Origin: Kocuria sp.
Lineage (GTDB): Bacteria > Actinomycetota > Actinomycetes > Actinomycetales > Micrococcaceae
Length of the DNA stretch: 64,000 nt
Direction: 5' to 3'
Assembly: GCF_030538595.1 (NCBI RefSeq)
Contig: NZ_JAUNTS010000013.1
Location: 1-64,000, forward strand
In this document: in pieces, positions 1 through 64,000 of the stretch
How the letters are laid out: each line of letters begins with the position of its first letter
Numbering within the stretch: the stretch's first letter is position 1
Notes under the pieces: model-generated
What the model saw: only the letters and a program-made list of their open reading frames with translations
The model's database searches: none
What the model was told of the DNA's origin: nothing
Program-made: the position numbers and the translations under genes

Positions 1-48
1 TGCGCAGTTTGATCCCCCATCAGCGCTGATGGGGTATCAAACTGCGCA
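1..48. repeat. 48-bp near-perfect palindrome (long hairpin)
   Basis: Two 24-base arms starting TGCGCAGTTTGAT are reverse complements of each other with one mismatch (base 14) and no loop bases apart from the AGCGCT centre. On RNA this would form a very stable hairpin. It lies 143 bases upstream of the symporter gene and touches the window edge, so the gene it follows is not visible. It may be a bidirectional terminator or a dispersed palindromic element. No T-run directly follows on the + strand. Confidence 0.7.
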
Positions 49-190
49 CGGCTTGTTTTGTGTCCGGGTGTTGGTGCAGCTCAGGGGCTTGAAACATCCG
101 AGACAAGCAAGCTGATGTACAGTTCCCCGATCGGGTGCAAGCGTCCATGGTCTGCTCCCGTTTTCTGTCCCTCTCACCAACGGAGGAACC

Positions 191-1672
191 GTGGAACAGC
201 TCATTGAACTGATTGGCCGGGTCGACACCTGGGTCTGGTATTTCGTTTTCGTCATTCTGGTGGGCTCGGGTCTATTCCTGACCATCCGCACCCGCGCCGT
301 TCAGTGGCGCTCCATCCCCGAGATGTTCCGTGTTCTGGGGGACCCTCCCGGCGAAGACCCCGACGGCAAGAAGGGCATCTCCTCCTTCCGGGCATTCACT
401 GTCTCAGCAGCTTCACGCGTGGGTACGGGCAACATCGCTGGTGTTGCTTTGGCTATCAGCCTGGGCGGCCCAGGTGCGGTGTTCTGGATGTGGGCCATTG
501 CCGCGATTGGTGGCGCCAGTGCTTTTGTGGAGTCCTTGCTGGGTCAGCTCTACAAGCGGACTGGCAAGCACGGTTACTACGGTGGACCCGCGTATTACAT
601 GACGCATGGCCTCAACGCCAAGTGGATGGGTGCGTTGTTTGCAGTCATCATCACGGTGACCTACGCCTTCGTGTTCAACTCCGTACAGTCCAACGCGATC
701 GTCGATGCACTGGCTGGCTCCTTCAATGTGGACACAGCCTCTGAGGACAGCCTCATGTTTCGGGTCCTGGTGGGCCTGGCCATCGTGATCCTGACTGCGC
801 TGATTATCTTTGGTGGTATCCGCCGGATTTCCGCGTTCACCCAAGCAGTCGTGCCGATCATGGCGATTCTGTATGTGTTCCTGGGTCTGCTAGTCGTTGT
901 TCTGAACATCACCGAGGTCCCCGGCATGATCGCCGACATCATCCTGGGTGCCTTCGGCCTCCGGGAGTTCGCGGTGGGCAGTTTGTTCGGTGTGTTCATG
1001 TTGGGTATGCAGCGTGGCCTGTTCTCCAACGAAGCCGGTATGGGCTCTGCTCCCAACGCCGGTGCCACGGCCTCCATCTCCCACCCCGCCAAGCAGGGTT
1101 ACGTGCAGTCCTTGGGCGTCTACTTTGATACCTGGCTGATCTGCTCGATGACCGCGTTTATCGTATTGCTCTCAAACCCCACGTTTGGTGAGAGCGCTCA
1201 GGGGGCCGCGCTGACTCAGTCCGCCCTTGCTACTCAGCTGGGCACCTGGGCCATCCACTTCCTGACAGCGGCCATCTTCCTGTTCGCCTTCACCTCGGTG
1301 ATCGGCAACTACTTCTACGGTGAAGCCAACATCATGTTTCTCACGGGGTCTCGAACCGCCATGACCATCTTCCGTGTACTGGTTCTGATGTTCGTGATGA
1401 TGGGTGCTGTTGCAGCGCTTGAGTTGGTGTGGGCACTGGCTAACGTGTCCATGGCGTTCATGGTCACCATCAACCTCATTGCCATCGTGCTGCTCTCCGG
1501 TGTGGCCGTGAAGGTGCTGAAGAATTATGAGGCGCAGCGCCGCCGCGGCGAGGAGCCCATCTTCACGGGCTCCGACATTCCCGGCCTCAAGGGCCTGGAT
1601 GCCTGGGACGGTTCCGATCGGGTGACCACCAGCATGTTCTGGACTCAGCAGTTGAAGAAGGTCAAGCGCTGA
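191..1672 (+). CDS. AGCS-family sodium:alanine/glycine symporter
   Basis: A 493-residue polytopic membrane protein of the alanine/glycine:cation symporter family, which imports small neutral amino acids with Na+ or H+. The family signature is seen as GLFSNEAGMGSAPNAGA in the middle of the protein, along with the N-terminal GSGLFLTIRTRAVQWR segment and about ten hydrophobic segments. The length fits the family. The GTG start is supported by a GGAGG six bases upstream. It is followed by a strong hairpin at 1710-1767 and appears monocistronic. The exact substrate cannot be told from sequence. Confidence 0.93.
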   Translation: MEQLIELIGRVDTWVWYFVFVILVGSGLFLTIRTRAVQWRSIPEMFRVLGDPPGEDPDGKKGISSFRAFTVSAASRVGTGNIAGVALAISLGGPGAVFWMWAIAAIGGASAFVESLLGQLYKRTGKHGYYGGPAYYMTHGLNAKWMGALFAVIITVTYAFVFNSVQSNAIVDALAGSFNVDTASEDSLMFRVLVGLAIVILTALIIFGGIRRISAFTQAVVPIMAILYVFLGLLVVVLNITEVPGMIADIILGAFGLREFAVGSLFGVFMLGMQRGLFSNEAGMGSAPNAGATASISHPAKQGYVQSLGVYFDTWLICSMTAFIVLLSNPTFGESAQGAALTQSALATQLGTWAIHFLTAAIFLFAFTSVIGNYFYGEANIMFLTGSRTAMTIFRVLVLMFVMMGAVAALELVWALANVSMAFMVTINLIAIVLLSGVAVKVLKNYEAQRRRGEEPIFTGSDIPGLKGLDAWDGSDRVTTSMFWTQQLKKVKR

Positions 1673-1709
1673 TCTCCTGATCGGTACTTGGCTGCAGTTC
1701 ACTTCACTG

Positions 1710-1767
1710 CAACAACGACGACGCCGGCCGCTCACCTCACCAGGTGGGCGGCCGGCGTCGTTGTTGT
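1710..1767. terminator. Hairpin terminator between convergent genes
   Basis: A GC-rich stem (ACGCCGGCCGC paired with GCGGCCGGCGT, extended by AACAAC/GTTGTT-type pairs) sits between the stop of the symporter and the stop of the convergent photolyase gene. The arms end in short A- and T-rich tracts on both sides, so it can serve both strands. Confidence 0.7.
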
Positions 1768-1785
1768 GATGTTGGAGACGCTCCG

Positions 1786-3246
1786 CTACTTGATGGACTG
1801 GTAGGCGTCCAGGGCATCGGCCCGTGAGGTCTTGAGGTCCACAATGGGCGCCGGGTAAAGCTCCACCGTTTGGGCCGGTCGTAGGTCGGCATGGGCAGGA
1901 AGAGCGGAGTCCGCCTCGTAGAGCTTCATGATGGAGCTGGTCTCCACCTCCGCCAGTTCAGGAACCCAGCGGCGGACGTAGGTGGCGTCGTCGTCAAATC
2001 GTTCGGCCTGGCGGCGCGGGTTGAAGATGCGGAAATAAGGGGCCGCATCCGCGCCGGTTCCGGAGGCCCACTGCCAGTTGCCCGGGTTGGAGGCGGGGTC
2101 GGCATCCACCAGGGTGTCCCAGAACCACTGCTCACCCAGGCTCCAGTGGACCCCCAGATTTTTGGTCAGCAGGGAGGCCACCACCATGCGCACGCGGTTG
2201 TGCATCCAGCCGGTCTCCCACAGCTGACGCATGCCTGCATCCACGATTGGATGCCCGGTGTGCCCGGAGCGCCACAGGGCCACTTGATCGGCTACGGGCT
2301 CCTTCTCCGGGGACTTCCACGGAAAGGCGTCAAACCGGGAATTGAGATTGCGCTCATGCAGGTCAGGGTAGTGATACAGCAAGTGATAGTTGAACTCGCG
2401 CCACAGAAGCTCAGTCTTGAACGTCTCCGCAGATTCGGAGGGCGCCCCCAAGGCGTGCTGCTGGGCCATCTCCCAGGCGCGGCGAGCGCTGATCTCCCCG
2501 TGGGCCAGATACGGAGACAGCCCCGAGGTTCCGGGTCGATCCGGAAGGTCCCTGGCGCTCGCGTAATCCTCCACGGGACCGCTGAGGAAATCCTCCATCC
2601 GTTCGACGGCGGCCACCTCCCCGGGCTGCCAGGTGAACTTGGCGGCCCAGTGGGGTTCTGTGGAACTCTCCAGTGGAGTGCCGAGCTCCAGACCGGACAC
2701 GGTCTTGAACAGGGAGGTCTGTGATGTCACCGGTTCCGGGACACCCACCGGCTGCCCGTTGAAGGCTTCCTCCGATTCCATGAACCGTTTGGAGAAGGGC
2801 GTGAACACTCGGTAGGGCCCACCCTGGCCTGTGCTAACCGCCCAGGGGTCATGCAAGGTGTGGGCGGTGTGCCCCCGTACCGTGATGCCCTGCTCTTTGA
2901 GGGTTTCGGCCCAGCGCCGGTCCACGTCCAGGGCTGATTCACCCCACCGGCGGTTGGCGTGCACCGCGCTGAGTTGAAGTTCTTTTACCAACCGGGGGAT
3001 GAGTTCATCCACGGGAGCGCTCACGGCCAGCATGGGGATGCCCAGGCTTTCCAACTCCGAGCGGAACAGGGCCAAGGACTGGGAGGTCCACCAGGTGAAT
3101 GCCGCACCGGGTGCACGCACGTTGGTGTCTTGGCAGACCAGCGCCACCACGGACTCCCCGGAGGTGCTGGCCTGTTCAGCCGCGTGGAACAGGGCGGGGT
3201 TGTCATCAACCCGCAGATTCATGCCGAGCACGGCCAAGATTGTCAT
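1786..3246 (-). CDS. phr: Deoxyribodipyrimidine (CPD) photolyase
   Basis: A 486-residue cryptochrome/photolyase family protein that uses FAD and light to split cyclobutane pyrimidine dimers. The N-terminal Rossmann antenna domain (residues 1 to about 135, start MTILAVLGMNLRVDDNPAL) is followed by the FAD-binding catalytic domain. That domain carries the class I signatures WMHNRVRM, DPASNPGNWQWASG and APYFRIFNP near residues 340-410. The length is typical. The ATG is preceded by a modest AAGG. It stands alone on the - strand between the symporter (convergent) and sdhB1 (same strand, 93 bases upstream). No promoter is obvious. Confidence 0.95.
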   Translation of the reverse strand: MTILAVLGMNLRVDDNPALFHAAEQASTSGESVVALVCQDTNVRAPGAAFTWWTSQSLALFRSELESLGIPMLAVSAPVDELIPRLVKELQLSAVHANRRWGESALDVDRRWAETLKEQGITVRGHTAHTLHDPWAVSTGQGGPYRVFTPFSKRFMESEEAFNGQPVGVPEPVTSQTSLFKTVSGLELGTPLESSTEPHWAAKFTWQPGEVAAVERMEDFLSGPVEDYASARDLPDRPGTSGLSPYLAHGEISARRAWEMAQQHALGAPSESAETFKTELLWREFNYHLLYHYPDLHERNLNSRFDAFPWKSPEKEPVADQVALWRSGHTGHPIVDAGMRQLWETGWMHNRVRMVVASLLTKNLGVHWSLGEQWFWDTLVDADPASNPGNWQWASGTGADAAPYFRIFNPRRQAERFDDDATYVRRWVPELAEVETSSIMKLYEADSALPAHADLRPAQTVELYPAPIVDLKTSRADALDAYQSIK

Positions 3247-3339
3247 GAAGCAACCTTATCGTTCGGCTGGAATCCAAACTCTCTGGGCCCCATGCACCCC
3301 TGGCTGTAGTGGCCGATCACGGTCGGCACCGGTGGTGGA

Positions 3340-4038
3340 TCAGCGCTTGCTCTGATTGCGCAGATACTCCCGTGCCACGGCGGAGAGGTTTTCCACCGGC
3401 AGACCTGCAGGGCACACTTCCGTGCAGTCCCCGTAGGTGGAACACGGGCCAAAGGTTTCATCGGCCGTGGTGATGACTTTGTCGGTGCGCTCACGCCGTT
3501 CGTCGTCGTCCTTCATCAGCGGAGGAAGTTCGGTGAGCAAAGAGCCCACGAACAGCTGCCCCGAGCCGTTGGGGCAGGCTGCCACACACGCACCGCAACT
3601 GATGCAGCCGGCGTTGCTGAGAGCTTTCATGCCGGCCGGTCCGCGGGCTGCCTTGACCACGGTCCGCAGGGCTTTGTTCTTGTCCACGGACAAATCGGCT
3701 TTGACCGGAAAAGCTACAGCGCGCAGCGGTTCTAATCGCACCCGGTCTCCGTTGCGGAATGCCCGAACGTGCTGCTGGCAGGTGGCTTTGTTGTACTCGG
3801 GACCGTGAGCCACACCGTCCACCATCACACCGCACTTGCCGCAGTTGCCCTCGCGGCAACCGTCGTCGTACGTGACAGGTGCAGCGCCGTCCGGAAGCTG
3901 TGCGTTGAGTAGGTCCAAGAGCTCCAGGACGGTGGTGTCCGGGCTGACTCCGGTGACGTCGTAAGTGACAAATTGGCCCTGTGCCTGGGCAGCGGACTGG
4001 CGCCACACTTCCACCGTCACGGTCTTGGTGATCTTCAC
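3340..4038 (-). CDS. Succinate dehydrogenase/fumarate reductase-type iron-sulfur subunit (second copy)
   Basis: A 232-residue SdhB/FrdB-type protein. All cysteine groups are present: CREGNCGKCG with a following C for the [2Fe-2S] cluster, and CISCGACVAACPN plus CSTYGDCTEVCPAGL for the two C-terminal clusters. It should pass electrons from a flavoprotein to a membrane cytochrome. The GTG start has AGGAG eight bases upstream. It lies 39 bases downstream of a b558-type cytochrome gene on the same strand, with no flavoprotein gene between or beside them. A complete sdhCAB operon lies about 5 kb to the right, so this is a paralogue. It may borrow SdhA from that operon or belong to an operon that lost sdhA. 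Confidence 0.9.
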   Translation of the reverse strand: MKITKTVTVEVWRQSAAQAQGQFVTYDVTGVSPDTTVLELLDLLNAQLPDGAAPVTYDDGCREGNCGKCGVMVDGVAHGPEYNKATCQQHVRAFRNGDRVRLEPLRAVAFPVKADLSVDKNKALRTVVKAARGPAGMKALSNAGCISCGACVAACPNGSGQLFVGSLLTELPPLMKDDDERRERTDKVITTADETFGPCSTYGDCTEVCPAGLPVENLSAVAREYLRNQSKR

Positions 4039-4077
4039 GCTGAATTCTCCTGCTTGGAACGTTTGCGGCGGCGGCGC

Positions 4078-4881
4078 TCAGCGCACCAGCCGCAGCTGGA
4101 TGGCCACGGGAATGCTCGCGTTGCCCAGGGCCACACCGGTACCCACCAGGCGCCCCGCAAGCTCCAAGACCTGGCGAGTGCGGCGATCTGCGGACAGTCC
4201 GGTGTCATTGCCCACCTGGGTGATCCCCTGCGCCGTATGCGCTGCCAACGCCACCATGGCAGCCAGGTACAGGGCGGCCACGGACGGCCTCTGCAGGGAA
4301 GTCACCAGGTTGCGGTAGGCGGCACCGGGTGTGTGCTGGGCGGCTGCGGGCCGGACCCCCAACGTCAAATCGGCAAGATGGTGAGCGGCAAACAGGCCCA
4401 ACACCGTGCCCGTGGAGCGCATGGAGCGCTTGGCCACCTCCCACGCCGTACGACGACGCCCCCGCGGTTGCGTTCGTTTCTGGGCCCGGGGACGTGAGGC
4501 GGACTGCTGCGCCCGCACCGTCAACGCCGCAGCGCAACTGAGGTGTGTGGCGGTGCTGGCCAACAGCCCCACGCGGAAGAACCACAGGACGGTTCCGCGC
4601 GGCAGGACCGGGGCCCCTACGGTGCGTAAGAAGTGGGCGTAATCGTCAAATTTTTGTTGACCCAGATAGACCTGAAGGTTGCCCAGCATGTGCGCCACCG
4701 TGAAGGCAGAGAAGATGGTGCCACTGGATGCCATGGCCAACTTCAACTGCGGGGAGGGCGGCATCTTGTCCACGGCGTTCTGGGCAAGCTCCAGCACGGC
4801 ACGCAGCTGAGGCTGGGTTGCGGCTGCCGAGGTGGTCCCGCGAGCGCTGGCGGGAGCCGCTGCTGAAACGGAAGAGGTCAT
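4078..4881 (-). CDS. Cytochrome b558-type SdhC paralogue (membrane anchor)
   Basis: A 267-residue five-helix membrane protein of the sdhC b558 family, which anchors the complex and binds haem. It shows the family landmarks VAHMLGNLQVYLG, the AHFLRTVG loop, RVGLLASTATHL, HHLADLTLG and AAHTAQGI, so the candidate haem-ligand histidines are kept. It is more diverged than the copy at 11797-12540. It has an Ala/Ser-rich N-terminus of about 45 residues and an Arg/Gln-rich cytoplasmic loop. The ribosome binding site before the ATG is weak. It is followed directly by the SdhB paralogue with no SdhA, which is not the normal C-A-B order. Confidence 0.85.
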   Translation of the reverse strand: MTSSVSAAAPASARGTTSAAATQPQLRAVLELAQNAVDKMPPSPQLKLAMASSGTIFSAFTVAHMLGNLQVYLGQQKFDDYAHFLRTVGAPVLPRGTVLWFFRVGLLASTATHLSCAAALTVRAQQSASRPRAQKRTQPRGRRRTAWEVAKRSMRSTGTVLGLFAAHHLADLTLGVRPAAAQHTPGAAYRNLVTSLQRPSVAALYLAAMVALAAHTAQGITQVGNDTGLSADRRTRQVLELAGRLVGTGVALGNASIPVAIQLRLVR

Positions 4882-4936
4882 GCCCAGAAGCCTATGCCGT
4901 GGTGGCTACCGATCAGGAACTCGGCGTAACAGGCTC

Positions 4937-6553
4937 TCACTGACCGGCAGGTTGAGCTTGGTCCGCCGGGTTGGTTTGGTCGGTCTGGTCGGGATCGGTC
5001 TGGTCCCCCGGAGCTGTCTGGTCGGGATCGGTCTGCGGGCAGTCGAAGGTGGTCACCCGGAAGCGCAGGTATTGCGGTTCCCGCCTGGTGTCATCCGTCA
5101 GGGTGCACTGGTTTTCCAGCAGGTGATCTTCTACCAGGGGGTAATTGGGGTCGTCGCTGTAGGAGACCACGGCAACGGAGCCGGTTTGATCCATTTCCCA
5201 AGCCTGCTCGTAGGGGATGTTCACACCCCACAGGCTTTCCGAGTCCTGCGGGTCGATCGCCAGCATGGGATCGTTGTAATCCTCCTCCGGCGGGTAGGCG
5301 ATGAACAGCCCACGCAGCGGTGGAGCCATGAACACCACGGTGTCTGCCTGAGCGGCTTCCTCCGCGGAGGTCCGGTAACCGTCCTCCTTGGCGTACTCGC
5401 CGTTTTGAGCCAGCAGGGAGGGAACGGACAAGCCCACCAGTGCGGCAGCCAGCACGGCGCCCAAAACCCGCCACGGGATGGCCGCCAAGCCCATGGCAAT
5501 CAGCAGGATCAGTGCCGGAGTGGTGAAGGTCAGATAGCGTTCCTGAAAGAACTGACGCCCGGACATCTGAGCTGCCAGCACAATGGCGCACGGGAGCAGA
5601 ATCATGCTGGCCACCCACAGCAGCATCCACCGGGCCCGGCTCAGTGCAATGCCCGCCACCACCACCAGCGCAGTGAGTGCCGCCAAATACGGAGCCACGG
5701 CAAAGACGGCGTCGGAATACTCGCCCGTGATGTTGCGGGGGCTGATGAAGTACAGGGTCAGCACCATGGCCCGGAAGACATCCGCAGTTGTCAGGTTGAT
5801 CCAGTCCACCTGCGCACTTTGGGTCATGCCAATGAAAGCCAGGGGCAGGCAGGCGGTGGCCACCAGGGCACACGCAATCAGAATGTTGAGCCAGTGCCGC
5901 CATCCCCACCGCAGGGAACGGAGGAAAAACACCGGCAGCAAAAAGATCGAATACATGGAGAAACCCGTGGCAGCTGCCATGCTGACGCCGAACCCCACCA
6001 CGAGCAGCCCGTTGCGAGTGGCCGCATAGCGTTCAAAAGCCCACCAGGCCAGAGCCACACTCATGACCGCCATGGCGTAACCGCGAGCCTCCTGACCCGC
6101 CCAGCTCAGCCCCGGCAGCACCGCACCGACCACAGCGATCATCAAGCCGGTGAAAACCACCCGCTGTGTCATGAAGCGCTGGGCATATGTCATGCCGATT
6201 CGGGTCAGGGCAAAGGCTGCGATCATCAGCGCAATGGCCGAGGGGGTCCGCATGGCCAGCTCGGAGGTGCCGAACACCCGAACCCACGGAAACATCACCG
6301 CGTAGTAGAGACCGTGGACGGCATCAATGTCTGAGAGCATGCCCACCAATGAACTCAGCGGGCGCTCCACCGCGGAGATGGTGGCGGTTTCATCAAACCA
6401 GAACTGGGGTTTGGTCATCCCCCAAAAGGCCACCACTGCGGTGAGGGCGGCTGCCAGCCAGGCGGGCCACCACGGAAGCCGAAGCACCGGTGCAGCAGAA
6501 CTGCCGCGTTCCCGAGTCTGGGTGGCGTCCGCCTGTTGTGAACTGATGCTCAT
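4937..6553 (-). CDS. GT39-like membrane glycosyltransferase (mannosyltransferase family)
   Basis: A 538-residue polytopic protein resembling dolichyl/polyprenyl-phosphate sugar-dependent glycosyltransferases (GT-C fold). After the first membrane segment comes an extracytoplasmic loop with FWFDETATISAVERP, which holds the acidic residues expected for catalysis, and then HGLYYAVMFPWVRVFG and LAMRTPSAIA, which are typical of the family. About ten to twelve membrane segments follow. A soluble tail ends in a low-complexity stretch of DQTDPDQT-like repeats (codons near 4940-5040). The ATG has AGGAG four bases upstream. Acceptor and sugar are unknown. It stands alone, with sdhC1 56 bases downstream on the same strand. 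Confidence 0.8.
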   Translation of the reverse strand: MSISSQQADATQTRERGSSAAPVLRLPWWPAWLAAALTAVVAFWGMTKPQFWFDETATISAVERPLSSLVGMLSDIDAVHGLYYAVMFPWVRVFGTSELAMRTPSAIALMIAAFALTRIGMTYAQRFMTQRVVFTGLMIAVVGAVLPGLSWAGQEARGYAMAVMSVALAWWAFERYAATRNGLLVVGFGVSMAAATGFSMYSIFLLPVFFLRSLRWGWRHWLNILIACALVATACLPLAFIGMTQSAQVDWINLTTADVFRAMVLTLYFISPRNITGEYSDAVFAVAPYLAALTALVVVAGIALSRARWMLLWVASMILLPCAIVLAAQMSGRQFFQERYLTFTTPALILLIAMGLAAIPWRVLGAVLAAALVGLSVPSLLAQNGEYAKEDGYRTSAEEAAQADTVVFMAPPLRGLFIAYPPEEDYNDPMLAIDPQDSESLWGVNIPYEQAWEMDQTGSVAVVSYSDDPNYPLVEDHLLENQCTLTDDTRREPQYLRFRVTTFDCPQTDPDQTAPGDQTDPDQTDQTNPADQAQPAGQ

Positions 6554-6641
6554 TGCACTCCTAGAGAAGATCAGAACATACAGTACGACGCCGGGTAGGC
6601 ACCCGGGTGCGTAGGCCCACCCCCTGCCCTACAAAAGTGGT

Positions 6642-7055
6642 TCAGACCCAGCCTTGTTCGCGTGCTTTGAGGGCCAACTGGAACCGATTACAAGCCCCCA
6701 GGTGGGTGGTGAGTTCCCCCAGCAGGCCCCGGTACGTGCACATGTCCAGGTTGAGGCGGTGGGCAATGATGTCATCCGTGCAGCCGATGCTCAGCAACTC
6801 CAAGATGACCCAATGCACCTCTGTGGGGAAGTCCTGGTCAGGATCGTCCTCCGTAGGGAGGGCGGTGACATCCATGGGCTGCCCCGTCTCCGGGGCCTCT
6901 GCGTTGCCGGTGGGTTCTTGGGCCTGCCGTCTGGCGTGGCCAGCGGTGCGGAATGCGGCTGAAATGGGCACCACGACGTCGTCGGAAATCGCCGGCGCAC
7001 GGTGGCCGTTCGATGGATGCAGATCCCGCGACAAAGGTGTCATAGGTCTCATCAT
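6642..7055 (-). CDS. Small LuxR-type helix-turn-helix protein
   Basis: The C-terminal 60 residues match a LuxR/GerE DNA-binding domain: VHWVILELLSIGCTDD, then IIAHRLNLDMCTYRG, then LTTHLGACNRFQLALKAREQGW. The first 70 or so residues are polar and low in complexity, and there is no receiver domain. The start is uncertain. ATG at 7055 gives 137 residues and clears the divergent transporter; 7052 and 7043 are alternatives, and none has a strong ribosome binding site. It is divergently transcribed from the DASS transporter at 7287 and is a candidate regulator of it, but that is inference from position only. Confidence 0.6.
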   Translation of the reverse strand: MMRPMTPLSRDLHPSNGHRAPAISDDVVVPISAAFRTAGHARRQAQEPTGNAEAPETGQPMDVTALPTEDDPDQDFPTEVHWVILELLSIGCTDDIIAHRLNLDMCTYRGLLGELTTHLGACNRFQLALKAREQGWV

Positions 7056-7098
7056 GGACTGTGGGAGCGCAGTTCGCCACACGGGCAGACACCTGTCA

Positions 7099-7112
7099 GC
7101 GCAATATTGCGC
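7099..7112. promoter_or_regulatory. Perfect 14-bp palindrome, possible operator
   Basis: GCGCAATATTGCGC is a perfect palindrome in the 231-base gap between the divergent LuxR-HTH gene and the transporter gene. Its position fits a binding site for a dimeric regulator acting on both genes. No consensus is matched and no promoter elements could be placed with confidence. I see no other feature in this gap. Confidence 0.4.
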
Positions 7113-7286
7113 GGGGTTCCCCACGGCCTGCGGTGGTGGAGGCAGTTCGATGTTGGGTTGTGTGGGTATTCGCGGCAACCGAATGAACTGTGAAAACAAC
7201 CGGAGTAGCGTGAGAGTTGCGCCGTGGTCAGGCCACACGATTGACCGTGACGGTGCGGTTACTCCTAGAGAACAGAGAACATTGTC

Positions 7287-8762
7287 ATGACACCCTCGGC
7301 CCCGAAAGACACCACCGAGGCCCCGGCGCCCACCGCAGCAAACACACTCAACCGCAACATGATCATCAAAGTGGCCGTGATTTTGGCTACGGTGCTGATC
7401 ATCTGGTTCATTCCTCCGCCGGAGGGTGTGGACCCGCGCGGCATGCACATGGCCGCCATTTTTGTGGGCACCATTCTGGGGCTGGTGCTGCAACCGTTGC
7501 CCACCGCAGCAGTGTCCATCATCGGTTTGGCCGTAGCAATGATCACGGGAACCATGAACGTTGGGGAGGATGAAGCTCTCACCGGCTTTTCCTCCAGCGC
7601 CGTGTGGCTCATTGTGGCGGCGTTTTTCATTGCGGACGGTTTCCTGCTGACCGGACTGGGCCGCCGTATTGCCCTGTGGTTCGTGACCAAACTGGGGAGA
7701 TCTTCATTGGGCCTGGCCTACGGCATGGCCGCAACTGACCTTCTCATGGCCCCGGCAACGCCGTCGAACACCGCACGCGCCGGTGGCGTGGTTTTCCCCA
7801 TTGTGAAGTCCCTGGCCGTGGTGCAGGGTTCCACCCCGGAAACCGATGAATCACGACGCCGCTTGGGCGCCTTCCTGTCCATGTCCACCGTTCAGGTCAA
7901 CACCATCACCTCCGCCATGTTCCTGACTGCCATGGCCGGTAACCCGCTGGCCCAACAGTTTGCCGCGGAACAAGGCGTGGACATCACCTGGGGCAACTGG
8001 GCCCTGGCCGCGGTGGTCCCCGGTCTTGCCGCCCTGATTGTGGTTCCGTGGGCGCTGTCCAAGGTGTATGCCCCCACCCTCAAGAAGACTCCGGAAGCTC
8101 CGGCTCAGGCCAAAGAGGAGCTGGCCAAGCTGGGCAAGCTCACCCGCCCTGAACTGATCATGGCCCTGACCTTTGTGCTGCTGTTGCTCATGTGGTCCGT
8201 GGGCGGCTCCTTCGGTGTCAATGCCACGGCTACTGCCTTTGTGGGGATCGCCATTTTGCTGTGCACCCGCGTGCTGACCTGGAAGATCATGGCTGCCAAC
8301 GGCGGTGCATGGTCCACTCTGATCTTCTTTGGTGTGCTTGTGGGGATGGCAGGCCACCTCAACACTTTGGGAGTCATCACCTGGATCGGTAACTCAGTGT
8401 CCGCAGCTGTGGGGCACCTGCCGTGGGGCCTGGCTTTTGTGGTGCTGGCACTGGTCTACTTCTACGTCCACTACTTCTTTGCCTCCAACACCGCGCAGAT
8501 TGTGGCCATGTACGCCGTGTTCTTGGCGGCAGCCATTGCGGTGGGCACTCCGCCGTTGCTGGCCGCGCTCATGCTGGGCTTTGTGGGCAACCTGTTCGGC
8601 GGCCTGACGCACTACTCCTCCGGTCCGGCCGGCGTGATCTTTGGCTCCGGCTACGTCAAAACCCCCGAATGGTTCCGAGTGGGCTTCATCATGTCCGTGG
8701 TGAGCATCCTGGTCTTCGGGCTGGTGGGCTTTGCCTGGATGGGCGTGATCGGGATGCTCTGA
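7287..8762 (+). CDS. DASS-family (SLC13-type) di-/tricarboxylate transporter
   Basis: A 491-residue polytopic membrane protein of the divalent anion:Na+ symporter family (CitT/SodiT-like). It has the two pseudo-symmetric SNT motifs that bind Na+ and substrate, at residues 160-162 (TPSNTARAGG) and 400-402 (ASNTAQIV). There are about 11-13 hydrophobic segments and a polar 20-residue N-terminus. Family members move succinate, malate, citrate or 2-oxoglutarate. Its neighbour on the far side is the sdhCAB operon (convergent, terminator between), which suggests a C4-dicarboxylate substrate, but this is inference. The ATG start has only a weak AGAG upstream. Confidence 0.88.
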   Translation: MTPSAPKDTTEAPAPTAANTLNRNMIIKVAVILATVLIIWFIPPPEGVDPRGMHMAAIFVGTILGLVLQPLPTAAVSIIGLAVAMITGTMNVGEDEALTGFSSSAVWLIVAAFFIADGFLLTGLGRRIALWFVTKLGRSSLGLAYGMAATDLLMAPATPSNTARAGGVVFPIVKSLAVVQGSTPETDESRRRLGAFLSMSTVQVNTITSAMFLTAMAGNPLAQQFAAEQGVDITWGNWALAAVVPGLAALIVVPWALSKVYAPTLKKTPEAPAQAKEELAKLGKLTRPELIMALTFVLLLLMWSVGGSFGVNATATAFVGIAILLCTRVLTWKIMAANGGAWSTLIFFGVLVGMAGHLNTLGVITWIGNSVSAAVGHLPWGLAFVVLALVYFYVHYFFASNTAQIVAMYAVFLAAAIAVGTPPLLAALMLGFVGNLFGGLTHYSSGPAGVIFGSGYVKTPEWFRVGFIMSVVSILVFGLVGFAWMGVIGML

Positions 8763-8774
8763 CCCAGCGACGAC

Positions 8775-8807
8775 GACGTCCCGGGAACCTCACGTTCCCG
8801 GGACGTC
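8775..8807. terminator. Bidirectional hairpin terminator
   Basis: A perfect 14-bp stem (GACGTCCCGGGAAC with its complement) closes a 5-base loop between the convergent ends of the transporter and sdhB. There is no long T-run. Confidence 0.75.
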
Positions 8808-8841
8808 AGTTGGTTGGACGGTTAGTTGTCTGGCTGGACGA

Positions 8842-9594
8842 TCAATTGTCCCGATTGCGCAGCACGGCGGCGCGGGCTGCCTCCCGGTTCACAGCGCTGA
8901 TCGCGGAGATGGGAATGCCGGCCGGGCAAACCTCCACGCATTCGGCGTAGACGGAACAGGGCCCGAACTCCTCCTCCGTGGTGGCCACCACCTTGCGAGC
9001 CCGCCGCGCCCGTTCCGGTTTTCCCTGGGGCAGCACGGACATGTGAGACAACAGCGCCCCGGAGAACAGATGAGCGGCACCGTTGGGGCAGGCGGCAATG
9101 CAGGCGCCACAGCCAATGCAAGCGGAAAAATCCAGGGCGGTTTCCGCCACTTTGAACGGTACCTGCCGGGTGTCTGCATCCGGGGCGGTCCCGGCATCCA
9201 CGGAGACATACCCCCCGGAGGCAATCACCTTGTCCAGGGCGGAACGATCCACCACCAGATCACGCACCACTGGGAAGGACGCCGCACGGAAGGGTTCCAA
9301 CTTGAGGTGGTCGCCGTCGTTGTAGCTGCGCAGATGTTGGCGGCAGGTGGGGGTGTTGGGCACCTTGCCGTGCGGGACGTTGTTGACGGTGATCCCGCAG
9401 GTCCCGCAAATGCCCTCCCGGCAGTCGGTGTCAAAGGCAATGGGCTCTTCCCCGGCTTCCACCAGTTGATCGTTGAGCCGGTCCAGCAGCTCGGGCAGGG
9501 ACATTTCCGGGGTGGCGTCGTCCACCTGGTAGGTCACGAATCGCCCGTCAGCTTCCGCGTTCTCCTGCCGCCAGACCTCGATTGTCAGCTTCAT
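8842..9594 (-). CDS. sdhB: Succinate dehydrogenase iron-sulfur subunit
   Basis: A 250-residue SdhB carrying the [2Fe-2S] motif CREGICGTCG and the two later cluster motifs CIGCGACIAACPNGA and CSVYAECVEVCPAGI. It transfers electrons from SdhA-bound FADH2 to the cytochrome b subunit in respiration and the TCA cycle. The ATG at 9594 is chosen because AGGAG is six bases upstream; the adjoining ATG at 9597 is possible but too close. It is the last gene of the sdhCAB operon, 34 bases after the sdhA stop, and a terminator follows at 8775-8807. Confidence 0.95.
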   Translation of the reverse strand: MKLTIEVWRQENAEADGRFVTYQVDDATPEMSLPELLDRLNDQLVEAGEEPIAFDTDCREGICGTCGITVNNVPHGKVPNTPTCRQHLRSYNDGDHLKLEPFRAASFPVVRDLVVDRSALDKVIASGGYVSVDAGTAPDADTRQVPFKVAETALDFSACIGCGACIAACPNGAAHLFSGALLSHMSVLPQGKPERARRARKVVATTEEEFGPCSVYAECVEVCPAGIPISAISAVNREAARAAVLRNRDN

Positions 9595-9628
9595 CATGTT
9601 CTCCTCGTCACGCCAGCTCCCGGCGGGC

Positions 9629-11800
9629 TCAGGCGTAGTTTCTGGTCTGTAGGGGCACGGCCTGGAAATCCAGGGGCTCCGCGTGCCGTACGGGGCGTCC
9701 CGGGTGCATGTGGTCACCGGTGGTGTGTTCCCAGGCGGAGACAAAACACCACTGGTCGTCATTGCGCAGGGCTTCACCGTCCGGGGTCTGGTGCTCTTCC
9801 CGGAAGTGAGCGCCGCAGGATTCATCCCGGTCCAGAGCATCCAGGCACATGAGCTCGGCCATTTCCAGGTAATCCGCAATGCGGCCTGCCCGCTCCAACT
9901 CCTGATTCAGTTGCCGGCCTGTGCCTGGAATGCGCAGATCTGTCCAAAAGGCTTCCCGCAGCGCCTGAATCTCCTTGATGGCGTTCTTCAAACCGCCCTC
10001 CGTGCGGGCCACGCCGCAGTCGGTGTAGAGAATGTCTCCCAGCGCACGGTGGAAGTGATCGGCACCTTTGGTGCCGCCAATGCTCAGCAGTTTTTCGGTG
10101 CGCTGTTTGACCTCCGCCACCGTGCGTTCGACGGCGGGGGAGTCCAGCCCCAGCGGTTCCTCACCCAGATGGTTGGCCAGGAAGTTGGGTACCGAGTACG
10201 GCAAGGTGAACCAGCCGTCCACGCAGGCCGACAGCAGGGAGTTGGCTCCCAGTCGGTTGGCGCCGTGATAACCCCAGCCGGCTTCACCACCCACGAACAG
10301 ACCGTCCACGGAGGTCATCATGTTGTAATCGCTCCACAGCCCGCCCATGGCAAAGTGAGCGCCCGGCGCAATGCGCATGGGTTCGGTGTAGGGATCCTCA
10401 CCGGTGGCATCAAAGTACATCTCAAAGAGGTTGCCGTAGCGCTCCTCAATGGTATTTTTCCCCAGGCGATCAATGGCATCGCGGAAGTCCAGGTACACGC
10501 TGTTCTTCAGCGGCCCCACGCCGTGACCGGATTCGATCTGTTCGCGGGCTGCCCGGGAGGAAATGTCACGCGGGGACAGGTTTCCGTAGGAGGGGTATTT
10601 GCGCTCCAGGTAGTAGTCGCGTTCCTCCTCCGGTATCTGGTTGGCCGGGCGGTCATCATCTGGATTCTTGGGCACCCAGATCCGGCCGTCATTACGCAGG
10701 GACTCACTCATCAAGGTGGTCTTGGACTGCCAGTGCGAACTCACCGGCAGCGCCGTGGGATGGAACTGGATATAGGACGGGGAGGCAAAATACGCCCCGC
10801 GCCGGTGCGCCCGCCAGGCTGCCGTCACATTGGAGTTGTGCGCCAACGTGGAGCGGAAATACACGTTGCCGTAGCCACCCGTGCACAGCACCACCGCGTG
10901 GGCTGTCTCAGCTTCGATCTCACCCGAGTACAGATCCCGGACCACCACACCCTGAGCGCGGCCGTCGTCCACAATCAGATCCAGGACCTCACGGTGGGTG
11001 CGCAGATCCACGGTGCCCAATCCCACCTGGCGTTGCAGGGCGCGGGCAGCGGCCACCTGGAGCTGCTGCCCGGTCTGGCCACGGGTGTAGTACGTGCGGG
11101 ACACCTGGACACCGCCGAAGGAGCGGGTGCGCAGTTCGCCACCGTATTCGCGGGCAAATGGTGCACCAATGGCATCCATGTGGTCGATCACCCGTACGGA
11201 TTCTTCACCCAACCGGAAGCAATCCGCCTCCCGGGCGCGGAAGTCACCACCCTTGACGGTGTCTTTGACAAAACGTTCCAGGGAATCGTTGTCCACCTTC
11301 TTGGCACGGGCCGAGTTGATGCCACCTTGGGCAGCCACCGAGTGGGCGCGGCGTGCGGCGTCGTGAAAAGTGTAGGAGACCACGTTGTAGCCAAGCTCTC
11401 CCAGTGCGGCAGCGCACCCGGCGCCGGCAAGGCCGGTGCCCACCACAATCACCTTGAACTTGCGCCGGTTCAGCGGGCTGACCAGTTTGTAGTCGAGTTT
11501 GCGTCGGGCCCAGGCGGTGAGGGGGTCGCCGTCGGGAACATTGCCGTTGAGGGGTTCGGGGGCGTAGCTGACCAAGCCGTCCGTGCTGGTGGGCTGCTGC
11601 TGGGTGAGGCCACGAGTGCTGGCTGGGGGTGTTCCGTCACCAGCGGCACTTTGCTGTGCGGAGGCCCGCTCCTGGGGAGCCTGCAGATCAGGTGAATCTT
11701 GCTGAGGCTTGGCCACCGCGGTCTGCTCAGTGGTTTCCGCAGGCTGAGTCTGCCCCACCGCTGCCCGGAGCTTGGAACCAAAATTGCGGAAAGTACTCAC
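9629..11800 (-). CDS. sdhA: Succinate dehydrogenase flavoprotein subunit with N-terminal extension
   Basis: A 723-residue SdhA/FrdA that oxidises succinate to fumarate. The FAD dinucleotide motif VVGTGLAGAG is near residues 119-128. The segment RRAHSVAAQGGINSAR carries the His that binds FAD covalently in the family, and HFAMGGLWSDY and GGEAGWGYHGANRLGANSLL are conserved. Residues 1 to about 85 are a Gln/Ser/Thr/Ala-rich low-complexity stretch before the usual family start (DPLTAWARRKLDYKLVSPLNR). The GTG at 11800 overlaps the sdhC stop as GTGA and has AGGAG seven bases upstream, so the extension is well supported as translated. Translation is probably coupled to sdhC. Confidence 0.95.
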   Translation of the reverse strand: MSTFRNFGSKLRAAVGQTQPAETTEQTAVAKPQQDSPDLQAPQERASAQQSAAGDGTPPASTRGLTQQQPTSTDGLVSYAPEPLNGNVPDGDPLTAWARRKLDYKLVSPLNRRKFKVIVVGTGLAGAGCAAALGELGYNVVSYTFHDAARRAHSVAAQGGINSARAKKVDNDSLERFVKDTVKGGDFRAREADCFRLGEESVRVIDHMDAIGAPFAREYGGELRTRSFGGVQVSRTYYTRGQTGQQLQVAAARALQRQVGLGTVDLRTHREVLDLIVDDGRAQGVVVRDLYSGEIEAETAHAVVLCTGGYGNVYFRSTLAHNSNVTAAWRAHRRGAYFASPSYIQFHPTALPVSSHWQSKTTLMSESLRNDGRIWVPKNPDDDRPANQIPEEERDYYLERKYPSYGNLSPRDISSRAAREQIESGHGVGPLKNSVYLDFRDAIDRLGKNTIEERYGNLFEMYFDATGEDPYTEPMRIAPGAHFAMGGLWSDYNMMTSVDGLFVGGEAGWGYHGANRLGANSLLSACVDGWFTLPYSVPNFLANHLGEEPLGLDSPAVERTVAEVKQRTEKLLSIGGTKGADHFHRALGDILYTDCGVARTEGGLKNAIKEIQALREAFWTDLRIPGTGRQLNQELERAGRIADYLEMAELMCLDALDRDESCGAHFREEHQTPDGEALRNDDQWCFVSAWEHTTGDHMHPGRPVRHAEPLDFQAVPLQTRNYA

Positions 11801-12540
11801 TGGATCACTCCTGTCAGAACGGCCACGGGAATGGTGATGTTGCCAATGGCCACGATCAGTCCGAACAGCAGCCCTATACCGGCCAGGGCTGAGAAGACAC
11901 GGGGCCGCAAGCCCACCCCAAAATCGACGACGGCGCTGACCACCCCGTGGGCCAGGTGCAGGGCCAGGCAGGCCATGGCGATGATGTAGAACAACGCCAC
12001 CGGCCATCGGCTGAAGGAGGCCACCAGATTGGCGTAGGCGTAGGAGGCATCGTGAGTGGCGTGCTCAAAGCCTTCCGGACCAGCCGGGGCCATGCCCAAG
12101 GTCAGATCCAAGATGTGGAAGATGATGAACAGCAGCAGCACCACGCCCGTGACCATCATGGTGCGCGCAGCAAACACATCCAGCCCCAAGCCTTTGCGCT
12201 TCCAACGGCCACGAGCCGTGGCACCCCGGCGCCGTAGCAGCAGCGCGCAGTAGACGTGGGCCACCAAACAGGCCAAAAGCACCACGCGCATGATCCAGAG
12301 CAGACCCTCGTAGGGAAGCACCGGATAGAAAGCCACCCGCAGCCAGTGAGCGTAACTGTTGAAAGCCTCTTCACCCTGGTAGATCTTCAAATTTCCGATC
12401 ATGTGCACCAGAACAAAGATGGCGAAAATGGCGCCTGTGGCGGCCATGATGAGTTTGGCGTAGACAGATGGAAGGCCACCGCTGCGCCCTGCGCGCGGTG
12501 TTGAACTGACCTGAGACCCTGCATTCAATAACGTGGACAT
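11797..12540 (-). CDS. sdhC: Succinate dehydrogenase cytochrome b558 subunit
   Basis: A 247-residue five-helix membrane anchor of the b558 family. Landmarks are LVHMIGNLKIYQG, SYAHWLRVAFYPVLPYEG, AHVYCALLLRRR, FHILDLTLGMAPAG and LHLAHGVVSA; the histidines in these are the expected haem ligands. The ATG at 12540 is chosen because AGGAG lies five bases upstream; an upstream in-frame ATG at 12558 has no such site. First gene of sdhCAB. Its upstream region holds inverted repeats at 12561-12608. Confidence 0.93.
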   Translation of the reverse strand: MSTLLNAGSQVSSTPRAGRSGGLPSVYAKLIMAATGAIFAIFVLVHMIGNLKIYQGEEAFNSYAHWLRVAFYPVLPYEGLLWIMRVVLLACLVAHVYCALLLRRRGATARGRWKRKGLGLDVFAARTMMVTGVVLLLFIIFHILDLTLGMAPAGPEGFEHATHDASYAYANLVASFSRWPVALFYIIAMACLALHLAHGVVSAVVDFGVGLRPRVFSALAGIGLLFGLIVAIGNITIPVAVLTGVIQ

Positions 12541-12560
12541 GGCGGCTCCTGGCGGCATTA

Positions 12561-12608
12561 ACAGGCGCCGGTTCCGTCCGGATGGTCCGGTAAAACACCG
12601 GCACCTGT
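12561..12608. promoter_or_regulatory. Inverted repeat upstream of sdhCAB
   Basis: The 12-base arm ACAGGCGCCGGT at 12561-12572 is matched, with one mismatch, by its complement at 12597-12608. A second arm, ACAGGTG at 12621-12627, can also pair with CACCTGT at 12602-12608. The element sits just upstream of the sdhC start and could be an operator or a leader hairpin with alternative pairing. The rest of this 190-base gap shows nothing clear. Confidence 0.4.
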
Positions 12609-12732
12609 TTCAACCCTATGGACAGGTGCCCGGGGGGCGAAGTCAGTTGCACAGTTGCCAGGTGGGCCGTCCCGTCACATGACAGGACTCATGTGTTTTG
12701 GGTGTGGGCAGGGCGCCGGGAGCGCGGGGAAC

Positions 12733-13248
12733 TTACCGGTTCATACGGTATTCGGCCTCCGGACCCACCGCCTCCGACTTGGTGAAGCCGGCATCCACCA
12801 GCAGATCCTCAATGTGCTGATTGTCCTGGGGCACGGAGGCTCGAATGACCGTCACGTGAGAGTCGGCAAAAGCCAGTGCCGTCAGCGCTGCCAACCCTTC
12901 AGCGGCAAATCCACGGCGCCTGCTTTCGGGAGCCAAAAATCCCACGATCTCCAGGGCACCCTCAATGGGGGCAGCTGCAAAACCTGTGGAGCCAATGACC
13001 AAACCGGTCTCCACTTCAATGCAGGCCAGCGCCGAATACATGGTTTCCGTGAAGAAGTAACCGCCCGCTTGGGCAATGTCCTTGAGTTGGTCCACTGACT
13101 CTGGAATGGGGAACCCTTGCGCAAAGTGTTCCAGACTCACTCCGTCAATGACTGCCTCAATTTCCTCCGCGGTGAAGGGCCGTAGGAGCAACCTTTCGGT
13201 GCGAACGTGCTGGGCACCCGGAGGGTCCTGCTGCAGGTTGTGGGTCAC
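12733..13248 (-). CDS. GNAT-family N-acetyltransferase
   Basis: A 171-residue protein of the RimJ/RimL-like GNAT group, which transfers acetyl from acetyl-CoA to an amine. It begins with the usual TERLLLRPF strand. It has IGSTGFAAAPIEGALEIVGFLAPESRRRGFAAEG, holding the CoA pyrophosphate-binding R-x-x-G-x-A loop, and an end typical of the family (NQHIEDLLVDAGF). It starts at GTG 13248 with a weak ribosome binding site. Substrate unknown. It follows purL on the same strand 53 bases downstream and could be read through. Confidence 0.85.
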   Translation of the reverse strand: MTHNLQQDPPGAQHVRTERLLLRPFTAEEIEAVIDGVSLEHFAQGFPIPESVDQLKDIAQAGGYFFTETMYSALACIEVETGLVIGSTGFAAAPIEGALEIVGFLAPESRRRGFAAEGLAALTALAFADSHVTVIRASVPQDNQHIEDLLVDAGFTKSEAVGPEAEYRMNR

Positions 13249-13301
13249 GTGAATCGAGTACCTTCCAATGCGGTCCCACCCTTTGGGCTGGGCCTGAACT
13301 A

Positions 13302-15677
13302 TTAGCCGAAGTAGCGCGGGAGCGTGGATTCGTGGGCTGCACGCAACTGCGGTAGCGCAATACGTGCGGTGCCCATGAGATCGAGGGCGTCATTGACTGC
13401 GTCAACAACACCAATGCGTGCGAACGGGTAATTGCGCATGGTGCACATGTCCTTGAAGCGGACCTCCTCCGAACGCGGAACGGAGACCACCGCGCGGCCT
13501 TGGGACTCGGAGAACAGCATGGTGAATTCATCCACGCCGTCGCGCTCTGCCACTTCCCCCAGGCCGATCCGCGCTCCGGTACCAAACCGCAGGCACATCT
13601 CTGAGAGGGTGGCTGCCAGCCCACCCTCGGAGACGTCATGGGCGGCATCAATCATGCCGTCCCGGGACATGTTGATCAGCAGATCGCCCAAGAGCTTTTC
13701 CTGCGCCAGATCCACCGCGGGCGGGAGGCCACCCAGATGCCCGCGCAGCCGCGCCCACTCGGAACCATCCAGTTCATCGGCGGTGGTGCCCAGCAGGTAC
13801 ACGGCTTGACCATCAGCACTTGCGTCCCAGCCGGAAGGGGTACGACGACGAACGTCGTCGAGCACGCCCATCAACGCCACCACCGGGGTGGGATGAATGG
13901 CCTCCGTGCCGGTCTGGTTGTAAAGAGAGACGTTGCCGCCGGTCACGGGAACACCGATCTCCAGGCAGCCATCCGCCAGCCCACGTACTGCTTCGGCGAA
14001 CTGCCACATGACTTCCGGGTCCTCCGGGGAGCCAAAGTTCAGGCAGTCGGAAACTGCTGCGGGCCGGGCCCCCGCGGTGGCCACGTTGCGGTAAGCCTCA
14101 GCCAGTGCCAATTTGGCACCGTTGTAGGGGTCCAAGTAGGCGTAACGGCCGTTGCAATCGGTGGACAGCGCCACCCCCAGGCCGGTCTGTTCGTCCACGC
14201 GGATCACGCCGGCGTCATCGGGCATGGCCATGGCGGTGTTGCCCTGGACGTAGCGGTCGTACTGGCTGGTCACCCAGTCCTTGGAGCACAGGTTGGGGGA
14301 GGCCATCAGTTCCAGGACGGCGTCCTTGATGGCGGAGCCTGCCGGACGATCCGTGTCTGCGGCGGAGCCGGTGAAGTGATCGGCCTGCACGGCATCCTGG
14401 CGTTCGGGGCGGTGATACGGGCGTTCGTAGACGGGACCGTCATGAGCCACGGTGCGGGGATCGACGTCCACGATCACCTCGCCCTGCCAGTCAATGATCA
14501 AACGGCCGGTGTCCGTGACCTCACCGATCCAGGAGTACTCGACCTCCCACTTGTCCAGGACGGCCTCAAAATCGGCAACCTTCTCCGGGGTGACCACGGC
14601 CATCATGCGTTCCTGGGATTCAGACATCAGGATCTCACCCGGGGTCAGGGAGGGATCACGCAACAGCACGGAGGACAGGTCAACGTGCATGCCGCCGTCG
14701 CCATTTGAGGCCAGTTCCGAGGTGGCGCAGGAAATCCCGGCTGCACCCAAGTCCTGGATGCCCTCCACCAGACCTGCCTGGAAGAGCTCCAAGCAGCATT
14801 CGATCAGCACCTTTTCCGCGAACGGGTCGCCCACCTGAACGGCCGGGCGCTTGGAAGGCTTGGAATCGTCAAAGGACTCGGAGGCCAGCACGGAGGCGCC
14901 GCCAATGCCATCCCCACCGGTGCGGGCGCCAAAGAGCACCACCTTGTTGCCCGTGCCGGAGGCATTGGCCAAGCGCAGGTCCTCGTGCCGCAGCACGCCC
15001 ACGGCCAGAGCGTTGACCAGCGGATTGGCCTGGTAGCAGGGGTCGAACTCGACCTCACCACCGATATTGGGCAGCCCCAGGCAGTTGCCGTATCCACCCA
15101 CGCCGGCCACGATCCCGTGGACCACACGCTGGGTGTCCGGATGGTCAATGGCCCCGAACCGCAGCGGGTCCATCACAGCCACCGGGCGGGCACCCATGGA
15201 AATGATGTCGCGGACAATGCCGCCCACACCCGTGGCAGCCCCCTGATAGGGCTCCACGTAGGAGGGGTGGTTGTGGGACTCGATCTTGAAAGTCACCGCC
15301 CAGCCGTTCCCAATGTCCGTGACACCGGCGTTTTCGCCCATGCCCACCATCAAGTCCTTGGTCATCTCCGGGGAGACCTTTTCCCCGAATTGACGCAGGT
15401 GGACCTTGGAGGACTTGTAGGAGCAGTGCTCGGACCACATGACCGAGTACATGGCCAGCTCCGCTGCCGTGGGGCGGCGGCCCAGGATGTTCACAACTTG
15501 CTGGTACTCATCTTCCTTCAAACCCAGTTCTGCCCAGGGCAGTTCCGTGTCCGGGGTCTGTGCGGCGTGCTCCACGGTGTCCAGGTGGAACTGCTGCTGA
15601 GCGGAACCGGGCTGCTCGGTTGAGTGTGTCTGCCCGGTGGATTCCGGCTGCTGTGCGGAATGGTGCTGCTGGCTCAT
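13302..15677 (-). CDS. purL: Phosphoribosylformylglycinamidine synthase, large subunit
   Basis: A 791-residue small-type PurL that makes FGAM from FGAR, ATP and ammonia in purine synthesis, working with PurQ and PurS. Conserved blocks include [59 protein letters not shown] and [13 protein letters not shown]. The first 35 or so residues are an unusual Gln/His/Ser-rich tail before the family start. The ATG overlaps the purQ stop by four bases, showing translational coupling in purSQL. Confidence 0.97.
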
Positions 15678-16474
15678 GCGCGGGAGCCTCCGTTGATCAA
15701 GGTGTTCAGAACTGAGGTGAACAGGCCCAGGCCGTCCGTACCTTCTCCCATAGCTACCTGGCCCTGGGCGGTGGAGTCGGGACCGAAACCGGGTTCCACG
15801 GCGTGCTCCGGGTGCGGCATCAGGCCCACCACGTTGCCCCGTGCATTGGTGATTCCTGCAATGTCATTCAAGGATCCGTTGGGGTTGTGACCCACGTAGC
15901 GGAAAGCCACCCGGCCTTCCGCTTCCAGCATCTCCAGAGTTGCTTGGTCACACACGTATTGGCCGTCATTGTTCTTCAGCGGAACCACAATTTCCTGGCC
16001 GGTTGTGAAATCGGCTGTCCAGTTGGTCTGTGCGTTCTCCACCCGCAACTGCTGGTCCCGGCAGATGAACTTCAGGTGGTTGTTGCGAATCATGGAGCCC
16101 GGCAGCAGGTGGGACTCCGTCAAGATCTGGAAACCGTTGCAGATACCCAGGACCGGCAGGGCGGCACTGCTGTTTGCGGCGTCGATGATTCGGCCCATCA
16201 ACGGTGCAAAGCGGGAAATGGCGCCGGCCCGTAGGTAGTCGCCGTAGGAGAAGCCGCCGGGGAGGATCACGGCGTCCACACCGTGAAGGTCGGCATCTGC
16301 GTGCCACAGGGCCACGGAGGTGCCCCCGGCGATGTCCACGGCGCGGGCGGCGTCGCGGTCGTCCAACGTGCCGGGGAAGGTGACAATCCCCACGCGCAGA
16401 TCCTTCAGCGTGGCGTCCGGTGCGGGGGAGGACAGGTCAGCCACCAACGGGGCTTCAAAGGTATTGGCGCTCAC
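15674..16474 (-). CDS. purQ: FGAM synthase glutaminase subunit
   Basis: A 266-residue class I glutamine amidotransferase that supplies ammonia to PurL. The [12 protein letters not shown] segment, the nucleophile elbow [10 protein letters not shown] (Cys) and the C-terminal [10 protein letters not shown] (catalytic His and Glu) are all present. About 30 residues precede the usual start. The GTG start lies four bases after the purS stop, and the stop overlaps the purL start. Confidence 0.96.
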
Positions 16475-16478
16475 GGAT

Positions 16479-16751
16479 TCAGGCCTGGGGGGAGGGGTGG
16501 GCGTCGTCGATCACGCTGACGTTGACCACGTCCTCGATCACCGGGTTGGAGAGCATGGTCTCGGCAGCCTGGCGGGCCGTGGCCAGCACATCCTCCGTGA
16601 CCTCACCATCCACTTCCAGTTCAAAGCGCTTGCCCTGGCGGACCCCGGAGAAAGCGGTGATCCCCTGGTGTGGAAAGGCCCGCACAATGGCCTTCCCCTG
16701 TGGGTCAAGAATCTCTGGTTTGGGCATGACGTCAACAACAATGCGGGCCAC
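16479..16751 (-). CDS. purS: FGAM synthase PurS subunit
   Basis: A 90-residue PurS, which bridges PurL and PurQ in the small-type complex. The start [19 protein letters not shown], the [12 protein letters not shown] strand and the [13 protein letters not shown] helix are typical. The GTG at 16751 is chosen over a longer frame because AGGAG lies five bases upstream and the product then has family length. First gene of purSQL. Confidence 0.93.
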
Positions 16752-16847
16752 GGGCGCTCCTGTGCAGGATGGTGCGGACGGGTCGATCACTGGTCAGGAG
16801 ACCAGCTGTGGCGCTCCTGGATCATGTGATCGACGGATGTCACGAGT

Positions 16848-17882
16848 CTACCCACGTGAAGGCCCGCGGTCCTGGACCGGGGAACTCCCGACTCTGCCGG
16901 TTGCGTGTGCCAACTTGCGCAGGGCCCTGCCCGTGGTCAGAACCTTGTGGGCCAGGGGACGTAACGGCCGATCCCAGGCGCCAAGGTGCTCCACCACGTG
17001 GCCACCGAATGAGGCTTTGAAGGCAGTGAATCCGCTCCACGGGTGCGCTGGATCGTCAGTGGGGGCGATTCCGTACAGATCGGCCAGGTCCAACCCTTTG
17101 TCCCGGGCATCCAGCACCGCAGCGGTGACTGCGGACTGATGGGCGCGCAGCTTACGAAAGTCTGGGTCGGTTGCACCGTGCGCAAAAATCCGAGTCCCGC
17201 CGCCGTCCACCACCAACAGTGCACCGATGACGCGCTCTTGGTGGTGGGTGAGGAAAAGAGTCGACAATTTTTGAGGCAACGTGGCCTGGGCCAACGCTTC
17301 CAACTGGGAGTGGTTCTGTGGAGTGAATCCGCGCTGCATGGCGGTCTGGTCAATCAGTCGCGTCAGGTGCACGGTGTCTGCAGGATCGTGACTGGCATGG
17401 ATCACCAATCCACGTTTGGTTGTACTGCGGTGCAAGGTGCGGTTGGTGCCCGTCATGTCTCCCAGGATGGAATCCACATCCCGGCGTAGGTCCAGGCACC
17501 GCGTGCGCCTGGGCTGAATGTCCGACGGCGCAGGGGCAAAGCCCAGCTGAGACAGTAGAGCGCGGCCACCGGAAACTTCCAGATCCACGGTTTCCCTGAG
17601 CCAGGAACCAGGTGTTGCCGGCTCCAGACGGACGAACATGGCCTTGGCTTCACGCGCCGCCTCCGTGGCCCAGTGAACTGCACGGATGAAGGCCTGGTGG
17701 TCGCGGGCCACGGGGCCTTAGGGCAGGTACAGGTAGCGTCCCAGTTTGCGTTCTTCCAGTACTGCAAGCGCATCCCAGCCCTCCCCACTTTCCCTGATGG
17801 TGGGTTTGCCGCGCGCCGCGCAGACCTTCTCCCATGTGGCGGATTGCAGTGGGGAGATGGGTTGATCGGCAGTGATCACCAT
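16848..17882 (-). pseudogene. FemAB-family peptidyltransferase gene, stopped by an in-frame TAA
   Basis: Read through, this is a 344-residue FemAB/MurM-type protein (non-ribosomal peptidyltransferase, normally adding interpeptide-bridge amino acids to lipid II). It starts MVITADQPISPLQSATWEK with AAGGA seven bases upstream of the ATG at 17882. It continues to YLYLP, where TAA at 17718-17720 (codon 55) replaces the Tyr codon expected in the family motif LPYGP. After the stop the frame goes on intact with GPVARDHQAF to the normal C-terminus. A GTG at 17711 could restart but has no clear ribosome binding site and would lack the first 57 residues. It lies upstream of purS on the same strand. Confidence 0.8.
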
Positions 17883-17974
17883 GAGGGCGTCCTTCCAAGA
17901 TGCGCGGACCTCACCGATCGTAAGCCAACTGTTTCAAAAAGTGAAGTAGTTTGGTGGATGCCAGACTGTGGTTC

Positions 17975-18386
17975 ATGACCTCTCCAGAGCTGACCTGCAC
18001 GCCGCCCCAGCTCAATCAGACCCAGATGCTGGAGCTGGGAGCGCAGAACCCGCAGTGGTTCACCGGTCCCGCGTCCCGGCTGAGCTGTGAGGTGCTGGGG
18101 CGTGGGGAGTCCTTCACGGCCTGGCTGTTGCGGGATGCCGGTGGCTCAGAAGTGGTGGTTCGGGTCCCCACTCGACCCGTTGCTGAATTGCCACAACCCC
18201 TGGACGCTGAATTTGCTGCACGAAATCATGTTCACCTCCGCTCACTTTTGGCGTGTGGCGCAAGAAGGCGGAGCGGATGCAGAGCTCTACGCTCGGCGAT
18301 CTGCCCTCATGCGCGATCGAGTCAGCCACTACCTGTCCGACAGCCCGGAGGGTGCTGGCTTGAGTTGGTACGCAAAAGGCCACTGA
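17975..18386 (+). pseudogene. Aminoglycoside-phosphotransferase-like gene remnant
   Basis: The first 82 residues (MTSPELTCTPPQLNQTQ to LPQPLDAEFAA, with GRGESFTAWLL and VVVRVPTRP) look like the N-lobe of an APH-type phosphotransferase. From about 18220 the matching frame changes, and MFTSAHFWRVAQEGG to RVSHYLSD is a typical C-terminal helix of the same family. The whole catalytic centre (HGDLH and DWE motifs) is missing, and the joint is out of frame. This is an internal deletion of roughly 200 residues. It is not expected to be functional. Confidence 0.7.
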
Positions 18387-18501
18387 TCGAGGCGATTCTT
18401 GGTTTTTTGCGTACCCATTGAGGGCGAATGCGCACCGCAGGTGGAAGCACGACCCCTGCTTGAACTGCTGAGATGCGCGTTGGGTTCGCAGGGGCGTTAC
18501 A

Positions 18502-19374
18502 TCAAGAGCTTGAGTTCAAGCGTGCTGTGACGTCCAGCAGGCGCTCGCGGATCGGTTGTGCTCGGCGCGCAAAGTTCTTCTGCCGTCTGACGTACTCGGC
18601 TTTGCCTTCGGGGGTTTCAACCGCAACGACGCCGTATCCCCAACCGGAGAGGTCGTACGGGGAGGCTTCCATGTCCGTGGCCCGGACCTCCAACGCGAGT
18701 TCAAAAGCATCAGCCATCAACTCAGAAGGCACCGCCGGATAGAGCTTGTAGGCCCATTTGAACAAATCCATGGTGGCGTGCAGGCACCCGGGTTGCTCCA
18801 GGTCACGTTGGGTTTCACGGGTGGGTTGCAGTTGATTCAAGGGGGCGGCTTCCGGGGCAAAGAACCGGAAGGCATCAATGTGGGTGCATTTGAGTTTGTT
18901 GGCTTCCACCACGGCGTCGGTGCCGTCAGCCCCCAACCGCAGCGGCAGTTGTTCGTGCCGCACCCCGTTGAGCCTGGAGCGGTAGGCCATGGCCCATTCG
19001 TGCATTCCAAAGCATCCGAACAAACCCGGGCGGGCGGCGGTGCGCCGCACCAGCATGTCCATGAACTCCACGGCACTCCCGCGGGCGGCCAGGAAGGCGG
19101 CGAGATCAAGGGTGACAGCGCGGTCGTCGTCGTGAATCCCCAGGTCAGCGGCCTCAGATTCGCGGACAGGTCGCCAAAATTTCTGGCCTTCAAATTCCTG
19201 GGCCGCGCCCAACAAAACGACGCCGACCCCCGGGCTCCAGCGCTCGAACTTGCCGGGGGAGAAGGAGTAGTAGGTGAACAGGAAGTCGTTGACGGGATGC
19301 TTCAACCCCTGGCTGCGGCGCTGCCGAAAAGGCTCGGTCCAGGCGCGTACGCGCTCCTGGTGGGCTGCGCGCAA
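18502..19374 (-). CDS. Conserved actinobacterial protein (often labelled 3-methyladenine DNA glycosylase)
   Basis: A 290-residue soluble protein of a family common in Actinobacteria. Conserved parts include HPVNDFLFTYYSFSPGKFERWSPG, GCFGMHEWAMAYR, CTHIDAFRFFAP, LQPTRETQRDLEQPGCLHA and AVPSELMADAFELA. Databases often call it a 3-methyladenine DNA glycosylase, but I see no helix-hairpin-helix or AAG signature, so function is open. The TTG at 19374 is the first canonical start. However, family-like residues (ILQPEQWHS) continue upstream in frame, so the true start may be a rare codon such as ATT or CTG about 9-11 codons earlier. Confidence 0.75.
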   Translation of the reverse strand: MRAAHQERVRAWTEPFRQRRSQGLKHPVNDFLFTYYSFSPGKFERWSPGVGVVLLGAAQEFEGQKFWRPVRESEAADLGIHDDDRAVTLDLAAFLAARGSAVEFMDMLVRRTAARPGLFGCFGMHEWAMAYRSRLNGVRHEQLPLRLGADGTDAVVEANKLKCTHIDAFRFFAPEAAPLNQLQPTRETQRDLEQPGCLHATMDLFKWAYKLYPAVPSELMADAFELALEVRATDMEASPYDLSGWGYGVVAVETPEGKAEYVRRQKNFARRAQPIRERLLDVTARLNSSS

Positions 19375-19439
19375 TGAATGCCACTGCTCCGGTTGCAGAA
19401 TCGGGGCAGTGGCATCTGCGGCTAGCGGTGCGCTGTGAC

Positions 19440-20732
19440 TCAGCGGCCCGTTCCCGCGTAGACGGTGGCGTCCTGCTCCGAGTCCAAGCCGAATGCGTTG
19501 TGAACCGCGCGCACGGCGTCATCCAGGCGGTCAGCTGCGGTGATCACAGAAATGCGCACCTCAGACGTGGAGATCATGTCAATGTTGATGTTGTTGCTGG
19601 CCAGCGCATCAAAGAAGGTGAAGGAGACTCCCGGGTTGGACTTCATGCCTGCACCCACCAGGGAAAGCTTGCCCACCTTGTCGTCGTATTCCAGACCTGC
19701 GTAGCCGATCTTCTCCTCAGCTGCGCGCAACAGGTTCAGGGCGAGTTCACCCTGGGTCTCCGGAAGCGTCACGGACAGGTCCGTGGTTGGCTCATCCGCC
19801 ACGGAGACGTTCTGGACAATCATGTCCACGTTCACCTTGGCATCAGCCAGGAGGCGGAAAATGGTGGAGGCAATGCCTGGGCGGTCGGGGACACCAACCA
19901 CGGTGACCTTGACCTGGCTGCGATCGTGAGCGATTCCGGCGATCAGGGGCTGTTCCAAGGGAATCTCCTTCATGGAGGTGGAAAAAGTGGTGTCGTCTGC
20001 ACTGGGGATCACCCAGGTGCCTTCTGAGCGGGTGAAAGAGGAGCGGACGTGCAGCTTCACGCCAAAGCGCCGGGCGTACTCCACGCAGCGCAGGTGCAGA
20101 ATCTTGGCGCCGTTGGCCGCCATTTCCAGCATTTCCTCGCTGGAAATCTCATCCAGCTTGTGCGCTTTGGGGGCAATCCGAGGATCTGCCGTGAACACGC
20201 CGTCCACATCCGAGTAAATCTCGCAGACATCTGCGTTCATGGCCGCAGCCAGAGCCACCGCGGTGGTGTCCGAACCCCCACGGCCCAGCGTGGTGATGTC
20301 CTTGGTGGACCGGTGCACACCCTGGAAACCCGCAATGATCGCAATGTTTCCCGCGTCCACGGATTCCTGGATACGTGCCGGGGTCACCTCCACCAACGAC
20401 GCCGCACCGTGGTCACCATCAGTGATCATCCCGGCTTGGGAACCCGTGAAGGACTTGGCGGGAGCCCCCAGATCATTGATCGCAATGGCCAGCAGGGACA
20501 TGGAGATTCGCTCACCCGCTGTGAGCAGCATGTCCATCTCCCGGGCGGGCGGATGCGCGGAGACTTGAGTGGCAAGGTCAATCAGTTCATCCGTGGTGTC
20601 ACCCATGGCGGAAACCACCACCACGACGTCGTTCCCGGCGTCCTTGGTCTCCACGATCCGGCGTGCGACGCGGCGGATGCTGGCCGCATCCGCGACCGAT
20701 GATCCACCGAACTTCTGCACGATCAAGCTCAT
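19440..20732 (-). CDS. lysC: Aspartate kinase
   Basis: A 430-residue aspartokinase catalysing the first step of the Lys/Met/Thr/DAP pathway. The kinase domain (residues 1 to about 245) has the KFGGSSVAD start, [20 protein letters not shown] and [17 protein letters not shown]. Two ACT domains follow ([12 protein letters not shown] and [13 protein letters not shown]), which in this family mediate feedback control. The ATG start is clear. A hairpin upstream (20773-20794) separates it from recR. Confidence 0.96.
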
Positions 20733-20772
20733 CTACTCTGGCTCCCGGGTTTGCGCTGTGTTCTGCGGTCCG

Positions 20773-20794
20773 CCGCCCGGTTGAGGCCGGGCGG
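20773..20794. terminator. Hairpin between recR and lysC
   Basis: An 8-bp stem CCGCCCGG/CCGGGCGG with a 6-base loop lies in the 158-base gap after recR on the - strand. There is no T-run, so it is either a weak terminator or a leader structure for lysC. Confidence 0.45.
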
Positions 20795-20890
20795 GCTCGG
20801 TCAATGGTACCGGCGGGTGCTGCGGGATTCGTAACGGGATGACGCCAGGCCGCCCGGGTGCAGATGTTGGTTCTCTGGCTGGCGGCAGAT

Positions 20891-21487
20891 CTAGGCCACC
20901 ACGGTGCGGCCCTCAAAAGCTCGACCCAAGGTGACCTCATCGGCGTATTCCAGATCGCCACCCACCGGTAGCCCGGAGGCCAGGCGGGTGACTTTGATGC
21001 CCAGGGTTTTCAGCATGCGGGCCAGGTACGTGGCGGTGGCCTCACCCTCCAAATTGGGGTCCGTGGCCAGCACGATTTCCTGAATGGACTCATCCGACAA
21101 GCGCGTCATGAGTTCCCGAACCCGCAGTTGGTCTGGACCAATGCCTGCAATGGGATTGATGGAGCCACCCAGCACGTGATAGAGGCCGCGGAAGGACTTG
21201 GTACGTTCAATGGCCATCACATCCTTGGATTCCTCCACCACGCAGATCACGGTCTGATCCCGCCGGGCGTCCCGGCAGATGGCGCATTCATCCTGCTCGG
21301 CTACATTGCCGCAGATCTGACAGTGTTTGACCCGCTCCTTGACCGCGCTCATGGCTTCAGAGAGCTTCTGCACATCTGCCTTGTCTGCGTCCAGGAGAAA
21401 AAAAGCAATGCGCTGGGCGGACTTGGGGCCCACGCCGGGTAGGCGGCCCAGTTCATCAATCAGGTCCTGAACAGCACCTTCATACAC
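20891..21487 (-). CDS. recR: Recombination mediator RecR
   Basis: A 198-residue RecR of standard length, which works with RecF/RecO to load RecA at gaps. It has the N-terminal helix-hairpin-helix ([17 protein letters not shown]), the four-cysteine zinc finger ([16 protein letters not shown]), the Toprim core ([14 protein letters not shown]) and the C-terminal Walker-B-like [16 protein letters not shown]. It is downstream of dnaX on the same strand, the usual arrangement. Confidence 0.97.
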
Positions 21488-21632
21488 GGGATTCTCGCTT
21501 CACGGTCAGGGGTGATTCAGCGCTACCGGCTTCTGGGAGTGCCAGTGCAACTGCTGGTGGGTGGTACACGCTGCTCCGGGAGTGCAGGGGGAACTCCCGC
21601 TGCATCAGCCACGGTGACAACAGCTGTCACAG

Positions 21633-24600
21633 TTACAACAACGGTTGGTGGGGGCGTTCTTCCACCAGCCGTCCGCCCAAGATTTTCTCGATCATGGCAC
21701 GGCCCTGCAGGCCGGAGTTTTCCACCGCAACATCGTCCTCACTGGGAACAAAATCTTCATCCGAGGATTCGGTGGTATCCGTGGCCAGGGCAGTACCCCC
21801 GCGGTTGGGGCTGTGCGCGGAGTCAGCGCGTGCGGCTTCGATCTGCGCAGCATGGCGCTCCCGGAAGCTGGGCTTGCGGGAGGGTGCGGGGGCCTTTGCG
21901 GGTGTCGCTTTGGTGGTGCTGGCGTGACCCGATGACGACGACGGCCTCCACTGCTCCGGGGGTAACTGGTCATCAGTGGCTTGTTGTTGCGTTGCCGCTG
22001 CGGTGGGTGTCCGGGGCGCCGTTGCACGCGAAGGTCGCCCTTGTCCGTGAGAGTCCGCCACGGGTGGTTCGTCTTCTGGCGGTGGTTCATCCGGCCAGGG
22101 AATGTCATCGTATGGACTTGCTGGAGGGTCGCTCACGTCTTGTGGTTCGGAAGGAGCCTGTGGGGCCGGACCTGGACGCCGGTTGGGTGCTTTGGGAGTG
22201 GGCTCTGTCTTGCTGGGTGTGGCACCGGGGCTGGCTCCATTGGAACTGGGCTGCGCTCCACCGGAGGTGGTTTCCGATGAGGCATGTGCCCGAGCAGGAG
22301 CTTCCGGCGCCGGCGCTGATTCTTGTGCGGTGTCACCCACCTGAGCGGCTGGTTTGGCCGGGGCGCTTGGGGAAAAAACCTCCGGTGCGTCCGGCTGGTC
22401 TTCAGCTTCATCTGACCGACTTGAATCAGCGGCCGATCCGTCGCCACTGGGGATGGTGGCCACCACCCACGAGTCAACTGCATCATCCTGTTCGGGCTGG
22501 TGCGCCTGAACGGAACTCTGTTGCCTTTCCTCTTGATCGGAACGCCTGGAAGCAGCAACGCGGTGTCCACCCGAGGGGCGCTCACCGCGCGGTGCTCGGG
22601 CATTGTCAGCTGCCTCACCCGAACGTGCGGAATCAGGTCCAGATTCAGGCACAGACGCACGCACAGACCCAGACTCAGGCACAGGCCCCGACTCAGACGC
22701 AGGTCCAGGCTCAGATGCAGGCCCGCTCGACCGTGCGGGATCACCCGAGGGCGCAGGTGAATTGCGGGGTGGTTTCGATCCACCCTCCGGGCCGCCAGAT
22801 GGACGACTGCCGCCCTCCCCGGGGCCCACGGCCTCCACCCTGCAGGAGACCCCCAAAACCTGTTGGATGGCCGCCACCAGGTTGGGTTCAAAGCGCGGGA
22901 AATTCTTACGATCCCCGGCCGCATCAAAGACAACTTGGAGCACGGAGCCGTCGAACGCCACGGGGGTGGCACGCATGACGGTCATCCAGGACACTCGGTG
23001 AATGTCCGCCAGAGTGTTCACGATTTCTGTCCAGGAGCCACGGATCATGTCGATCCCGCCGCCACTGGATGGACCCTGAGCGCTGGACGGGTCTGCATGC
23101 GGAGCCGCGGCATCCCCGCTGCCGGTCTGAGATTGCGGGACGGGCCGCGACTCTTTCCGCTCTTCCCGCAGTGGTGCAGTTTGGCGGATCTGCGGGTCCC
23201 CGGAGTTGGATCGCTCCTGGTTTTCACCGGGTGAGCTCTGCGGGGTTCGGTGGGCGGATTGTCCCGTGGTTTCTGTGGCGCCGGACTGTTCAACGTCGGG
23301 TCCGCTTTCCGCGGGGGAAGTCCCTGACGATGGAACTCTCACAGGAGAGGCGCTGCCGTGACGTGGAGCAGCGGTGCTGCGTTGGCGATTGGACGGCGCG
23401 TGATCTTCCCACGAGTCATCGGCCCACCCTGCACCGGCTGTTGCTTGGCTGGCTTGTGGGGCGGGCGACGTGGGTGCGCGACTGGCCGATGCGTCGTCGT
23501 CGTGCGCGGCTGATGACTGGGGCTCCACACCCATCAAGGGGCCGGTGGGAGCCCCCGTGCGGCCCATGTTCAGGCGCCGCTCCAGGCGGTCAATGCGGGC
23601 ACCTGCGCCGCGGGTGGTGTTTTCTGCGGATGGCAGCAGGAGGCGCGCGCACAGTAGTTCCAGGTGAAGCTGCGGGGAGGTGGCCCCGGTCATCTCCGTC
23701 AAAGCCTCATTGGTGATGTCCGCAGCGCGGGACAGTTCCGCGGCTCCCATCAGCTGAGCTTGATTGCGCAACCGGGCCACCTGATCCTCCGGCATGCCGT
23801 GCAGGATGTTGGCGGCGGACTCCGGTACCGCATCAACAATGACCAAGTCGCGGAAGCGTTCCAGGAGATCCTCCACAAAACGCCTGGGGTCCTGACCGGT
23901 CTGAATCACACGATCCACTGCACGGAACACCGTGGCGGCGTCACCGGAGGCGAACGCATCAACGACGTCGTCCAGAAGCGCCCCGTGGGTGTAACCCAGA
24001 AGGGAGACAGCCAGGTCATAGGTCACGGAATCCGAGTCCGTACCAGCCATGAGCTGATCCAGGACGGAGAGGGAATCGCGAACCGAACCACCGCCGGCCC
24101 GGACCACCATGGCCAGGACTCCCGGCTCCACTCCCACGGACTCCTGATCGCTGAGTTGCTGCAGGTAGTCCATGAGCGGTTCCGGCGGAACCAAACGGAA
24201 CGGGTAGTGGTGCGTACGGGAGCGAATGGTGGGCAGCACCTTGTTCGGCTCCGTGGTGGCAAAGATGAACTTGATGTGCTCCGGGGGCTCTTCAACGATC
24301 TTCAACAGGGCGTTGAAGCCGTCCCGGGTGACCATGTGGGCCTCATCAATGATGAAAATCTTGTAGCGATCCCGCACGGGAGCAAAAGTTGCCCGTTCAC
24401 GCAGCTGCCGGGCATCATCCACGCCGCCGTGGGAGGCGGCGTCCATCTCGATCACGTCAAGGGAACCAGCGCCATCCCGGGAGAGGTCCACGCAAGATTC
24501 GCAGCGCCCACAGGGGGTGGGGGTGGGGCCCTCCACGCAGTTCAAACAGCGCGCCAGAATGCGAGCGGAGGTGGTCTTGCCACAACCGCGCGGCCCGGAG

Positions 24601-24725
24601 AACAAATAGGCATGGTTGACCTTGTTCTTGCGCAGGGCGGTCATCAAGGGGTCGGTCACATGCGACTGCCCAATGACGTCCTGGAACGTTTCTGGCCGGT
24701 AGCGGCGATACAAGGCTGTGGTCAC
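21633..24725 (-). CDS. dnaX: DNA polymerase III gamma/tau subunit
   Basis: A 1030-residue clamp-loader ATPase. The AAA+ module covers the first 370 or so residues: Walker A GPRGCGKTT, the zinc module CLNC...PCGRCESC, the Walker B box DEAH, and the sensor 1 region followed by SRTHHYPFRLVPP. A Pro/Ser/Thr/Gln-rich linker follows, then a conserved tau-like block (IRGSWTEIVNTLADIHRVSWM to GVSCRVEAV). A very long acidic/Pro/Ala-rich stretch comes next, and a conserved C-terminal helix (GRAMIEKILGG) ends the protein. The GTG start lies beside the SRP RNA gene. At 1030 residues it is near the upper end for the family because of the two disordered stretches. I saw no obvious slippery site for a gamma form. 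Confidence 0.96.
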   Translation of the reverse strand: MTTALYRRYRPETFQDVIGQSHVTDPLMTALRKNKVNHAYLFSGPRGCGKTTSARILARCLNCVEGPTPTPCGRCESCVDLSRDGAGSLDVIEMDAASHGGVDDARQLRERATFAPVRDRYKIFIIDEAHMVTRDGFNALLKIVEEPPEHIKFIFATTEPNKVLPTIRSRTHHYPFRLVPPEPLMDYLQQLSDQESVGVEPGVLAMVVRAGGGSVRDSLSVLDQLMAGTDSDSVTYDLAVSLLGYTHGALLDDVVDAFASGDAATVFRAVDRVIQTGQDPRRFVEDLLERFRDLVIVDAVPESAANILHGMPEDQVARLRNQAQLMGAAELSRAADITNEALTEMTGATSPQLHLELLCARLLLPSAENTTRGAGARIDRLERRLNMGRTGAPTGPLMGVEPQSSAAHDDDASASRAPTSPAPQASQATAGAGWADDSWEDHAPSNRQRSTAAPRHGSASPVRVPSSGTSPAESGPDVEQSGATETTGQSAHRTPQSSPGENQERSNSGDPQIRQTAPLREERKESRPVPQSQTGSGDAAAPHADPSSAQGPSSGGGIDMIRGSWTEIVNTLADIHRVSWMTVMRATPVAFDGSVLQVVFDAAGDRKNFPRFEPNLVAAIQQVLGVSCRVEAVGPGEGGSRPSGGPEGGSKPPRNSPAPSGDPARSSGPASEPGPASESGPVPESGSVRASVPESGPDSARSGEAADNARAPRGERPSGGHRVAASRRSDQEERQQSSVQAHQPEQDDAVDSWVVATIPSGDGSAADSSRSDEAEDQPDAPEVFSPSAPAKPAAQVGDTAQESAPAPEAPARAHASSETTSGGAQPSSNGASPGATPSKTEPTPKAPNRRPGPAPQAPSEPQDVSDPPASPYDDIPWPDEPPPEDEPPVADSHGQGRPSRATAPRTPTAAATQQQATDDQLPPEQWRPSSSSGHASTTKATPAKAPAPSRKPSFRERHAAQIEAARADSAHSPNRGGTALATDTTESSDEDFVPSEDDVAVENSGLQGRAMIEKILGGRLVEERPHQPLL

Positions 24726-24884
24726 ACAAACACCTTAACCAGGGGGTAGGACATCACAGTGGCTCAGTACCAAACCTGTGGACTTCTTGGGCTGTGATCG
24801 TTGAGAACCAACGGTCTGGGCCATGAAACGGTCACAAGCCGACGCCGGTGCTACTGCAGACGGTGTCTGATCCGGGAATGTGAA

Positions 24885-24975
24885 GACCCCTCGTGCACCC
24901 GTCAGAGCCCACGTACCCTTGCTGCCTTCCGGCCCTGGGGGAGTTCCGCAGGATGACGCCACACGAGGGGCTGGG
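24885..24975 (-). ncRNA. ffs: Signal recognition particle RNA (4.5S type)
   Basis: On the - strand the CAGGGCCGGAAGGCAGCA core, with its GGAA tetraloop, is the universally conserved Ffh-binding hairpin of bacterial SRP RNA. The two ends pair (CCCCTCGTG near 24962-24970 with CACGAGGGG near 24887-24895) to close the rod of about 90 nt. It lies upstream of dnaX on the same strand, as in many Gram-positives. Ends are approximate. Together with its flanks it fills the 360-base gap between dnaX and the glycosyltransferase gene. Confidence 0.92.
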
Positions 24976-25084
24976 CTCAAGGGTAACGGACCCTTGCGCG
25001 TGGTGAAAATCCACGACGTCGTACTCCCGGCTGCACCACACAGGATCCGGTGCTTTCCACACCCACTCTCCGTATGCTCACTGT

Positions 25085-26026
25085 ATGAATCAAGCAGCGG
25101 GCCTGTCTGCACAACTGGATGGTTTACGAGCGCAGCTGGAGCGCACTGAGAAGTTTCGAGACTCCCTCAACATCGAAGGGGCCATCGAAACTTACCGGCG
25201 CTTACTGGGTCTGCTGTATCCAAATCTGGAGCAGCTGCGGGTTGACGCTGGTTTACCACCTACTCCCTCCGTTGCTGCTGCCGGTCGTGCCATGGTGGCG
25301 GCAGTGTCAAGGTCCGCGGCTCTCACCTCACGGCAAATGAGTGATCCGCCCGTCTACTCCTTCTGGGACTCTCCCCTGGAGGAAGCGCCGCCCATTGTTC
25401 AAGCCTGTATGGATCAGCTGTTGAAGGTCTACCCGGGGGCGCAAGTGCTGGACGTGGCTGCGGTACACAGCCTCATTGACGTTCCCCCATCCGTGGGGGC
25501 TTTGCTCGATCAAGGCCGTCCTGCGCACTACTCCGACTACATCAGGACTCGCATTTTGGAGGAATACGGCGGCGTCTGGGCTGATGCCACGGTCTGGTTG
25601 CCCGGCCCGTTGCCTGCTGGGCCTCGCAGCGTGTTGCGAGCCGACACTGTTTTTCCGCGGTACTCCGGCTCGTACATCGCAAATTGGTTCATTGCCTCCC
25701 GCGCCCAGAGCCCCATCTTGGCGTTGCAGCGGCGTGCACTGGATGCTTGGTGGGGAACTTATACGGACCTCCCTGACTACTTCCTGTATCACCGGATCTT
25801 TGAGACTTTGAGTTTTCTGGTTCCAGAATTCCGCGGTCGCTGGTACGCTGCCCCGCGAATTTCGGCCACTTCATCACGCCTGCTTCAGCTGGAGATGATG
25901 CAGCCTTACGATCCGCAACGACTCCGGTGGATCATGAATGCCGCACCAATGCAGAAACTCAGCTACAAATACGACGACGTTCTGCCCGGCTCAGTTCTGG
26001 AGCATCTGCTGGGCGGCCGTCAGTAG
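25085..26026 (+). CDS. Capsule-type glycosyltransferase (DXD sugar transferase fold)
   Basis: A 313-residue protein resembling capsular polysaccharide synthesis / glycosyltransferase-with-DXD families. After a coiled, polar N-terminal 90 residues come VYSFWDSPLEEAPPIVQAC, HYSDYIRTRILEEYGGVWADATVWL (the conserved SDYIR...YGG..AD block with the metal-binding acidic residue) and SYIANWFIAS. It probably transfers a sugar to a cell-surface glycan; donor and acceptor are unknown. The ATG has no clear ribosome binding site. It is the last chromosomal coding gene before the tRNA and prophage. Confidence 0.8.
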   Translation: MNQAAGLSAQLDGLRAQLERTEKFRDSLNIEGAIETYRRLLGLLYPNLEQLRVDAGLPPTPSVAAAGRAMVAAVSRSAALTSRQMSDPPVYSFWDSPLEEAPPIVQACMDQLLKVYPGAQVLDVAAVHSLIDVPPSVGALLDQGRPAHYSDYIRTRILEEYGGVWADATVWLPGPLPAGPRSVLRADTVFPRYSGSYIANWFIASRAQSPILALQRRALDAWWGTYTDLPDYFLYHRIFETLSFLVPEFRGRWYAAPRISATSSRLLQLEMMQPYDPQRLRWIMNAAPMQKLSYKYDDVLPGSVLEHLLGGRQ

Positions 26027-26142
26027 GAACGTGAGGTCGAGGTGGGTGTTCGTCACCGCAACGGGGAGGACGATTTTCCTCCGCAGCGTTCATCGACTAC
26101 GCTGTTCCGTGCATGTTGACGCTGCGGCTTTGCCGTCTGTGG

Positions 26143-26156
26143 AGGCTTGCAAGCCT
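26143..26156. repeat. Perfect 14-bp palindrome abutting the tRNA gene
   Basis: AGGCTTGCAAGCCT is a perfect palindrome whose last base touches the first base of tRNA-Ser. It could be a binding site in the tRNA promoter region or a processing/leader feature. Role unknown. Confidence 0.5.
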
Positions 26157-26244
26157 GGAGGATTCGCCTAGCGGCCTATGGCGCACGCCTGGAACGCGTG
26201 TTGGGTTAACGCCCTCGGGGGTTCAAATCCCCCATCCTCCGCCA
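26157..26244 (+). tRNA. tRNA-Ser (anticodon GGA)
   Basis: An 88-base class II tRNA with acceptor stem GGAGGAT/ATCCTCC, discriminator G and encoded CCA. The anticodon stem CACGC/GCGTG closes the loop CTGGAAC (anticodon GGA), a long variable arm is present, and the T arm reads GGGGGTTCAAATCCCCC. It reads UCC/UCU codons. Its 3' end is the likely prophage attachment site. Confidence 0.97.
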
Positions 26245-26269
26245 TATTTCGCCTTGTGAGAGGCGGCGT

Positions 26270-26299
26270 AACGGCCCCGGTGTTGACGCCGGGGCCGTT
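26270..26299 (+). terminator. Rho-independent terminator after tRNA-Ser
   Basis: The 11-bp stem AACGGCCCCGG/CCGGGGCCGTT with an 8-base loop is followed by TTTCGTT on the + strand. It sits between the tRNA and the integrase start, so integrase needs its own promoter. Confidence 0.75.
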
Positions 26300-26329
26300 T
26301 TCGTTGACGCGCGGCCTATGATTCACGGC

Positions 26330-27451
26330 ATGGCTAGTATCAGGAAACGCCCCCGCAAAGACGGCACCGTCGTGTGGGCAGTGCTGTGGCGCGACGCTGA
26401 CACCGGCCGCCAAACTTCACGGGCCATGCCCACCGAGAAAGACGCGCAGGAGCTGCGCGACTTCCTCAACGCCAACAATCAGTCCTTTGCTCTGGCTGCC
26501 CAAGCTGCCGGGCGGCTGCGCTCAACGGCGCCATCACTCGACACCGCTATCGCCAGTCACATCTCCCAGCTGACCGGCGTGCTAGAGCAAACCCGGGCCA
26601 AATATCGGCGTGATGTCGCGCGGTGGATCTCACCCACCCTCGGCGCCATCCCCGTTGACAGGCTCACGCGGACAGACGTCGCAGACTGGCTCAATTCCCT
26701 GCCCCTGGCGGGGAAGACCAAGCGCAACCATCACGGCACCCTCTCCGCAGCGCTGAGCACGGCAGTGCAGGATGGTCTGATCCCCACGAACGTGGCCAAG
26801 GGACTCAAAATCTCCGACGACGGACGACTCAAAAGACAACCCGTCTTTCTCAGTCGAGAAGAGCTTGACCTCATCGCCGAGAACGTGCGCCCGCACTACA
26901 GGCTGCTCTTCGAGTTCTACGCGGGCACTGGGCTGCGCCTCAGTGAGGGCCTAGCGCTGGACGCCGGCGACATTCTCACCACAGGCGCGGGCAAAGATCG
27001 ACGCGCCGTCGTCAACGTCTACAAGGCATGGAAAGACGGACCGACCGGCCGATACATAGGCACCACCAAAACCAAACGCGGACGCCGCACCGTCACGCTC
27101 TCCCGCGACCTCAGCGAAAAACTGCTCACTTTTATCGCAACAGCCGATGACGGCAAACCCCTCCCGCCCAAACATCTACTCTTCACCACACCAAACGGTG
27201 GACCAATTTTCGGAGGCTCCCTACACGAAGACGCATGGATTCCCGTAGTGAACAAACTGGCAGATCAGCTGCACGACCGGCCACGCATCCACGACCTGCG
27301 ACACTCCCACGCCTCATGGCTCATCGCAGCAGGAATCCCACTGACCATCATCCAACGACGCCTCGGTCACGAGTCCATCAAAACGACATCAGACCTCTAC
27401 GGGCACCTGGCTGATGGAGCCGACGCGGCAGCGGCCGCCGCGCTGGACTGA
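26330..27451 (+). CDS. int: Phage tyrosine integrase
   Basis: A 373-residue site-specific recombinase. The N-terminal arm-binding part (MASIRKRPRKDGTVVWAV), a SAM-like core-binding domain (about residues 60-150) and the catalytic domain are present. The catalytic residues are visible as R in GTGLRLSEG, the HDLRHSHASWL box (H-x-x-R), H in LGHESIKTTSDLYGHL, and the Tyr nucleophile in that last motif. ATG at 26330 fits family starts; ATG at 26318 adds four residues. Neither has a clear ribosome binding site. Its position at the tRNA 3' end fits integration into tRNA-Ser. Confidence 0.95.
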   Translation: MASIRKRPRKDGTVVWAVLWRDADTGRQTSRAMPTEKDAQELRDFLNANNQSFALAAQAAGRLRSTAPSLDTAIASHISQLTGVLEQTRAKYRRDVARWISPTLGAIPVDRLTRTDVADWLNSLPLAGKTKRNHHGTLSAALSTAVQDGLIPTNVAKGLKISDDGRLKRQPVFLSREELDLIAENVRPHYRLLFEFYAGTGLRLSEGLALDAGDILTTGAGKDRRAVVNVYKAWKDGPTGRYIGTTKTKRGRRTVTLSRDLSEKLLTFIATADDGKPLPPKHLLFTTPNGGPIFGGSLHEDAWIPVVNKLADQLHDRPRIHDLRHSHASWLIAAGIPLTIIQRRLGHESIKTTSDLYGHLADGADAAAAAALD

Positions 27452-27554
27452 CACAGAGCTGTCAAACCATCCACGGGCAGACGAGTATTCATATACTGCC
27501 AAGTAGCTGAACCGTCAGCGACGCTCCCCATGCTCGTCCCTCGAAAGGCCCACT

Positions 27555-28061
27555 GTGAGCAACGCCTACCCTCCGCAACCTCAGAAAAAGCCCCGCAATC
27601 CGTGGAAGATCGGCTGCCTCGTGCTCGTCGCACTTGCCGTCCTGATCCTCGGCGGCTGCGGGGTGATCGTTGGACTTGCAGCCATCTCTGGCAGTGACAA
27701 CAACTCCAGCACCACCCAACAAGTGCCCACCACTGGCGATGGCGAGACAGCCGAGACCACAGGTGAGCCACTGGCCGTCGAGGACGGTGACACGGTCCTC
27801 CTGGAAGCCACCACCACCGGGCGCACCGCATCCGTGCACTACGGTCCTCTGGGCACATCCAGCACCGCTGACATCTCCGGCGACTGGTCACATGAGGTCA
27901 CCGAACCCGGCGACGAAACGTACAGCGTCAGCGTGCAAGACATGTCCATGGACGACTCTGCAGAGGTGACCTGCCGTGTCACAGTCAACGGCGAGGTAGT
28001 CGAAGAGAAATCCGCTACTGGATCTGCAGCGATCGCCATCTGCACCCAGCCGCTTTTCTGA
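27555..28061 (+). CDS. MmpS-like membrane-anchored exported protein (prophage accessory gene)
   Basis: A 168-residue protein with a proline-rich cytoplasmic start (MSNAYPPQPQKKPRNPWK), one membrane segment or lipoprotein-like signal (about residues 20-48, containing ILGGCG), a Ser/Thr-rich linker, and a C-terminal beta domain. In that domain ASVHYG, SHEV, AEVTCRVTVNGEVVEEK and AIAICT resemble the MmpS fold of Actinobacteria. The GTG start has AAAGG six bases upstream. It shares the integrase strand and is isolated between integrase and lysis genes, as expected for a lysogeny-expressed accessory gene. A TATACT at 27492-27497 could be its -10 box. Function unknown; immunity or surface change is speculation. 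Confidence 0.7.
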   Translation: MSNAYPPQPQKKPRNPWKIGCLVLVALAVLILGGCGVIVGLAAISGSDNNSSTTQQVPTTGDGETAETTGEPLAVEDGDTVLLEATTTGRTASVHYGPLGTSSTADISGDWSHEVTEPGDETYSVSVQDMSMDDSAEVTCRVTVNGEVVEEKSATGSAAIAICTQPLF

Positions 28062-28103
28062 GCCCAGCTGCACGATCGGGCTGATACCGTGCCCCTGACA
28101 TGA

Positions 28104-28143
28104 CAAAAGAGCCCCCCCCCCGGTGAAGGGTGGGGGGCTCTTT
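28104..28143. terminator. Strong bidirectional terminator
   Basis: AAAGAG plus a C-tract pairs with a G-tract plus CTCTTT, giving a very stable stem with A- and T-rich ends. It separates the convergent MmpS-like gene and the late lysis operon, so it marks the end of late transcription. Confidence 0.85.
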
Positions 28144-28150
28144 CATGGGG

Positions 28151-28621
28151 TCAGTCCTTGGCGGCGTCAAGGTCCGGGCGGCCGAGCTGGCCCCAGACAC
28201 CGCCGTCAAGGGCATCGACATCTGGAGGGGTGGGCGCCTCGGGATCTCCCACGGCCTCCGGTACTGCCTCTGCACCTGGTGATGCGTCAATTTGGACGTG
28301 CTCCGGGCGTTTCGGTGCCAGCGCTGCAGCGAGCAGAGCCGCCAGGTCTTGCATGTCCAACCGGAACTGGGCTGCCGTGGCCGCAGCTTCCAAACTGCCC
28401 TGCTGCGACGGGGTGAACTTGCCGCCCAGCAGGGTGCCGATCGACATGAATACTGCAGTGACCGCGCCACCAAGAACGGCCGCGGTGGCGGGATCGGACT
28501 CGACCCCGTACTTCACCAGCACCCAGGCGATCAGGATGCCCGCCGGCGTTGTCGATGCGCCACCAGCGATCGCCCCTTTTGTCACTGGGCCGACCTGGCG
28601 TCCCGTTTGTACGTCGCTCAT
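28151..28621 (-). CDS. Putative holin
   Basis: A 156-residue protein with two probable membrane helices in its first 70 residues (ASTTPAGILIAWVLVKYG and AAVLGGAVTAVFMSIGTLLG) joined by a short loop. A long polar Ala/Pro/Asp-rich tail follows. The start overlaps the endolysin stop by four bases (ATGA), and it is the last gene of the late operon. Position and topology fit a holin, though no family could be named with certainty. Confidence 0.65.
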   Translation of the reverse strand: MSDVQTGRQVGPVTKGAIAGGASTTPAGILIAWVLVKYGVESDPATAAVLGGAVTAVFMSIGTLLGGKFTPSQQGSLEAAATAAQFRLDMQDLAALLAAALAPKRPEHVQIDASPGAEAVPEAVGDPEAPTPPDVDALDGGVWGQLGRPDLDAAKD

Positions 28622-30168
28622 GCTTCCTCCTTTGAATGCTTGCCAGCGGACCCGGACGACAAGATGGACGCCAAGGCATCGAGTTTCGCCTCCACACGAG
28701 CGAGGTCCTGGCGGTCCTTGGCACGGGCTGCAATGGTCTGGCCCCGCTCGTCACGCACATGCTCACGGTGACGACGCAGCGTCATCGTGCCGGTGGCTGA
28801 TCCGCGGGGCTGGATCACTGTCCCGTCCTGGAACCGATCCAAGACCTTCTTGTTGTCCTTGGTGTCGGCCCCGAACCAGTGATTGATTGCGAGATTGATG
28901 CGATTGTCGATCGCATCAAGGTCTGACTTGCTGAGTGGCATGTCTCCTCCTGTGGTCCACAACGCCATGCCCGGCGTCGTGGGTAGTGTGATGTTGAGGT
29001 CCAGATCTCCGGAGTAACCAGGTAGGCGTCCTCGGTCCGAGTACTGCCACGCCCCGACTGTCCACCGGGGGTCCACGCTCGGGGTCCAGTCGGCGTTACT
29101 CGCGTAGCCGTTGCGTTGGGCGTTGTTTGCGTACCAGGCCAGCCACATGGTGTGTCCAGTACCGAACGCCGTCCACGAGGGGACAGCTGCGAAAGACTGT
29201 CTCTGGTAGATCACGCGCCGCACTGCGGGTGCGTTTTTCGCCAGGTGCCACAGAAACGCCTCAGCCCACTGTGTGCGGTGCTGCTGGCCTTCCTCTTCCC
29301 AATCCAGGACCAGGTGATTAAACAGCGGGTCGCTCAGATGCGGTTTCACCACGCGTAAGAAATGGGTGGCCTCCGCCTCCGGTGTATTTCCGTAGGACGA
29401 GCGGGCGAAGTGGTACAGGCTGAATCGGGTGCCTTTGGCGCGTGCCGCTGCGATATGGCCGGCCATGTTTTTTGATGACCAACCGGTGCCTTCAGTGGCC
29501 TTGATGCTCACCGCATCCGTGGACACGTCACGGATTACCGTGGTGGGCTGCCAGTCAGAGACGTCGATCCAATTCCGGGGGCCATGCACGGCGACCTGGG
29601 CGACCTGCTGCACTGTGACTGAGGCTGCGCCAGATCGCCGATCGGCACCGGTATAGATCACTTTTTCGTGGCGTGGACGGAGCCACCCCTGCGTCTTTCC
29701 AGCTCCACCATTGGATGCGTATCCAAATCTGGCTTGGTGCGCGGGCTTGTGGCTGTAATAATTCCCGTCTGCGTACCGCACTACCGGCGCAGCAGCGCCG
29801 TCCTGCTGCACGACAGTGACCCCGGACGTTGTTCCAGCCATCACCACGGCGGTGTGCCCGTAATATTTCCCGTCCCACAGTGGAGATGGGCCGTCCCACA
29901 CCATGATGTCGCCAGGCTCCGCCGCGAACCCCTCTCGGTAGTAGTACTTCACAAAGTAGGTTGGCGAGGCGTTGTTGAGGTGGTCAATCGCGTTGCCCCA
30001 GCCGAGTGAGGTGTACTCGCTGACTCCGAAAATCTCCCGGCTGTACCCCTGCGCCAGGGTTGTGCACTGGTTGCCCCACTGGCCACGGAAGGACCGGCCG
30101 ATGGCCTTGGCCAGCCACTCCCGGATCTCTGCATCAGCCTGGGCCTTAGTCGAGCAATATGCGACCAT
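28618..30168 (-). CDS. Two-domain endolysin: CHAP amidase/endopeptidase plus GH25 muramidase
   Basis: A 516-residue lysis enzyme. The N-terminal CHAP domain has its catalytic Cys35 in GNQCTTLAQGY and His105 in YYGHTAVVMAG, with PGDIMVWDGP before it. The GH25 lysozyme domain starts near residue 199 (NWIDVSDWQPTT, first catalytic Asp), with the DWEEEG motif (D289, E291) and AWQYSDRGRLPGYSGDLDLN. The last 120 residues are charged and helical, perhaps wall-binding or multimerising. No signal peptide, so a holin is needed. AAAGGAG lies six bases before the ATG. Carrying both a peptide/amide-cutting and a glycan-cutting domain fits an actinobacterial wall. Confidence 0.92.
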   Translation of the reverse strand: MVAYCSTKAQADAEIREWLAKAIGRSFRGQWGNQCTTLAQGYSREIFGVSEYTSLGWGNAIDHLNNASPTYFVKYYYREGFAAEPGDIMVWDGPSPLWDGKYYGHTAVVMAGTTSGVTVVQQDGAAAPVVRYADGNYYSHKPAHQARFGYASNGGAGKTQGWLRPRHEKVIYTGADRRSGAASVTVQQVAQVAVHGPRNWIDVSDWQPTTVIRDVSTDAVSIKATEGTGWSSKNMAGHIAAARAKGTRFSLYHFARSSYGNTPEAEATHFLRVVKPHLSDPLFNHLVLDWEEEGQQHRTQWAEAFLWHLAKNAPAVRRVIYQRQSFAAVPSWTAFGTGHTMWLAWYANNAQRNGYASNADWTPSVDPRWTVGAWQYSDRGRLPGYSGDLDLNITLPTTPGMALWTTGGDMPLSKSDLDAIDNRINLAINHWFGADTKDNKKVLDRFQDGTVIQPRGSATGTMTLRRHREHVRDERGQTIAARAKDRQDLARVEAKLDALASILSSGSAGKHSKEEA

Positions 30169-30191
30169 GCGTGGACTCCTTTCATGAAGAA

Positions 30192-30219
30192 ACCCTCACT
30201 GCCTGATCGGCGTGAGGGT
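30192..30219 (-). terminator. Hairpin upstream of the endolysin gene
   Basis: The 8-bp stem ACCCTCAC/GTGAGGGT with a 12-base loop is followed on the - strand by TTTCTTCAT. It may separate tail-fibre transcription from lysis transcription. Confidence 0.5.
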
Positions 30220-30244
30220 GGTGATAAACGTGTTGGTCGGCTAC

Positions 30245-32461
30245 TCAGACCATGACATGCGTCTGGGAATTCGTGGCGCGCTCATTGAAATTGTCCGATG
30301 GCAACAGAGGCGGGCCCGTCAGGGAGCCAATGTTCGCAGCATCTGTGCGAATCCCTCGGATGTCCCATTTCGCGTTCGACCATGCAGCGGGCCACGATTC
30401 GGTGCCAGAGAATGCAATCGGCGCCGATGATGAGTTCTGAAAATACAGCGCATCGTGGATGAACTGCCCAAAGGAACCAAGTTGCCAGATCCGATTTGGC
30501 GTCGATACGGTCCGAGTTCCGTCCAAGGCTGTGACCGAGCGTGACTGTGACGTGTTGATCCGCATGGATGAAACCTTGATGAAGCCGAAGATCACGTCAA
30601 GATCAATCATGGGCCCCTTGGGTGCGCCTAGCTCTTCAAGATGCACATCATCAAAAACAATTTCAGATAGTTCCCGTGCCCGGAGAAAACGAGCCGGTGA
30701 GCCCTCAGCTATAACGTGCTCCAGATGAAGGTTGCCGCCCGTGACTGAGTCTGCCCCTGAGACCACCGTGTTGGGTGCGGCAACTGTTCCAGGTGAGCCC
30801 ACCACAATGTTGTTGCCCTTGATGTTGTCAAGGTTCACATTCTGGACCCACATGTCAGTGGGACGGCGGGAGGCGGAAACATTCTCAGTAGATCCCGCTG
30901 GCAGCGCATAAGCTCCCTGCCCGTCTGTCACTAACCCTCCTGAATGGCCGTGCACAATACCGTGAGAGCAAAATGCGATGCGAAGATTCTGTAGCCACAC
31001 CACATACGAACCAAGGCCACGATACCCAGCGCCTCGAAAGTTGCTGATGATCCCAGCCCCACCGATCCCATGCACCACGTTGCGGTTATCCTGCATGTAG
31101 GAGCGGATCGCATCGTAAACATGTGCAGCATCTGGCGCAGACCCGCGGGTCTTAAACTTCCCGACTGTCAGTCCAGCATGTGAGTGCAGCAACACACCAC
31201 ACCAGTTAGTTGTGGGTGTGGCGGGATAATCAAAAACAAGGGTCGCCTGATCGGTACGGAACTCCACACCCCGAGGCACAACGAGGCTTGGCCCACCATC
31301 CGCCGGAGCGCTGACCCGGTAAATTCCGGGTTTCAGCACGACCGTCCCGCCGTTGACCTCAAGAATTGACCAGTAAGACCTCCGAGCACCATTGACTACA
31401 CCGTCTAGCGCCTCCTGAATGATCTCCCGAGAGTCCGGGGCACTGGAGGGGACCGCGAAGGCTGAGTCCAAAGTGACAGGCGTCCCAATGATCTCAACCT
31501 CCGCAGGATCTCCCTTATCCCCTTTTGGACCGCGGCGAGCAGCTGTCGCCCAGTCCCGTTGCGTCTCCAAAAGCCATGCGGCAGGAGGCACATCGTAGGG
31601 ATTGCCCCACATCTCATCCGGGGCATGAGCGTTGCTGTCATCCGTGACATACAGGTGGCCGACGCCAGCTCGTGACGCTTTCTCCAAGACCGCTTCCGCT
31701 TGATCCGGCCCCTCCACATCGTGAATCATGTGCCAAAACATGGCATCTGGAAAGGTCCGGTAGTGGTCCGGGCGGAGCTGCGACACCGAAGAGTCGAGAT
31801 ACGCCTCAGCGGTGTTCTCGAATGTCACCAGCACATCAAAAATTTCTGCGTATTCCACCCGCGTATTGACACCGGGATTACCCACGACCACCAACTCAGG
31901 AAAATTATCCCGAACAGTGCTCACCAGCTTCTGATACCAGATGTGATCATCGACCTGAGCTTCCGACCACCCATTCGATACCTCATCCAGGAAAATCCCG
32001 TCAATTCCATACCAGCCAACGTACTGACGGATCTCCCTCAGAATAGTGTTTGGATCACGGGAACCATCCCGGGCAATCCCAGCGTTCGCATAATCCGTGG
32101 ACACATATCCGAGGACAGTCGCACCAGCACCCTTGGCAAGACGCACCTGCTGCTGCCAATCCTCACTCACATCATCACCAGGTCCCGAGTTCGGGTTGAT
32201 GATTACAAACCCCACGGATGACTCGTCAGCCAACGTCGTCGCCCAGTGGTCCAGGCTCGGATCTGACTGATAGTAAGAAGCCCACCAATACGACGGGTAC
32301 GAGATCCTGCGCCCAAATTTGGCATACCGGCGCACCATACCCGGCACACTCTCGGCCATAGACTGCGCGGTCGCCAGTGAATCTGGGTCCAGCGTGGGGC
32401 GCTTAGCACCTAACCCAGCAATCCACCCTTGGTCGTCCAGCATGATCGGTGTGTATGACAT
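30245..32461 (-). CDS. Tail fibre/spike: Spherulin4-like glycosidase domain plus beta-helix
   Basis: A 738-residue protein. Residues about 45-320 resemble the Spherulin4 (GH135/GH114-like) TIM-barrel family: SYPSYWWASYYQS, VGFVIINPNSGPG, VLGYVSTDYANAG, the acidic strand YGIDGIFLDEVSNGW, VVVGNPGV and VLVTFENTAEAYL. A short collagen-like GPKGDKGD links to a C-terminal right-handed beta-helix of the pectate-lyase-like kind (from about residue 350). The first 20 residues may attach to the tail tip. Family members cut alpha-linked galactosamine polymers, so this is a candidate capsule or biofilm depolymerase. AAGGAG lies before the ATG. Confidence 0.75.
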   Translation of the reverse strand: MSYTPIMLDDQGWIAGLGAKRPTLDPDSLATAQSMAESVPGMVRRYAKFGRRISYPSYWWASYYQSDPSLDHWATTLADESSVGFVIINPNSGPGDDVSEDWQQQVRLAKGAGATVLGYVSTDYANAGIARDGSRDPNTILREIRQYVGWYGIDGIFLDEVSNGWSEAQVDDHIWYQKLVSTVRDNFPELVVVGNPGVNTRVEYAEIFDVLVTFENTAEAYLDSSVSQLRPDHYRTFPDAMFWHMIHDVEGPDQAEAVLEKASRAGVGHLYVTDDSNAHAPDEMWGNPYDVPPAAWLLETQRDWATAARRGPKGDKGDPAEVEIIGTPVTLDSAFAVPSSAPDSREIIQEALDGVVNGARRSYWSILEVNGGTVVLKPGIYRVSAPADGGPSLVVPRGVEFRTDQATLVFDYPATPTTNWCGVLLHSHAGLTVGKFKTRGSAPDAAHVYDAIRSYMQDNRNVVHGIGGAGIISNFRGAGYRGLGSYVVWLQNLRIAFCSHGIVHGHSGGLVTDGQGAYALPAGSTENVSASRRPTDMWVQNVNLDNIKGNNIVVGSPGTVAAPNTVVSGADSVTGGNLHLEHVIAEGSPARFLRARELSEIVFDDVHLEELGAPKGPMIDLDVIFGFIKVSSMRINTSQSRSVTALDGTRTVSTPNRIWQLGSFGQFIHDALYFQNSSSAPIAFSGTESWPAAWSNAKWDIRGIRTDAANIGSLTGPPLLPSDNFNERATNSQTHVMV

Positions 32462-32472
32462 GATAAAACTCC

Positions 32473-33435
32473 TTAAATGTTGTCAGGGTCGAACCCATCA
32501 AAGGCCGCGATAGACCACCCTGCGGGCATGGTCTTGGTAAACGTGCGACCTACCCGATGATCGCCCACGTACATCACGGTGTAGACGTTCCCGTAGAGCC
32601 CCACCTTGGAGTGCGTCATCGCCCACTGGCCGCCGGCCTGCCGAGGGGAATCCACCCACCCGCCGCCTTCAGTGCGATTGCCCTGTGCATCTCTGCGAAC
32701 CACGTCCAGAGGATGGCGATGCCCTCCTAAAATCGGGATCCTGTTCCAGCCGCGAGCCGGGTCAGACCCGTAGGAGACCCAAAGGTCTCCCCACCCGCCA
32801 TCTGCGGCGTATTCGTAGCGGTACTGACGGACAATCTGCACCCACTGCCCCAGCGGAAATGGCGCATTCCAGCCTAGATATGTTGGATCATTGCCCATCC
32901 TCAGATAGGTCTTTCCATCAGACGGGTTGAGGACCACCATCAGCCCCATGGCAGATGAAGTCACATACGGACCACCGTGAGGCTCAAAAAAATTGATCCA
33001 ATCACCAGCTGACTGCCACGGAAACGCCGAGTCCAGCCAAACCCTGGCGTATTCAACATAGACGCTGTTGGCGTTCCCCCAGATCTGATCCGAATGCGCC
33101 ACAGGTGCGATACACGGCGTGGTTTGCACCTGTGATCGTTGGTAGGCATTGCCGTTGGTGAGGTGCCTGGAATTATCGAACCATAGGACAGTCTCGCCGT
33201 CGCCGGCTGGCGACTGACCGATTCCGTAGTCGAGATCAGCGACGATGCTAGAAGGATTACGTTCCGCATAGTTCCTGAACCCTTTGGTTTGGATCTCGGC
33301 CGTAAAAATGGGGTCCTGCTGGACCTGACCGACTTGTTCATTCGCCAAGTCCTGCGTGCGATTTGGCCAGACCACACGCCCAGCCTTCTTGGCGTACAAG
33401 GCTGGGCGCCCACCGTGATAGAGCACTTGCCTCAT
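32473..33435 (-). CDS. Tail-associated protein with likely jelly-roll (lectin/lyase-like) fold
   Basis: A 320-residue beta-rich protein. Patterns such as LWFDNSRHLTNGNAY, YVEYARVWLDSAFP, NFFEPHGGPY, LRMGNDPTYLGW, WVQIVRQYRYEY and VGLYGNVYTVMYVGDHR look like a concanavalin-like jelly roll, as in heparin-lyase-type or laminarinase-type domains; this is inference from pattern only. The N-terminus MRQVLYHGGRPALY is like short adaptor starts of minor tail proteins. It overlaps the next upstream gene (ATGA) and precedes the Spherulin4-like fibre, so it is part of the receptor-binding apparatus. Confidence 0.6.
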   Translation of the reverse strand: MRQVLYHGGRPALYAKKAGRVVWPNRTQDLANEQVGQVQQDPIFTAEIQTKGFRNYAERNPSSIVADLDYGIGQSPAGDGETVLWFDNSRHLTNGNAYQRSQVQTTPCIAPVAHSDQIWGNANSVYVEYARVWLDSAFPWQSAGDWINFFEPHGGPYVTSSAMGLMVVLNPSDGKTYLRMGNDPTYLGWNAPFPLGQWVQIVRQYRYEYAADGGWGDLWVSYGSDPARGWNRIPILGGHRHPLDVVRRDAQGNRTEGGGWVDSPRQAGGQWAMTHSKVGLYGNVYTVMYVGDHRVGRTFTKTMPAGWSIAAFDGFDPDNI

Positions 33436-34292
33436 ATCGTCACCAGGTATGTGATGTTGGGATCGTCCCGCTCCACCTGGGGGAGCGCATTATACTGAGC
33501 CCGGGTCAGCACACGGATATTTGATCCCCCCATGGTTCCTTCGGGCATGATTTGGGCCCATGCGGCTTGCGCCGCAACTGCATCTGCGTCGGCCAAAGAT
33601 TTCGCCGTTGCAACAGCGGAGGACTGGTCGGTGGCGTCTGTGACATCTCCGACTTCCACGTTGTCCGCACAGAGGTCTGTGACCAGGTTGCGTGCGCTGA
33701 CCCCAATGCGTGCTGTGGTCGATTCTGATGCGACCCACTGGATCTCGACTTCGGTCCACCCATCAATTGCGACTCCCTTGCTCGTCAGCGTGGTGTACGG
33801 AGTCGATTGCCAGAAGACCGCAGCATTAGACACTGACTTTGCAATGAGGAACCCGAATTGCGCGCCAGTGATGTCTCCGCTTGCGCGCAGCCACATTCGT
33901 AAGGCGTATTTGCGACCAGAGGTCACGGGGACGTCAATGTTGATGTAGCCGTGTACGGGCTTGCCTGTGGCGGTGTTGGTGTTATTGGCTGGTAGTACGA
34001 AGTATCTGTTTCCGCTATAAGCCAGTGCCGCATCTGTCTTGATCCATGACCCGTAGGATGCTGTGAGTTTGGTGGTGTCCTCCATGTCGAAAGCCAGCAC
34101 GGTGGGACCCCGTTGCGCCAATCGTGCATCGAAAATCGCACGCTCATGAGCTGCTTTTGAAGAAGCGGCGACCTTCGACTTCGCGATAGCGTCGGCCAAC
34201 TCAAGCTGAGGGCTCACAATGCCACGAACAGCTGCTGTCGCTCGTGCGTCCAACCCATCGTCGTTCACCGTGGCTGTTGTTGACCATGCCAT
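33432..34292 (-). CDS. Minor tail protein with carbohydrate-binding-like domain
   Basis: A 286-residue protein. The N-terminal 60 residues are helical and phage-like (LDARATAAVRGIVSPQLELADAI). A beta-sandwich follows (KYALRMWLRASGDIT, GWTEVEIQWVASES, DLCADNVEVGDVT), similar to CBM4/9-type domains. The C-terminal VLTRAQYNALPQVERDDP motif occurs in many phage fibre proteins. The ATG at 34292 is favoured because AGGAGG lies seven bases upstream. Part of a tightly packed fibre operon. Confidence 0.65.
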   Translation of the reverse strand: MAWSTTATVNDDGLDARATAAVRGIVSPQLELADAIAKSKVAASSKAAHERAIFDARLAQRGPTVLAFDMEDTTKLTASYGSWIKTDAALAYSGNRYFVLPANNTNTATGKPVHGYINIDVPVTSGRKYALRMWLRASGDITGAQFGFLIAKSVSNAAVFWQSTPYTTLTSKGVAIDGWTEVEIQWVASESTTARIGVSARNLVTDLCADNVEVGDVTDATDQSSAVATAKSLADADAVAAQAAWAQIMPEGTMGGSNIRVLTRAQYNALPQVERDDPNITYLVTI

Positions 34293-34945
34293 CACGCAGC
34301 CTCCTGCACGAGACGCCCAGAATCAGGGTCGAGAACATAAATCGAGTCGTGGGTAAGTGCTGCCCCGTCTTCGAGGCCCTTCACTCGGGTTTGGAGGTCC
34401 GAAACTGTCTCCTGATCAGCCTTGGCCATCAGCTCAGCGGTGGTCGCGTAGTCGCTGAGATCAATCTGCCCGCCTGAGCCTCCGTCAATGTTCACCGCAC
34501 CCGTCAGCCCATTGACCGAAGTTACCGGGGCAACCGGCGCCGAAACGCCCGGGACCACAACACCGTCCGTCACCAAATCCAGGTCTATAGTTCTTTGGTC
34601 TGGCAAGGGCTTAACGGTTTTATCCCACTTGTACGTCGTCCGATCAACAAATGTCACAGTGACAGCCACGTGGTATGCCCAGGGCCCCGGCTCCTGTCCT
34701 GAGCCATCACGCCACCCTGTGGGGTCACTGGATGGCACGTGGAACTCAAGGTAGCCACCGGCTTGCGACTTGAACCGCTTGGCGCGGGCCAGCATCGGGG
34801 CGCCAGTGGCTTCGTGGGTGATTTTCCTTGCACCACCGCCAAGGATGGGCGTCACTTCTGCTTCCAAAGTCACGGCATCCGCCCACCAGTCCACCGCGGT
34901 GCCGATGGTCAGAAGCGTCTGCGGGATGATCGCTGGATACGACAT
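34292..34945 (-). CDS. Minor tail/fibre-linked protein
   Basis: A 217-residue protein. The first part is beta-rich (VDWWADAVTLEAEVTPIL, GGYLEFHVP, VAVTVTFVDRTTYKWDKTV), then VTSVNGLTGAVNIDGG, a motif frequent in phage fibre connectors, then a helical, possibly coiled end. AAAGGA lies eight bases before the ATG. No enzyme motif. Its place suggests a baseplate or fibre adaptor. Confidence 0.6.
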   Translation of the reverse strand: MSYPAIIPQTLLTIGTAVDWWADAVTLEAEVTPILGGGARKITHEATGAPMLARAKRFKSQAGGYLEFHVPSSDPTGWRDGSGQEPGPWAYHVAVTVTFVDRTTYKWDKTVKPLPDQRTIDLDLVTDGVVVPGVSAPVAPVTSVNGLTGAVNIDGGSGGQIDLSDYATTAELMAKADQETVSDLQTRVKGLEDGAALTHDSIYVLDPDSGRLVQEAA

Positions 34946-34968
34946 AACTAGGGTCCTTTCCTCAAAGC

Positions 34969-35349
34969 TCAGACAAGTGTTTGTTCTTCACCGGGCAGCG
35001 CCCGAATGAGGTTGCGCCACCGCCAGTTGACTGCCTCTTTGGGCACGTGCCGGCCAGCAGCCACGTCGATCATCACCGGAATCGCATCTTCCACGAGTTC
35101 GCCACGATCACGGGCCAGATCTTTGACCTCTCGTAGCTCACTCAAGGCGGCCTCCAGCTCAGCTTGGAGGTTATCTACGCGCTCTTCGAGCTTGTCCTGA
35201 CGTGCTGCTTTAATTTCTGCTGCACGAAGATCTTTTTCTGCCTGGCGATCCGACCGTTTAGCGATCCAGCCGAGACCGCCCACGATCAGCGCAACAATGG
35301 CGCTGAAACCGGTGGCCATAGCCGCTACCACGGAGGGATCAACCACCAT
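34969..35349 (-). CDS. One-helix membrane protein with coiled coil (holin-like)
   Basis: A 126-residue protein with one N-terminal membrane helix (ATGFSAIVALIVGGLGWIA), a long charged coiled coil (residues 30-85, RQDKLEERVDNLQAELE) and a conserved short tail. It resembles small membrane proteins seen near lysis or tail-tip genes of actinophages (DUF2746-like). The start at 35349 overlaps the preceding gene's end and has AGGAGG just upstream; GTG at 35346 is possible. Likely lysis-related, but unproven. Confidence 0.6.
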   Translation of the reverse strand: MVVDPSVVAAMATGFSAIVALIVGGLGWIAKRSDRQAEKDLRAAEIKAARQDKLEERVDNLQAELEAALSELREVKDLARDRGELVEDAIPVMIDVAAGRHVPKEAVNWRWRNLIRALPGEEQTLV

Positions 35350-35887
35350 CCACCTCCTGGCCAGATGCTCCGCGGCGCGCAGCGCGGAGCACACGAGAGA
35401 GCATCACTGTGGTTCCGGTGTGCACCATCAACGCCCATGCGCAAATCAACCCCCATGAGCAATACGCCACCCCAGTCACCCATGCTTGTGGGCTGCCCTT
35501 GTCATGCCAGGCCTCCGGTGGCGCACCCGGTGGCGGCCAGCCGGGTGTGGGGTCCAGTAAGTACAGCAGTGTCGAGCCGAAAAAATACACAGCGATCAGC
35601 ATGGGAACCAGCACCGTGATCGTGCCCGCTGCGATGACCACATTGCGGTGACGCGAGCACCGCTTCGCACTCACCATGGCGCCTAATCCAGCCGAGACCG
35701 CTGCCATCGCCCACATCGCGGAGACCATCCCTGTAGTCATCCATCCGGCGACCCATTCGATACCTGCCGCCCGTCCAGGCGTCGGCGACACAAACCATGT
35801 GACAGCGAGGACACAGTAGTTCACTGTCATGATGGCCAAAAAGCCCGCGTAGAACGTTCCCCTAGAGGATGGGTGTGGCATTGCCAT
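35339..35887 (-). CDS. Four-helix membrane protein of unknown function
   Basis: A 182-residue protein with four hydrophobic segments (YAGFLAIMTVNYCVLAVTW, GMVSAMWAMAAVSAGLG, VVIAAGTITVLVPMLIAVYF, VAYCSWGLICAWALM). It has a proline-rich outer loop (DPTPGWPPPGAPP) and a basic C-terminus. The start at 35887 overlaps the 76-residue gene before it and has GGAGG three bases upstream; ATG 35881 is an alternative. It overlaps the coiled-coil membrane gene by 11 bases, so the two are probably made together. No family recognised; perhaps a holin partner or superinfection protein. Confidence 0.6.
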   Translation of the reverse strand: MAMPHPSSRGTFYAGFLAIMTVNYCVLAVTWFVSPTPGRAAGIEWVAGWMTTGMVSAMWAMAAVSAGLGAMVSAKRCSRHRNVVIAAGTITVLVPMLIAVYFFGSTLLYLLDPTPGWPPPGAPPEAWHDKGSPQAWVTGVAYCSWGLICAWALMVHTGTTVMLSRVLRAARRGASGQEVDGG

Positions 35888-36092
35888 CAACCTCCACGCT
35901 AGGGTTTTCTGTAAGAGCATCCAAAAGATCCGCAGGATCCAAACCAGCAGCGCGCCACCGACTCGCAGCAGCTTGAATCTCAGCAGGGACAGCCGCCAGG
36001 TTCGCTCGTTTCTCTTGTTCGGTGAGGACTTGAACGCGCAATTCGTCCAGCTCAACATTCGTGAGAGCTGCGAAATCGTATGCTGCAGTCAT
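35862..36092 (-). CDS. Small helical phage protein
   Basis: A 76-residue charged, helix-rich protein (MTAAYDFAALTNVELDELRVQ). The ATG at 36092 is chosen because AAGGAG lies seven bases upstream. No known domain. It sits between the fibre genes and two membrane protein genes, in a place where small XkdX-like or chaperone-like proteins are common. Confidence 0.6.
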   Translation of the reverse strand: MTAAYDFAALTNVELDELRVQVLTEQEKRANLAAVPAEIQAAASRWRAAGLDPADLLDALTENPSVEVDGNATPIL

Positions 36093-36103
36093 AACTACTC
36101 TCC

Positions 36104-36847
36104 TTAAACCGGGGTACCCGGGTACGCCGACGCAGCAGGAAAAGTGTCGGCCGTGTGCCAACTGTGAACAGCATTAAGATCTTTGCCCGTTGTGTACGAC
36201 CTGACCTCTATGACCCCACCTGCTGTGCATCGGGCTGGGCGGGCCTCGGACGTGGTCCAGAACGCTGTCGTTGTGAAGAACTCGTGCCATCGCGGACGCC
36301 ACCCTGTGGGCAGCGATGCCAACGTCAAATTGCCGGCACCGCTCAAGGTGATGCCCTGCAGAGCCATATAGACGGACTGCCCAGCTCTACGGACACACAG
36401 ACGCCCCTTAGAGCCCTCGGGCAACGTCAATTCGCGCCACCCCGTATCGGACAGCCCCATAGGCTTCCACGGTTGCCAGACCGTCGACACTTTGAATCGC
36501 TCGAAAACTCCACGATCCACCATCGGGTGGAGAACCTGCTTAGACTCGTTGTTGTTGTACTGGTAGTGCAGGATGAGCGACCCGACTGCGACCGGGGCGC
36601 CGATGGTGGCAGCTACACCACTGTTGATCCTCCCGAATCCCGTCGCATCTAGCCCGTCAAGCTGGGCTGCGGTACCCAACCACCCATGGTCCTTCATCGT
36701 TTTATCCAGAATCACAGACGGGTCCACTTGCGGCATATCCGGGAACTTGATCCCCGCCACCGCATTTTGAACGGAGTCCTTTACCCATTGACCCGTGGCG
36801 CCGATAAGAGCGCCTTCACCATCAATCGTTGGCACGCGAATCGCCAT
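36104..36847 (-). CDS. Tail fibre/baseplate protein
   Basis: A 247-residue protein. The N-terminus MAIRVPTIDGEGALIGATGQWVKDSVQNA is a phage-fibre type start. After a helical linker it becomes beta-rich (GDxxR-type receptor-binding pattern: SDTGWRELTLPEGSKGRLCVRRAGQSVYMALQ cut short here as SDTGWRELTLPEG). The start follows a GGAG eight bases upstream. No enzyme motif seen; probably structural or receptor-binding. Confidence 0.6.
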   Translation of the reverse strand: MAIRVPTIDGEGALIGATGQWVKDSVQNAVAGIKFPDMPQVDPSVILDKTMKDHGWLGTAAQLDGLDATGFGRINSGVAATIGAPVAVGSLILHYQYNNNESKQVLHPMVDRGVFERFKVSTVWQPWKPMGLSDTGWRELTLPEGSKGRLCVRRAGQSVYMALQGITLSGAGNLTLASLPTGWRPRWHEFFTTTAFWTTSEARPARCTAGGVIEVRSYTTGKDLNAVHSWHTADTFPAASAYPGTPV

Positions 36848-36850
36848 TGA

Positions 36851-38878
36851 TCAGTCTCCAATCCAATATGCTCCAGCTACAGCAGTGTCGGGCGTGATCT
36901 GAACTGCCCCGGGCCCCGTGCCAGCCGCGAGCGCGGGGAACATTTGTGTTCCGGAGGGGCCTGCGACCACGTTTGCTGCTGTGGCGATGGTGCCGTTGTT
37001 GGCGCCTGGTTGAGTTTCGATGAGGAACGTGGCGGTGCCGGTGACGACGTTTCCTGTGATGATTGGGTCGCGGGTGCGGGCGCCCACACGGACAGGGATG
37101 GGGCGGGAGCCGCTGAAGTGCATGTGGTTTCCTGTGATGGACATGCCGCGTGTGCCTTGGGCTGTTCCGTTGGATGTGTGGATGCCGCATGCATCGTCTT
37201 TGTCTGTGGAAAACCAATTGCCTGCGACTGAAAGTGCTGTCCATGTGGTGGACAGTGCTGCATTTCCGCGGATGATACGGATGGCTGTGAGGAAGTTGTG
37301 GAAGTAGTTTCCTTCGACGTGGATGTGTAGTTCTCCGTGTCGTTCGGCGACCTCGTTTCCGTCTGAGGATCCAAATGAGTAGTCGAAGCCTTCCACGGTG
37401 TTTCCTGTGACTAGCAGGTGGTGTCCGCCGCCGTCGAAGCAGTGGATTCCGTAGGAGCCGCCTGAGAGGAATGTGCCGGTTGTGCCTGTGCGGACGGCTC
37501 CGCGGAGTCGGTTATTGCGGATGACGGAGTAGGGTGCGCGCACTCCGATTCCTGATGCGGTTTCTTTGAAGTTTGAGAACCGGAATTCGTTGTTCTCTAT
37601 GATTGCGCCCCATACCCCGGGGTGAAGTGTTACGCCGTTGGAGTCGAAGCCTGTGAAGGTGCAGTTGCGGACGACGCATGCGATGGTGGGGATCATGAAG
37701 GCAGACAAGTAGGTCATGTCTACAACTTGGCTTCCGCCATCAGCAGTGCAGCGGTCGATGACGACTTGCTGTGAGTTCATCACCTTGAATTGGTTTCGTG
37801 CGTAGTAGTTCACTGTGTCTGGGCGTGCTGAGGCGTATTTGGTGTGAACGTCTTGTACGAGGCAGCGGTAGGCCCCACAGGTCCCTACGACATATCCAAT
37901 GTCGTTGGGGCGGGTTTCGGTGATGTCGCGGACGACGCAGTCTTTTGCGAGTTCTAGGCGGATCGAATATGTGTTGGAAACTGCGATGCTGAATCCTTCT
38001 ATCAGCGTGTTTTCGTTCCACGTGATCCGGTTGAGCGTGGTCCGTTCGCGGGCATTAGTGTGAGTTTCCTGCGTTTTGTTGTCGCGGTACCCGTTGAAAA
38101 TCAGGCCGGAGGACACCACGACTTCGGTGGGGGAGGGGACTTCCCTCACGGTCAGATACTCGCCGAACCAGGGGGTTCCTGTGTTCGATGTTGACATGCC
38201 CAGGCGGTCAGAGGGTGGGGCATCTATGGATGCGGCGCAGCGCTGCCCTACCAGCCTGAATGTTTCTCCGACCGTGAGGCGGTGCGGGACGGCTGTACGG
38301 AGGGTGTGGGCACCAGCGTTGTACGACCCCACAAGGTTCACGTCTAGGGGGTCTGCGGTGCCCGCTACCGCGAACACTGTGTGCATGTATCGGTCAGACA
38401 CGATGCGAGCGCCGTTGCCGCGGACGATGCGTCCGGAGGGGATGTTGAGTGTCCCAGAGATCTTGTAGGTGCCCGCTGACGAGAACTCGACGGGGGCGCC
38501 TTTGGTGTTGTTGAGTGCGGCTTGAATAGCGGCGGTGTCATCAGCCACGCCGTTGCCGATGGCGCCATAGTCGGAAACCAGGGCAACATTTGCTTGTCGG
38601 TCGCGCCAACCTGCGGAGACGAGGATGCGTTCCACTGCGGCGTCGATCTGCTCCGGTGTCGAGGAACCAATGACCGATGCCCCGATTGCTCCATCCGTGT
38701 ATGACTTTTGCCGTGATTCAGCGGCCTGCACTTCGGCGGTGACTGCTGATTGGATGGAGGTAGAGATCTGTGTGATGGCTGTGTCGGTGGAGTTTGCCAG
38801 TGCAGACCACCACAGTTCTGAGGGGTGACGATCCCCAGATGTGGGGTAGGAGATTCCCAGGCGGGTGGATGAAGGCAT
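36851..38878 (-). CDS. Tailspike-like right-handed beta-helix protein (pectate-lyase superfamily)
   Basis: A 675-residue protein. The N-terminal 100 residues are helical and probably tail-binding (LWWSALANSTDTAITQI). From about residue 100 the pectate-lyase-3 type start appears (VSDYGAIGNGVADDTAAIQAAL), then PSGRIVRGNGARI and long stretches of short beta-strand rungs (VVRNCTFTGFDSNGVTLH, VIRNNRLRGAV, VTGNTVEGF) typical of phage spikes that bind or cut surface glycans. GGAGAAGAGC precedes the ATG. Catalytic residues cannot be assigned. Confidence 0.8.
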   Translation of the reverse strand: MPSSTRLGISYPTSGDRHPSELWWSALANSTDTAITQISTSIQSAVTAEVQAAESRQKSYTDGAIGASVIGSSTPEQIDAAVERILVSAGWRDRQANVALVSDYGAIGNGVADDTAAIQAALNNTKGAPVEFSSAGTYKISGTLNIPSGRIVRGNGARIVSDRYMHTVFAVAGTADPLDVNLVGSYNAGAHTLRTAVPHRLTVGETFRLVGQRCAASIDAPPSDRLGMSTSNTGTPWFGEYLTVREVPSPTEVVVSSGLIFNGYRDNKTQETHTNARERTTLNRITWNENTLIEGFSIAVSNTYSIRLELAKDCVVRDITETRPNDIGYVVGTCGAYRCLVQDVHTKYASARPDTVNYYARNQFKVMNSQQVVIDRCTADGGSQVVDMTYLSAFMIPTIACVVRNCTFTGFDSNGVTLHPGVWGAIIENNEFRFSNFKETASGIGVRAPYSVIRNNRLRGAVRTGTTGTFLSGGSYGIHCFDGGGHHLLVTGNTVEGFDYSFGSSDGNEVAERHGELHIHVEGNYFHNFLTAIRIIRGNAALSTTWTALSVAGNWFSTDKDDACGIHTSNGTAQGTRGMSITGNHMHFSGSRPIPVRVGARTRDPIITGNVVTGTATFLIETQPGANNGTIATAANVVAGPSGTQMFPALAAGTGPGAVQITPDTAVAGAYWIGD

Positions 38879-38887
38879 GCTCTTCTC

Positions 38888-41212
38888 CTATCTGAGGGGG
38901 TTGGAGTCTTTGTTGGCCAGAGTCGTGGTTGTCCCGAAGGTGACGTCCACGCCCGCGAGGGATCGCCCGGAGTACCAGTCGTCGTATTCACCCAGGGTCA
39001 CGAACTGTTCTGAGACGCTAGTGATGAGCAGATCGACGGTCATGGTGTGCTGGCCTGCGGCGATGTTTTGATCCACGGTGATGATCACGCCTGTGAGTTC
39101 CAGACCGGTTTTCACCGTGTCTTGGACTCGGATCCTGTCGCCCAACATCAGTCGTGGGTCAGGGAGAATTTCTAGTCCACGAACATAGGGTTTGGGGGCT
39201 TTCAGCTGATCGGCAATGTATGCAGCCAAGGCTGCGGCGCGATCATCGCGCTGGATGAACCACCCGACGTCATGGGTGTATTCACGTGCTGATGCAGGTC
39301 CCAGGTTTTCCGATGTGGCTTCTGTTTGGGTGCGTGTGGCCCGTCCCATGGCGCGAACCAGGGGGAGCCCAAGCCCGCGGTATGGCGGTTTAATCGGGGA
39401 GTTCTCGCTTGTCGTGGATGCTGTTTTCAGACGATCTGCCCCTGTGGGCAGTCGCCTGACATCGAATGCCCACCGCCACGCTTGTGGGCCGATACGCGCG
39501 AACTCCCATGTGGTTGAATCATTTGTTGCGGCCCACGAGATTTCTTCACCCTGAGCATTCAGTGCGGTCCACCCGTAGAAAGATCCTTGCCCCGAATTCA
39601 TTTCGGCGGCGCCACGGGATCCGAAGATCTCACGTGGGGTGGAGTCCACCATGACCCACTCTTCGTCTGCCGGGGGAGAGATGATGCCAGCGGGCGCATC
39701 GCCTGCTGCGTATTCATCCTGGCTACCCTCGTGCACCACAATCGTCGAGCGCGTCGTGGCGCGGGCCGCGTAGGTCTGATAGCGCACTGTCACATTGCGT
39801 TTCACGTCCTGTGTGTCCAGGATGATCTCCGCATCAGCCAGCTGGGAAGCCGCGAGAGTAGCGACAATGGGGGATGACACCAGGCGGTTGTGCCCGCGCC
39901 AATGCAGTTCACCATCCTCGTCCAGCCACACGGCCGCCAGTTCCGCTTCCGCCTGACGATTCAGCAGAGAGCCAGCTTCCACCGATGTTTGTGCAGGCAT
40001 CACGGTCAGGGACGACAGCGGAGTATCTGGGCGAAAATGAAACGTCCGCTTGAACCGGGACGCCGCAGGTGCCGCCGTCGTGTACGAAACCTGCACCCCG
40101 TTCACACCACACCCTGCCGGGACATACACCCTAGTGCTGTCCCACTGCCGTGAGCGCAGTTGTGTTGATCCACCGGTGTACGTCCCCGTGACCGTTTCAC
40201 CGGTGTCAGTGGTGATGGTCATAATGATGTGATTGGCGGCATTCGTCGTGACCTGCAGAGTCACGTACTCCCAAGCGCCAGCCCGGGCAGCCGACAGATA
40301 AGCAACCGTCGTGGTTCCCGCCGAAGTGACGAACTGTGCACCCAAATTGCGTGAGCCCGTGACGGCCAACCGGATGTCTTGAAAAGAATCCGTCAGGTTC
40401 CATCGGCACCCGACATACGAACTGGTGGCCTGGTTCTGACGGGCACCGAACGTAATGCACAGTGGACGTCCAGCATTGAGCCCATTGGGCCACGGGTTGG
40501 CGTAGACGTCTGGGAAGTAGGTCGCGTACACATCAGACAGATAGATGCTGGCCGGGGTGGAGTCAGTAAATGCTCCGGGGTGATAGCGGGCCCACCCATC
40601 AATGTTGCTTGCCCGGTAAGAGTCATTCAGGACACCGCGTTCCGGCCACGTGGACCCCACAAACGGTGCGGAAATCACACAAAATCCGTCCATCGCTGGT
40701 GTGTTGTAGTACCCGGCCGCCCGCGCCGCAAGATTCGGCACGTAGGTGTTGAGAAGCCCCGTCAGCCGTTGCCGACCCGTACCATTTGTCGCGCGCGAAG
40801 GCATCTCCCGAAACAACGCCTGGTGAGAAACCTTTGCCGAGAGGCGGTCCGAGAAATCCACCAGCCCGATGCTCGCCTTACCCGAGCGCATCCGCGAGCG
40901 CGAGGTATCGAATTGGCCCGTGAAAATCTGGTGGCGGTGTGTTCCATCGGTGGCTGTCACTGCTATTTGCTGGCCGGCGCGGGGCCAGTTCCGGCGGGTG
41001 TAAGGAGTAGCTGTTGTTTCGGTGACGGTGCGATCTTCGGCCAGGGAGAAGTCGCAGGTGGAAGACTCCCACCCACCAATGGAGGCTGCTTGTCCCGGCA
41101 GGGGTGACGGGATGGCGCGTCGTGTTGAAACCGCGTCACCGGTGCCTGTGATGCCAGTCAGTTCCGCTGATACTTCCCTGACGCTATCGGTTGACCAGCT
41201 GCCGTTACGCAC
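38888..41212 (-). CDS. Minor tail protein (central tail-tip / baseplate hub type)
   Basis: A 774-residue protein. The GTG at 41212 overlaps the upstream gene by eight bases and has GGAGG nine bases before it. The N-terminal region (TCDFSLAED, NWPRAGQQIAVTATDG, IFTGQFD, LVDFSDRL) and the late segments (ILPDPRLMLGDRIRVQD, LTGVIITVDQNI) are typical of actinophage minor tail proteins that follow the distal tail protein. The centre is beta-rich with galactose-binding-like patterns. It likely caps the tail tube and carries the fibres. Confidence 0.75.
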   Translation of the reverse strand: MRNGSWSTDSVREVSAELTGITGTGDAVSTRRAIPSPLPGQAASIGGWESSTCDFSLAEDRTVTETTATPYTRRNWPRAGQQIAVTATDGTHRHQIFTGQFDTSRSRMRSGKASIGLVDFSDRLSAKVSHQALFREMPSRATNGTGRQRLTGLLNTYVPNLAARAAGYYNTPAMDGFCVISAPFVGSTWPERGVLNDSYRASNIDGWARYHPGAFTDSTPASIYLSDVYATYFPDVYANPWPNGLNAGRPLCITFGARQNQATSSYVGCRWNLTDSFQDIRLAVTGSRNLGAQFVTSAGTTTVAYLSAARAGAWEYVTLQVTTNAANHIIMTITTDTGETVTGTYTGGSTQLRSRQWDSTRVYVPAGCGVNGVQVSYTTAAPAASRFKRTFHFRPDTPLSSLTVMPAQTSVEAGSLLNRQAEAELAAVWLDEDGELHWRGHNRLVSSPIVATLAASQLADAEIILDTQDVKRNVTVRYQTYAARATTRSTIVVHEGSQDEYAAGDAPAGIISPPADEEWVMVDSTPREIFGSRGAAEMNSGQGSFYGWTALNAQGEEISWAATNDSTTWEFARIGPQAWRWAFDVRRLPTGADRLKTASTTSENSPIKPPYRGLGLPLVRAMGRATRTQTEATSENLGPASAREYTHDVGWFIQRDDRAAALAAYIADQLKAPKPYVRGLEILPDPRLMLGDRIRVQDTVKTGLELTGVIITVDQNIAAGQHTMTVDLLITSVSEQFVTLGEYDDWYSGRSLAGVDVTFGTTTTLANKDSNPLR

Positions 41213-42020
41213 CTCGACCCACCTCCGTGACTGTTGCGCTGTAGGACATGCGTTGGGTGGATTGGGACCACCGGGATGCCTGGTCCTCAGTGTCTGCATA
41301 GTCGTGGATGACGACTTGTGCGGCGCCGCGGCCGGGGGACCAGGCTGGTGGTGTTTCCGTCCAAGTGATGGAGGGGCGTGCAGCAGTGAATGCTGCTGTG
41401 GACAGCAGTTCAAGGCTGGCGCTGACCGTTTCAGCGGTGGGGTGCAGGGTGAGGCCCACGTTGCGCATTTCACCTGGTTGGACGGAGACTTCTGCGCGGG
41501 TGGTCCATGATCCAGCAGCGTTGCGACCTTGGAGCATGACCCGGACACGCTCGGAGGCAGCGATCCAGACTGATGCTGAGATGGGGCGACCGGGCCACAC
41601 GGGTGTGCCGCGTCCAATCGGCATCGTGAGAGATGCTGATCCCACGGCTGCGCGCACTGACCCGATGTTGGGTAAGGTCATGGCCCCGGGTGTGCCGTTC
41701 ACCGGTGTCGCTGTCATCGTGGAGACCGATGGTGTGAGCATGTTGGTGATTTGGGCCAGCGGGGTGTGAAAGAAGAATGGCCCGTTCCCTCGTTCCCCGA
41801 TCACGAGGGACTGGAACTCCGCAGCCATCGCCGGGCGCGCGCCGGCCATGGAAATATCCCATCGCCGCAGTGTCCTCCCGGCACGCGGCGGGATGAACGC
41901 TGTGCGGGCACCGTCGAGCCCTTCAAAAAACGAAGGCTGGGCACCCATCGAGACAGCCTGTCGTTGCTCGAATTGCGTTGCTTCAACTAACGCCCCGATG
42001 GTGCCCAGCACAGCGCCCAT
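41205..42020 (-). CDS. Distal-tail-like minor tail protein
   Basis: A 271-residue protein directly after the tape measure gene (stop and start share one base, TAATG). The first half (TLRRWDISMAGARPAMAAEF, GPFFFHTPLAQITN) resembles distal tail proteins. The second half is a beta-sandwich, perhaps carbohydrate-binding (GRPISASVWIAASERVRVML, ITWTETPPAWSPG). Its place fits the hub protein that joins tube to tip. Confidence 0.65.
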   Translation of the reverse strand: MGAVLGTIGALVEATQFEQRQAVSMGAQPSFFEGLDGARTAFIPPRAGRTLRRWDISMAGARPAMAAEFQSLVIGERGNGPFFFHTPLAQITNMLTPSVSTMTATPVNGTPGAMTLPNIGSVRAAVGSASLTMPIGRGTPVWPGRPISASVWIAASERVRVMLQGRNAAGSWTTRAEVSVQPGEMRNVGLTLHPTAETVSASLELLSTAAFTAARPSITWTETPPAWSPGRGAAQVVIHDYADTEDQASRWSQSTQRMSYSATVTEVGRGA

Positions 42021-45000
42021 TAGATGGCCTCCGTCATCCTCAGTGATCTTTTCGTTGACCGCAGCCCTTTGATCAGCTGCACCCCATCCAGTTCCTTGCC
42101 AGCCAGCAGGGCAGCGAGGATCTGGCGCAGCAGCTCCACTGTGGGGTCACTGGCCGCATCAGATGTAGTCGCCGCTTCTGCTGCGGGGTCGTGATGTATG
42201 GATTCCGGTGCAGGAGGTGTGACCATCGCGGCCATTGCCGACTGCACAGCATCGGACTCGTGATTGAGCCCAATCACGAACCCTTCGCCCGTGAATCGGC
42301 CGATCTCCATGAATACGCGTGATGGAGATCGGATCTTCAACAGCGCTTTCGCGCCATCAATCGCATCACCAACAACGCCCTTGGCTGCCTCGACAGCAGC
42401 CCCGGCCATCGACTTGATGCCGTTGATGAACCCACGGATCATGTCCGCGCCCGCAGTGACCATCTGCGATGCGACATTTCCGATGGTGCTGAGGATGTTT
42501 GACCCCATGTCTTTGATCGCTGACCATGCCGACTGAGCCCCGGATGAGATCGCCGAAACCAGAGCGCTCATGGCAGACGACACTGCGGACACGATGGTGT
42601 TCCAGATCGACGACACGAAACTCGAAATGGCAGACCAAATCGCGGACCACGTTGCCGAAATCGCAGACAGTACCGACGAGACCACGGCCAACACCGCCGA
42701 AATCGCAGCCGACACCGCAGCAACAATCGACGCCCACACCGACGCCACAAACGCCGACACCGCAGACCAAATCGCGGACCACGTTGCCGAAATCGCAGAC
42801 AGTACCGACGAGACCACGGCCAACACCGCCGAAATCGCAGCCGACACCGCAGCAACAATCGACGCCCACACCGACGCCACAAACGCCGACACCGCAGACC
42901 AAATCGAGGACCAGAGCGTCTGGATGAACGTGAGTGCTGTCGTGATGATGGACTGCAACCACGCCAGGGCCGCGATAACCACTGCAATGATTGGTGCGAA
43001 TACTGCCTGCAGAATTGGCAGAAGGCTGTTCCACACCAAGTTCCAGGCACCCTGGATCACACCTAGCCCTGCCCACAGAAGCATGGACAGGAAGGCGAGA
43101 GCCGTCAGCACCGCGTTCTGGATTGCAGTCCACACGGTCGTGACCGTTGTGACCAGCGTGCTCCAGAAGGTCTCCCAGATCGCTTGGAGCACCGTCAACC
43201 CGGTGGTCACCACCGTCTGGATAAACATCATCGCGGTGGAGATCGCCATCATGACTGCGTCCCACGCACCGGTCACGGCGTCCGTGAGAGTTGACCATGC
43301 GATGTCCCACAGCGCGGATACCACAGCCATGCCGGTCGTGATCGCGTTCACAATCAGAGGCCAGGCCATGACAATCGCGTCGATGATGGGGCCCCAAGCA
43401 TCCTTGGTCTTTTGCAGCATCTCGTCCCACGAGGTACCCCACGACGCGAGTGCAATGTCCATGGCCCCGGTGAAAAGAACACCCAGGAACTCGGACAGGG
43501 ACCCGAAAATGTTTCCAAGGTTCTCGACCCAGTCCTTGACGATCTGTCCGGCCCGTTCCCACAGCCCTGCCCAGTCACCTTCAATGGCCAATGCCACAAT
43601 GTCGATCAAGCCCGTGATGGTGTCCAAGATCAGTGCGACGACATCACCCAGGAACCCGCCGAAGGCACCGAAGATCTCCATCAGAGTCCCCAGATGACCG
43701 CCCACGGTCTCGAAAGCCGGGCCCAAGCGGTCCATGATCACGCTGGCCAGATTGCCCAACGCCGTGAACAACTCGCCCACAGACGTCCGAAGCTCCTCGG
43801 AGTTCGTCCACATCGCGGCCAGCACCGCAACAATTGCCGCGATTGGCCCTGCGAGGCGACCAGCCACAGACAACACGGCGCGGAAAGCAGCTCCAAGGCC
43901 AGAGAAGGCGCCACCAGCTGCCGTGGCGCCTTTCAGCCCACCAATTGCCGCACCAATGCCTTTGAGCCCACCGACGAGTGGGCCAATGATCGGCAAGAGC
44001 TTCACCAGGCCACCGACCAAAGCCCCGATGGCTAGGCCCACGAGCAGAATCCCCGCGGCCAGTTCGGGATTCTCTGCTGCAAAATCGGCCAGGGCGGAGG
44101 CGACATCGCGGACGATGGGGCCAATGGCCTCCAACGCCTTGATCAGCCAATCCGTGAGGATCGGGATCAACGGCTCCACTGCGTTCATCACATCGGTGAA
44201 TGCCGGGGCGAGTTCCCGTATGGCTGCCGCCAGGACAGGCCCGAATTCGCGGGCCATCGTGCCCAGGACCCGGAACACGGCACCCAACGCGGTCCCCACT
44301 TGCGGCGCCACTTCCTGCAGCGACCGCAGCCCGTCCCGAATCCCGGCAAACAACCAGATGGCGCCGTTGACGAACCCGGGGTCTGTGATGACGTCAGCAA
44401 AACCTTGAAGCAGAGCCGCACCGGCTTGACCGGCCAGGATCGTGATTTCCCGCAGCGCCGGCGCCAAGATCAGGAACGCATCAGCCAATGCGGACACGCC
44501 CGGAGACAGGGCATCCACACCCTGGCGCATCCCCTCAAATACTGTGATGAGCGCGCCTTGCCAGAGCGGGCCGTCTACCGCTTCGTGAGCCCGGCGAAGC
44601 CCGTTAGCCAAAGCGACCAGACCACCGGACCCAGCAATGGACGCAGCGCGGGAGAGCCCCGATAGGAACCCGGAGGCATGCCAAATGACCTGACCAAAGG
44701 CCCGGATGTTGACGATCGCGTCATCAACCCACTCGAAGAATCTCCCGGAATCTACGGCTTCGGCAGCCCAGCCACTGAAATCTTCCGCCCACTGGTTGAA
44801 CCACGATGCCAGGCGCGGCAAATATGCTGACCCTCCGCGGACCATTTCCAGGAAACCAGATGTGAAATGTGAGATCCCCTCACCTGCCAGGTCAATCGAC
44901 TTGGTCAGGTTCGAGAACAAGGTTTCCACCGCGGCCATGCCGCGCGTGGATGTAAAAGCGTTTGAGAGACCGCGGGTGAAATGACCCAACTGCGTGGCCA

Positions 45001-46510
45001 TCCGCGGGAACCACGTATTGGCTAGAGGCATCAACGCCGAAACGAAGTCACGAACTGCGGACTCAGCGACAGCCCAATAACTAGAGCTGATGGAGTCCTG
45101 CAAAGCAGAGAACTGTGGCCCCAGATCAGCCAAGATTTCCTTGGCATCCAGCAGCGCCGGGATGAGAACCCCGAAAGAGACCCCGATAGCGGCCAGAAGT
45201 GCGGGGAGTACCAGTGCCGCAGAAAACATGGATGCGAGTCCCGACCCGATGGTCAGAACATTCCCCAAGCCCGTCCCCAGCAGAGACACCAAGTTGGTGA
45301 TCCCTGTGGTCAGAAGCGCAACCTTGGGCAGCGCCTGATCCAGGCCCGTGACCATCCGACGAATACCACGCCCAAAGTCACCCAGCATCCGTGACCCAGA
45401 CAAAGCCACCAATGCCGTGGTGACCTCGGCAACTGATGTGCCCGACAATCGGGCATGCAGAGTGATAAAACGATCACGGGTCAGAACCGCAATACGTGCG
45501 GCAGCGAGCGCCGTGTCCAGATGCACCTGCATCTCGGGATCTTGGCTATCAATGTGTTCAGCGAGCCGATCAGCCTCGTCCCGGGCCAGCGCAGTATCCG
45601 CTTGGATACGCAATTCAGCAGCACGTTCCTCAACGTCGCGGACCATCTTTGCGACCTGAGCGCGGAAGGCCGCGGACTTTTCTGCTTCAACGGGGATTTC
45701 GGCTTGGATGTTGCGTTGGGCGTCCTCGACTAGTCGGTTGAGGTCAGCACGCAGACTTTCACCTTCAGGGGTGGTCGGGATTGATGCTTCAATGCCTCGC
45801 ACGGCTGCTTTCACGTCCCGCTGCAGTCGGGCACGGAAGGCCTTGTCCATCTCCGACACTACAGGGATCTCGATGGGGTTAGCCTCCGCGATCTCCTCCG
45901 CGCGCTGTGCCGCGACGCGGGCGGAGCGCTCCGCCTCAGCAGTGTCCACCTGGACCTTTAGCTCGGCCCGGGTCTTTTCCACCTCGGACACCATCCCGGC
46001 AACACTGCGCCGGAAATTAGCTGCTTCCTCCGCATCCACAGGGATCTGTGCTTCGAGCTTCGCAGTGGCCGCTTCCACCTGCTGGTGGAGCTGTCGGCGC
46101 AGCCCATCCCCGTCCGTGCCGACCGGAATCAAGGCTTCCGCTCCACGGGTGGCAGCCCGCAAATCCTTGCGCATCCTGGCCAGGAACGACTTGTCCACCT
46201 CGGACACCACTGGGACTTCAACCGGGTTGCTCTTAGCCTGTGCCTGAGCCTTCTTCGCTGCTTTCACAACGTCTTTGGTCAGACCCTTGGCATCGGCCAC
46301 CACGTCGACCATGACATCGGCGGTATCAGACGCCTGCTTCGCAGCCTTGCGGACCATCGCGGTCAGACCCTTGGAATCAAGCTGGGCCTGAATCTGGACC
46401 CGCGCCTGTCGCTCGATCTTCTCCAGCTGTGCCTTGAGCTCGCGCCGGAATCCTTTGGTGTCCGGAACGGCCCGGACACTCATCCGCCCCACTTCATTGC
46501 CCTCGGCCAT
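42020..46510 (-). CDS. Tail tape measure protein
   Basis: A 1496-residue protein, the longest in the prophage, that sets tail length. The N-terminal 310 residues hold two imperfect repeats of about 100 residues (95-192 and 211-308, both opening NPxExPVVSExDK and sharing IPVxAE and AEL). The centre has hydrophobic stretches (IGPLVGGLKGIGAAIGGLKG). Near residues 1206-1293 lies an exact 44-residue tandem repeat rich in Trp/Ser/Ala. The end (SIHHDPAAEAATTSDA) precedes a short helical tail. GGAGGAGG precedes the ATG. At about 0.15 nm per residue this would predict a tail of roughly 220 nm (inference). Confidence 0.93.
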   Translation of the reverse strand: MAEGNEVGRMSVRAVPDTKGFRRELKAQLEKIERQARVQIQAQLDSKGLTAMVRKAAKQASDTADVMVDVVADAKGLTKDVVKAAKKAQAQAKSNPVEVPVVSEVDKSFLARMRKDLRAATRGAEALIPVGTDGDGLRRQLHQQVEAATAKLEAQIPVDAEEAANFRRSVAGMVSEVEKTRAELKVQVDTAEAERSARVAAQRAEEIAEANPIEIPVVSEMDKAFRARLQRDVKAAVRGIEASIPTTPEGESLRADLNRLVEDAQRNIQAEIPVEAEKSAAFRAQVAKMVRDVEERAAELRIQADTALARDEADRLAEHIDSQDPEMQVHLDTALAAARIAVLTRDRFITLHARLSGTSVAEVTTALVALSGSRMLGDFGRGIRRMVTGLDQALPKVALLTTGITNLVSLLGTGLGNVLTIGSGLASMFSAALVLPALLAAIGVSFGVLIPALLDAKEILADLGPQFSALQDSISSSYWAVAESAVRDFVSALMPLANTWFPRMATQLGHFTRGLSNAFTSTRGMAAVETLFSNLTKSIDLAGEGISHFTSGFLEMVRGGSAYLPRLASWFNQWAEDFSGWAAEAVDSGRFFEWVDDAIVNIRAFGQVIWHASGFLSGLSRAASIAGSGGLVALANGLRRAHEAVDGPLWQGALITVFEGMRQGVDALSPGVSALADAFLILAPALREITILAGQAGAALLQGFADVITDPGFVNGAIWLFAGIRDGLRSLQEVAPQVGTALGAVFRVLGTMAREFGPVLAAAIRELAPAFTDVMNAVEPLIPILTDWLIKALEAIGPIVRDVASALADFAAENPELAAGILLVGLAIGALVGGLVKLLPIIGPLVGGLKGIGAAIGGLKGATAAGGAFSGLGAAFRAVLSVAGRLAGPIAAIVAVLAAMWTNSEELRTSVGELFTALGNLASVIMDRLGPAFETVGGHLGTLMEIFGAFGGFLGDVVALILDTITGLIDIVALAIEGDWAGLWERAGQIVKDWVENLGNIFGSLSEFLGVLFTGAMDIALASWGTSWDEMLQKTKDAWGPIIDAIVMAWPLIVNAITTGMAVVSALWDIAWSTLTDAVTGAWDAVMMAISTAMMFIQTVVTTGLTVLQAIWETFWSTLVTTVTTVWTAIQNAVLTALAFLSMLLWAGLGVIQGAWNLVWNSLLPILQAVFAPIIAVVIAALAWLQSIITTALTFIQTLWSSIWSAVSAFVASVWASIVAAVSAAISAVLAVVSSVLSAISATWSAIWSAVSAFVASVWASIVAAVSAAISAVLAVVSSVLSAISATWSAIWSAISSFVSSIWNTIVSAVSSAMSALVSAISSGAQSAWSAIKDMGSNILSTIGNVASQMVTAGADMIRGFINGIKSMAGAAVEAAKGVVGDAIDGAKALLKIRSPSRVFMEIGRFTGEGFVIGLNHESDAVQSAMAAMVTPPAPESIHHDPAAEAATTSDAASDPTVELLRQILAALLAGKELDGVQLIKGLRSTKRSLRMTEAI
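42631..42894. repeat. Exact 132-bp tandem duplication inside the tape measure gene
   Basis: Bases 42631-42762 are repeated at 42763-42894 without any difference I could see, and a third partial copy begins at 42895. The unit encodes 44 residues, so the frame is kept. The identity at DNA level points to a recent duplication. Confidence 0.9.
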
Positions 46511-46563
46511 GGGCGGGCACCTCCTCCGCGGTCAGGCCCACATACGACGGGGGCGGATGAGCA

Positions 46564-47354
46564 TCACGAAAAGAATGACGAATCCACGTCATCCAACGAC
46601 AACGGTGTGTGCCGAGACGACGGTCGTTCCACCGGCTTGATCTTGCGTGGACGCTTTTTGCTGCCCTTGACGGCCACCATGTTGTGCAGTGCCTGAATCT
46701 GGTCAGACACGCTCTCCAACATCATCGTGTCCCGCGAGCGCCCAATGTGGGTATGGTCGCCGAGCTTGTCGATCGCTCGGTAATGGGAGTTGACGTCGTT
46801 GGGGAGGCGGTCGATCAGTGTGAGAGTGAGTTCAACGTCGTCGTCGGAACCGGTGACGGCTGCGAGTCCGTTGACCCCGTAGAGGGCTGCAAGGTCTGCT
46901 GTGGCGTTGGGGTAGCGGGTCAGGAATCGGTGGATTGCGAGCCTTTTCCCATTGCGCTCACGTACCCCATGACCAGGGTCTGGGTCCGGTTCAAGGCTCC
47001 CTCGCCGGACGCCCATTGCCAGAATGCATCGGGGTCGATGGAGTACACGTCTCCGACGTACTCGACGAGGTCTGCCATGGCGTCGAAGTTGAAGTCTGAT
47101 GCCTTGACGGTCTGGCCAATGGACTCGGTTGATTCGATGTTTTCGATCGTTCCATCTCCGAGGACCTTGAGTAGGCGGCCCTGCAGGCGCATCATGTCCG
47201 GCGCGCGGAGGGAGGTGATGGGCTTGAGCAGCTCATGGCCCTCGATCTCGGAGAATTCCAGCTGCTTTTGCTCTTGCGAGGGCTGGTGGTCCTGTGCCGG
47301 CTTGCGGGTGCGAGCAGCGGACTTGGTGCTGGGGGCCTTGGCAGGGGTAGTCAT
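46564..47354 (-). CDS. Tail assembly chaperone G-T fusion (made by -1 frameshift)
   Basis: The upstream chaperone frame (47354 to 46944) continues after a -1 slip at GGGAAAA (46944-46950) into the frame ending at 46564, joining as 47354..46944 then 46944..46564 and giving a protein of about 263 residues. The second frame reads RLAIHRFLTRYPNATADLAALYGVNGL to its stop and has no plausible start of its own. This is the lambda G/GT arrangement, lying between the major tail protein and tape measure genes. The product helps fold the tape measure and recruit tube subunits. Confidence 0.88.
46920..47354 (-). CDS. Tail assembly chaperone G
   Basis: A 144-residue protein, the unshifted product. The N-terminal 40 residues are Lys/Pro/Gln-rich, then a helical domain (GHELLKPITSLRAPDMMRLQGRL, DFNFDAMADLVEYVGDVY) typical of siphovirus chaperones. 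It ends MGKGSQSTDS eight codons after the slippery site. It is preceded by a strong hairpin (47378-47413), which may lower its expression relative to the tail tube gene. Confidence 0.85.
   Translation of the reverse strand: MTTPAKAPSTKSAARTRKPAQDHQPSQEQKQLEFSEIEGHELLKPITSLRAPDMMRLQGRLLKVLGDGTIENIESTESIGQTVKASDFNFDAMADLVEYVGDVYSIDPDAFWQWASGEGALNRTQTLVMGYVSAMGKGSQSTDS
46944..46950 (-). promoter_or_regulatory. Programmed -1 frameshift slippery heptamer
   Basis: On the - strand the zero-frame codons are ATG GGA AAA GGC, giving G GGA AAA, a canonical X-XXY-YYZ slippery heptamer. Slipping back one base moves ribosomes into the chaperone T frame with no stop before it. It lies eight codons before the zero-frame stop, as in other siphophages. 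Confidence 0.9.
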
Positions 47355-47377
47355 GGTGTGAGCCTTCCTTTGGGGAG

Positions 47378-47413
47378 ACTGATGGGCGCAACAGATCGGT
47401 TGCGCCCATCAGT
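47378..47413 (-). terminator. Strong hairpin between tail tube and chaperone genes
   Basis: A perfect 15-bp stem (ACTGATGGGCGCAAC and complement) with a 6-base loop lies in the 145-base gap after the major tail protein. No T-run follows on the - strand, so it is more likely a partial terminator or mRNA stabiliser that keeps chaperone levels low. A second, weaker pair (GTTCCCTGTG/CACAGGGAAC) lies nearby at about 47445-47488. Confidence 0.55.
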
Positions 47414-47499
47414 AGGAGTCGTGAGCCGGGAATGGTGTTGGGGGTTCCCTGTGGCGCGGGGCTCACACCACGTCACAGGGAACGTTTTTCACGCCGAGA

Positions 47500-48105
47500 T
47501 CAGTCCGAGAGCACGGCCACGGCTGCGGAGAAGGGGCGCACCGGGTACCACTTCATCTTGAGCGGGCGTCCGTCTGCTGCCAGCAGAGTGTTGGACGACA
47601 ACGCTTGGAAGCCCATGGGAATCTCGAAGAACTCCTCAATGTCCACAGAGGGGGCATCACCCAGGCCGATGGAGCAACGCGGGAAGTACAGACCAGCGCG
47701 CTTGGCACCCTGCACGAAGATGAAGAACAGCGCCTTTTCGATCTTCCCGTCGCCGGAGACCTCGTAGGACTGATCTTCGTCGTTCCATGCACCGTCCGGC
47801 TGCGCGAGCGCAAACGTCTTTTGCGTCATCTCCAATGCGTTGACCGCGCCAGACCACGCAACCGACTCGTAGCTGACATCAACGGCGTCCTGCTCCCACG
47901 TCCGCTTCTGGTTGGCGTCTCCGCCATCCTTCTCAAATTCCGGGGGGTTCTCAGCAGATGTGTGCCCCAGGCTGTTCCAGCTTTCTCCGTACGTGGACGG
48001 GTTACCGATGACGAACTGCGCAGGATTGAACGGCAGCGTGTCCGGCTCTGCTTGCAGCACATTTCCGTACCCAGGGATGATGATTTTGCTTGCGTCGAGT
48101 GACAT
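47500..48105 (-). CDS. Major tail (tube) protein
   Basis: A 201-residue beta-rich protein (MSLDASKIIIPGYGNVLQAE, FVIGNPSTYGESWNSLGHTS, DQSYEVSGDGKIEKALFFIFVQG, DAPSVDIEEFFEIPMGFQAL) matching siphovirus tube proteins. The ATG at 48105 is chosen because GGAGG lies eight bases upstream; a longer frame starts inside the leader. It lies between the tail terminator and chaperone genes, the normal place for the tube gene. Probably highly expressed. Confidence 0.88.
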   Translation of the reverse strand: MSLDASKIIIPGYGNVLQAEPDTLPFNPAQFVIGNPSTYGESWNSLGHTSAENPPEFEKDGGDANQKRTWEQDAVDVSYESVAWSGAVNALEMTQKTFALAQPDGAWNDEDQSYEVSGDGKIEKALFFIFVQGAKRAGLYFPRCSIGLGDAPSVDIEEFFEIPMGFQALSSNTLLAADGRPLKMKWYPVRPFSAAVAVLSD

Positions 48106-48184
48106 GGTTTTCGCCTCCATGAATGACAGAAGGCATGGTCCCACATGGGGCGATGCCTTCAAAGAACGGTTAATGAGGATTGGC

Positions 48185-48595
48185 TCACACAGCGGTGCGG
48201 ACGGTGATGAGCTGGTTGTACTGACGGATGTCCTGGGCCACCAGGTCGGATGCAGGTGGCCGGAACGGCAGGGATTGCACCGTCACCGAGGCGATCGCCG
48301 CGTGCGATTCGGACAAGTGCCCAAGACTCGGGGCCTGAACCAGTGCGTCCATGACGTCCCAGGCCAATTCCGAGGCCGCACTGTTGGTCTCGGCGGCTGT
48401 CACGATGGCCACTGTCCAGATCTGCCCGGCTGCGCCCGCAGCATTGGCCACGGGCACCCCCGTAGGGATCTGCAGCCACACCACGGGCAACCGGCCGGCA
48501 CTGTCTGCCGGCGGATCCGATGTGACGAACGCGCCTGTTTCGGCAGCCATGATGACGTCTCTCAGCGCCTTGTACGGCGAGATGGGCCGAGTCAT
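48185..48595 (-). CDS. Tail terminator protein
   Basis: A 136-residue protein of the tail-completion type (lambda gpU-like position): MTRPISPYKALRDVIMAAE, VVWLQIPTG, TVAIVTAAETNSAASELAWDVMDALVQ and a final ITVRTAV strand. It overlaps the upstream gene by four bases. It caps the growing tube and joins it to the neck. Confidence 0.75.
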   Translation of the reverse strand: MTRPISPYKALRDVIMAAETGAFVTSDPPADSAGRLPVVWLQIPTGVPVANAAGAAGQIWTVAIVTAAETNSAASELAWDVMDALVQAPSLGHLSESHAAIASVTVQSLPFRPPASDLVAQDIRQYNQLITVRTAV

Positions 48596-48888
48596 CCGCT
48601 GATCCCACGTGTGAATGCGAAATGCCCGGGCACCGGCTTGCCAGCCTTCGTGACGTACCCGAACTCAATGGCCAGCGCACCAGGATCGGTCGAGTAGATC
48701 ACTCGGTCCTGTACCCCACGTTTTCCAGCGACGCGTTTGGTCCTGATCGACTGCGCAAAGGCACCAGAGTGGGTTGGTGCCAAGCTCACGATCCGAGCGC
48801 GCCGACTTTCTACAACCTTGTCGAACTGCGCCGATTCACCGACCATCCGCGCGGCTTGAACCGACACATCACGGTCGAGTTCCACCAT
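48592..48888 (-). CDS. HK97 gp10-like head-tail joining protein
   Basis: A 98-residue basic protein. The pattern SLAPTHSGAFAQSIRTKRVAG and a final ALAIEFGYVTKAGKPVPGH is typical of HK97 gp10-like neck proteins. GGAAGG precedes the ATG. It overlaps both neighbours (20 bases upstream, four downstream). Confidence 0.75.
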   Translation of the reverse strand: MVELDRDVSVQAARMVGESAQFDKVVESRRARIVSLAPTHSGAFAQSIRTKRVAGKRGVQDRVIYSTDPGALAIEFGYVTKAGKPVPGHFAFTRGISG

Positions 48889-49231
48889 GAGGCACCACCT
48901 TCCGTGGCTCGCGTGCCGAGATCAGCACACTGTCGTGCTGCGTACGCGATGACATCCGAAAACGGGAGGGCTCACCCACCTGATCCCACCACCGGCCGTC
49001 ATAAAAGACTCGGGTGCGGTGATCACCGGGCCAATCGCGCGCCGTGATGCGGTAGGTCTCCGTTGTCAGGACACCCAACGCCTCACGCTCATCAGTTGAG
49101 AGCGGATGCACGTTGCAGCGGACCTCAACCGGTTCACCAAGGGCGTGAACTTCCTCCACGCCCTCGTCATCCGATCGGAGGCCGTAGAGCTGCACCAGCA
49201 CCGCATGCCGCGGTGACGACAACAACGTCAC
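48869..49231 (-). CDS. Head-tail stopper/adaptor protein
   Basis: A 120-residue protein in the stopper position (after the Gp19-like adaptor, before gp10-like). It is beta-rich with VEVRCNVHPLSTDEREALGVL and WPGDHRTRVFYDGRWWDQVGEP, resembling SPP1 gp16-like stoppers. The GTG at 49231 overlaps the upstream stop as GTGA; GTG 49240 is possible. Confidence 0.65.
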   Translation of the reverse strand: MTLLSSPRHAVLVQLYGLRSDDEGVEEVHALGEPVEVRCNVHPLSTDEREALGVLTTETYRITARDWPGDHRTRVFYDGRWWDQVGEPSRFRMSSRTQHDSVLISAREPRKVVPHGGTRP

Positions 49232-49644
49232 GCCATCCACCCCGCCCACGGGCGACGCGGCTTCACCCGGCCGGACCCAATGAAACTGTCTGACGCCGTG
49301 CACCCAATCGCTTCAAGATCCCCATCCGGGAACCACAGATTCGGAGACACCGCGAGCGCGTTCTTCGAGTAGGAGTACCCGCCCTCGGACTCAGATTTGA
49401 TGGAGGGGTCCTCGTCCCTGACGACGCGCAGGACTGCGTCGAGCACGACGTCCTTGACGGTGTCGATGTTGACGGTACCTGCGGCGATCCGGCGGGCGAG
49501 GGTTGGACATTTGCCCAGGAGTTTCCGGGTGGCTTTTTCGAGTTGGTATTGCAGGTAGTCCACCGTGTCGGTGTCCTCCATGTCGATGCTCTTCTCGTAG
49601 GCGGCATCCAGGTCTTGGACGGTGAGGTTGATGATCTCGATCAT
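49228..49644 (-). CDS. Head-tail adaptor (Gp19/Gp15/Gp42-like)
   Basis: A 138-residue helical protein (IEIINLTVQDLDAAYEKSI, ARRIAAGTVNIDTVKDVVLDAVLRVVRD, GGYSYSKNALAVSPNLWFPDGDL), matching the Gp19/Gp15/Gp42-like connector family of actinophages that sits under the portal. The ATG at 49644 is chosen because AGGAG lies eight bases upstream. Confidence 0.8.
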   Translation of the reverse strand: MIEIINLTVQDLDAAYEKSIDMEDTDTVDYLQYQLEKATRKLLGKCPTLARRIAAGTVNIDTVKDVVLDAVLRVVRDEDPSIKSESEGGYSYSKNALAVSPNLWFPDGDLEAIGCTASDSFIGSGRVKPRRPWAGWMA

Positions 49645-49702
49645 GCGTTGCTCTCCTGCCGTCCAGGTGTGGCCCGGTATGTCGCCGGGCCACACGGGTC
49701 AG

Positions 49703-50023
49703 TCACTTCTTGGCGGGTGCGGACTTCGAGGACGTTGACTTGGTCTCCGTCTTCTCCTTGTCCGCGGTGTCGGCAGCGTCACTGTCGGTGGTCTTGACGA
49801 CCTCCGCGTCTGGGCTGCCATCGGGCGAGCTGGCCGAATCAGCGCCCGTGTCGCCGCCGGTGGCTTCAGCAGTCTGGGTGACCTCTGGCTTGGGCTGAGT
49901 CAGCACTGCCGGGTTGGTGATCAGCTTCTCCGCCCATGCCGGGCAGGTCGCGCCTTCACGCAAGAACACGATCTCCCCGGTGCCCGGGTGACGCAGCACA
50001 GTGGATGCTTTGATCTTGGCCAT
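49703..50023 (-). CDS. Small head-region protein with disordered tail
   Basis: A 106-residue protein. Its first 45 residues look folded (IKASTVLRHPGTGEIVFLREG, CPAWAEKLITNPAVL). The rest is a Thr/Asp/Ser/Lys-rich disordered tail ending SAPAKK. It starts six bases after the capsid stop with a weak ribosome binding site. Similar small genes follow the capsid gene in many actinophages; function unknown. Confidence 0.65.
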   Translation of the reverse strand: MAKIKASTVLRHPGTGEIVFLREGATCPAWAEKLITNPAVLTQPKPEVTQTAEATGGDTGADSASSPDGSPDAEVVKTTDSDAADTADKEKTETKSTSSKSAPAKK

Positions 50024-50029
50024 GGTCGA

Positions 50030-51076
50030 TCAGAGCACCTTCACGGACATGGAGAGATTCGCGTTGGCCAGCACCGGCAGACCGATGGCATCCGAAATCA
50101 CCTCAGTGATCATCGGAGGCTTCTCGTTCTGGTACACGCCAGCGACGATTCCCGGCTGCTCAGAGTCCTCGATACCGTAACTGGGGTTCTGAGCAGTGAG
50201 CGTGGTTCCCCACACGGTTCCGCCCAGGGGCGTGCCGCTCTCGGACGTGGTGGGCCCCGGAGCGGGCAGCAGCAAGATCCGATCTTGCGGCAACACCGGC
50301 GTGGCCACACCGCGCAGGGATACCCGACGGTCATAGCGCATGACACCAGGCAGTCCCTGGCCGAGCAGCATGTCATTGACCTGCTGCTCAGAGGCCGGCC
50401 GCGCGCCACCATTGAGCAGCTGGGTCTGGAACTCGGTTCCAGTGGTCAGTGCCCGGATCACACGGTTCGATGCCAGGATCACCCCGGGATCCTCACCGTT
50501 GATTTCACGGTAGAGATCCACATACGTGGTGAGTGCGTCCAAACGGGACTGCGAGGTGTCCGACCAGTCGTCCTGACCGGTGATGGTCAGACGCTCATCG
50601 CGGCCGAAGTCGTCGTTGGAGAACTCGACCACCTGGCCGTTGACCACGCTCGTGATGGTGGCCCGGCCAGTGGACAGGACCAGGCCGCGCAAATGCTCCA
50701 TGCGGTTGGCCACAGCCGTGACCACACGGTCCGTGGTGGCCTGCACGGCGTTGAGGATCGCGTCATCGGAGGCATGCCGCAGACGTAGTTGCTGGTACTC
50801 CGAGATGGGGATGTTCTGTCCCAGTGCTGGCAGTTCGAGCGTCACACGCTTGCCGCCAGCAGCGCGGCCGATTTCCGGCTCAGCGTCGTAGGCACGGAAC
50901 TCCGCAGCGTCAATCAGGCCGTTGTCTCCCTGTACGAAGCGGGCCACAACGTCTTGGACCGTTCGGTTGGGTAGCCAGCGGGCCAAAGATCCCTTGGCTT
51001 GTTCCTGCTGTTCCAGTGATGCGCGGGCGTAACCGGTCAGGGTCGCCGGGTCAATGAGGTCAGTGTAAAGAGCCAT
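50030..51076 (-). CDS. Major capsid protein (lambda gpE-like)
   Basis: A 348-residue protein of the lambda E / HK97-fold capsid group. The start ALYTDLIDPATLTGYARASLEQQEQ, the E-loop region (EIGRAAGGKRVTLELPALGQNIPISEYQQLRLR), the spine helix (DAILNAVQATTDRVVTAVANRMEHLRGLVLSTG) and the late beta region (RRVSLRGVATPVLPQDRILLLP) fit. GGAGG lies 10 bases before the ATG. It is downstream of the decoration protein gene, as in lambda-like head modules. Confidence 0.9.
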   Translation of the reverse strand: MALYTDLIDPATLTGYARASLEQQEQAKGSLARWLPNRTVQDVVARFVQGDNGLIDAAEFRAYDAEPEIGRAAGGKRVTLELPALGQNIPISEYQQLRLRHASDDAILNAVQATTDRVVTAVANRMEHLRGLVLSTGRATITSVVNGQVVEFSNDDFGRDERLTITGQDDWSDTSQSRLDALTTYVDLYREINGEDPGVILASNRVIRALTTGTEFQTQLLNGGARPASEQQVNDMLLGQGLPGVMRYDRRVSLRGVATPVLPQDRILLLPAPGPTTSESGTPLGGTVWGTTLTAQNPSYGIEDSEQPGIVAGVYQNEKPPMITEVISDAIGLPVLANANLSMSVKVL

Positions 51077-51093
51077 GATTCAGTGCCCTCCTC

Positions 51094-51462
51094 TCAAATG
51101 TAGACGATGGTCGTGTTGGCCTGGCTGGTGGGGGCAGTGAAGCCTTCAACCGGGAGGAAGCGCGTGCGGACGCGACCGTGATCGTAGAGCGGCACGCTGA
51201 TGTTCCCGGAGTCAGGAAGCTGCTGGTCCGTGAACAGGTGACCGGCCAGCACTTCCGTGCCACCGGACCCACCGGCGTTGTAGGGCTTGAGCAGCCCGCC
51301 GACCTCAGCCACGGGGTACCCGGACAGCACAACGCCGTCCTTGGCCACCGCAGTGAAGTCCTGTGATTGCAGGACTGCGGTGCGGCAATTGGCGATCCCG
51401 TGGCTGGTTCCCAGCCACCGCTGGTCGCCACCGGTGAAACTCTCAGTCTTCAGACGAGGCAT
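51094..51462 (-). CDS. Head decoration protein (gpD-like)
   Basis: A 122-residue beta-rich protein (GIANCRTAVLQSQDFTAVAKDGVVLSGYPV, GGTEVLAGHLFTDQQLP) that matches lambda gpD-like capsid-stabilising proteins. GAGGAG precedes the ATG. It lies directly upstream of the capsid gene. Confidence 0.82.
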   Translation of the reverse strand: MPRLKTESFTGGDQRWLGTSHGIANCRTAVLQSQDFTAVAKDGVVLSGYPVAEVGGLLKPYNAGGSGGTEVLAGHLFTDQQLPDSGNISVPLYDHGRVRTRFLPVEGFTAPTSQANTTIVYI

Positions 51463-51488
51463 GGTGATCTCCTCTCAGGAGTCTTGAA

Positions 51489-52115
51489 TCAAGCGGATTT
51501 CGGAGTGCCCTGGCGGGCTTCAAAGAGGGCCCGTCCAGCGGCCACGGAGGATGCCCCTGCGTGGCGTTGGAAACCCTGATGTGTTGGGCGCGGGGTGCCG
51601 CGCTGTTGCGCCGTGTCGGCAGAGTTCAGAAGAGACAAGGAGTCGGCCACCTGGTCTACGTCGACGGTTCCGTCAGCGCCGATGTAGGAGGCTAGGTTCA
51701 CCCTGGACAGGAATTTCTCTAGCGCCTCGGGAGCGATATTGGCCCCGCGGGCCTGGAATGCAGACCGGACCCGCTCGTCGGCCACTTCGGCCAGCGTGTC
51801 AGCGCGTGCCTTGGCGATCGCGGCATCCAGTGCCTTCTGGTCCGGGGTCTTGCTGGCCTCTTGGAGTTGATCGAATTGCTCCGCCTTGACCTTCAAATCG
51901 TCGTAGTCCGCACGGTCCTTCACGGTCTTCTCATGCTTCCGTGCCTGGTGCTTCCAGTAGGCCTCACGCTGCTCGCCAGTCATTTCCGCCAATGGCGTCT
52001 CAGCAGGAAAACCCGTTCCCTGATCGGCCGGCGCTTGACCACCTTCGGGCGGAACTTGGTTGTTCTCATCGTCTTTGCCCGACTGATCGCCAGCGGTCTT
52101 GTGGTCTTGCGGCAT
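51489..52115 (-). CDS. Capsid scaffolding protein from internal start
   Basis: The 208-residue in-frame product starting MPQDHKTAGDQSGKDDE, with AAGGAG and a six-base spacing before the internal ATG. It is helical and highly charged (QREAYWKHQARKHEKTVKDR, DYDDLKVKAEQFDQLQE, DQKALDAAIAKARADTLAEV), as phage scaffolds are, and lies just before decoration and capsid genes. Its C-terminus (GRALFEARQ) may bind capsid. In many relatives the scaffold is a free-standing gene of this size. Confidence 0.75.
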   Translation of the reverse strand: MPQDHKTAGDQSGKDDENNQVPPEGGQAPADQGTGFPAETPLAEMTGEQREAYWKHQARKHEKTVKDRADYDDLKVKAEQFDQLQEASKTPDQKALDAAIAKARADTLAEVADERVRSAFQARGANIAPEALEKFLSRVNLASYIGADGTVDVDQVADSLSLLNSADTAQQRGTPRPTHQGFQRHAGASSVAAGRALFEARQGTPKSA

Positions 52116-52544
52116 GCTGTTCTCCTTGTCAGGTGAATGTGTGCCCGTGTCGGGCGTGATGTGCGTTTCCCCCTCAGTAGGGGAGTACCTGTCCCACCAG
52201 CGAGTGATGGCGTCGGCACGTTCGTCGTTGCCGTCACGATCACGCGCCCTTGCGGTTGCAACATCGGCGGGTGTTTCCAGGACGACAACCTCATCGGCAC
52301 CGACCCGGCGGGCGTGGTCAGCACGCTGGCCAGCGTCAGCCAACGTGCGAATGATCCACACGTCCCCGCGGTCGTACTCCCGTGCCTTGGACTCCATCAG
52401 CGAGCGCACCGACCGGGCGAGGTCGTCAGTCCCGTACTGGTCGCGCAGCGCGTCCAGGTCAATGACGAGGTCCGCGGGTTGTGCGTGGTCAGCTACCCAT
52501 GTCGTTTTTCCGGCCCCGGGTGGGCCGCACACGGTGCGGATCAT
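51489..52544 (-). CDS. P-loop kinase fused to capsid scaffolding protein
   Basis: A 351-residue open frame. Residues 1 to about 125 are a complete small P-loop kinase of the AAA_33/polynucleotide kinase type: Walker A CGPPGAGKTT (residues 6-15), LVIDLDALRDQYG, WIIRTLADAGQRADHARRVG, VVVLETPADVATARARDR, WWDRYSP. After a polar linker, residues 144-351 are a charged helical scaffold protein. The ATG overlaps the stop of the MuF-like gene (ATGA). An internal ATG at 52115 has a strong AAGGAG site, so the scaffold alone is probably also made. Why a nucleotide kinase is joined to a scaffold is not known. Confidence 0.8.
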   Translation of the reverse strand: MIRTVCGPPGAGKTTWVADHAQPADLVIDLDALRDQYGTDDLARSVRSLMESKAREYDRGDVWIIRTLADAGQRADHARRVGADEVVVLETPADVATARARDRDGNDERADAITRWWDRYSPTEGETHITPDTGTHSPDKENSMPQDHKTAGDQSGKDDENNQVPPEGGQAPADQGTGFPAETPLAEMTGEQREAYWKHQARKHEKTVKDRADYDDLKVKAEQFDQLQEASKTPDQKALDAAIAKARADTLAEVADERVRSAFQARGANIAPEALEKFLSRVNLASYIGADGTVDVDQVADSLSLLNSADTAQQRGTPRPTHQGFQRHAGASSVAAGRALFEARQGTPKSA

Positions 52545-53644
52545 GCTGCCCCTCGCTTCTGCAGTGCCGCCACTTCCTGCTCATAGCGGGTGATCCGGCG
52601 CTCTGCGGTCTTGCGGATGAAGAACGCCCGATCGTCGTCATCCGGCAAAGAGTTGGCGTAAGCGATTGACTTGCGTGCCGCTGAGATCCGTTTCTCGATC
52701 TCGCTGATCCGTTCCCCGGTGTCGGGTAGGTCAGCAGCACGGGCGTCCACGATCTTTTTGCGGCGCGCATCAGTCATGTCCGTGACCTTCTTGGACGGGC
52801 GAGCCATGAGCACCGGGCCCAGTTCCCCGTTCTCCTCGATGACAGGCCTGACGCGCTTGAGCGCTGCGGCGTTGGTCGATCCTGCGGCCTCATAGATGCG
52901 TTCCAGGTCCGACTGATTCAGCTGCAACCCTGGATCGCTGGTCGCTGTAACCGGTGCGACAGTGCACACGCATCCGTCGTGGATCGCCTTGAGGTCTTTG
53001 AGGGAGTAGAGGCGGGTTGCGGCGGCGACACAGAGACCGCACGGCCCGCCTTTTGTGAGTTCCGGGTGCAAGATGCGCCTGTACCCTGTGGCTTCGCGTC
53101 GTTTCCGACCGGTGGCCTTCTCCCGCTTCTTGGCCTCCAACATGTCGCGTGTGCTCGCCTTGGCGGTGAGAACGTCATGCTCTTCGTCGCGCTGGGCGAG
53201 GGCCATGTCCATCTCACCCAAGTCCTTCACGTTCAACGACACGGCTTCGCGTGAGACCTGCTCAGACCAGCCCTCTGACCGCATCCGCCGGTAGCGGCGA
53301 ACTGGACGTTCCCAGACCTCTTCTGGGCTGACTCCGCCGCGTTCTCGGGCGTACTTGAAGGGCAGCATGTCGGCGTCTTGGAGGACTGCGTCATCCGGGA
53401 AGATCGCTTCGGCGGCGTCGTAGACCTGCCGTAGTGTGGCGATGGTCTGCCGGCGGGCCTGCGCTTGTGCGGCTTCCACCAGAGCGGCGGATGCCCGGGC
53501 CTGTGCCCTGACCAGTTCGCCGTCGTACCAGCCGTCGAACGCTTCCCACAGTTCTAGGAGTTGCTGGATGAGCTTGGCGGTCAGCTTTGCCGTCGTTGCC
53601 GCCTGCACGTCAAGCAGCTTCGTCAACAGCCGCAGATCAGCCAC
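52541..53644 (-). CDS. MuF-like minor capsid protein
   Basis: A 367-residue protein following the portal gene (8-base overlap). The helical first half (FDGWYDGELVRAQARASAALVEAA) is typical of MuF-like proteins. The segment GGPCGLCVAAATRLYSLKDLKAIHDGCVCTVAPV, quoted here as CGLCVAAATRLY and HDGCVC, is the conserved Cys/His patch seen in actinophage MuF/maturation proteins. The C-terminal third is charged helix. It is ejected or involved in head maturation in relatives. GTG start. Confidence 0.8.
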   Translation of the reverse strand: MADLRLLTKLLDVQAATTAKLTAKLIQQLLELWEAFDGWYDGELVRAQARASAALVEAAQAQARRQTIATLRQVYDAAEAIFPDDAVLQDADMLPFKYARERGGVSPEEVWERPVRRYRRMRSEGWSEQVSREAVSLNVKDLGEMDMALAQRDEEHDVLTAKASTRDMLEAKKREKATGRKRREATGYRRILHPELTKGGPCGLCVAAATRLYSLKDLKAIHDGCVCTVAPVTATSDPGLQLNQSDLERIYEAAGSTNAAALKRVRPVIEENGELGPVLMARPSKKVTDMTDARRKKIVDARAADLPDTGERISEIEKRISAARKSIAYANSLPDDDDRAFFIRKTAERRITRYEQEVAALQKRGAA

Positions 53645-55043
53645 TGAGCGACATCCCCTCCATCAGCATGTCTTCGTTGCGCTGTAACTCCGCATCCCGG
53701 ATCTCCTGGGGATCGAGCTGCACGAACTTCTCCATGCGTGTTCGCCACGGCACACCCGCATCCTTGGCAGCTCGGGCAGACTCGGCGCGCTCCGTCAAGG
53801 AGGCACGACGCGGATCCGCGAACACAGGCCGCAGTGACATCTCATCCGCCCGATCTGCGAGCGCGACCAGGCGAAGTGCTGTGGCCATTGACGCTTTCAT
53901 GGGCCCGCGGAACTCGGTAATCAGGTCCTCGCACTCGAAAACCAACCCTTCACGTTTGAGTTCAGAACCGTTGGCCGACTCGTTGGCAGACTCAGGCGCC
54001 AGTAGATGCAAGGGGGTGTTGGACACAGCACCGAGATGCTTGATGTCGTCCCGGACCGCGTTGAGCACTGGCGTGATGTCGGTCGTCCCGGACTCCCACA
54101 GCTCAACCGCTGCGGGGAGGATCCAGAAAGACCCAGGATCTGACTCGAAGATGTCTTCGTAGTCGATTTCCTTACCATTCTGATCGTGCTTTGGGGCCCC
54201 CTTCAGCCCGCGCTGACGGAAGGCCTGAAGCGCGATCAGAATCATGCGCTGCAGGATGGTGTGGTTGATGCGTTCCATGGAACCGATGTGCTGTTCAAAG
54301 CACGCCTTGCCATCCTCTGGGCGCAGCTCCACAACCGGCACATAGTCCACGGGGAGTGGCCACAGGTCGTTGGAGAGCTGCCACAACTGCGGCACAATCC
54401 GCCACGTCCGAGCCGTCCCATGGGGGAGGATGGAACCACCAGGATGAATCGCAATCCGCTGGTACCCAGGCCTCCACAGCACGACCACGTCACGGTCGGC
54501 AACATCGTCGCGGTAAATCTTCAACGCCGCCAATGGCCTGAGAGGATCCGACGGGTTGGGCTCCACGATTACCTGGGACGGGTGTTCAGCCGAGATTCGC
54601 ACACCACCCTCGGAACCATGTTCCGGCATCTTGTGATCGGTGATCAGGTACCCGGCGCTCAGGCCGACAGCCCAGCGCAAAGCGCGCCGGTACTCGTTCG
54701 TGGCATCTGAGCCCTCCATGATGCGATTGACCTCGTCATCACCGTCAGCTGACGCATCCACGGCCGTCTTGAAGGTCAGCAACTTGATGCGGTGCAGACG
54801 AGCGTTCGTGATCACCTCGGCATAATTGAGGTTCGCAATCTTCTGCAGCCTCTGGAAGTTACCGCCCTTGTCCGGCCACGGGATGGGCGGGGAACCGTCC
54901 AACCATTGCTCGTTCTTGTGGATCTGCGGCAGCCGGTCACCGAGCTTCTTGGCCAGGTACTCCATCCACCACTCATCGCTACCTCGCTGGACCAAGGAAG
55001 CCGGCGGATACTCGCCAAACCCTGCAACAAACCGCTGCTGCAT
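53637..55043 (-). CDS. Portal protein
   Basis: A 468-residue phage portal, the dodecameric ring through which DNA enters and leaves the head. Features: SDEWWMEYLAKKLGDRLPQI, NLNYAEVITNARLHRIKLLTF, ALRWAVGLSAGYLITDH, and the C-terminal helical region with ALRLVALADRADEMSLRPVFADP. GAGGAGG precedes the ATG. It lies 12 bases after the large terminase gene. Confidence 0.9.
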   Translation of the reverse strand: MQQRFVAGFGEYPPASLVQRGSDEWWMEYLAKKLGDRLPQIHKNEQWLDGSPPIPWPDKGGNFQRLQKIANLNYAEVITNARLHRIKLLTFKTAVDASADGDDEVNRIMEGSDATNEYRRALRWAVGLSAGYLITDHKMPEHGSEGGVRISAEHPSQVIVEPNPSDPLRPLAALKIYRDDVADRDVVVLWRPGYQRIAIHPGGSILPHGTARTWRIVPQLWQLSNDLWPLPVDYVPVVELRPEDGKACFEQHIGSMERINHTILQRMILIALQAFRQRGLKGAPKHDQNGKEIDYEDIFESDPGSFWILPAAVELWESGTTDITPVLNAVRDDIKHLGAVSNTPLHLLAPESANESANGSELKREGLVFECEDLITEFRGPMKASMATALRLVALADRADEMSLRPVFADPRRASLTERAESARAAKDAGVPWRTRMEKFVQLDPQEIRDAELQRNEDMLMEGMSLSG

Positions 55044-55055
55044 CTCGCCTCCTCA

Positions 55056-56771
55056 TCAACGACGACGGGACCCGCCCACACGAAACGGAACGAACGTCTC
55101 CGGCTGTTCTTCTTCGGGATTGTTCAACACAGCTGCACGGGCCTCGTAGGCGAGAGTTGCCGCCATAGCGCCGTCCATCTTCTTGACGGAATGCTTGGCT
55201 TCCTTCCCGATCACGATGCCCCCACGACGAGACCACCGTCGGGCGTTGATCAGATGCCGCACCAAGACCGGGTTCGCACTGATCTTCACCTGGGCTTTGG
55301 CAATCACGTCATGCAACCGTTGGAGCGCGAGCGCCATCTTGGTGTCGAGCTTCGTCCACCACTTCACTGCGGAGTTCCCCGATGCCTTCGCCCGGTAACC
55401 ATCGGCATATTCGCGTTCCCATCGCTCGACTTGGTCGATCCAGTGCGGCGGATCCGCGAAGAACGCCACCACTTTGTATCGCTCGTGGGCACGCCCCACA
55501 GCGGCATCCACCGCCAGCTCGTCCACCCGCCAGTCCTTGGCCTCCGGCCCATCCGGGCACTCCCAAATGCCGATCTCAAACAAATACCCGTCCGAGACCC
55601 TGCACCCCACCAGGGCGGTGGCGTCATCGGTCTGGGCGCCGTCGAAGCCGAGAGTGATTTCCTCGCCCTCGGCTACCCTGTCCTCACCTCGCCCCGGCAT
55701 ATCCCGGATGGCATCCGAGATCTGCGCGGGAGTCACCCAAGCGTTGTGCGCCTCGGTCAGTGCGTTGAGGAAGTACCGGCGGGCGTCCTCCGGCGTGTTT
55801 CGGGGGTCAAAGATGTCGTCAATGACGCCTTGCTTGGAGTTCCAGTCGAGAGCTTCTCCGTAAGCCTCTTCAATCGCAGCTTCGAGCTTGTCAAGATCAG
55901 CCAGATCTTGGAGGTCCGACCATCTGTGGTCGTACAGCATGCGGATCCGCCCACGAAACTTCGGCCGGCCACCATCAGCGAGCGCGGCCAACGATTCTTC
56001 GATCAGTTCCGCGAACTTGTAGGTGGCCTCAGCCACCGATTCTTCACCAGGTGCATACATGGTGGTGGTCTCGATGTACCAGGTCTGATCGAGTTTCTTC
56101 CGCTTCACCAGGTTGCGAGTGACAGTGTTGTGCATCTTGCGCAGCTGGGGAGTGTTGTAAAGGTGCGATTCGTCAAAGACAACGAACGTTTCTTTGCCAC
56201 CGTCCTTGGACGCGGATCCTGCCGTTGACGGCGTGATCTCGCCACCGTAGGGCAGGATCACCCTGGTGAGTCCGGCGTCGAGCCCGTAGGCCTTCATCTC
56301 GCTGAGAGGGCCATCTGTGAGGTTGAGGTGCACCTGGTCGTAGACGTTTCCCGTCTGGCCTTCCTCTGTGGCCATGACGCGGACAAATGGCGCAGTGACC
56401 TGCCTGCCCATCGGCTCGCCAGCCTGGTATACGTAGGTCTGCCCGAGGAACTCGTACTTTTCCCCGCCCTGTGCCCATCCCTCGAACCGGCACGGACCCA
56501 GAGCCTCGAACAGCACCAACTCCGCGGCCAACCCAGACTTGTTACAGCCCTTCGGCCGGGAGAAGAACGCGGAGTCAATCAAGCGACGCCCATCCCCGTC
56601 CAGGGAGTAGCAGTCCACGATGAACTGGGAGTACTCGTCACCATGGCGGATCGGCTCCCTCTGGACGGGACCGGGCCCGTGGACGACGAACGTCTCCACC
56701 CACCACAGCGCCAGCCACCCCAATGACCGTGCCCTGGACGCGGCAGGTGGCCGCACAACTTTGTGCGGCAT
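55056..56771 (-). CDS. Terminase large subunit
   Basis: A 571-residue packaging motor. The ATPase domain has a Walker A-like PKGCNKSG (residues about 73-80) and Walker B FVVFDESHLY. The nuclease domain shows the first acidic site in TLGFDGAQTDDATALVG and later acidic residues (FFADPPHWIDQ). It cuts and pumps DNA through the portal. The ATG shares one base with the small-subunit stop (TGATG). Confidence 0.93.
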   Translation of the reverse strand: MPHKVVRPPAASRARSLGWLALWWVETFVVHGPGPVQREPIRHGDEYSQFIVDCYSLDGDGRRLIDSAFFSRPKGCNKSGLAAELVLFEALGPCRFEGWAQGGEKYEFLGQTYVYQAGEPMGRQVTAPFVRVMATEEGQTGNVYDQVHLNLTDGPLSEMKAYGLDAGLTRVILPYGGEITPSTAGSASKDGGKETFVVFDESHLYNTPQLRKMHNTVTRNLVKRKKLDQTWYIETTTMYAPGEESVAEATYKFAELIEESLAALADGGRPKFRGRIRMLYDHRWSDLQDLADLDKLEAAIEEAYGEALDWNSKQGVIDDIFDPRNTPEDARRYFLNALTEAHNAWVTPAQISDAIRDMPGRGEDRVAEGEEITLGFDGAQTDDATALVGCRVSDGYLFEIGIWECPDGPEAKDWRVDELAVDAAVGRAHERYKVVAFFADPPHWIDQVERWEREYADGYRAKASGNSAVKWWTKLDTKMALALQRLHDVIAKAQVKISANPVLVRHLINARRWSRRGGIVIGKEAKHSVKKMDGAMAATLAYEARAAVLNNPEEEQPETFVPFRVGGSRRR

Positions 56772-57244
56772 CAGTCGGCCATCCTTGAGCGCCGGTCCTG
56801 GATCGAAGTGACAGTAGCGCCTGGGCCGGTTCCGACTGCAGTTGTAGGCGGTACCTCAATCTCTGACTTGAGCCGGAGTCTGTCTTCCACCGTGGCACCA
56901 AACTTGGCGACGCGGATCCTGATCTCGGAGGCGTACTCCCACTTGCCCTTAGACCACATGATGTGGTGCATCAGAGCAGTGTCCAGAAGGAAGTCCCAGT
57001 CCGGGTCAGAGAGCATCCGTGATGCTTGCGGTGAGCGTCGCCAGTGGTTCCACCAGCGCCGCGTGAGCGGGTGCCAGTCCTCACCGTTGGGCAGCACTTC
57101 CGGACCCTTCGGCAGATCCGGGCCAAAGTACTTGGTGCCACGGACAATGCGCAGATTCGTGTTGTCCTGCTGCAGCTGGGTGCGCTCTGACTGGTCACGT
57201 GACCGCGAGCGCCGATCTTTCGGTGCCGGGCCATTCCCAGCCAT
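56771..57244 (-). CDS. Terminase small subunit
   Basis: A 157-residue protein directly before TerL. A basic N-terminus (APKDRRSRSRDQS) is followed by the segment WHPLTRRWWNHWRRSPQA, typical of actinophage TerS, and a helical middle (MWSKGKWEYASEIRIRVAKFGATVEDRLRL). The ATG at 57244 with GGAGG seven bases upstream is preferred over GTG 57247. Confidence 0.85.
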   Translation of the reverse strand: MAGNGPAPKDRRSRSRDQSERTQLQQDNTNLRIVRGTKYFGPDLPKGPEVLPNGEDWHPLTRRWWNHWRRSPQASRMLSDPDWDFLLDTALMHHIMWSKGKWEYASEIRIRVAKFGATVEDRLRLKSEIEVPPTTAVGTGPGATVTSIQDRRSRMAD

Positions 57245-57269
57245 CACTCCACCTCCGTGTCGGTGCAGG

Positions 57270-57584
57270 TCAGGCGCGTGCCGCAGCCTCCTGCTCGGTG
57301 CGTGGCATCACGCCACTGATCAACCCGCGCAATCGTGCGTTCGCCTCAGCGATCTGCTCGTCCAACACGGGGATCTGTCCCTGTTCCCACTTCCGTCCAT
57401 TCGCAGCAACCTCAGCGCGCCGCTCTTCCAGGCCGGTGAGCCTGATGTTTGTTCGCTTAATCTCATACTCAGCCAATCGCCTGCATTCAACTGAACAATA
57501 CTTTTGCGGACGACCATTTGAATGAATAGCCAGGAATGAAAAACCGCACATTATACACATGCGGTCTCTTTGTTTCTCCTGCAC
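57270..57584 (-). CDS. Small zinc-finger protein with helical tail
   Basis: A 104-residue protein. CIMCG and KYCSVEC (four Cys spaced as a zinc ribbon) lie in residues 10-35, followed by a charged helix. The GTG at 57584 is preceded by GGGGGAG. The first half is noticeably more AT-rich than neighbours. Located just upstream of terS; DNA-binding or regulatory role possible. Confidence 0.65.
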   Translation of the reverse strand: MQEKQRDRMCIMCGFSFLAIHSNGRPQKYCSVECRRLAEYEIKRTNIRLTGLEERRAEVAANGRKWEQGQIPVLDEQIAEANARLRGLISGVMPRTEQEAAARA

Positions 57585-57675
57585 ATTCTCCCCCCAGACC
57601 CACGCGCACAGCGATCGGCAGAACGTAGCGGCGTGGAAGCGCGGCACCCGGGGGAGAGGGTCCCCGCCCCCGGGG

Positions 57676-57981
57676 TTATTCACCCATGTCAATGCCAGGA
57701 TGCTGCTCTGTCGGGCGCCGCTCACGCACACGCTTTTGCGATGTTGCCCCTTGTGAGGCGGTGATTTTGTCGTGATGCCATGAACACAAGGATGTGAGTG
57801 CTTCGTCATTGCCTGCCCCATCCACGTGGTGCACGTCTGTGGCCTGAGCTGCGCACCGTGCTCCCGTGTCTGGGGATACGTATGTGCACTGCCACCCATC
57901 GTGTTCCAGCTGAGCCTTGCGGCGCCGCGCCCAATCCTTTGGCAATTGTTTTGTACGTCCAGATCGGTTACCCCACGGCAT
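57676..57981 (-). CDS. HNH endonuclease
   Basis: A 101-residue HNH nuclease: basic N-terminus (GRTKQLPKDWARRRKAQLE), C in WQCTYVSPDTGARC, the DVHHVDG core and the LTSLCSWHHDKIT box. Such HNH genes next to terS are common in siphophages and aid packaging. Starts ATG 57981 on the preceding stop (TAATG). Confidence 0.88.
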   Translation of the reverse strand: MPWGNRSGRTKQLPKDWARRRKAQLEHDGWQCTYVSPDTGARCAAQATDVHHVDGAGNDEALTSLCSWHHDKITASQGATSQKRVRERRPTEQHPGIDMGE

Positions 57982-58178
57982 TAACGATTCCTTTTATCCC
58001 CAGGCCAAAACCCATTGGTTTCAAAGTGCCATTGCGCGCAAATACGTTTCGCCCGCGCCAAGCCCACGTGCTTCACCAAATTGCGAGTGCACCGAGTGAA
58101 GTCGCCCGGCGTCCCCCACCGGATCTTGATGGCACCAGGACCGAGCTTCCAATATCGCTCAAGGTCATTACCTGCCAC
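57981..58178 (-). CDS. Small conserved phage protein
   Basis: A 65-residue basic protein (MAGNDLERYWKLGPGAIKI, WGTPGDFTRCTRNLVKHVG, NGFWPGDKRNR) of a kind found beside HNH genes in actinophages. No assigned function. The coding segment is richer in A+T than its neighbours. Confidence 0.7.
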   Translation of the reverse strand: MAGNDLERYWKLGPGAIKIRWGTPGDFTRCTRNLVKHVGLARAKRICAQWHFETNGFWPGDKRNR

Positions 58179-58251
58179 ATCTCCACCCCACTCGGTGCAC
58201 CCCGTCTAGCCCTGACGCTGGCTAGTCCATGCTGCGCCATCAGGACATGAG

Positions 58252-58282
58252 GAAGGCCCCACACCAACCGTGCAGGGCCTTC
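58252..58282 (-). terminator. Hairpin in the gap before the HNH/terminase operon
   Basis: An 8-bp stem GAAGGCCC/GGGCCTTC with a 15-base loop lies in the 220-base gap after the zinc-finger/HTH gene. It may end the early transcript; a promoter for the late operon should lie nearby but none was clear. Confidence 0.5.
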
Positions 58283-58398
58283 AATGCGGTTCCGAAAGCC
58301 TCAACCGAGACTTTTCGCATTTGATCAGATACTAGCGTGACAACGCCGCTCCACGCCACATGTCGAGGTTCCAGCGTGTCCGGACCCACCAGACATCA

Positions 58399-59175
58399 TC
58401 AAGCGGCAGACGCAGACTCAACCCCGGTGCCGTGCAACGCCTGCCAAGCCTCCCACGCATCAGCAGCCCAAATCCCATGCAACGGGTACGGACCTGCGTA
58501 CACCTGCACCTTCCCGCGCTTAACCCACTGTCGGATCGTTGCAGCGGGCACACGCTTGCCCATCAACGAAAACAGGCCCGCCATCTCCTCTGCAGAAACG
58601 AACCGCTGCAAGTGCCCCGCCACTTTGGCCGCACGCATCTGGGCCAGATCCTCAACCTCCCACAACACGCCACACCGACGGCATCGCACCTCTGACTGAC
58701 CCTGCCGACTCACCAGCGACGCCCCACAATCACACGTGCCAGCCACCTTCCGCTCAGGCTCGCGGTCCATGACTCGCACCGCATCACGAACAGCGACCAC
58801 CAGCTGCTCATACCGGAGTGCAACATCCTCCGCCCGGCACACTTGTGGCCAACCATCGAGTGCACGCTTGACCAAAGCATCCGCGTCATCATCGAAAACG
58901 AACCGCCCAGACGGGGCAGCTAACCACACCACCGCCTGCAAAGCCCGCCGCAGAGCGCCCGCAGCATCCGAAGCTGTCGCGTTGAAGACAAGCGCCGTCT
59001 CCGACGACGACCGTCCACGATCACTGACCTGTCGAGCTTGCTTCGTGACCGTCACATCTACCTCAACCAGCAACGCCGGAACCCGACGCACCAGCCTTTC
59101 AAACCGTCGTGAACACTGCGTACACAAGTGCCCCTCGGTGGCTGGGACATCATCAACCAGACACAGCGCGCTCAT
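58399..59175 (-). CDS. Zinc-finger and helix-turn-helix DNA-binding protein
   Basis: A 258-residue protein. N-terminal Cys pairs (LCLVDDV, HLCTQCSRRFERL) and a middle ribbon (CDCGASLVSRQGQSEVRCRRCG) suggest two zinc sites. The C-terminal 70 residues (FVSAEEMAGLFSLMGKRVP, ATIRQWVKRGKVQVYAG) are a MerR-like HTH. The ATG overlaps the next upstream gene by four bases. It is the last early gene before the terminase block and may control the early-late switch (inference). Confidence 0.7.
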   Translation of the reverse strand: MSALCLVDDVPATEGHLCTQCSRRFERLVRRVPALLVEVDVTVTKQARQVSDRGRSSSETALVFNATASDAAGALRRALQAVVWLAAPSGRFVFDDDADALVKRALDGWPQVCRAEDVALRYEQLVVAVRDAVRVMDREPERKVAGTCDCGASLVSRQGQSEVRCRRCGVLWEVEDLAQMRAAKVAGHLQRFVSAEEMAGLFSLMGKRVPAATIRQWVKRGKVQVYAGPYPLHGIWAADAWEAWQALHGTGVESASAA

Positions 59176-59447
59176 GATTTCCCCTGCTGCTGGTACTCCT
59201 GGTGGTAGCTGAACGCGGCACGCTCCAACGTCTCCCGATCGTGCGGGTCCTTTACATGCTTCAATAGCTCAAGCACCACAGCCTCAGCAATGAACGGCGC
59301 CGCAGCCTGAACGGCGTTCAGTATCGGTTCCTTGACCACGTGTTGTTGGAACAGGGTGAGTGAGTCCCAATCCCGGCCAGTATCCGCGGCCTTCCACCAC
59401 GCATACCCGGCGACGTCCACTGCTTCTGATGTCACGATCTCGCTCAT
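59172..59447 (-). CDS. Small hypothetical phage protein
   Basis: A 91-residue acidic helical protein (VAGYAWWKAADTGRDWDSLT, FIAEAVVLELLKHVKD). No known domain. It overlaps both neighbours by four bases, so it is a true gene of the early operon. Confidence 0.65.
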   Translation of the reverse strand: MSEIVTSEAVDVAGYAWWKAADTGRDWDSLTLFQQHVVKEPILNAVQAAAPFIAEAVVLELLKHVKDPHDRETLERAAFSYHQEYQQQGKS

Positions 59448-59878
59448 GCCTGTTCCTCCTGCTCGGTCCCACCAACGGTGGTGATAATCAGCGTCAGCCC
59501 AGGCCGCAACTGATCCGGACTACCCGCCTCGATGGACACACGCCGCACAGCCTTCGTGTCGTCATCGGTGAGCACACCGGCCTGCACCAAACCATCAATT
59601 GCCGGCTTCACCGTGGGCATCAGGTTGTGAGGGTCGTACCTGGTTGTGGTCTTGCGCTTATGCACCACCGCCACAATGTCCACCTGCTCAGTGAACGCCG
59701 CCTTCGCGTTGCGGCCCACGAAATACGCAGCCGACCGCCACCTCCGGACAAGATTCGCCTTCGGGGCCCAATGCAGGCGCTGATTCGAGTTCAACCAGTC
59801 ACCACACAACGGGATCTCAAACTTGGCCCTGGATGGATTTATGTTCTCTGCTTGTACCTGGGGAAGTTCTACCTTCAT
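59444..59878 (-). CDS. RusA-like Holliday junction resolvase
   Basis: A 144-residue protein with the RusA core: LNSNQRLHWAPKANLVRRWR near the start, RYDPHNLMPTVKPAIDGLV (the D..N...K..D.L pattern with catalytic acidic residues) and AGVLTDDDTKAV. It resolves branched DNA before packaging. Overlaps neighbours by four bases. Confidence 0.85.
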   Translation of the reverse strand: MKVELPQVQAENINPSRAKFEIPLCGDWLNSNQRLHWAPKANLVRRWRSAAYFVGRNAKAAFTEQVDIVAVVHKRKTTTRYDPHNLMPTVKPAIDGLVQAGVLTDDDTKAVRRVSIEAGSPDQLRPGLTLIITTVGGTEQEEQA

Positions 59879-61017
59879 CGTTTCCTTCTCCTACGCCTAC
59901 GTTTCTTAGACCCCTGCCCATGCACAGAGGTAGGGACGTGATTCTCATGTGGTGAAGATTGGTCAGACGGCTCAGCCCCAGAGGGGGCGCGCCTCCCGGC
60001 CCGTTCCGGCCCTTCCAGACCCTGCCCGGCCCGACCAGACCAGACCCGACCCGGCATATCCAGCTCCGTCACCCTCTTCGATCTAGATCCGATCTGGATC
60101 CGATCTAGATCAGGATTTGGTTTATCAATCTGTGACATTGCCTTCGATGGGTCAGGGTCCGGGACCACATCCTGATGCGCCACGGTGTGCTCAACCGCCG
60201 TCGCGGGAGCACTGTCCGTCACTGCATCCGGCGTGGTGCCGTAGGCCTGCCCAGAGGCAACCGGCGCAGCGGGGTCCGGGACCGATACCTCGGTGCCGTA
60301 GGCCCGCTGCTGCGCGTCGTCCATGATCTTGATCTTGTGGGCACGAGTCGATGGCTCCACATGCACGTCGAGATGCTTCTCGATCAGCGCGGACGTGCCC
60401 TTCGAGTAGAACGGCTCCACTGGTGGTGCCAACAAGTGGCGCTTCCAGGAATCACGGGCATCCCCGCGTTCCTCGTTGCACTTCTTGCAACACACCACCA
60501 AACCATCGACCGTGGCCGGTCCATCCTGGCGACCATCCAAGTGGTCATAGGTGCCGCCACGATCAGACCGCCGATCCGACCAGTACACGATGCGGTTACA
60601 CCAACGGCACTGGTCCCCGTCACGACGACGCACGGCCATCGTGATCTGAGGCTCCCGTGTGTCATTGCGATGCTGATTGTCCGCAGCGATCTCCTCCGCA
60701 GAGCGCATGTGGAACAGCTTTTTGTCCTGAATCAACAGGATCGCCTGCGCACCATCCTCCAACTCCGCCAACGTCCCCCACCCGGCACGAACAGCCAAAG
60801 CCCACAACTCACGCCACCACGGAACACCGCAGGCAGCCTGCTGAAACTTTGAGCGCCGAAGCACGTAATCCCCGCGGTGCTGCGCTACAAACGTCATCGC
60901 CCGGGTCATGACTCCGAACAACTCCATGGCACGGCCCTCGGGAACGTCGTCCCAATCCAAGGGAGCCAGCACAACCTCGTGCATGCCGGCCTCATCACCC
61001 ATCCGCACCCACGCCAT
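59875..61017 (-). CDS. HNH-containing replication-region protein
   Basis: A 380-residue protein. Residues 1-115 look like a winged-helix replication-initiator type domain (HEVVLAPLDWDDVPEGRAMELF, PWWRELWALAVRAGWGTL). An HNH/zinc domain follows at about 130-195 (CRWCNRIVYWS, GTYDHLDGRQDG, VVCCKKCNEERGDARDS). The last 150 residues are Pro/Ala/Gly/Arg-rich and end in a run of arginines and lysines. Three iterons lie in the gene at 60079-60111. Overlaps the resolvase gene by four bases. A lambda O-like origin protein is one possibility (inference). Confidence 0.65.
   Translation of the reverse strand: MAWVRMGDEAGMHEVVLAPLDWDDVPEGRAMELFGVMTRAMTFVAQHRGDYVLRRSKFQQAACGVPWWRELWALAVRAGWGTLAELEDGAQAILLIQDKKLFHMRSAEEIAADNQHRNDTREPQITMAVRRRDGDQCRWCNRIVYWSDRRSDRGGTYDHLDGRQDGPATVDGLVVCCKKCNEERGDARDSWKRHLLAPPVEPFYSKGTSALIEKHLDVHVEPSTRAHKIKIMDDAQQRAYGTEVSVPDPAAPVASGQAYGTTPDAVTDSAPATAVEHTVAHQDVVPDPDPSKAMSQIDKPNPDLDRIQIGSRSKRVTELDMPGRVWSGRAGQGLEGPERAGRRAPSGAEPSDQSSPHENHVPTSVHGQGSKKRRRRRRKR
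60079..60111. other. Three 11-bp iterons (possible phage replication origin)
   Basis: CGATCTAGATC, CGATCTGGATC and CGATCTAGATC stand head to tail without spacing, two of them containing the perfect palindrome GATCTAGATC. They lie inside the replication-region gene, as lambda's iterons lie inside O. They could bind the protein encoded around them. The coding sequence does not require such regularity. Confidence 0.55.
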
Positions 61018-61142
61018 CAGCGATCACCACCGTTACCGGGACCCTGCGGACTCGCACAAGGCGACGGGGTCAACCGGCCGGGCACCCGCTCAACGCCGAA
61101 CCGGCGGAACAGGCTAGGTGAAACACCTGGGAGTGGTGGCAT
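61017..61142 (-). CDS. Small 41-residue gene, coupled to the replication-region gene
   Basis: A short open frame (starting MPPLPGVSPSLFRRFG, ending PGNGGDR) too short for most gene callers. GAGGAG lies nine bases before its ATG at 61142, the best ribosome binding site in this gap. Its stop shares a base with the next start (TGATG), as other pairs in this operon do. It is Pro/Gly/Arg-rich with no domain. It could be a leader peptide that couples translation. It accounts for about half of the 233-base gap. Confidence 0.55.
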   Translation of the reverse strand: MPPLPGVSPSLFRRFGVERVPGRLTPSPCASPQGPGNGGDR

Positions 61143-61250
61143 AACAGTGAACTCCTCAAACGAAAACGAAACGGGGAAGGACAAGACAGGTCAAAACAAT
61201 CGACGGCGGACCACGCGGCCCGGCAGCGCGGTGTGGGTTTGGTGGTGGCA

Positions 61251-61487
61251 TCAGGTGGGGTCCTCACTGGTGTCGGTGATTTCGATGGTGATGCGGTCAC
61301 TCACCCTGTACTGCCAGTCGCCTGGGTAGAGCCTGGCTCTGCGGTAGGACCACCTGGTGAGGTGCTTGTGGCGTAGCTTGGCGCGTATCGCCTTCTCAAT
61401 GTCTTCCGCTGTGCGGGTTGCCAGCGCAAGTTCTTTCGCCTTGACTGCCTCCGGGCAGGTGGTGTCGGGGATCTGGATGGTTTCCAT
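61251..61487 (-). CDS. Small hypothetical phage protein
   Basis: A 78-residue basic protein ([53 protein letters not shown]). No known domain. Its ATG shares one base with the ssb stop (TGATG), so it is translated with ssb. Confidence 0.7.
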   Translation of the reverse strand: METIQIPDTTCPEAVKAKELALATRTAEDIEKAIRAKLRHKHLTRWSYRRARLYPGDWQYRVSDRITIEITDTSEDPT

Positions 61488-61999
61488 CAGAAAGCCGGTT
61501 CATCCGCGCCGACACTGGAACCACCTTGGGGTTGGTCCCAGGACTGGGCCTGAGCCCCAGCGGAGGCACCGGTCTGACCCCACGGGTCAGAGTGGCCACC
61601 CTGATACGACTGACCACCCTGCTGACCCTGCCCGCGGGCGTTCCGTGTCACCTTCGCCGTGGCGAACCGCAGAGACGGACCCACCTCATCCACCTGCAGC
61701 TCGAACACCGTCCGGCGCTCGCCTTCTTTGGTGTCGAAGGATCGGGATTCGAGTCGGCCGTGGGCGATGACGCGGGTTCCTTTGGTGAGGGATTCGGCTA
61801 CGTTTTCGGCTGCTTCGCGCCAGATGGTGCAGCGGATGAACAGGGTGTTGCCGTCTACGTACTGCTGTGTCTGGCGGTCGTACTGCCGCGGGGTGGAGGC
61901 GATGGTGAAGTTGGCGACTGCTGCACCCGACGGCGTGAACCGGAGTTCTGCGTCAGAGGTGAGGTTGCCGATGATCGTGACGATTGTTTCTCCGGCCAT
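61487..61999 (-). CDS. ssb: Single-stranded DNA-binding protein
   Basis: A 170-residue SSB. The OB fold covers residues 1 to about 110 ([75 protein letters not shown]). A Gly/Gln-rich linker follows, and the acidic tip DEPAF binds partner proteins. The ATG at 61999 is chosen because AAAGGAGA lies upstream; a longer frame overlaps nrdH. Confidence 0.93.
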
Positions 62000-62262
62000 T
62001 ACGCCGCTCTCCTTTCGGTGGTGATGTGTTCTGCCAGGAGGTCCGGGCGGTACCCGGACCAGTGGACGTCGTTGCCGGGCCCGTGGGACACCACGACCAC
62101 AGGGGACTCTTGATAGCCCAGGGCCTTGACCGCTTCCAGGTCCGCCGGTGACTGAGTGACGTCCACCGTGGTGGGCTGCACACGGTGCTTTTTGAGCCAC
62201 CGTGTGGTGGCTCGGCACGGCTGGCACCCTGGTTGGGTGTAGACGGTGACGTGCTGACTCAC
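61999..62262 (-). CDS. NrdH-like glutaredoxin
   Basis: An 87-residue redoxin with the CQPC active site ([19 protein letters not shown]), [11 protein letters not shown] in place of the usual TAPVV strand and SGYRPDLL at the end. It reduces ribonucleotide reductase in many phages and bacteria. GTG start overlaps the upstream stop. No nrdE/F is visible, so it probably serves the host enzyme or a gene beyond the window. Confidence 0.88.
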
Positions 62263-62597
62263 GCAGCATCACCACCAGCAGGGCCCTCGGGCGCGTACAT
62301 GGTCTCGGTGTGCACGATCACGGCGGCGTCTGGGTCCACCGTGACCTTCCACTCCGGCCCCACCACCCGGGCATCCCGGCGTGCACGCAGGTGGATCACC
62401 AGCTGCCCCGGCCGGGCTGTGAGGTCATCCTGGGTTGCTGGGCGGATCTGCAGCAGGAAACCCCTGGATTTCACCAGCTCGTGGTGCTGCACCGTCACCA
62501 GGCGGCCATGCTGGGCTGTGGTGAGGTCCTGCGCCCGGAAGACGCGCTGCTGCCCAGAGCGGGCAGACCGCTCCTGAAACCTATGCCGGCGGGCCAT
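62259..62597 (-). CDS. Hypothetical phage protein
   Basis: A 112-residue basic protein ([60 protein letters not shown]). Mostly beta-rich, no domain recognised. The ATG at 62597 with GGAGG seven bases upstream is preferred over GTG 62600. Overlaps neighbours. Confidence 0.65.
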
Positions 62598-63352
62598 CAC
62601 GCGGCCTCCGTCTTCTCCGGCACCGGGTGAGCCGCCTTCACATCAGCCAGAGTGTCCATGAGCTGGGCGTAGCGGGCGCGGTCGGCCGCCTGCGCCTCCT
62701 CAGTCCAGGTGGCATGCGAGTGCACGGACATGGACCCCGCGGCGCGGTCCTCGAAGGTGAGCACGCGGGTTCCTTGGGCTGTGAGGCGCACCGTAGGGTT
62801 GAGCCCCAGCGCATCCGCCGTGGCCCTGAACGCGGCCGTGGCGCTCATTCCGACCTCTGCCGGTTGCTGGCCTGGCTGCACACCCTGGGCCTTGCCCATC
62901 AGCCCACGGATGGAATCCCAGATCCCCGGGACGTGGTCGTGGAAACGGCCGGCGTCCACACCAGAGACACGCACCACCCGGCCACCAAACAGCGAACCGG
63001 CCTCGGAGACCGTGAGCCGTGATTCCGAGGTTGAGGCGTCACCGATCTTGCCTTGACGCACCTCAAACTCGATCTCGAACTCTTCCTCCTTGGAGGACTT
63101 GAAAGCGTTGACGAGGTGCTGCATGTCGTCGCGGTGTACGGCCATCGAGGACAACTCGCCGCTGGTGCTGCTGACCAGGTCCACCACGGACACCAGCTGT
63201 GTGGTGTACCACCCGGTGAGGATCAGCTGCCCGTCACCCGTGGTGTGCAGGTGAACACAGGACGCTTCCACGCTGTCCTTTACGGCCTTCGTGTGGGGGA
63301 GCACTGCACGCACCCCCTGAATAAAGGCGATCTTCTCGACAAGGGCTTTCAT
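62597..63352 (-). CDS. Putative sliding-clamp-like early protein
   Basis: A 251-residue protein. The first half (VEKIAFIQGVRAVLPHTKA, VHLHTTGDGQLILTGWYTT, SSMAVHRDDMQHLVNAFKS) has the rhythm of a beta-clamp domain, and later parts (SRLTVSEAGSLFGGRVVRVSG, TVRLTAQGTRVLTFEDRA) could be more clamp-like strands. The similarity is weak and by eye only; it may be another early DNA-metabolism protein. The position beside ssb fits replication. Confidence 0.5.
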   Translation of the reverse strand: MKALVEKIAFIQGVRAVLPHTKAVKDSVEASCVHLHTTGDGQLILTGWYTTQLVSVVDLVSSTSGELSSMAVHRDDMQHLVNAFKSSKEEEFEIEFEVRQGKIGDASTSESRLTVSEAGSLFGGRVVRVSGVDAGRFHDHVPGIWDSIRGLMGKAQGVQPGQQPAEVGMSATAAFRATADALGLNPTVRLTAQGTRVLTFEDRAAGSMSVHSHATWTEEAQAADRARYAQLMDTLADVKAAHPVPEKTEAA

Positions 63353-63549
63353 GGTCTTTCCTCCTGTGCATCTGGGTTGTCCATCACGGTCAGTTTTTGG
63401 ATCTGCCCACCGAAACCGCAGATCGCCCTCACACGGGCGTCAGGCGAGAAACCATCACCGATCTGCTTGGCCGCCCACTGGTGCAGATCCGCGAGCGCGA
63501 ATCCTTGTTTCTTGTCTGTGGCTTCGGTGGTGACTTTGGGATTAGTCAC
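63349..63549 (-). CDS. Small hypothetical phage protein
   Basis: A 66-residue protein (ALADLHQWAAKQIGDGFSP, IQKLTVMDNPDAQEERP). No domain. Four-base overlaps with both neighbours mark it as part of the early operon. Confidence 0.65.
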   Translation of the reverse strand: MTNPKVTTEATDKKQGFALADLHQWAAKQIGDGFSPDARVRAICGFGGQIQKLTVMDNPDAQEERP

Positions 63550-63839
63550 TGGTCGCCACCTCCAAGGGCGGCTTCCAAGGCGGCGCGGGCGAGTGCTGGT
63601 GCGTCCGAGAGGTATGACGCGGACCGGTCCAACAGTGCGTCCACAGATTCAGCGGCCCGCTCCACCATTTCGTCGGTGATGGCGGGGGATTCCTGTTCAG
63701 CTTGTAGGCGTTCGATCTCAGTGAGCGCGCCGCCGAGTAGGACAATTCCTTTGTCTATGTGGCGCATCATCTGTCTGCCGTAGACGGGGTCGCTGACCCA
63801 GCGTTTAGCGTTCTCGTGTTTCTCGGGTGTCCAGGTCAT
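63546..63839 (-). CDS. Small hypothetical phage protein
   Basis: A 97-residue helical protein ([57 protein letters not shown]). No domain recognised. Overlaps both neighbours by four bases. Confidence 0.65.
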
Positions 63840-64000
63840 GACCGGACCCCCACGCGCTCGTATGTAGCTTCGAAGATTTCGCGCTTGCAGGGGTAGAACT
63901 CGCCTTGGGCGCCCTTGATGATGTAGTCCCCTGGGTTGGCCTTCATGGCCCCTTCGAGGGTTGGGATGTCGATCCAGTACGCAACGTCGGTATGATCGCT
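63836..64000 (-). CDS. Conserved small phage protein (5' part outside window)
   Basis: The last 54 codons are visible. They end with [31 protein letters not shown] and [13 protein letters not shown], a C-terminal block widespread in phage proteins of unknown function. The stop overlaps the next start by four bases (ATGA). Confidence 0.75.

Follow-up and report, generated by a model that had tools for sequence, protein, structure and literature searches.

A P-loop kinase joined in one reading frame to a head scaffold in an actinobacterial prophage and its relatives

Introduction

The lambda C/Nu3 gene and the protease-scaffold gene of P2 both encode an N-terminal enzyme and a C-terminal scaffold in one frame, and in lambda C/Nu3 the scaffold is also produced from an internal start. 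In polynucleotide kinases, whose residue roles are taken from T4 Pnk, a DxxR motif follows the P-loop. Here we describe a prophage gene that is built like the first of these systems and carries a kinase with the motif of the second. It was found in the window, by which we mean the whole stretch of 64,000 nucleotides from a contig of Kocuria sp. (Micrococcaceae) that was analysed. As far as our searches reach, the nested enzyme-scaffold design is known with proteases, and a kinase as the enzyme is new within the phage records and literature searched.

Results and Discussion

The kinase-scaffold gene and its head operon

The original prediction, made from the letters of the window alone, held that a whole small kinase and a scaffold are encoded in one reading frame. 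This proved correct: the open reading frame lies on the minus strand, the plus-strand translation of the same stretch being interrupted by stops, and its 351-residue product matches AAA_33 over residues 1-143 and the head scaffold family phrog_4708 over residues 144-351. The gene, its parts and its neighbours are as follows.

51489-52544, minus strand: kinase-scaffold fusion gene, 351 aa (translation; Pfam and PHROG domain matches; whole-length relatives)
52116-52544, minus strand: kinase domain and start of the linker, residues 1-143 (AAA_33, E 1.6e-10; phrog_4581, E 9.2e-23; pLDDT blocks of 81-95 for residues 1-130)
52503-52526, minus strand: Walker A motif GPPGAGKT, residues 7-14 (translation)
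52014-52145, minus strand: disordered linker, residues 134-177, containing the internal start (pLDDT below 50)
52122-52127, minus strand: AAGGAG ahead of the internal start, a Shine-Dalgarno-like site (pairing with the 16S tail predicted at -8.9 kcal/mol)
51489-52115, minus strand: scaffold from the internal ATG, 208 aa (phrog_4708, E 7.9e-16; predicted helices 190-231 and 234-266)
52541-53644, minus strand: MuF/VG15-like head gene (phrog_1522, E 7.9e-54; its stop shares four bases, ATGA, with the kinase start)
51094-51462, minus strand: head decoration protein (phrog_3583, E 1.9e-23)
50030-51076, minus strand: major capsid protein (Phage_cap_E, Pfam E 1.1e-15)
53637-55043, minus strand: portal protein (phrog_104, E 2.7e-61)
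55056-56771, minus strand: terminase large subunit (phrog_9, E 4.3e-56)
56771-57247, minus strand: terminase small subunit (Terminase_7, Pfam E 1.4e-31), distinct from the kinase
57676-57981, minus strand: HNH endonuclease without a kinase (phrog_333, E 5.1e-19)

The head operon is read in the order HNH, small terminase, large terminase, portal, MuF-like protein, kinase-scaffold, decoration protein and major capsid protein. The C-terminal part of the fusion belongs to the phage head scaffolds both by its phrog_4708 match and by its position just before the decoration and capsid genes. No named match to this half was obtained in Pfam, NCBIfam or PDB sequence searches, and no match to its fold was obtained with VIA-align, a comparison that has little power beyond residues 1-137. 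The stretch 56771-57247 also matches phrog_226, labelled minor tail protein, at E 7.8e-25; Pfam assigns it to Terminase_7, and the PHROG label looks wrong.

The kinase domain

The N-terminal part scores 41.9 bits against AAA_33 (Pfam cut-off 27), carries the Walker A motif CGPPGAGKTT at residues 6-15 and is predicted to adopt a P-loop kinase fold (residues 1-130, pLDDT 81-95), which places it among the AAA_33 P-loop kinases; each of the 20 kinases in alignment A4 also reaches E 0.01 or better against AAA_33. When the predicted fold was compared with known structures, O-phosphoseryl-tRNA kinase, Clostridium thermocellum Pnkp and phosphofructokinase-2 all came within one Z unit, the first two being tied. 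This near tie of O-phosphoseryl-tRNA(Sec) kinase with Pnkp and others reflects likeness of fold only, and a tRNA role is not indicated.

Fifteen columns are invariant in the 20 kinases (G7, P8, P9, A11, G12, K13, D29, D31, R66, R74, A78, A96, I113, W116 and W117), and K13, D29 and D31 are conserved in all 16 fusions, that of the window among them. The DxxR of the window protein, D31-ALR34, aligns with that of T4 Pnk, and a polynucleotide-kinase role of the fused kinase is plausible. The residue that follows K13 is Ser or Thr in 10 fusions and Asn in the other 6, and the arginine of DxxR is present in 13 of 16, being replaced by Gln in two (L147, L148) and by Ala in one (L169); the fusions may therefore not all be active alike. 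Identity to C. thermocellum Pnkp is 16-19%, and the gene differs from both T4 Pnk and this enzyme in that its kinase is fused to a scaffold and R34 is not universal among relatives. Pfam and PHROG family searches found no phosphatase domain in the window protein. The family phrog_9644, labelled 'head maturation protease', matches the kinase part alone and could itself be another kinase fusion; its label was not adopted for the gene.

Related fusion genes

Scans of viral contigs returned 10 relatives with the window protein, 87 with an alignment of fusions (best 80 of 87 used) and 326 with an alignment of kinases (best 80 of 326 used). A GTDB scan returned four, one of them a whole fusion; it missed fusions found later in genomes of the family, so that the scans are not exhaustive. 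Of 395 family genomes searched, 22 gave a match, and fusions were present in 5 of the 22, the window's genome among them. Together, these searches gave 16 distinct fusions, that is, 15 besides the window: 13 have a start signal in the linker and three, from another genus of the family (g3; L132, L133 and L134), do not. Locus L140, whose contig ends just after the kinase, was left out of these counts.

A quick tree (96 rows, 139 columns, many forks open) places kinases fused to or beside a scaffold on one side of a branch with an SH-aLRT of 82. Fifteen fused rows and the truncated L140 group together at 98 and show 33-62% identity to the window across the group. L169 (28% identity) falls outside on a long branch and may represent a second fusion event. 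The g3 fusions group beside L028/L034 (89), a placement that fits loss of the linker start.

The C-terminal part of the g3 fusions gave no scaffold PHROG match at E 0.01 in the two proteins scanned (L132 and L134). We infer in part, from an alignment with A1 (one stretch in G248, E 1.5e-4) and from gene order, that it is a scaffold. Among the 80 loci taken from the scaffold scan, three are fused; in the other 77, no kinase was found by the kinase profile in the available sequence, many contigs being short. Seven scaffold-like stretches were seen over six contigs of a single genome (L015 and L018-L023, G044), five of them with two in-frame TGA codons.

The internal start of the scaffold

A strong internal start that would yield the scaffold alone had also been predicted. 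The ATG (52115-52113) and the AAGGAG (52127-52122), with six bases between them, are both present on the minus strand. The adjective stands in a relative sense only: the predicted pairing energies with the 16S tail are -8.9 kcal/mol for the internal site and -9.9 for that of the full-length start. The two sites being of similar strength, the long form need not be a minor product.

In order to judge such a signal, we counted in-frame ATG or GTG codons behind a 4-base Shine-Dalgarno match in the terminase large subunit, portal, MuF and capsid genes of related loci. The rate was 0.0045 per codon (94 in 20,673 codons; 94 of the 959 ATG or GTG codons), or about 0.26 starts expected by chance in a 58-codon linker. 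An internal start in a single sequence thus proves little, and the comparison across relatives decides. A start of this kind lies within the linker in 13 of 13 fusions of the window's scaffold type (window, L028, L032, L033, L034, L139, L142, L143, L144, L146, L147, L148 and L169), sequences that are related and hence not independent, and the nested scaffold start that had been proposed is borne out to this extent. It is found at position 141-148 in 12 of them and at 166 in L169. The start is kept while its codon (GTG instead of ATG in L033) and the surrounding residues vary among fusions, and by this conservation the linker start is beyond chance. Six of the 13 have a second such GTG, at position 126, which shows the limited specificity of this measure. 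No linker start was present among the ATG and GTG codons of the three g3 fusions.

Codon usage at the site was also examined. The codons CCT GAC AAG that precede the internal start are identical in five of five close fusions, while a single codon is kept at 27 of 98 invariant degenerate columns gene-wide and at none of seven invariant prolines outside the junction. The sequence CCTGACAAGGA, at window 52123-52133, is invariant in the window, L032, L033, L028 and L034 and contains a TGA, out of frame, shortly ahead of the internal start. No weight was placed on this TGA; it is conserved in the five close fusions and absent from that place in more distant ones. Synonymous divergence between window and L032 drops to 0.38 at the start, against 1.25 and 1.60 elsewhere (18 codons, near saturation), and no drop is seen between L132 and L133, a pair without linker start. 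Low synonymous divergence was discarded as general evidence for a ribosome site, since in L028/L034 it is equally low in the scaffold core (0.22, against 0.23 at the start). In this last pair, the divergence of the kinase (0.68) is three times the value of 0.22 in the scaffold core, as would be seen had recombination near the linker brought the two halves together.

The distance from the start to the YWK motif of the scaffold offers a further comparison. It is 46-68 codons in six fusions (window, with 52, L032, L033, L028, L034 and L139) and just 24-35 in six others of the 13. Among the 77 stand-alone scaffold loci, a Shine-Dalgarno-led start precedes YWK by 41-107 codons in 63 and by 24-40 in none, lies only elsewhere in 4 and is absent in 10. 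The first six fusions thus fit a normal scaffold start; in the other six, the short form would miss some N-terminal residues.

A proposed mechanism

With its C-terminal scaffold and the internal start signal of that scaffold in a single frame, the window gene resembles lambda C/Nu3; it differs in having a P-loop kinase where the lambda type has an N-terminal maturation protease. It may therefore work like the lambda C/Nu3 design without being a member of that class. The window family departs from lambda C/Nu3 and P2 also in the 3 of 16 relatives that have no linker start.

We propose, as a reading with about even prospects, a nested gene in which a kinase stands where the protease would be and which would supply free scaffold together with scaffold tagged by the kinase, the tagged form taking the enzyme into the procapsid. 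A 38 kDa kinase-scaffold would be translated by ribosomes that end the MuF-like gene and start at the overlapping ATG (52544), and a 23 kDa scaffold by others that start at 52115. Having the scaffold part in common, the two forms would assemble together with the capsid protein, and the longer of them would, by way of its flexible linker, bring the kinase into the procapsid near the incoming DNA. There the kinase would most likely act on, or hold, nucleic-acid ends during packaging, and then leave or be degraded along with the scaffold. Because related viruses keep the same design, the fusion is probably a real way of bringing an enzyme into the assembling shell. The three g3 fusions indicate that free scaffold is not always needed, and their gene structure suggests that in g3 prophages the kinase can ride on every scaffold. 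The broader statement, that scaffold fusion serves a family of actinobacterial phages to load their procapsids with an active kinase of nucleic-acid ends, or with a DNA tether derived from a kinase, and that in one genus every scaffold carries the kinase, is put forward tentatively, and we consider it doubtful as a whole.

Comparison with the kinases of cos ends

A different role is brought to mind by related kinases at the ends of phage genomes. In five of five linear phage records read (Phayonce, Mbo4, phi16, McGonagall and A2), such a kinase is the last gene, at the right genome end; the other tree rows called COS bear that name for being all the rest, the cos-end position having been read only in these five. 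These genes, kinases or 'terminase small subunits' by name, have a homologous kinase domain in common with the window gene and, unlike it, have no scaffold gene alongside. The Phayonce kinase adjoins an HNH gene and that of Mbo4 lies inside a gene labelled HNH endonuclease. In the A2 record the kinase (hhalign 97.8%) is named 'small terminase subunit', phrog_4581 is also labelled terminase small subunit, and PMC6950654 states that such an HNH protein had been assigned to the small terminases. All this would suit a kinase domain that is a DNA-binding, terminase-like packaging module tethering the procapsid to cos DNA or to the terminase, with catalysis secondary. We think this unlikely, since a Terminase_7 small subunit is separately encoded in the window before the large one, K13, D29 and D31 are kept in every fusion, and the A2 name is that of its depositors. 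Each of 13 virus records searched has one kinase (9 fused, 4 unfused; records may be fragments), as does the window, which fits a single function exercised in different places.

Separate kinases in head clusters

Among the best 80 of 326 loci of the kinase scan, 11 are fused in one frame, L140 breaks off just past the kinase, and the kinase is a separate gene of a head cluster in 11 and lies elsewhere in 57. The separate head-cluster kinases are preceded by a MuF-like match in 9 loci and followed by a scaffold in 7 (L145, L150, L154 and L155 by profile; L151, L156 and L157 by PHROG match); L149, L152 and L153 are apparently near duplicates of L151, and the sequence of L158 stops short. The scaffold ATG of both L145 and L150 stands three bases past the kinase stop, and GGAGG lies within the kinase end. 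Loss of the kinase stop in this arrangement would yield a fusion, and it is a possible precursor of the fused gene. The fusion could then be a tolerated read-through, in which a cytosolic kinase of nucleotide or RNA repair was joined to the scaffold by mere loss of a stop codon. Although separate kinase genes do directly precede scaffold genes, we regard this as rather unlikely: the fused state spans 15 rows and the truncated one at 33-62% identity to the window, in one frame in each. In L151 (5786-7601), the separate kinase precedes a phrog_1793 scaffold and a phrog_10 capsid protein, both unlike those of the window, so that the pairing of kinase and scaffold may cross capsid types.

Selection on the kinase part

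The MuF-like stop overlaps the kinase start by four bases in 9 of the 16 fusions, including the window; NTGA is found at the kinase start in 13, and is the actual stop of the MuF-like frame in just those 9. This overlap would be expected if the kinase segment were a mere leader through which translational coupling controls how much scaffold is made. Such a role is very unlikely, given the retained catalytic residues and purifying selection on the protein. The dN/dS values (NG86) of the kinase were 0.115 for L028/L034, 0.038 for L132/L133 and 0.221 for window/L032 (dS 1.25, near saturation); those of the scaffold core were 0.415, 0.139 and 0.173, respectively. The kinase part is under purifying selection in the pairs tested. 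A sequencing or assembly artefact joining two genes, which the original prediction had named as a possible flaw, is practically excluded and was rejected: nothing was found in its favour, no frameshift or error was detected, and the fusion recurs on separate contigs from genomes and metagenomes, in 16 loci including the window.

Novelty and implications

A kinase had been called unusual in this place, and the searches agree. With the window, L146 and L142 as queries, tblastn against 50,697 phage records gave no match covering 80% of the query, although distant fusions could be missed; 72,556 plasmid records gave one match, over 25% of the window protein. No description of a kinase-scaffold fusion was found in the literature searched, mostly open access and in the parts accessible, including PMC6950654, PMC8508860, PMC3224144, PMC3706429, PMC4205034, PMC13148394 and PMC5513430.

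If the proposed nested kinase-scaffold gene is real in function, it would be a case of a non-protease enzyme delivered by a scaffold, and would link head assembly with packaging or with the chemistry of DNA ends. That the kinase is kept in 16 viral loci, is under purifying selection in the pairs tested and also stands next to scaffolds as a gene of its own suggests that delivery of enzymes into procapsids by scaffolds may be more general. The fusion would also give a handle on the packaging role of the cos-end kinases, which are currently named both 'polynucleotide kinase' and 'terminase small subunit'. In three of these cos-end genes, HNH motifs were picked out by eye: HNH and kinase seem joined, in either order, in L027 (McGonagall gp27) and L025 (Mbo4), and in L026 (phi16) the cos-end kinase seems joined to HNH with a further middle part.
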